Shown: positions 1 to 15,068 of the stretch, one piece after another
How positions within the stretch are numbered: the stretch's first letter is position 1
Layout: the number at the start of each line of letters is the position of its first letter
Assembly: GCA_018303705.1 (NCBI GenBank)
Contig: JAGVXQ010000007.1
Span: 1,021-16,088 of the forward strand
Origin: Candidatus Woesearchaeota archaeon
GTDB lineage: Archaea; Nanobdellota; Nanobdellia; SCGC-AAA011-G17; JACPNG01
Direction of reading: 5' to 3'
Length of the DNA: 15,068 nt
Translations under genes and position numbers: made by a program
The notes under the pieces: generated by a model
What the model saw: the letters and a program-made list of their open reading frames with translations, nothing else
The model's database searches: none
Told to the model about the DNA's origin: nothing

Positions 1-350
1 TGTCAGAGGAAGAACTAAAGGAATTAAAGAAAAGCGAAGAAGCCGAGACATTTAAGCTTGTGGATGAGATGGTAGGCACTACATTATCGTCAGTAAGCGA
101 GGATCTTGAGAAGTATTCCATTGAAGAGAAGAAGAAAAAGGATGAAGAAGAGACAACAGAAGAAGGGCCATTAACTGCATTGGCCTCTGGATTCAAATCA
201 GCATTCAAGCCATTGAAGCATGTTAACATACTTCCTTCAGGTTCTTATTTTGACAATTTCGTTAAAGGCAAAGCTAAGGACAATTCAAAGGACACAGCAT
301 TTACCTTTTATGATGTGTACAAGAAAGCGCATGACATGATGTCATTCTAG
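1..350 (+). CDS. 3' end of an unknown protein, probably frameshifted
   Basis: The frame is open from the first complete codon at position 3 to TAG at 348-350, so the gene starts outside the window. The visible part (115 residues) opens with a highly charged Glu/Lys-rich helical stretch (probable coiled coil, to about residue 45), then a less charged part with GPLTALASGF and FTFYDVYKKAHD. There is no signal peptide or membrane segment in what is visible. I do not recognise the family. The end looks premature: a tandem CATGA duplication at 330-339 shifts the frame. Dropping one copy continues the protein from KKAHD into VILGPKEYSTLRDREAI and on to a stop at 425-427, just before the next promoter. 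The short C-terminus MMSF is therefore probably an artefact of a mutation or an assembly error. Confidence is high that it is coding and low on function. Confidence 0.7.
   Translation, partial: SEEELKELKKSEEAETFKLVDEMVGTTLSSVSEDLEKYSIEEKKKKDEEETTEEGPLTALASGFKSAFKPLKHVNILPSGSYFDNFVKGKAKDNSKDTAFTFYDVYKKAHDMMSF
330..339 (+). repeat. 5-bp tandem duplication CATGA x2
   Basis: CATGA occurs twice head to tail (330-334 and 335-339). A 5-bp gain shifts the reading frame, and the frames on either side of it join when one unit is removed. This makes it the likely lesion in the first gene. Confidence 0.7.
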
Positions 351-427
351 GCCCAAAAGAATATTCAACTTTAAGAGATAGGGAAGCAATAATTTCGGAA
401 TACTACAGGAAAAAAATAAGCCAATAA
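335..427 (+). pseudogene. Displaced C-terminal reading frame of the upstream gene
   Basis: After a stop at 332-334, this frame is open through 427 and encodes about 30 residues, beginning HDVILGPKEYSTLRDREAI and ending RKKISQ, with the charged, helix-forming composition of the preceding gene. It has no start codon or promoter of its own. Removing one CATGA unit (330-334 or 335-339) joins it in frame to the upstream gene. I read it as the original C-terminus of that gene. Confidence 0.6.
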
Positions 428-429
428 CA

Positions 430-438
430 TTTATAAAT
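430..438 (+). promoter_or_regulatory. TATA box of the FKBP gene
   Basis: TTTATAAAT is centred at 434, 27 nt before the ATG at 461. The box covers the other in-frame ATG (437-439), which therefore lies upstream of the expected transcription start and should not be translated. This decides the start of the FKBP gene. Confidence 0.75.
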
Positions 439-460
439 GAACAAAAATGATTTGTTTTAC

Positions 461-1132
461 ATGGCAGCAAATAATGGGGACTTTGTTGAAGTTTCATATA
501 CTGGAAGGATTAAGTATAATAACATTGTTTTTGATACAACTGATGAAGAAACAGCAAAAAACAATAAATTATACAACAAAAACGCTGCTTATGGGCCTGT
601 AACAATATGCATAGGGAACAGGGAGCTTATCAAGGGATTGGATGACTTTCTTGTAGGGAAGGAAACAGGCAAGGAATATGAGGTTGAAGTGAATGCAAAG
701 GATGCATTTGGAGAGAAAAACTCAAGACTTTACCACCTTGTAAACACTGCAAAGTTCATAAAGCAAAACATAAGGCCATATCCTGGAATGCAGGTAAATG
801 TAGACAATGCATTTGGAATTGTAAAGACTGTTTCTGGAGGAAGAACGATGGTTGATTTCAACCACCCTCTTGCTGGCAAGGAGGTAATATACAAGATAAA
901 GATAGACAAGATAATAACAGACACTAACGAGAAGATAAAATCATACATCTCAAAGCTTATAGGGGAGGAAATAAAATTCAAGTTCGAAAGCAACAGACTT
1001 GAAATACACTGCAATGTGGAGGAGCCTTTGAAGAAGATAATGGCAGAGCAGCTGAAAAAGGTTATACCTGAAATAGAAGATGTTGAGTTCAAGGCAGTTG
1101 AAGAAGAAAAGAAAGTAGGTAATAAAGAATAA
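461..1132 (+). CDS. Archaeal long FKBP-type peptidyl-prolyl cis-trans isomerase (SlyD-like)
   Basis: Cytosolic prolyl isomerase/chaperone of 223 residues. It opens with GDFVEVSYTGR (residues 6-16), the typical first strand of an FKBP domain, followed by a substrate-binding insert-in-flap (IF) domain. The returning FKBP strand contains DFNHPLAGKEVIYKIKI, the counterpart of the SlyD NHxLAGxxL motif. About 70 extra C-terminal residues match in length and position the extra domain of archaeal long FKBPs; the end is Glu/Lys-rich. There is no histidine-rich metal tail as in bacterial SlyD. An in-frame ATG at 437 would add 8 residues, but it sits inside the TATA box, so I choose 461. ftsZ follows after 42 nt with its own promoter. 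The family is secure; substrates are unknown. Confidence 0.93.
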   Translation: MAANNGDFVEVSYTGRIKYNNIVFDTTDEETAKNNKLYNKNAAYGPVTICIGNRELIKGLDDFLVGKETGKEYEVEVNAKDAFGEKNSRLYHLVNTAKFIKQNIRPYPGMQVNVDNAFGIVKTVSGGRTMVDFNHPLAGKEVIYKIKIDKIITDTNEKIKSYISKLIGEEIKFKFESNRLEIHCNVEEPLKKIMAEQLKKVIPEIEDVEFKAVEEEKKVGNKE

Positions 1133-1137
1133 ATAAA

Positions 1138-1146
1138 TTTATAAAC
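1138..1146 (+). promoter_or_regulatory. TATA box of ftsZ
   Basis: TTTATAAAC lies in the 42-nt gap after the FKBP gene, centred 33 nt before the ftsZ ATG. It predicts a leader of only about 6 nt and an ftsZ promoter independent of the FKBP gene. Confidence 0.65.
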
Positions 1147-1174
1147 AAAAAAAGTCTGCTAGACATGTTCTAAA

Positions 1175-2263
1175 ATGGGTGATGATTTGAAGCTCGAGTA
1201 TGCACAGAAGACAACTGCACAAGTGGATGAGGAGCTTGAGCAGCTTTTGGCAAACCAAAGGGCTAAAATAAAAGTCGTTGGGTGCGGAGGCGGCGGAAAC
1301 AACACTATACACCGCATGACTGAGGTTGGCATCATAGGTGCTGAAACTCTTGCAATAAACACTGATGCGCAAGACTTGCTTTACACGAATGCTTCACACA
1401 AAATTCTAATAGGAAAACAGCTTACGCAAGGATTGGGAGCAGGATCAATACCCCAAGTTGGGGAAGAAGCAGCCAGGGAATCAGAATTTGAAATAAAGCA
1501 TAAGCTTGCAGGGGCTGACATGATATTCATAACATGCGGGCTCGGCGGCGGAACAGGAACCGGAGCAGCGCCTGTTGTTGCAGAAATAGCAAAAAAGCTT
1601 GGTGCGCTAACAGTTGCAATAGTGACATTGCCATTTGAGATAGAAGGCCATAGAAGGTATGAAAATGCAATGATAGGGCTTGAAAAGCTTGAAAACATAG
1701 TTGACACTTTGATAGTAATACCAAATGACAAGCTCTTGGAATTGGCTTCTGACTTGCCATTGCATACTGCATTCAAGGTAGCTGATGAGGTGCTTACAAA
1801 TGCTGTCAAGGGAATAGCAGAGCTCGTTACAAGGGTTGGCCTAGTAAACCTGGATTTCGCTGACATAAAGACTATAATGAGAGATGGCGGTGTTGCAATG
1901 ATAGGTGTTGGGGAGAGTGACACAGAAAACAGGTCCACAGAGGCTGTTGAAAAGGCAATAACAAATCCCTTGCTTGATGTTGAAATATCAGGGGCAAGCG
2001 GGGCATTGATTAATGTTACTGGCGGCAGGGACATGACTTTGCATGAAGCAAGGCAGGTTGTTGAAGCAATTTCAAAAAGGCTTGATGAAGACGCAAAGAT
2101 AATATGGGGCGCACAGATTTCAGATGACATGGAAAAGACAATAAGGGTAATGCTTATTGTGACAGGGGTTTCAAGTCCACAGATATTCGGAAGCAAGAAC
2201 AGCGCAAAAGACAGGGCAAAAAAGAACATAGAAAAGGAATTTGGAATTGAATTCTTGGATTAA
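1175..2263 (+). CDS. ftsZ: Cell division protein FtsZ (euryarchaeal FtsZ1 type)
   Basis: Tubulin-family GTPase that polymerises into the division ring; 362 residues, normal for archaeal FtsZ. The nucleotide-binding start [13 protein letters not shown] is at 33-45 and the tubulin signature GGGTGTG at 124-130. The catalytic T7 loop NLDFAD is at 225-230, with both acidic residues that act on the GTP of the neighbouring subunit. The roughly 30-residue N-terminal extension before the GTPase domain and the short basic tail ending KEFGIEFLD resemble archaeal FtsZ1. No bacterial-type FtsA/ZipA-binding tail is seen. The start ATG lies about 6 nt after the predicted transcription start. The downstream gene converges on it, 24 nt away. 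Confidence 0.97.
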
Positions 2264-2287
2264 AGCAGAGTGATTTTCAATTGTTTG

Positions 2288-2782
2288 CTAAGGCCTATTT
2301 GCAATTGGCAGCTCTACGCTAACATAATCCCCTCTTGAAACAAGCCTTAGGTTTGCGCCATTGTTTACGCAAAGAGGGCTTGCTGCCTTTAACTTTCCTA
2401 TGCTATGCAGCATTAGATTTGAATCGTACAACGCTGCTGGAAGTATGGCCATATTCTTGTTTGGGTTAAGCTGGATAGTCCTGTAATCTGTTGGGCTAAG
2501 AACATTTGAATTCGCTATGTTGGCACCATCATAGAAGCAAATGCCTTTCACTTTTTTAGGCAGCATTATTGCAATTGACTTGCTGCTTCCTGTATCCATG
2601 TAATAAACCTCGTCGACTACTTTCTTAAAATTAGTTGACCACTTTGCTATGCTTGTCTTGTCAAATGTGTCATTAAGCCTTTTTACTGCCATGTAACCAA
2701 AGGTAAGGACCAAAGCAGCAGTAATCAAGGCCAATATCCAGAAGAAAGGCTCTGCGAAAATCTGCCCCTTTTTTTTGCTCAT
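2288..2782 (-). CDS. Small membrane-anchored protein with pilin-like N-terminus, unknown function
   Basis: 164 residues from the chosen start. The N-terminus MSKKKGQIFAEPFFWILALI is short and basic, followed by one hydrophobic segment (about residues 12-31) and a long exposed domain with two cysteines far apart in sequence. The K-G-Q-x-x-x-E arrangement before the hydrophobic helix resembles archaeal class III (type IV pilin-like) signal sequences, where cleavage falls next to the Q, but the S/A usual at +3 is F here and L at +9 is W. I infer a membrane-anchored protein with most of its mass outside the cell. The longer ORF from 2839 starts upstream of the predicted transcription start; a TATA-like TATTAAAAA (2805-2813) is centred 27 nt before 2782, so I use that start. 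No homologous family is recognised. Confidence 0.7.
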   Translation of the reverse strand: MSKKKGQIFAEPFFWILALITAALVLTFGYMAVKRLNDTFDKTSIAKWSTNFKKVVDEVYYMDTGSSKSIAIMLPKKVKGICFYDGANIANSNVLSPTDYRTIQLNPNKNMAILPAALYDSNLMLHSIGKLKAASPLCVNNGANLRLVSRGDYVSVELPIANRP

Positions 2783-2804
2783 GGCAATACAAAACATAAT
2801 TTTG

Positions 2805-2813
2805 TTTTTAATA
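2805..2813 (-). promoter_or_regulatory. TATA-like box of the small membrane protein
   Basis: On the - strand TATTAAAAA is centred at 2809, 27 nt before the ATG at 2782. It is less canonical than the other boxes here but has the same spacing, and it supports the shorter start. Confidence 0.5.
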
Positions 2814-2843
2814 CTTTTGAAAAAGCTGAGGTTGACCAAAATG

Positions 2844-2852
2844 TTTATAAAT
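2844..2852 (+). promoter_or_regulatory. TATA box of the secE-spt5-uL11 operon
   Basis: TTTATAAAT is centred at 2848, 26 nt before the secE ATG, and drives a leaderless operon transcript. Confidence 0.75.
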
Positions 2853-2873
2853 CGCCTTTAACGGCTTTTCTAA

Positions 2874-3059
2874 ATGGATTTCAAGAACCTAACTGCAAGG
2901 CTAAAGAACTTCATAGTAGAGTGCAAGCGAGTGTTTTTGATAACAAAAAAGCCAAGCATGCAGGAATTCAAGACCATAGTAAAGGTGTCTGCAATAGGCA
3001 TGCTGCTGATAGGATTCATTGGATTCATAATAACGCTGGCATTCCAGCTGGCATCTTAA
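2874..3059 (+). CDS. secE: Preprotein translocase subunit SecE / Sec61-gamma
   Basis: Single-pass membrane subunit that clamps the SecY channel of the Sec translocon. At 61 residues it has the usual size for an archaeal SecE. An amphipathic basic N-terminal half with CKRVFLITKKPSMQEF (the conserved cytosolic helix leading to a lysine/proline turn) is followed by one hydrophobic segment at about 37-58 (SAIGMLLIGFIGFIITLAF). It is first in an operon with spt5 and uL11, an order conserved in many archaea and parallel to bacterial secE-nusG-rplK. One nucleotide separates its stop from the spt5 ATG. Confidence 0.93.
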   Translation: MDFKNLTARLKNFIVECKRVFLITKKPSMQEFKTIVKVSAIGMLLIGFIGFIITLAFQLAS

Positions 3060-3060
3060 A

Positions 3061-3534
3061 ATGGAAAACAAGATATTCATACTGAAGACAACAGCAAACA
3101 GGGAAGATCAGGTAATTGATTTTGTTACTGACAACATCATGAAGAAAAACCTTGGAGTGTATTCGGCAATAAGGCCGCATGGTCTAAGGGGATACATAAT
3201 TCTTGAGGCAAGGTCAAAAGAGGATGCTGATGAATCCCATAGGGGGGTTCCATATGCGAAGAACATATTAAAAGACCCTGTTGAATATGACAAGATAAGT
3301 CACATGCTTCAGCAGGTAAAGATAGAAGTCAACATACAAAAAGGTGATATAGTAGAGATAATAGCAGGGCCTTTCAAGAGGGAAAAAGCCAAGATAACAA
3401 GGATAGACAACCAAAAAGACGAGGTAATAGTAGAGCTTTTGGAGGCTGCTGTTCCAATACCAATAACTGTAAAGTTTGATGCTGTTAAAGTCATAAGGAG
3501 AGATACTGAAGAGGAGACGGAAAGCGAAGAGTAA
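3061..3534 (+). CDS. spt5: Transcription elongation factor Spt5 (NusG family)
   Basis: Processivity factor that binds the clamp of RNA polymerase, with Spt4 as partner in archaea. It has 157 residues: an NGN domain (about 1-88, starting KIFILKTTANREDQVIDFV) and a KOW domain (about 96-145) with GDIVEIIAGPFKREKAKI, the classic KOW motif. A short acidic tail EEETESEE is at the end. Length and domain order are normal for archaeal Spt5. It starts one nucleotide after secE and ends one nucleotide before uL11, so the three are surely co-transcribed and probably translationally coupled. Confidence 0.96.
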   Translation: MENKIFILKTTANREDQVIDFVTDNIMKKNLGVYSAIRPHGLRGYIILEARSKEDADESHRGVPYAKNILKDPVEYDKISHMLQQVKIEVNIQKGDIVEIIAGPFKREKAKITRIDNQKDEVIVELLEAAVPIPITVKFDAVKVIRRDTEEETESEE

Positions 3535-3535
3535 A

Positions 3536-4249
3536 ATGGGAAAAAAACAAACCGTTGAAGCGCTGATTGAAGGCGGAAAGGCAAGTGCTGCGCCACCTCT
3601 GGGTCCTGCCTTAGGTCCACTTGGAGTAAACATCGGGCAGATAATCAACGAGATCAACAAGAAAACATCTGATTTCAAAGGCATGAAAGTGCCTGTCAAG
3701 GTAATAGTTGACACTGAAGAAAAAAGCTTTGAAATAAATATAGGAACTCCTCCTGTATCGCAGCTGATTGCAAAAGAGATTAATGCACAGAAAGGTTCTG
3801 GAATGCCTAACAAGGACAAGATAGGAAACATTGCAATTGAGCAGGCAATAAAGATTGCAAAAATGAAAAAGGACAGCATGCTTGCAAACAACCTGAAGTC
3901 TGCTGTAAAATCAGTAATAGGTTCTGCACATTCGATGGGCGTTTTAGTTGAAAACAAAAAATCAATAGAAGTGAATGCTGACATAGATGCTGGAATTTAT
4001 GATGGCCTGATAAATGAAGAGAAAACTGAAGCGCCTCCAGAAAAGATAAGGCAGCTAAATGATCACCTGAAAGGAATACAGGAAGCCTACAAAGCAGAGA
4101 TGGAAAAGGCAAAGGTAGAGCAGGAAGCAAAGGAAGCAGAGAAAGCCGCGGCTGCAGGAGCAGCGCCAACAGAGGAAAAGAAAGAGACAGAGGAGAAGTC
4201 TGCTGCGAAAGAGAAGCCTGCAAAGGAAGAGGCAAAGCCATCAAAGTGA
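3536..4249 (+). CDS. rpl11: Ribosomal protein uL11 with long charged C-terminal tail
   Basis: Binds the GTPase-associated region of 23S rRNA. The N-terminal domain has the PPLGPALGPLGVNIGQII signature (20-37), and the rRNA-binding domain includes GSGMPNKDKIG (87-97) and the helical C-terminal part ending AHSMGVLVE (131-139). The canonical protein ends near residue 160. About 75 further residues, dominated by Ala, Glu and Lys, form a probably helical, low-complexity tail, giving 237 residues in total. Such tails are not needed for rRNA binding and their role here is unknown. The gene lies one nucleotide after spt5. uL1, uL10 and P1, which usually follow in archaea, are absent; an unknown gene comes next. 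Confidence 0.96.
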   Translation: MGKKQTVEALIEGGKASAAPPLGPALGPLGVNIGQIINEINKKTSDFKGMKVPVKVIVDTEEKSFEINIGTPPVSQLIAKEINAQKGSGMPNKDKIGNIAIEQAIKIAKMKKDSMLANNLKSAVKSVIGSAHSMGVLVENKKSIEVNADIDAGIYDGLINEEKTEAPPEKIRQLNDHLKGIQEAYKAEMEKAKVEQEAKEAEKAAAAGAAPTEEKKETEEKSAAKEKPAKEEAKPSK

Positions 4250-4256
4250 TTTTTCA

Positions 4257-4565
4257 ATGCATCCTGAATACAGCAAAAAAGAGCAGGACAGGTTTATTGA
4301 GAACTTGGGCGGTCCGACACCAGAAAACATTCTCATAGAATATTTCCTAAGTTATGCTTGCATGAATCCCTTGTCTGTTGAACATCTAAGATGCGCTACT
4401 GAACCAGAAGTGAAAAACCTTGAGTCTTCAATACGCAACCTTGAAAAAGTAGGAATAATAACTAATGATGGTGTTTATTGCAGGTTGAATCTTGACAATG
4501 CCAATACAAAAAAGCTGCTTGAAATGATGTATATATCGCGAATAGAAGAAGCGCAAATAAAATAA
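4257..4565 (+). CDS. Unknown 102-aa protein, possible winged helix
   Basis: It starts 7 nt after the uL11 stop and so belongs to the secE-spt5-uL11 operon. The protein is soluble and acidic-to-neutral with no membrane segment. ENILIEYFLSYACMN (helix), PLSVEHLRCA (short helix), EVKNLESSIRNLEKVGII (long helix) and a terminal GVYCRLN strand follow the helix-helix-recognition helix-wing order of winged-helix domains, so nucleic-acid binding is possible. This is inferred only from predicted secondary structure; I do not recognise the family. Its stop abuts the stop of uS2 on the other strand with no base between them. Confidence 0.75.
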   Translation: MHPEYSKKEQDRFIENLGGPTPENILIEYFLSYACMNPLSVEHLRCATEPEVKNLESSIRNLEKVGIITNDGVYCRLNLDNANTKKLLEMMYISRIEEAQIK

Positions 4566-5168
4566 CTATTCCTCGTCGTTGAAATCATCAACTGTTTCCT
4601 TCATTTCAGAATCACTGCTTATCATGCTCCTGTTTTTCATATATTCCTTTGCAAGTATGTAGAACAGTAATGCAAGGCTTTTCTTGCCCTTGTTGTTGCA
4701 TGGTATTACCAAATCAATGTAATTAGCTTCATTGTTGGTGTCACACAATGCCACTATTGGAACGCCAACCTTGACTGCATCAAGAACTGCATTCTTATCT
4801 GGCCATGGGTCTGCGACAAGCAAGAGCTTTGCCTCTATGAATGTATCTAGCTGTGAGTTTGTCAAGGCACCCGGGGGATACCTGCCCTTTATTGCCCTTA
4901 TGCCTGTGAGTTTTGAGAAGACATCTATTGCCTTGTGGCCATTGTCCCTTCTGCAGACAATCAATATGTCCTTTGGCTCGTACTGAGCTAGAAATTTCGT
5001 GCCAACCCTTATCCTCTCGTCTATTTTCTGAACATTCAAGACAGCAAGACCATCAGGCCTTATCTTGTATATGAACTGCTCCATGTACTTTGTCCTGAAC
5101 TTAGTGCCTATATGCAAACCAACCTTCAAATACTGGTCCAATGGAACTAAAAATTGCTGTTCTGCCAT
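4566..5168 (-). CDS. rps2: Ribosomal protein uS2
   Basis: Small-subunit protein of 200 residues, the usual archaeal length. The start is typical of archaeal/eukaryotic uS2 (SA): LVPLDQYLKVGLHIGTKFRT, followed by IYKIRPDGLAVLNVQKIDERI. The signature GRYPPGALTNSQLDTFIEAKLL, then VADPWPDKNAVLDAV and VPIVALCDTNNEANYIDLVIPCNNKGKKSL, are the conserved core that contacts the head-body junction of the 30S subunit. It ends in an acidic tail (DDFNDEE). It has its own leaderless promoter rather than the uL13-uS9-RNAP-uS2 context common in archaea, and meets the 102-aa gene tail to tail. Confidence 0.97.
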   Translation of the reverse strand: MAEQQFLVPLDQYLKVGLHIGTKFRTKYMEQFIYKIRPDGLAVLNVQKIDERIRVGTKFLAQYEPKDILIVCRRDNGHKAIDVFSKLTGIRAIKGRYPPGALTNSQLDTFIEAKLLLVADPWPDKNAVLDAVKVGVPIVALCDTNNEANYIDLVIPCNNKGKKSLALLFYILAKEYMKNRSMISSDSEMKETVDDFNDEE

Positions 5169-5190
5169 GAACTTATCTTTTAAAACTATG

Positions 5191-5199
5191 GTTTATAAA
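5191..5199 (-). promoter_or_regulatory. TATA box of uS2
   Basis: On the - strand TTTATAAAC is centred at 5195, 27 nt before the uS2 ATG at 5168. It predicts a leaderless transcript. Confidence 0.7.
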
Positions 5200-5215
5200 T
5201 CTTTTCTGTGGTGTC

Positions 5216-5230
5216 TGGAAATTATTTCCA
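5216..5230. promoter_or_regulatory. Perfect 15-bp palindrome upstream of the uS2 promoter
   Basis: TGGAAAT-T-ATTTCCA has 7-bp arms with a single central base. It lies upstream of the uS2 TATA box (5191-5199) on the - strand, about 48-62 nt before the start codon, where archaeal activators often bind. It could equally form a hairpin in thermosome read-through RNA. The function is inferred from position and symmetry only. Confidence 0.35.
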
Positions 5231-5350
5231 CCATTAATTGTCACAGCTACAGATTTCTCTAGAACTTCTGAACCCTGCCATCTCTTCCTTTACATTGAAT
5301 TGGGAATATCTACTCAACACACCGACTTAAATCCAAGTGTTTATTCATCA

Positions 5351-6979
5351 TCACATACCTTCCATTCCATGCATGCCTTGGGGCATTGGCGAATTGTCTT
5401 TCTTTGATGCATTTCCTGCTATCACATCATCTATCCTTAGTATAAGCTCTGCAACCTCTGATGCGGACTTCAATGCCTGTATCTTTATTTTCAATGGCTC
5501 TATGACGCCGAGCTTCCATGCATCAACAGCCTTGCCCTTGAAAACATCAACTCCTGCCCACACTTGTTTCTTGTCATGCTGGGCCTTCAAATCTGTCAGA
5601 ATATCTATTGGGTCAAAGCCTGCATTCTCTGCAAGAGTCCTTGGTATTATCTCAACTGCATCTGCAAAAGCCAATACTGCAAGCTGCTCACGGCCTGACA
5701 ATGTGTTTGAAAATTCCCTTAAGTTTTTTGCTATTTCCACTTCTGGAGAGCCTGCACCTGCAACAACCTTGCCGTCTTTCAATGAAATGCTTATATCACC
5801 CAAGGCATCTTTTATTGCTCTTTCGACTTCATCAACTACATGGTCTGTGCCTCCGTTGATAAGAATCGTAACGGCCTTTGGATTCCTGCATTCCCTTACA
5901 TATGTCATTTCTTCATCACCTATCTTTGCTTCCTCTACTATGCCTGCATAGCCAAGGTCGTCTTTGCTTAAGTCCTTTATGTCAGAAACTATTCTCGCGC
6001 CTGTTGCTAATGACAATTTGTCGATGTCTGATTTTTTAACCCTCCTTGCTGCATATATTCCTGCCTTCGCAAGGTAATACTGTGCCATGTCATCAATACC
6101 CTTCTGGCAAAACAAAACATTTGCTCCTGATTTTACAACTGCATCGACCATGTTTTTTATTATCTTCCCTTCCTGGTCTATGAATGCTTGCAGCTGCATT
6201 GGGTCGTTTATCTGTATCTTTGCATCTGTTTCGGTGCTCTTCACTTCCATTGCTGAATCAAGCAATGCTATCTTTGCATTCTTAACAGTTCTTGGCATGG
6301 ATGCATGAGATTTTTCCTTGTCGATAAGCAGGCCTTTTATTAACTCTGTATCGCTTACTCCGCCGCCTACTTTTTTCTCGAGCTTTATGTTGTCAAGGTT
6401 TATTATTATCTCATTGTTGCTTTTTTCAATTATTTGCTTTACTGCATCTATTGTTATTCTTGCCAATTTATCTTTTGCTGCTTCAGCGCCCTTTCCTGTC
6501 ATTGCTGTTATTGCTATCTTAACCAAAATATCTTCGTCCTTTTCATTTACGTTCTCTGCTATCTTGTTCAAAATCTTCTGGGCATGCTCTGATGCAATCC
6601 TATAACCTTTGGCTATAACAGTTGGGTGAATATTCTTGTCAAGCAAGGTCTCTGCGTTTTTCAAGAGCTCACCTGCGATTACAACTGCTGTTGTGGTGCC
6701 GTCACCAACCCTGTTTTCCTGGGTCTTTGCGACTTCAACAAGCATTTTAGCTGCTGGATGCTCTATTCCCATTTCCTCAAGAATTGTAACGCCATCATTA
6801 GTAACTGTAATGTCACCCATGGAATCAACAATCATCTTGTCCATGCCTTTTGGGCCAAGGGTTGTCCTGACTGTCTCTGCAACCTGCTTTGCTGCAGCTA
6901 TGTTATTCCTTTGGGCATCCTTCCCAAGCATCCTCTGGTAACCCTCTGGCAATATGAATATAGGCTGTGTTTGCGTCAT
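5351..6979 (-). CDS. thsA: Thermosome subunit (group II chaperonin)
   Basis: ATP-driven double-ring chaperonin with a built-in lid; 542 residues, normal for the family. N-terminal equatorial domain: [12 protein letters not shown] (39-50), the ATP-binding [10 protein letters not shown], and GDGTTTAVV, the nucleotide-binding loop with its catalytic Asp. The apical domain follows, with the flexible helical protrusion region. The second equatorial part has [11 protein letters not shown] where many thermosomes read AGGGA-E. The C-terminus ends in the Gly/Met-rich tail [11 protein letters not shown] that fills the ring cavity. Unlike its neighbours it appears to have a leader of about 30 nt containing a G5 run (5'-AAGGGGGTT-3') 10 nt before the ATG. 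The only thermosome gene in the window; other subunits may lie elsewhere. Confidence 0.98.
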
Positions 6980-7033
6980 TTTTTTTTAACCCCCTTAAAA
7001 ATTAGTTTTTGGTGAACATGGCATATATTGAAA

Positions 7034-7042
7034 ATTTATAAG
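7034..7042 (-). promoter_or_regulatory. Probable TATA box of the thermosome gene
   Basis: On the - strand CTTATAAAT is centred at 7038, 59 nt before the thermosome ATG, giving a leader of roughly 30 nt that includes a G-rich Shine-Dalgarno-like run at 6990-6994. A second AT-rich candidate (AATATATG) lies at 7022-7029. Which one is used cannot be decided from sequence. Confidence 0.5.
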
Positions 7043-7091
7043 TTTTTCTATTAATGTTTTTGAAGGATTAAACGCCATCTGCATAGCAAGC

Positions 7092-7100
7092 ATTATAAAT
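7092..7100 (+). promoter_or_regulatory. TATA box of lysS
   Basis: ATTATAAAT is centred at 7096, 27 nt before the ATG at 7123. It supports that ATG over the in-frame TTG at 7120. Confidence 0.7.
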
Positions 7101-7122
7101 ATCCTGCGATTGAATTTTATTG

Positions 7123-8595
7123 ATGTCAGAAGAAGAGATATTCAACCAGAGAAAAGAGAAGGTGCATGAGCTAAGAAAAAATTCCATAGAGCCATATCCA
7201 TATAGATTTGAAAAGAAAAATTCTGCGAAAGAAGCCATTGAAAATTACAAGGGATTGAAGCCTGAAGAAAAGACAGAAGAGTATGTTTCAATTGCAGGAA
7301 GATTGACAAGGATAAGGATCATGGGAAAGGCATTGTTTGCAGATGTGCAGGATCAAACCGGAAAGCTACAGGTGTATGTAAAATCTGATGAAGTTGGAGA
7401 GAATGCATACAACATATTCACAAAATTAATTGACATAGGGGACATAATAGGAATACATGGCAAGATATTCAAGACAAAAACAGGGGAGCTTTCTGTATGG
7501 GCAAAGAAATATGAATTGCTAGCCAAGTCTTTGAGGCCAATGCCTGAAAAGTGGCATGGATTGCAAGACGTTGAGATAAGATACAGAAAAAGATACCTTG
7601 ACATTATAGCAAACCCTGATGTCAAAGAGACATTCTTCAAGAGGGCTGAAATAATAAGCGCGATAAGGGAGTTCATGAAAAAGAAGGGATTCATTGAGGT
7701 TGAAATTCCTATTTTGCAGCCATTGTATGGGGGAGCTAAAGCAAAGCCATTCAAGACGCACATAAACGCATGGAACCTGAATATGTACCTATCTGTATCA
7801 CCTGAACTATACTTAAAGAGATTATTGGTTGGCGGCTTTGAAAAAGTATATACAATATCAAAAAACTTCAGGAATGAGGGTGTTGACAAGTCACATAATC
7901 CTGAGTTCACGATGTTTGAATGCTACCAGGCTTATGCTGATTATGAGGACATGATGAAACTTCTTGAAGACCTTGTGGGTTATGTGCTGAAAAAATTACA
8001 TGCTGGAATAATTGTTGATTACCAAGGAACTAAACTGCATTTCAAGAAGAAGTGGCAAAGGCTTAGCATGCTTAAGGCTATAAAGAAATACACAAAGAAT
8101 GATGTTGGCAAGATGGACGATGAGAAAATAAAACAGCTGATGAAAGTCTATAACATAGAATATGATGGTGATTACATAAGGGGGCTTGCGATAGAAAAAA
8201 TATTCGATGAGCTGGTTTCTGACAAGCTTATACAGCCTGTGCATATAACAGACCATCCAATAGAAACTACGCCATTGTGCAAGCCAAAAAGGGGAAACAG
8301 CAACCACATAGAGAGGTTCGAGTCATTTGTGAATGGAATGGAATTGTCAAATGCTTATTCGGAACTGAATGAGCCTATACTTCAGAGGAAACTGCTGAAA
8401 GAACAGTCTGAGCAACGTGAAGAACATGAAGAGAATTACCAGATGGATAATGACTTTGTTGAAGCCATTGAATATGGGATGCCTCCTGCTGGCGGCCTTG
8501 GAATCGGCATTGACAGGCTGGTAATGATGCTTACAAATTCAAGAACCATAAGGGATGTCATATTGTTCCCAACGATGAAAAAAGAAGGGGTGTGA
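7123..8595 (+). CDS. lysS: Lysyl-tRNA synthetase, class II
   Basis: Charges tRNA-Lys; 490 residues, the length of bacterial/eukaryotic class II LysRS. The N-terminal OB-fold anticodon-binding domain (about 54-135) has VSIAGRLTRIRIMGKALFAD. It is followed by the LysRS signature RYRKRYLDII (154-163), motif 1 near FMKKKGFIEVEIPILQP, motif 2 FRNEGVDKSHNPEFTMFE (249-266) and motif 3 GLGIGIDRL (458-466). NGMELSNAYSELN is the conserved stretch before motif 3. Many euryarchaea use the unrelated class I LysRS, so this gene reflects the lineage or an old replacement. Its codon and base use do not differ visibly from the neighbours. It is transcribed alone from a leaderless promoter, divergent from the thermosome. 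A G5T5 tract just after the stop (8595-8605) could help termination. Confidence 0.97.
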   Translation: MSEEEIFNQRKEKVHELRKNSIEPYPYRFEKKNSAKEAIENYKGLKPEEKTEEYVSIAGRLTRIRIMGKALFADVQDQTGKLQVYVKSDEVGENAYNIFTKLIDIGDIIGIHGKIFKTKTGELSVWAKKYELLAKSLRPMPEKWHGLQDVEIRYRKRYLDIIANPDVKETFFKRAEIISAIREFMKKKGFIEVEIPILQPLYGGAKAKPFKTHINAWNLNMYLSVSPELYLKRLLVGGFEKVYTISKNFRNEGVDKSHNPEFTMFECYQAYADYEDMMKLLEDLVGYVLKKLHAGIIVDYQGTKLHFKKKWQRLSMLKAIKKYTKNDVGKMDDEKIKQLMKVYNIEYDGDYIRGLAIEKIFDELVSDKLIQPVHITDHPIETTPLCKPKRGNSNHIERFESFVNGMELSNAYSELNEPILQRKLLKEQSEQREEHEENYQMDNDFVEAIEYGMPPAGGLGIGIDRLVMMLTNSRTIRDVILFPTMKKEGV

Positions 8596-8661
8596 GGGGG
8601 TTTTTGAATATTAGCATAGCATATCTTGAGATTTTTTAATCTGAAAATAATACTGGAATGA

Positions 8662-8670
8662 TTTATAAAT
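8662..8670 (+). promoter_or_regulatory. TATA box of the phosphatase/kinase cluster
   Basis: TTTATAAAT is centred at 8666, exactly 27 nt before the ATG at 8693 and 21 nt before the alternative ATG at 8687, which favours 8693 as the start. Confidence 0.7.
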
Positions 8671-8692
8671 TTTTCATAATCATATTATGCTT

Positions 8693-9553
8693 ATGACAAA
8701 ATGTAGATTGAGAGATGTTTTGATTGATGCAGCAAGGGTTGCAGGGGAAATACAACTAGGGCATATAGAAGATGGCGATATATCTGCTAGAAGCAAGTAT
8801 GGTGGCAATGATACCCTTGACATGGTAACCATAGCAGACATAAAAACTGAAGAAGCATTAAGAGAATTCTTTGACAGAACTATGCCAGAGTATAATGTAA
8901 TAGGGGAGGAATCTGGTGGCACTTACAATGGCAATGGAAAGGTAATCTTAATAGACCCTTTAGATTGCACCAAAAGCTACATGGCAAAACTGCCAAATTT
9001 TGGCCCGATAATTGGAATATATGATAAAGGAAAGAACATTGCCGGGATAGAGCATAATGTAACCAAGGGCATAATGTATGTTGCTACGGAAGAGAGCGGA
9101 TTTGAAAGGATTGGACCCAGGGAAGAGATACCAAAAGACGCCATATACCTTGAGAGCAAGGTTTCTGGGCAATATTCATTTGCGCATAAACTGGCTAAAG
9201 CTGTAAAGGAAGAATTTCAAAATTATCCAATAATAGTAAATTCGCAAAACGTGCTCAACAAGGCAAGGGTCTTTAATAGTGAATGGAAGGCTTTCTTCCA
9301 TGCAGGGCAGGCAAGGCATGATATAGCTGCTGTTCCAATATTTTCAAGGCTTAGTGGAGTAAAAGCAACAGACCACAACGGCATACAGTATGAACTCTTA
9401 AACCCTGAGATTGAAATTGAAAGGTACAACAGTGGAAAGAATGAGGCCATATATTCAAACACTATACTGGTTTCGCAGCCAGACTGCCAGGAACGCTTCC
9501 TCGAGGTATTAAACAAGTTCAAAGAAGAATTGGACGAGGCAAGAAAAAGATGA
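8693..9553 (+). CDS. Inositol monophosphatase-family phosphatase (IMPase/FBPase/CysQ superfamily)
   Basis: Metal-dependent phosphomonoesterase of 286 residues. Metal ligands in the expected order: TIADIKTEE in the N-terminal part, GEES (71-74), DPLDCT (88-93) and ARHDIAAVPIF (208-218, the Asp of the usual WDxAA motif). The second motif reads DPLDCT where the family consensus is DPxDGT, an uncommon Gly-to-Cys change. The C-terminal AGG turn is replaced by SGVKATDHNG. The substrate cannot be told: inositol-1-phosphate, fructose-1,6-bisphosphate, NADP and PAP phosphatases share these motifs. I prefer the second of two ATGs because of its spacing to the TATA box. Its stop overlaps the next start (ATGA), so the two proteins are translationally coupled. 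Confidence 0.88.
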   Translation: MTKCRLRDVLIDAARVAGEIQLGHIEDGDISARSKYGGNDTLDMVTIADIKTEEALREFFDRTMPEYNVIGEESGGTYNGNGKVILIDPLDCTKSYMAKLPNFGPIIGIYDKGKNIAGIEHNVTKGIMYVATEESGFERIGPREEIPKDAIYLESKVSGQYSFAHKLAKAVKEEFQNYPIIVNSQNVLNKARVFNSEWKAFFHAGQARHDIAAVPIFSRLSGVKATDHNGIQYELLNPEIEIERYNSGKNEAIYSNTILVSQPDCQERFLEVLNKFKEELDEARKR

Positions 9554-10323
9554 AGTTTCTTTTTTCGGATGTTGATGGAACATTGGTACATAAAACTTGT
9601 GGGCAAAAACATATTATCCAGGTGCCTGGAGAAAACAGATACATTAGCAGATATGCAATAAACTCTCTTGAAGAGATTAGAAGAAAATTGCCTGTTGCAA
9701 TAATTACTGGAAGAAGGCTGTCAGGATATGAAAGGCTATCTGCTGCAATACCTCATGATTATGCAATCATAGAACATGGATGTGTAATATTGGACAGAGG
9801 CAAGCCCGACATTGAATGGGCCAGCAGACTTAAGGAAGCTGTAGGAATATTTGGATGCTATAATGGACTGTTATGGGATTATGCAAAAAGCCTTGAAAGA
9901 GAAGGCTACAAGACAGACTATGATGGGCGGCTTGCAAGTGTTAGAGTGTTTCTTGACAAACCCGATAACTTAAATGAAGAAGAAAAACTTGGGCTTGAAA
10001 CAAGAGTTGTGAAAGAAGCAGGCCATTTGCTCAGGACAACAAGAAACCAGGAAATGCTTGACATAATTCCAAAAGCAGGTGGAAAAATAAATGCCAGCAA
10101 TTTCATTTTATCAAGAAGAGTGTTGGAGATAAATGATGCCATTGCCTTGGGTGATGATGTTAACGATGAAGATCTGCTATTGGAAGCAGGATTTCCAATG
10201 TGCCCTGGCAATGCAGTATGTTCAATAAAAGATATTGTGAAAAAACGCAATGGTTATGTTTCAGTTAGCAATGACCATGAAGGAACTATAGACATGTTAA
10301 ATGAGGTTTTTAAGCATGTTTAA
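9550..10323 (+). CDS. HAD-superfamily phosphatase, IIB (Cof/sugar-phosphatase) type
   Basis: 257 residues with all four HAD motifs: DVDGT (7-11, nucleophile Asp7 and acid/base Asp9), TGRR (53-56), a lysine in DIIPKAGGK (171-179) and GDDVNDEDLL (201-210). The C2B cap lies between motifs II and III, as in sucrose-, trehalose-6- and mannosyl-3-phosphoglycerate phosphatases and phosphomannomutase relatives. It is cytosolic and Mg-dependent. The first codon overlaps the IMPase stop by 4 nt, and its end overlaps the following kinase gene. A phosphatase of a sugar phosphate or compatible-solute precursor is plausible, but the substrate is not determined. The gene is intact. Confidence 0.9.
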   Translation: MKFLFSDVDGTLVHKTCGQKHIIQVPGENRYISRYAINSLEEIRRKLPVAIITGRRLSGYERLSAAIPHDYAIIEHGCVILDRGKPDIEWASRLKEAVGIFGCYNGLLWDYAKSLEREGYKTDYDGRLASVRVFLDKPDNLNEEEKLGLETRVVKEAGHLLRTTRNQEMLDIIPKAGGKINASNFILSRRVLEINDAIALGDDVNDEDLLLEAGFPMCPGNAVCSIKDIVKKRNGYVSVSNDHEGTIDMLNEVFKHV

Positions 10324-10972
10324 GCAAGATATCATGGAGAGCATCATTGGCTTCATCAAGAAGAACCTTCCTAATGGCGGAACAATATGTGTAACAGGTT
10401 GTGGCAGGGCTGGAAAGACAACGCTTGCAAATGACATCGTTTTAGGCTTTGGAAAAAATGAATCAGGTAGGTATCCATTTGATTGTTTGCATACGCCGAT
10501 AGAGTACAGAAGGAAAATTATGGAAAGCAGGGGCATAGTAATAACTGGGTCGCATCCGGATACTGTAATAAAAGAAATGGCACTTAAGACAATAAAATCA
10601 ATAAAAAATGGTGAGGATGTCCCGATTTATGAAAGCGTATTAGTTGGAAATGATGTTGAATACAAAACAATTGGGATGTACAGGAACAAAAAATACAACA
10701 TAATTGATGGGCTTACAGCAATGCACCATTCCGTTGGCAAATTGTATGACATTGTCATATTCATGGAATGTGATGAAAAAACAGAACTGCAAAGAAGGCT
10801 TCTAAAGGAAGGGTATGAGAGGAACCAAAACCCTGAAGAAATAATGAAGGTGTTTCCATTAAGAAGAAAGCAATATGAAGAATATGTTTTAGTGTACAAA
10901 AATGATGCAACCATTGTAATAAACACTACTGATGGGAATAATATTTCTATAACATTTAACAAAACACCCTAA
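10316..10972 (+). CDS. P-loop kinase of the uridine kinase/phosphoribulokinase-like family
   Basis: 218 residues from the chosen start. The Walker A loop GCGRAGKTT is at 28-36, after CVT. HPDTV and the later IIDGLTAMHHSVGKLYDIVIFM resemble the substrate-Asp and the E/D-G-hhxh strand of uridine kinases. RRLLKEGYERNQNPEEIMKVFPLRRKQYEEYV resembles the lid and the R-x(n)-YxxY helix of that family, ending in DATIVIN, like the usual ADIII strand. It most likely transfers the ATP gamma-phosphate to a nucleoside or sugar hydroxyl. ATGs at 10301, 10316 and 10334 are possible; the first overlaps the HAD gene by 23 nt, the second by 8 nt. It ends the three-gene cluster and converges on the 96-aa gene 28 nt away. 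Confidence 0.8.
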   Translation: MFKQDIMESIIGFIKKNLPNGGTICVTGCGRAGKTTLANDIVLGFGKNESGRYPFDCLHTPIEYRRKIMESRGIVITGSHPDTVIKEMALKTIKSIKNGEDVPIYESVLVGNDVEYKTIGMYRNKKYNIIDGLTAMHHSVGKLYDIVIFMECDEKTELQRRLLKEGYERNQNPEEIMKVFPLRRKQYEEYVLVYKNDATIVINTTDGNNISITFNKTP

Positions 10973-11000
10973 ACTCACAAGAAACAATCAACCATTGAAA

Positions 11001-11291
11001 TTAATGCTTTTGCTTTCCGACTATCAAGATGTTGCCTTCCTTCTCTGTTATGTCAACGTATTCAAGGTCATTGACCAAAATGTCTCCACCAAGAAGCAGG
11101 AAGTTAATGTCCATGCCCTTTATTGCCACCCTGTTGACTTTCAAGAAATCAATTATCTTCTTCGGGGCAATGCTTGACTTATGCGGATTGTTTATGTCAA
11201 ACAAGCTGATGAAACAAGGCCTGTTTGAATAATCATCCTTGTCCAAGCGAGGCTTCCTGCCAATGATTATGCTCTTTGTTTTGTATTTCAT
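11001..11291 (-). CDS. Unknown 96-aa protein at the end of the infB-eS6 operon
   Basis: It starts with an ATGA overlap of the eS6 stop (11288-11291), so it is translated from the same message as eS6 and infB. The N-terminal part is basic (KTKSIIIGRKPRLDKDDY), the middle has a helix (SIAPKKIIDFLKVN), and the end alternates hydrophobic strands (FLLLGGDILV, EGNILIVGK), suggesting a small alpha/beta or beta-barrel fold. No membrane segment or metal-binding cysteine pair is visible. I do not recognise the family. The position suggests a role in translation or ribosome biogenesis, but that is inference from context only. Confidence 0.75.
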   Translation of the reverse strand: MKYKTKSIIIGRKPRLDKDDYSNRPCFISLFDINNPHKSSIAPKKIIDFLKVNRVAIKGMDINFLLLGGDILVNDLEYVDITEKEGNILIVGKQKH

Positions 11292-11689
11292 GCTGCTTTT
11301 TCTGCAGTTTCTTCTTTCTTTATGCCAAGAACCTCTTCTAAGTCCTTATCGCCGTATTTTGTTATGCTTAAATTAACCTGTGCGGTTGAGTTGCTTATCT
11401 GGCTTCCAACAACACTTTTTCTTTTCCTTATGCCTTTCTTCTTGATATGAACGCCCTTGCTCTTTATCGTTAGAATCTTCCTTCTTGCAAAGCCCTGTAC
11501 GTCAACGCGCATTGGAAAGCCACACTTATCTGAGCCGCCTGTTATCTTTAGCTGGTAGCCTGCAAGACCAATGGCGCTGCCATCTACATTGTCGTTTAAC
11601 CTTCTGCCATCAAATATATCTGTTTCTATCTTCTTATTGTAGCTTTTCCCTGTTTTAGGACTGCTTATAGTCAATGCGTATTCTGGCAT
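11288..11689 (-). CDS. rps6e: Ribosomal protein eS6
   Basis: Archaeal/eukaryotic-specific small-subunit protein of 133 residues, the usual archaeal length, lacking the long phosphorylated tail of eukaryotes. ALTISSPKTGKSYNKKIE opens the fold. GSAIGLAGYQLKITGGSDKCGFPM (about 37-60) is the family signature, followed by RRKILTIKSKGVHIKKKGIRKRKSVVGSQIS, the strongly basic rRNA-binding part. It starts one nucleotide after the infB stop and overlaps the downstream unknown gene by 4 nt. Confidence 0.95.
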   Translation of the reverse strand: MPEYALTISSPKTGKSYNKKIETDIFDGRRLNDNVDGSAIGLAGYQLKITGGSDKCGFPMRVDVQGFARRKILTIKSKGVHIKKKGIRKRKSVVGSQISNSTAQVNLSITKYGDKDLEEVLGIKKEETAEKAA

Positions 11690-11690
11690 T

Positions 11691-13415
11691 TTAAACTCCC
11701 CATAGCTTGTTTTCCTTCCTCTTTATCTCTGCTATTTCCTTCAATATATCTATTTCCTTATCATTTAAAAACCTTTTCAATTGCTTTAATTTTATGAAAT
11801 CATGCTCTGTAATGTCTGAATACAACACATCATTTTCTTTTACCTGGCGGCCCATTATTATGTCTGGCATAGCTATTGCGACTTGCTTTGAAGAAAATGC
11901 TTCTGGTATGGATTTCATCTCATGCTGCATTTCCTTTACATAAGTCAATGGCTTTGAGTCCTTCATGAGTGGCATGCCTACCCTCAATGTTCCCCCAAGG
12001 ACTTCTATGCCTGCAACAGCTGGATTGCTCTGCCTAAAAATGCAGCCAGGAAGAATTTGTATCTTTGTGGGCATTGTTATGCCTTCAAGCTCTTTTTTCT
12101 CAAGCAGCTTGCGCTCGTCCAAAAGCCATTTTTCAAAGTCCTCTATTATCTTGTATATTACATCATCTGATATTATCTTTGCATCTGGCTTTTTTATGTC
12201 ATGCCTTATGTTGAATGCAAGAATTACCTTATTCAAGGGATTTTTTTCTGCTGAAGCATCTGCAAGGTCCTTTTTTGTTATGCTGCCTATGGAAGCCCGC
12301 TTGATCTGTATGTGCTTTTCCTGCAGCAGATGTATCAAGGCTTCGAGACTGCCAAGAGAATCTGCCTTTATTATTATGCCTTCTTTTTCTGTCTCTATCA
12401 AGACCTCTTTTATGTCTTTTTGAACAATCTCCTTTGACTTTTCAAGGTCATTGTCAACTGAAACAAATGGCATGCCTGGAAATGCATCCTTTATTTCAGA
12501 AACTATAAGCCTTATAGCGGCTGCGGCGCTTATTGTTTTAATTGACTTGTAATCATTCCTTTCTTGAATGAGCATAGACCTGATTTTTGTTGCAATTGGC
12601 TGATTTATGCTTCCTATGACAATTTGGTCATTTGCATTCAATATGCCATCATAAAGGACTACGTCAAGCACTATGCCAAGATTCTTTTCTTCCTTGACTT
12701 CCAGGATAGTGCCACGGACCTTTTCGTTAGGCTTAATCTCGAGCCTTTTCTCAAGGTACTTCTGGGACAGGCCTGTTAGAATCATCAGGAGTTCTGGTAT
12801 GCCCTCAAGGGTTTTGGCTGACATTGGTATTATTGCTATTTGTGTAGTGTAATCATCAACTCTGTCAAACCTTTCTGACTTAAAACCAAGATCATACAAT
12901 CTGCCGAGGACATCATAAAGCTTTGCATCTAGAAGATTTCTTACGTTCTCTGACTGTGCGTTTATGTCTTGAATCAGGCTAAGACTTTTGTTCTGCCGCC
13001 ATCCTGATATTGCGTCTATCTTGTTCAGTGCTATGATAAAGGGTGTTTTGTTTGACTTTAAGATTTCTATGGCTTCTAGAGTCTGTGGCTTTATGCCTTC
13101 GTTTATGTCTATGACAAGTATTGCGATGTCTGCAATGCTGCCTCCGCGCTTCCTTAAGTTTGTAAAGGCTGCATGGCCAGGAGTGTCTATGAACAATATT
13201 CCTGGTATAGTCAACTTTATTTTTAATTGCTCTAGAAGACTGCCGCAAAAATTCTTTATATTATCCAAGGAAGTTGAATATGCCTTTATCTTCTGGGTTA
13301 TTAAGCCTGGCTCATTTGACGTTATAGAGATGCCTCTAATCTTTTCTAATATACTTGATTTTCCATGATCTACATGACCTACCAATGCCACAATTGGCTG
13401 CCTTATTATTGCCAT
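11691..13415 (-). CDS. infB: Translation initiation factor IF2 (aIF5B)
   Basis: GTPase that promotes subunit joining and Met-tRNAi placement; 574 residues from the ATG at 13415, normal for archaeal aIF5B, which lacks the bacterial N-terminal extension. G-domain motifs: G1 GHVDHGKSS (13-21), G2 region EPGLITQKI, G3 DTPGHAAF, G4 NKID. Domain II, the Rossmann-like domain III (IIIKADSLGSLEALIHLL), and the long helix to domain IV (LEGITMPTKIQILPGCIFRQ) follow. A TTG two codons upstream (13421) is an alternative start; the ATG gives the family-typical MAIIRQPIVALVGHVDHGK. No TATA box lies at the leaderless spacing, so a real 5' leader is likely. First gene of the infB-eS6-unknown operon. Confidence 0.96.
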   Translation of the reverse strand: MAIIRQPIVALVGHVDHGKSSILEKIRGISITSNEPGLITQKIKAYSTSLDNIKNFCGSLLEQLKIKLTIPGILFIDTPGHAAFTNLRKRGGSIADIAILVIDINEGIKPQTLEAIEILKSNKTPFIIALNKIDAISGWRQNKSLSLIQDINAQSENVRNLLDAKLYDVLGRLYDLGFKSERFDRVDDYTTQIAIIPMSAKTLEGIPELLMILTGLSQKYLEKRLEIKPNEKVRGTILEVKEEKNLGIVLDVVLYDGILNANDQIVIGSINQPIATKIRSMLIQERNDYKSIKTISAAAAIRLIVSEIKDAFPGMPFVSVDNDLEKSKEIVQKDIKEVLIETEKEGIIIKADSLGSLEALIHLLQEKHIQIKRASIGSITKKDLADASAEKNPLNKVILAFNIRHDIKKPDAKIISDDVIYKIIEDFEKWLLDERKLLEKKELEGITMPTKIQILPGCIFRQSNPAVAGIEVLGGTLRVGMPLMKDSKPLTYVKEMQHEMKSIPEAFSSKQVAIAMPDIIMGRQVKENDVLYSDITEHDFIKLKQLKRFLNDKEIDILKEIAEIKRKENKLWGV

Positions 13416-13421
13416 TTCCAA

Positions 13422-13577
13422 TACCCATATTGTCTATGCCCTTGATCACCCCTTGCATTTAGCATTGATTGCCAGAACCCATCTAAAAGCTTTTCGCATG
13501 CAAATTTTGTGTTTTTCTTGGTGATTTCGAAGGGTTTAAAAGCAAGCTGCGCATAAATAATTTTCTGCCAAAAGAGG
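13422..13577. other. Divergent intergenic region between infB and the MFS gene
   Basis: AT-rich region of 156 bp. On the + strand CATAAATAA (13552-13560) is a weak TATA candidate for the MFS gene. On the - strand a TATA-like CTTTTAGAT (13481-13489) and an anti-16S-like GGGGTGATC (13444-13452) lie upstream of infB, but the latter is 28 nt before the infB ATG, too far for normal ribosome binding there. No RNA gene or repeat is seen. Confidence 0.4.
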
Positions 13578-14913
13578 ATGATTATTTTGAGAAATCTGTT
13601 AAGGAATAACGGTGCAAAAGAGCGGGCCAAATCAAGGACAAGAAAGCTAAGCATAAAGGAAGGCTCTGCATACAGCATAAGCGATGGCTTTGGCATTAAG
13701 TACATTACCCCATATGCACTTGCAATGAATGCAAGCAATTCTCAGATAGGCTTGTTAAGCTCAATACCAACATTGCTCGGCAACATCTCTCAAATATACA
13801 CAACAAAGTTGATGGAAAAATATCCAAGAAACCAGATATTGTTCATAGGGGCTATGCTTCAGGCATTTATGTGGCTTCCAGTTCTTGGGGTAGGAATATT
13901 CTTTTTCTTCTTTAATTCAAGCAACAGCTTCTCAATAGACCTGCTCATACTTTTTTATACCATGCTTGTTGCATTCGGCTCTTTTATAAGCCCTGCATGG
14001 AATTCCTTGATGAAAGACATAGTTACAAGAAATAGCGGAAAATATTTTGGCACTAGGAACAGGGTATGTGGCCTTGTGGCACTGGTTTCTATGCTTTTGG
14101 CAAGTTTCCTGCTGGATCATGGCATTTATTTTTCGCTCATTATCAGCAATAATGCTGAAAAACTATTATGAGCCAAGGCTAAAACTCGAAAAGGAGTATT
14201 ATTTTACATTCTTGCAGTTTATTAAGAATATACCCAAAAGCAATTTTGGAAAATTTGTGGTCTTCGTATCATTATCCACATTGGCAACCCAAATAGCATC
14301 GCCTTTTTTTGCTGTTTACATGCTTCGAGAACTCAATTTCAGCTATACATTTTGGATATCTACAGTAATCTCGAGCATATTGGCATCACTGCTTTTCATG
14401 CCCATATGGGGGAAATTTACAGACAAGTATGGCACTGTCAAAACATTGAAGATTACAGGCATTTTCACACCACTAGTGCCTTTTTTGTGGCTTTTATCCC
14501 CGCTTTTATATAAGATTAATTTCTACCTGCTATTGGCTTACATAATAATTGTTGAATCATTTTCAGGCTTCATATGGGCAGGCTTTAATCTTGCAGCAGG
14601 CAATTTCATCTATGATGCTGTGACAAGGCAAAGAATGGCACTTTGCATTGCATACTTTAGCGTTATAAATAGCATAGGTTTTTTCATAGGGGCGAGTTTT
14701 GGCGGCATTGTATCATCAATGTCATCAATACCATTTGGAATAAGCCCTTTGATATTTGTCTTTTTTATCAGCGGCATTGCAAGGTTCTTGGTCTACATTT
14801 TTGTCAGCCCAACAATAAAGGAAGTAAGAACTGTAAAAGACCTTGACATAAAAAACATGCACAAGGACCTGCTTGATTTTAAGCCAAAAAAGATACTTAA
14901 CCATTTGAAATAG
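13578..14913 (+). pseudogene. MFS transporter split by a frameshift
   Basis: Two overlapping frames encode the halves of one major facilitator protein. The first (13578-14171) has the basic N-terminus, then YSISDGFGIKYITPYALAM, the helices around LLSSIPTLLGNISQ, PRNQILFIGAMLQA, and the conserved loop KYFGTRNRVCGLVALVSMLLASFLLD; after about 14115 it runs into non-MFS sequence and a stop. The second frame becomes MFS-like from about AFIFRSLSAIML (14119 on), through the central loop KNYYEPRLKLEKEYYFTFLQ, and carries helices 7-12 to the stop at 14911-14913. Joined, they give about 440 residues, a normal MFS length, but the helix before FRSLSA seems short, so bases may be missing rather than one added. 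Substrate unknown. It could be a real pseudogene or a sequencing error; no stop codons occur elsewhere. Confidence 0.8.
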
Positions 14914-14920
14914 AAATTAA

Positions 14921-14927
14921 TTTAAAT
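14921..14927 (+). promoter_or_regulatory. TATA-like box of the tRNA-Ser gene
   Basis: TTTAAAT is centred at 14924, 27 nt before G1 of the tRNA (14951). That is the spacing seen from TATA box to ATG in the leaderless genes of this window, so transcription may begin at or within a few bases of the mature 5' end. Confidence 0.55.
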
Positions 14928-14980
14928 CGCCTTTGACCATGATTTCCTATGCCGCGGTCGCTTAACCTGGTAGAGCGCAA

Positions 14981-15000
14981 ATCTTTTTTTAAGAGCGCAG
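14981..15000 (+). other. 20-nt tRNA intron at position 29/30
   Basis: GCGC (14975-14978) pairs with GCGC (14995-14998), a 4-bp central helix. It is flanked by the 3-nt bulge AAA (14979-14981) and, on the other strand, AGG (14999-15001). Inside is TCTT/AAGA (14982-14985/14991-14994) with a T5 loop. Cutting after the second base of each bulge, as the archaeal splicing endonuclease does, removes exactly 20 nt and restores a perfect anticodon stem. An outer helix is not evident, so it is the relaxed form of the motif. The intron also creates an 8-bp direct repeat AGAGCGCA (14972-14979 and 14992-14999). Confidence 0.8.
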
Positions 15001-15008
15001 GCCTGGAA

Positions 15009-15021
15009 CTAGGTAACTGAA
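15009..15021 (+). other. 13-nt tRNA intron near position 37/38
   Basis: Between stem halves GC (15001-15002) and GCTTG (15023-15027) lie 20 nt where a loop of 7 is required, so 13 nt must be removed. Cuts at 15009-15021 put the intron at the canonical 37/38 site with the 3' bulge AAA (15020-15022). Three neighbouring placements (15006-15018 to 15008-15020) yield the same mature loop CTGGAAA. The central helix of the bulge-helix-bulge is poor (C15003-G15019 and G15005-C15017 pair, the others do not), so the exact ends are uncertain. Confidence 0.6.
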
Positions 15022-15068
15022 AGCTTGTTTCCGCAAGGATATCTCGGTTCAAATCCGAGCCGCGGCGA

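Follow-up and report, generated by a model that had tools for sequence, protein, structure and literature searches.

A serine tRNA gene at the very end of an archaeal contig raises the question of whether it is a working gene that happens to be disrupted by two introns, one of them in the anticodon stem, and, if so, in what order and by which enzyme its transcript would be spliced. The locus lies in a window of 15,068 nucleotides (the whole stretch of DNA that was analysed), which runs to the end of a 16,088-base contig from a 615 kb, 70% complete genome of a Candidatus Woesearchaeota archaeon. Proteins encoded in the window include FtsZ, a TCP-1-type chaperonin, Spt5, L11, S2, a class II tRNA synthetase, and an IF-2/EF-Tu-like factor, a set consistent with an archaeon. 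A HAD-like hydrolase gene (9550-10323) and a uridine-kinase-like gene (10301-10972), both on the forward strand, share 23 bases, read in different frames. Directly upstream of the tRNA, the forward-strand frames 13578-14171 and 14047-14913 overlap in different frames and both match MFS_1; this transporter gene appears, from its sequence, to be frameshifted, by error or by decay. About 30 bases 5' of the tRNA gene, at 14921..14927 on the forward strand, stands TTTAAAT, which we take to be TATA-box-like. Here, evidence is presented that in this Woesearchaeota-like archaeon the locus is probably (with a probability of roughly 0.9) a working tRNA-Ser(GGA) gene disrupted by two archaeal introns of the bulge-helix-bulge (BHB) type.

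The Rfam tRNA model RF00005 spans exactly positions 14951-15067 and scores 37.7 bits there, the cut-off being 29. A serine tRNA model, R1, built from three spliced serine tRNAs of the source genome, gives 86.7 bits for the same stretch, the gene's own spliced form being one of the three source sequences. The gene ends one base short of the contig end and looks whole despite this position, because both acceptor strands pair fully. Its parts are as follows, with the basis of each assignment in brackets:

14951..15067, forward strand: probable two-intron tRNA-Ser(GGA) gene, 117 nt as precursor and 84 nt once spliced (Rfam RF00005)
14951..14980, forward strand: exon 1, with the acceptor 5' strand, the D-arm, and positions 26-29 (sequence, solver)
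14975..14978, forward strand: 5' strand, GCGC, of the intron 1 BHB central helix (positions 24-27, that is, part of the D-stem plus position 27)
14981..15000, forward strand: intron 1, 20 nt, at position 29/30 in the anticodon stem (stem register, intronless relatives)
14982..14994, forward strand: inner hairpin of intron 1, UCUU-UUUUU-AAGA, 4 bp (predicted pairing probability 0.87-0.91)
14995..14998, forward strand: 3' strand, GCGC, of the intron 1 BHB central helix (pairs with 14975-14978)
15001..15008, forward strand: exon 2, 8 nt, positions 30-37, with the anticodon GGA at 15005-15007 (sequence, solver)
15009..15021, forward strand: intron 2, 13 nt, at the canonical position 37/38 (solver; relatives with 37/38 introns)
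15022..15067, forward strand: exon 3, starting with position 38 (sequence)
15023-15027, forward strand: anticodon stem 3' strand (exon 3, sequence)
15028-15042, forward strand: variable arm (exon 3, sequence)
15043-15059, forward strand: T-arm (exon 3, sequence)
15060-15066, forward strand: acceptor 3' strand, followed by the discriminator G at 15067 (exon 3, sequence)

When the exons are joined, inspection of the sequence finds Watson-Crick pairs at all 7 acceptor, 5 anticodon-stem, and 5 T-stem positions, a loop CTGGAAA, a variable arm of three pairs, and a discriminator G. Assembled by hand and with the solver, the mature 84 nt read GCCGCGG-TC-GCTT...GAGC-G-CAAGC-CTGGAAA-GCTTG-variable arm-CTCGG-TTCAAAT-CCGAG-CCGCGGC-G. 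The class II variable arm, the discriminator G, the GGA anticodon, and helices that are complete once spliced are together those of an archaeal tRNA-Ser(GGA). When the anticodon region is shuffled by mononucleotide 2000 times, the solver score of the real sequence is reached once. The sequence-only reading of this DNA had proposed two introns at sites 29/30 and 37/38 and a GGA identity, all of which are supported; it had further held that removing 13 nt leaves the serine loop CTGGAAA, and this is indeed the loop of the spliced product. Annotation is affected: ARAGORN misses the gene at 14951-15067 in a default run and, in intron mode, reads it as Ser(TGA) with a single 33-nt intron. A single 33-nt intron was rejected, since the stem left behind, CAAAT/GCTTG, would contain a mismatch and the anticodon would not be GGA.

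The comparison with relatives is based on searches of R1 against genomes of the order (41) and of the family (12), four of which (G000, G008, G010, and G011) are in both sets. The tRNA sample was composed of the longer listed matches, many short ones, and 55 stretches from named genomes that are matched by the 3' part of the serine tRNA, 39 of these 55 being from Woesearchaeota and most of the others from further DPANN or unnamed archaea. Among the matches listed, this amounted to 186 unique tRNA sequences, of which 163 were solved and 23 were not, about half of the unsolved being non-serine by inspection; because the sample was drawn by similarity, the counts given below are not rates per genome. 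Loci L211-L216 stand outside the later set, as their genes were already in the sample, and nine further loci are outside the 186, eight of which (all but L275) were solved or tried. The scoring of the solver rewards BHB pairing and so biases the splits it chooses in that direction. A first solver gave our gene as a one-intron UGA tRNA, while under a second scoring GGA and UGA tie. A general solver left, among non-serine tRNAs, L015 and L019 without a solution, returned implausible ones for L008 and L016, and, owing to a limit on length, tried our gene with one intron only.

Among the matches listed, 50 other unique GGA genes were solved, 21 with no intron, 10 with one, and 19 with two. In 15 of the 50, the automated solver places an intron at 29/30 or 30/31 together with one at 37/38, as in our gene; doubtful among these 15 are L164, L172, and L183, which the first solver resolved differently, and L076, which looks like a D-arm intron. 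Two-intron solutions were likewise returned, among the matches listed, for unique genes with the anticodons UGA (6, excluding the tie of our gene), GCU (4), and CGA (6, of which 2 have introns at 30/31 and 37/38). The predicted spliced anticodon arm, GCAAGCCTGGAAAGCTTG, is found exactly in 5 of the 21 intronless GGA genes among the matches listed. In the family, both introns are present in the GGA genes of G000, G006, and G010, the 29/30 intron only in those of G002 and G004, and the 37/38 intron in those of G007 and G003 (the latter with an extra insert); the GGA genes of G001, G009, and G011 are intronless, and no GGA gene was identified in the family genomes G005 and G008. G009, G010, and G011 belong to one genus, and the GGA gene of G010, which has both introns, equals the intronless gene of G011 at 80 of 83 positions when spliced. 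Comparison of these sequences suggests that both introns were gained or lost between close species within this genus, and, given their mixed presence across the family, the introns are seemingly gained and lost with ease.

Of the two proposed introns, the second has the weaker motif. It lies at the canonical position, 37/38, and is closed by the anticodon stem, which exists in full only after removal of intron 1. As GAA occurs at both of its ends, four registers are possible for its boundary, all of which give the identical product. The central helix (15003-15006 with 15016-15019) keeps 2 of 4 pairs (C-G, UxU, G-C, GxA) in place of a 4-bp helix, and excision of intron 2 is, for this reason, less certain than that of intron 1. 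Among the matches listed, the 73 introns at 37/38 (ours included) comprise 37 with four pairs, 33 with three, and 3 with two; 7 of the 73 have UxU at pair 2, and 16 have GxA at pair 4. The length of intron 2 had been taken to be near the small extreme, a view that does not hold in this clade, where 46 of 128 introns (ours included, among the matches listed) are 13 nt or shorter, with a minimum of 10 nt.

The incomplete helix of intron 2, along with a predicted folding that shows no intron 2 motif, would be expected if the locus were a decaying pseudogene in which the splice motif of this intron has been lost and the copy is no longer matured. Such decay is at odds with the exons, in which every helix is intact, and with the intron of the tRNA-Ser(UGA) of the same genome (L018), which likewise has 2 of 4 pairs; among the matches listed, these two genes supply 2 of the 3 two-pair introns at 37/38. 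Moreover, tRNA model searches found no second GGA gene, and hence no intact tRNA-Ser(GGA) elsewhere, in this 70% complete genome. A pseudogene is thus considered unlikely, and a working gene remains the preferred reading.

The identity of the anticodon depends on where intron 2 is cut. If the cut were at 33/34 (removing 15005-15017), the product would be a tRNA-Ser(UGA) with the loop CTTGAAA, and because its solver score equals that of GGA, the GGA assignment rests on comparison with relatives. The sequence-only reading had missed this possible cut, as well as the two lost pairs in the central helix of intron 2. Among serine-loop solutions with one or two introns, those removing 14981-15000 rank at the top, and the second cut ties between GGA at 37/38 and UGA at 33/34; a wider solver run placed UGA first for this gene. 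The UGA cut is nonetheless rejected as very improbable, because a tRNA-Ser(UGA) is present elsewhere in the genome at L018, the 33/34 site is unused in the rest of the 163 solved genes (among the matches listed), and the CAAGC/GCTTG stem mostly goes with GGA, being present in 23 of the 50 unique GGA genes versus 2 of 112 genes with other anticodons (among the matches listed). The best matches to the spliced form point the same way, as they were solved as GGA (L031 at 79/84, its own anticodon being ambiguous, then L138, L100, and L083 at 77/84), whereas the best UGA gene matches at 75/84. L031 is the GGA gene of G007, the closest relative by identity of the splicing endonuclease subunit, EndA (77%); it has only the 37/38 intron, also permits a UGA reading by inspection, and is identical to L084, a tRNA gene in a named Woesearchaeota record.

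For intron 1 of the presumed tRNA-Ser(GGA), the anticodon stem itself fixes the boundaries. The claim that removal of 14981-15000 restores a CAAGC/GCTTG stem is upheld, since no other register gives five Watson-Crick stem pairs when the cut is shifted by up to 3 bases; the alternative cut 14980-14999 gives CAGGC/GCTTG with one G-U pair and 2 of 4 BHB pairs. As in a BHB motif, a 4-bp central helix (GCGC/GCGC) is set between 3-nt bulges, AA^A on the 5' side and AG^G on the 3' side. Inside it lies a helix of 4 bp and outside it, in the canonical register, one of 0 bp, so that the motif is not a strict two-sided BHB and is a relaxed one. An out-of-register outer helix, GGU/GCC, appears in the predicted fold with a probability of 0.59-0.60, and the intron 1 helix as a whole is predicted to be well formed. 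Among the matches listed, 42 introns were solved at 29/30 or 30/31 (ours included), some of which may have been brought into the set by the solver's preference for BHB pairing; 30 of them are fixed in register by the stem, and of their 120 central-helix cells, 118 are paired in the BHB register versus 15-55 at nine other registers. Central pairs covary in the 30/31 introns (G-C/A-U; C-G/G-C/A-U; C-G/U-G/A-U/U-A), and 0 of 2000 strand shuffles match the observed pairing. For the 29/30 introns, the observed pairing is reached by 241 of 2000 shuffles, a control that says little because the strands there hardly vary. The gene, its exon and intron layout, the sharing of this layout by relatives, and the paired and partly covarying helices of intron 1 type are thus read from sequence.

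A false 20-base duplication at assembly, which the 8-base direct repeat AGAGCGCA flanking the insert (14972-14979 and 14992-14999) and the location at a contig end might bring to mind, is hardly credible, since the insert copies its neighbour only over those 8 bases and the introns of relatives carry GCGT or GTGT where ours has GCGC, as base pairing predicts and duplication does not. The repeat therefore follows from the palindromic pairing strand. Intron gain by target-site duplication at AGAGCGCA was rejected on the same GCGT or GTGT of the relatives, and a mobile or phage origin was set aside, there being no match among phage records.

Other tRNA genes encountered in the course of this work are also disrupted. 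In the same genome, a tRNA-Ser(CGA) (L022, 1501-1597, reverse strand) has a 13-nt intron in the anticodon stem at 30/31, with a central helix of 4 pairs and an outer helix of 3 bp. The solver further places an intron at 43/44 in a tRNA-Val(GAC) (L012, 1501-1589, forward strand) and one at about 27/28 in a tRNA with the loop CTTTGGA (Gln; L009, 1501-1591, reverse strand), for which ARAGORN differs. In G007, L036 (397-476 of G007:C27) is the 3' part of a tRNA-Ser(CGA) that has no recognisable 5' part in the preceding 396 bases, and a single pattern search of this 73% complete genome for the 5' part gave no match; a split gene, a large intron, and a pseudogene are candidates. The T-loop of L036 is GTCCAAAT in place of GTTCAAAT. 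By inspection, two class II tRNA genes of relatives (L230, 1501-1609, and L119, 4193-4315, both forward strand) appear to be interrupted by an insert around the T-loop, in L230 probably alongside a 37/38 intron.

We infer expression of the gene, cutting and order of splicing of its transcript, and decoding by its product as follows. In the transcript, GCGC of intron 1 would pair with the exon GCGC at positions 24-27, above the 4-bp intron hairpin, and this fold would block formation of the D-stem and the anticodon stem. The splicing endonuclease would then cut after 14980 and 15000 and a ligase would join the exons, whereupon the freed anticodon stem, CAAGC/GCTTG, could form and become the outer helix for intron 2, which would be cut after 15008 and 15021 despite its imperfect central helix. 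The mature tRNA-Ser(GGA) would presumably read UCC/UCU.

Removal of intron 1 first, and hence an ordered pathway, had been proposed in the sequence-only reading, and the two lines of evidence that bear on this differ. First, the anatomy of the introns favours it. Among the matches listed, the 29/30 introns have an inner helix of at least 2 bp in 22 of 22 cases and an outer helix in 0 of 22, whereas those at 37/38 have an outer helix in 73 of 73 (the anticodon stem, by construction) and an inner helix in 10 of 73; introns at 30/31 are mixed in this regard. The stem intron is thus self-supporting and the loop intron needs the very stem that is interrupted, so that an order with intron 1 first appears favoured. 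Second, predicted folding is mixed. Because the intron 1 central helix uses two D-stem bases, the D-arm and the intron 1 motif are mutually exclusive; in the precursor, the intron 1 helix has a probability of 0.82-0.83, the D-stem 0.09-0.10, and the anticodon stem at most 0.003, whereas the mature form gives the D-stem 0.86-0.93 and the anticodon stem 0.80-0.98. With intron 1 alone removed, the anticodon stem is predicted at about 0.02 and the intron 2 helix at no more than 0.002, and folding itself therefore shows no good intron 2 substrate in this gene. Across 28 two-intron genes (ours included, among the matches listed), the median probabilities in the precursor are 0.53 for the intron 1 helix and 0.00 for the intron 2 helix. 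Removing intron 1 makes the intron 2 helix more probable in 14 of the 28, less probable in 0, and leaves it unchanged in 14; removing intron 2 makes the intron 1 helix more probable in 12 of the 28 and less so in 5 (both among the matches listed). Because taking out intron 2 can favour the intron 1 helix as well, folding alone does not force an order. Removal of intron 1 first thus appears favoured by anatomy and less clearly by folding.

That closely spaced tRNA introns are removed in order has been published before. The description of tRNAscan-SE 2.0, a search method, justifies searching iteratively on the ground that where two archaeal introns lie close together one must go before the BHB of the second can form (PMC8450103). 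In the red alga Cyanidioschyzon merolae, multiple tRNA introns are removed in order, with that at 37/38 last (PMC3978253), as would be the case here; the enzyme there is eukaryotic, and the order is experimental, unlike the inferred order of the present gene.

The sequence-only reading had also expected a splicing endonuclease of broad specificity. This expectation is weakened, in that the only splicing endonuclease gene detected in the genome, which is outside the window, encodes a single alpha4-like EndA subunit. The protein is a single-unit subunit of about 180-200 aa with catalytic residues, as is characteristic of the alpha4 type; its residues 53-199 align gap-free to Methanocaldococcus jannaschii 1a79, and in a further alignment, residues 28-199 of the model stand against chain residues 9-179. 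By sequence, the enzyme looks like the narrow alpha4 type. Neither PF01974 at E values up to 10 nor an EndA profile gave a convincing second (beta) subunit, and the profile has one match in each of 9 genomes. The alpha query picks up the Nanoarchaeum equitans beta chain (3iey_B) at 4.2e-11, yet a divergent beta may have escaped these searches. Over cut-off, PF01974 has exactly one match in 38 of the 41 order genomes, two in G042 (which has 6% contamination), and none in G014 and G036. G014 is rated 100% complete and has no PF01974 match, yet a tRNA-Ser(GGA) gene with two introns seems to be present in it.

Endonuclease and intron types are described as having co-evolved, relaxed introns being handled by (alpha-beta)2 or epsilon2 enzymes (PMC6379350, PMC12397907). 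It is conceivable, if rather doubtful, that Woesearchaeales break this rule and splice multi-intron pre-tRNAs by a single-gene alpha4-like enzyme that has neither a beta subunit nor the CSL/ASL-type loop of broad-specificity endonucleases, which bears a conserved lysine close to the active site. Stem and loop introns would then be complementary half-motifs, the former with an inner helix of its own and the latter with a borrowed anticodon stem, and the stem-first order would be obligatory. This single-enzyme, obligatory-order proposal is held tentatively because G014 has no EndA match and folding only partly favours the order.

The sites 29/30 and 30/31 and the presence of several introns per tRNA are established for archaea, and in the crenarchaeal Thermoproteales two or three BHB-type introns per gene are described (PMC4090602). 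Crenarchaeota are another lineage and are described with (alpha-beta)2 endonucleases, whereas one alpha-type gene was detected here. N. equitans and ARMAN-1/2 are small DPANN-type archaea listed with several introns per tRNA (PMC4033280), and differ in the enzymes described for them, which are (alpha-beta)2 and epsilon2. In the Asgard Atabeyarchaeia and Freyarchaeia, an unrelated lineage, 92-95% of tRNA genes have an intron and more than half carry several, frequently at non-canonical sites (PMC11291895). Among the open-licence papers listed, no description of tRNA introns of Woesearchaeota was found; one paper that came up deals with group I introns. The two-intron tRNA-Ser(GGA) is real, well supported, and of a kind known from other archaea, and it adds a large uncultured archaeal group to those in which tRNA genes are disrupted in this way. 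The question worth testing is the enzyme more than the gene: a clade with many relaxed introns, in which only alpha4-like genes were detected, would be either an exception to the rule or the holder of an unrecognised partner.
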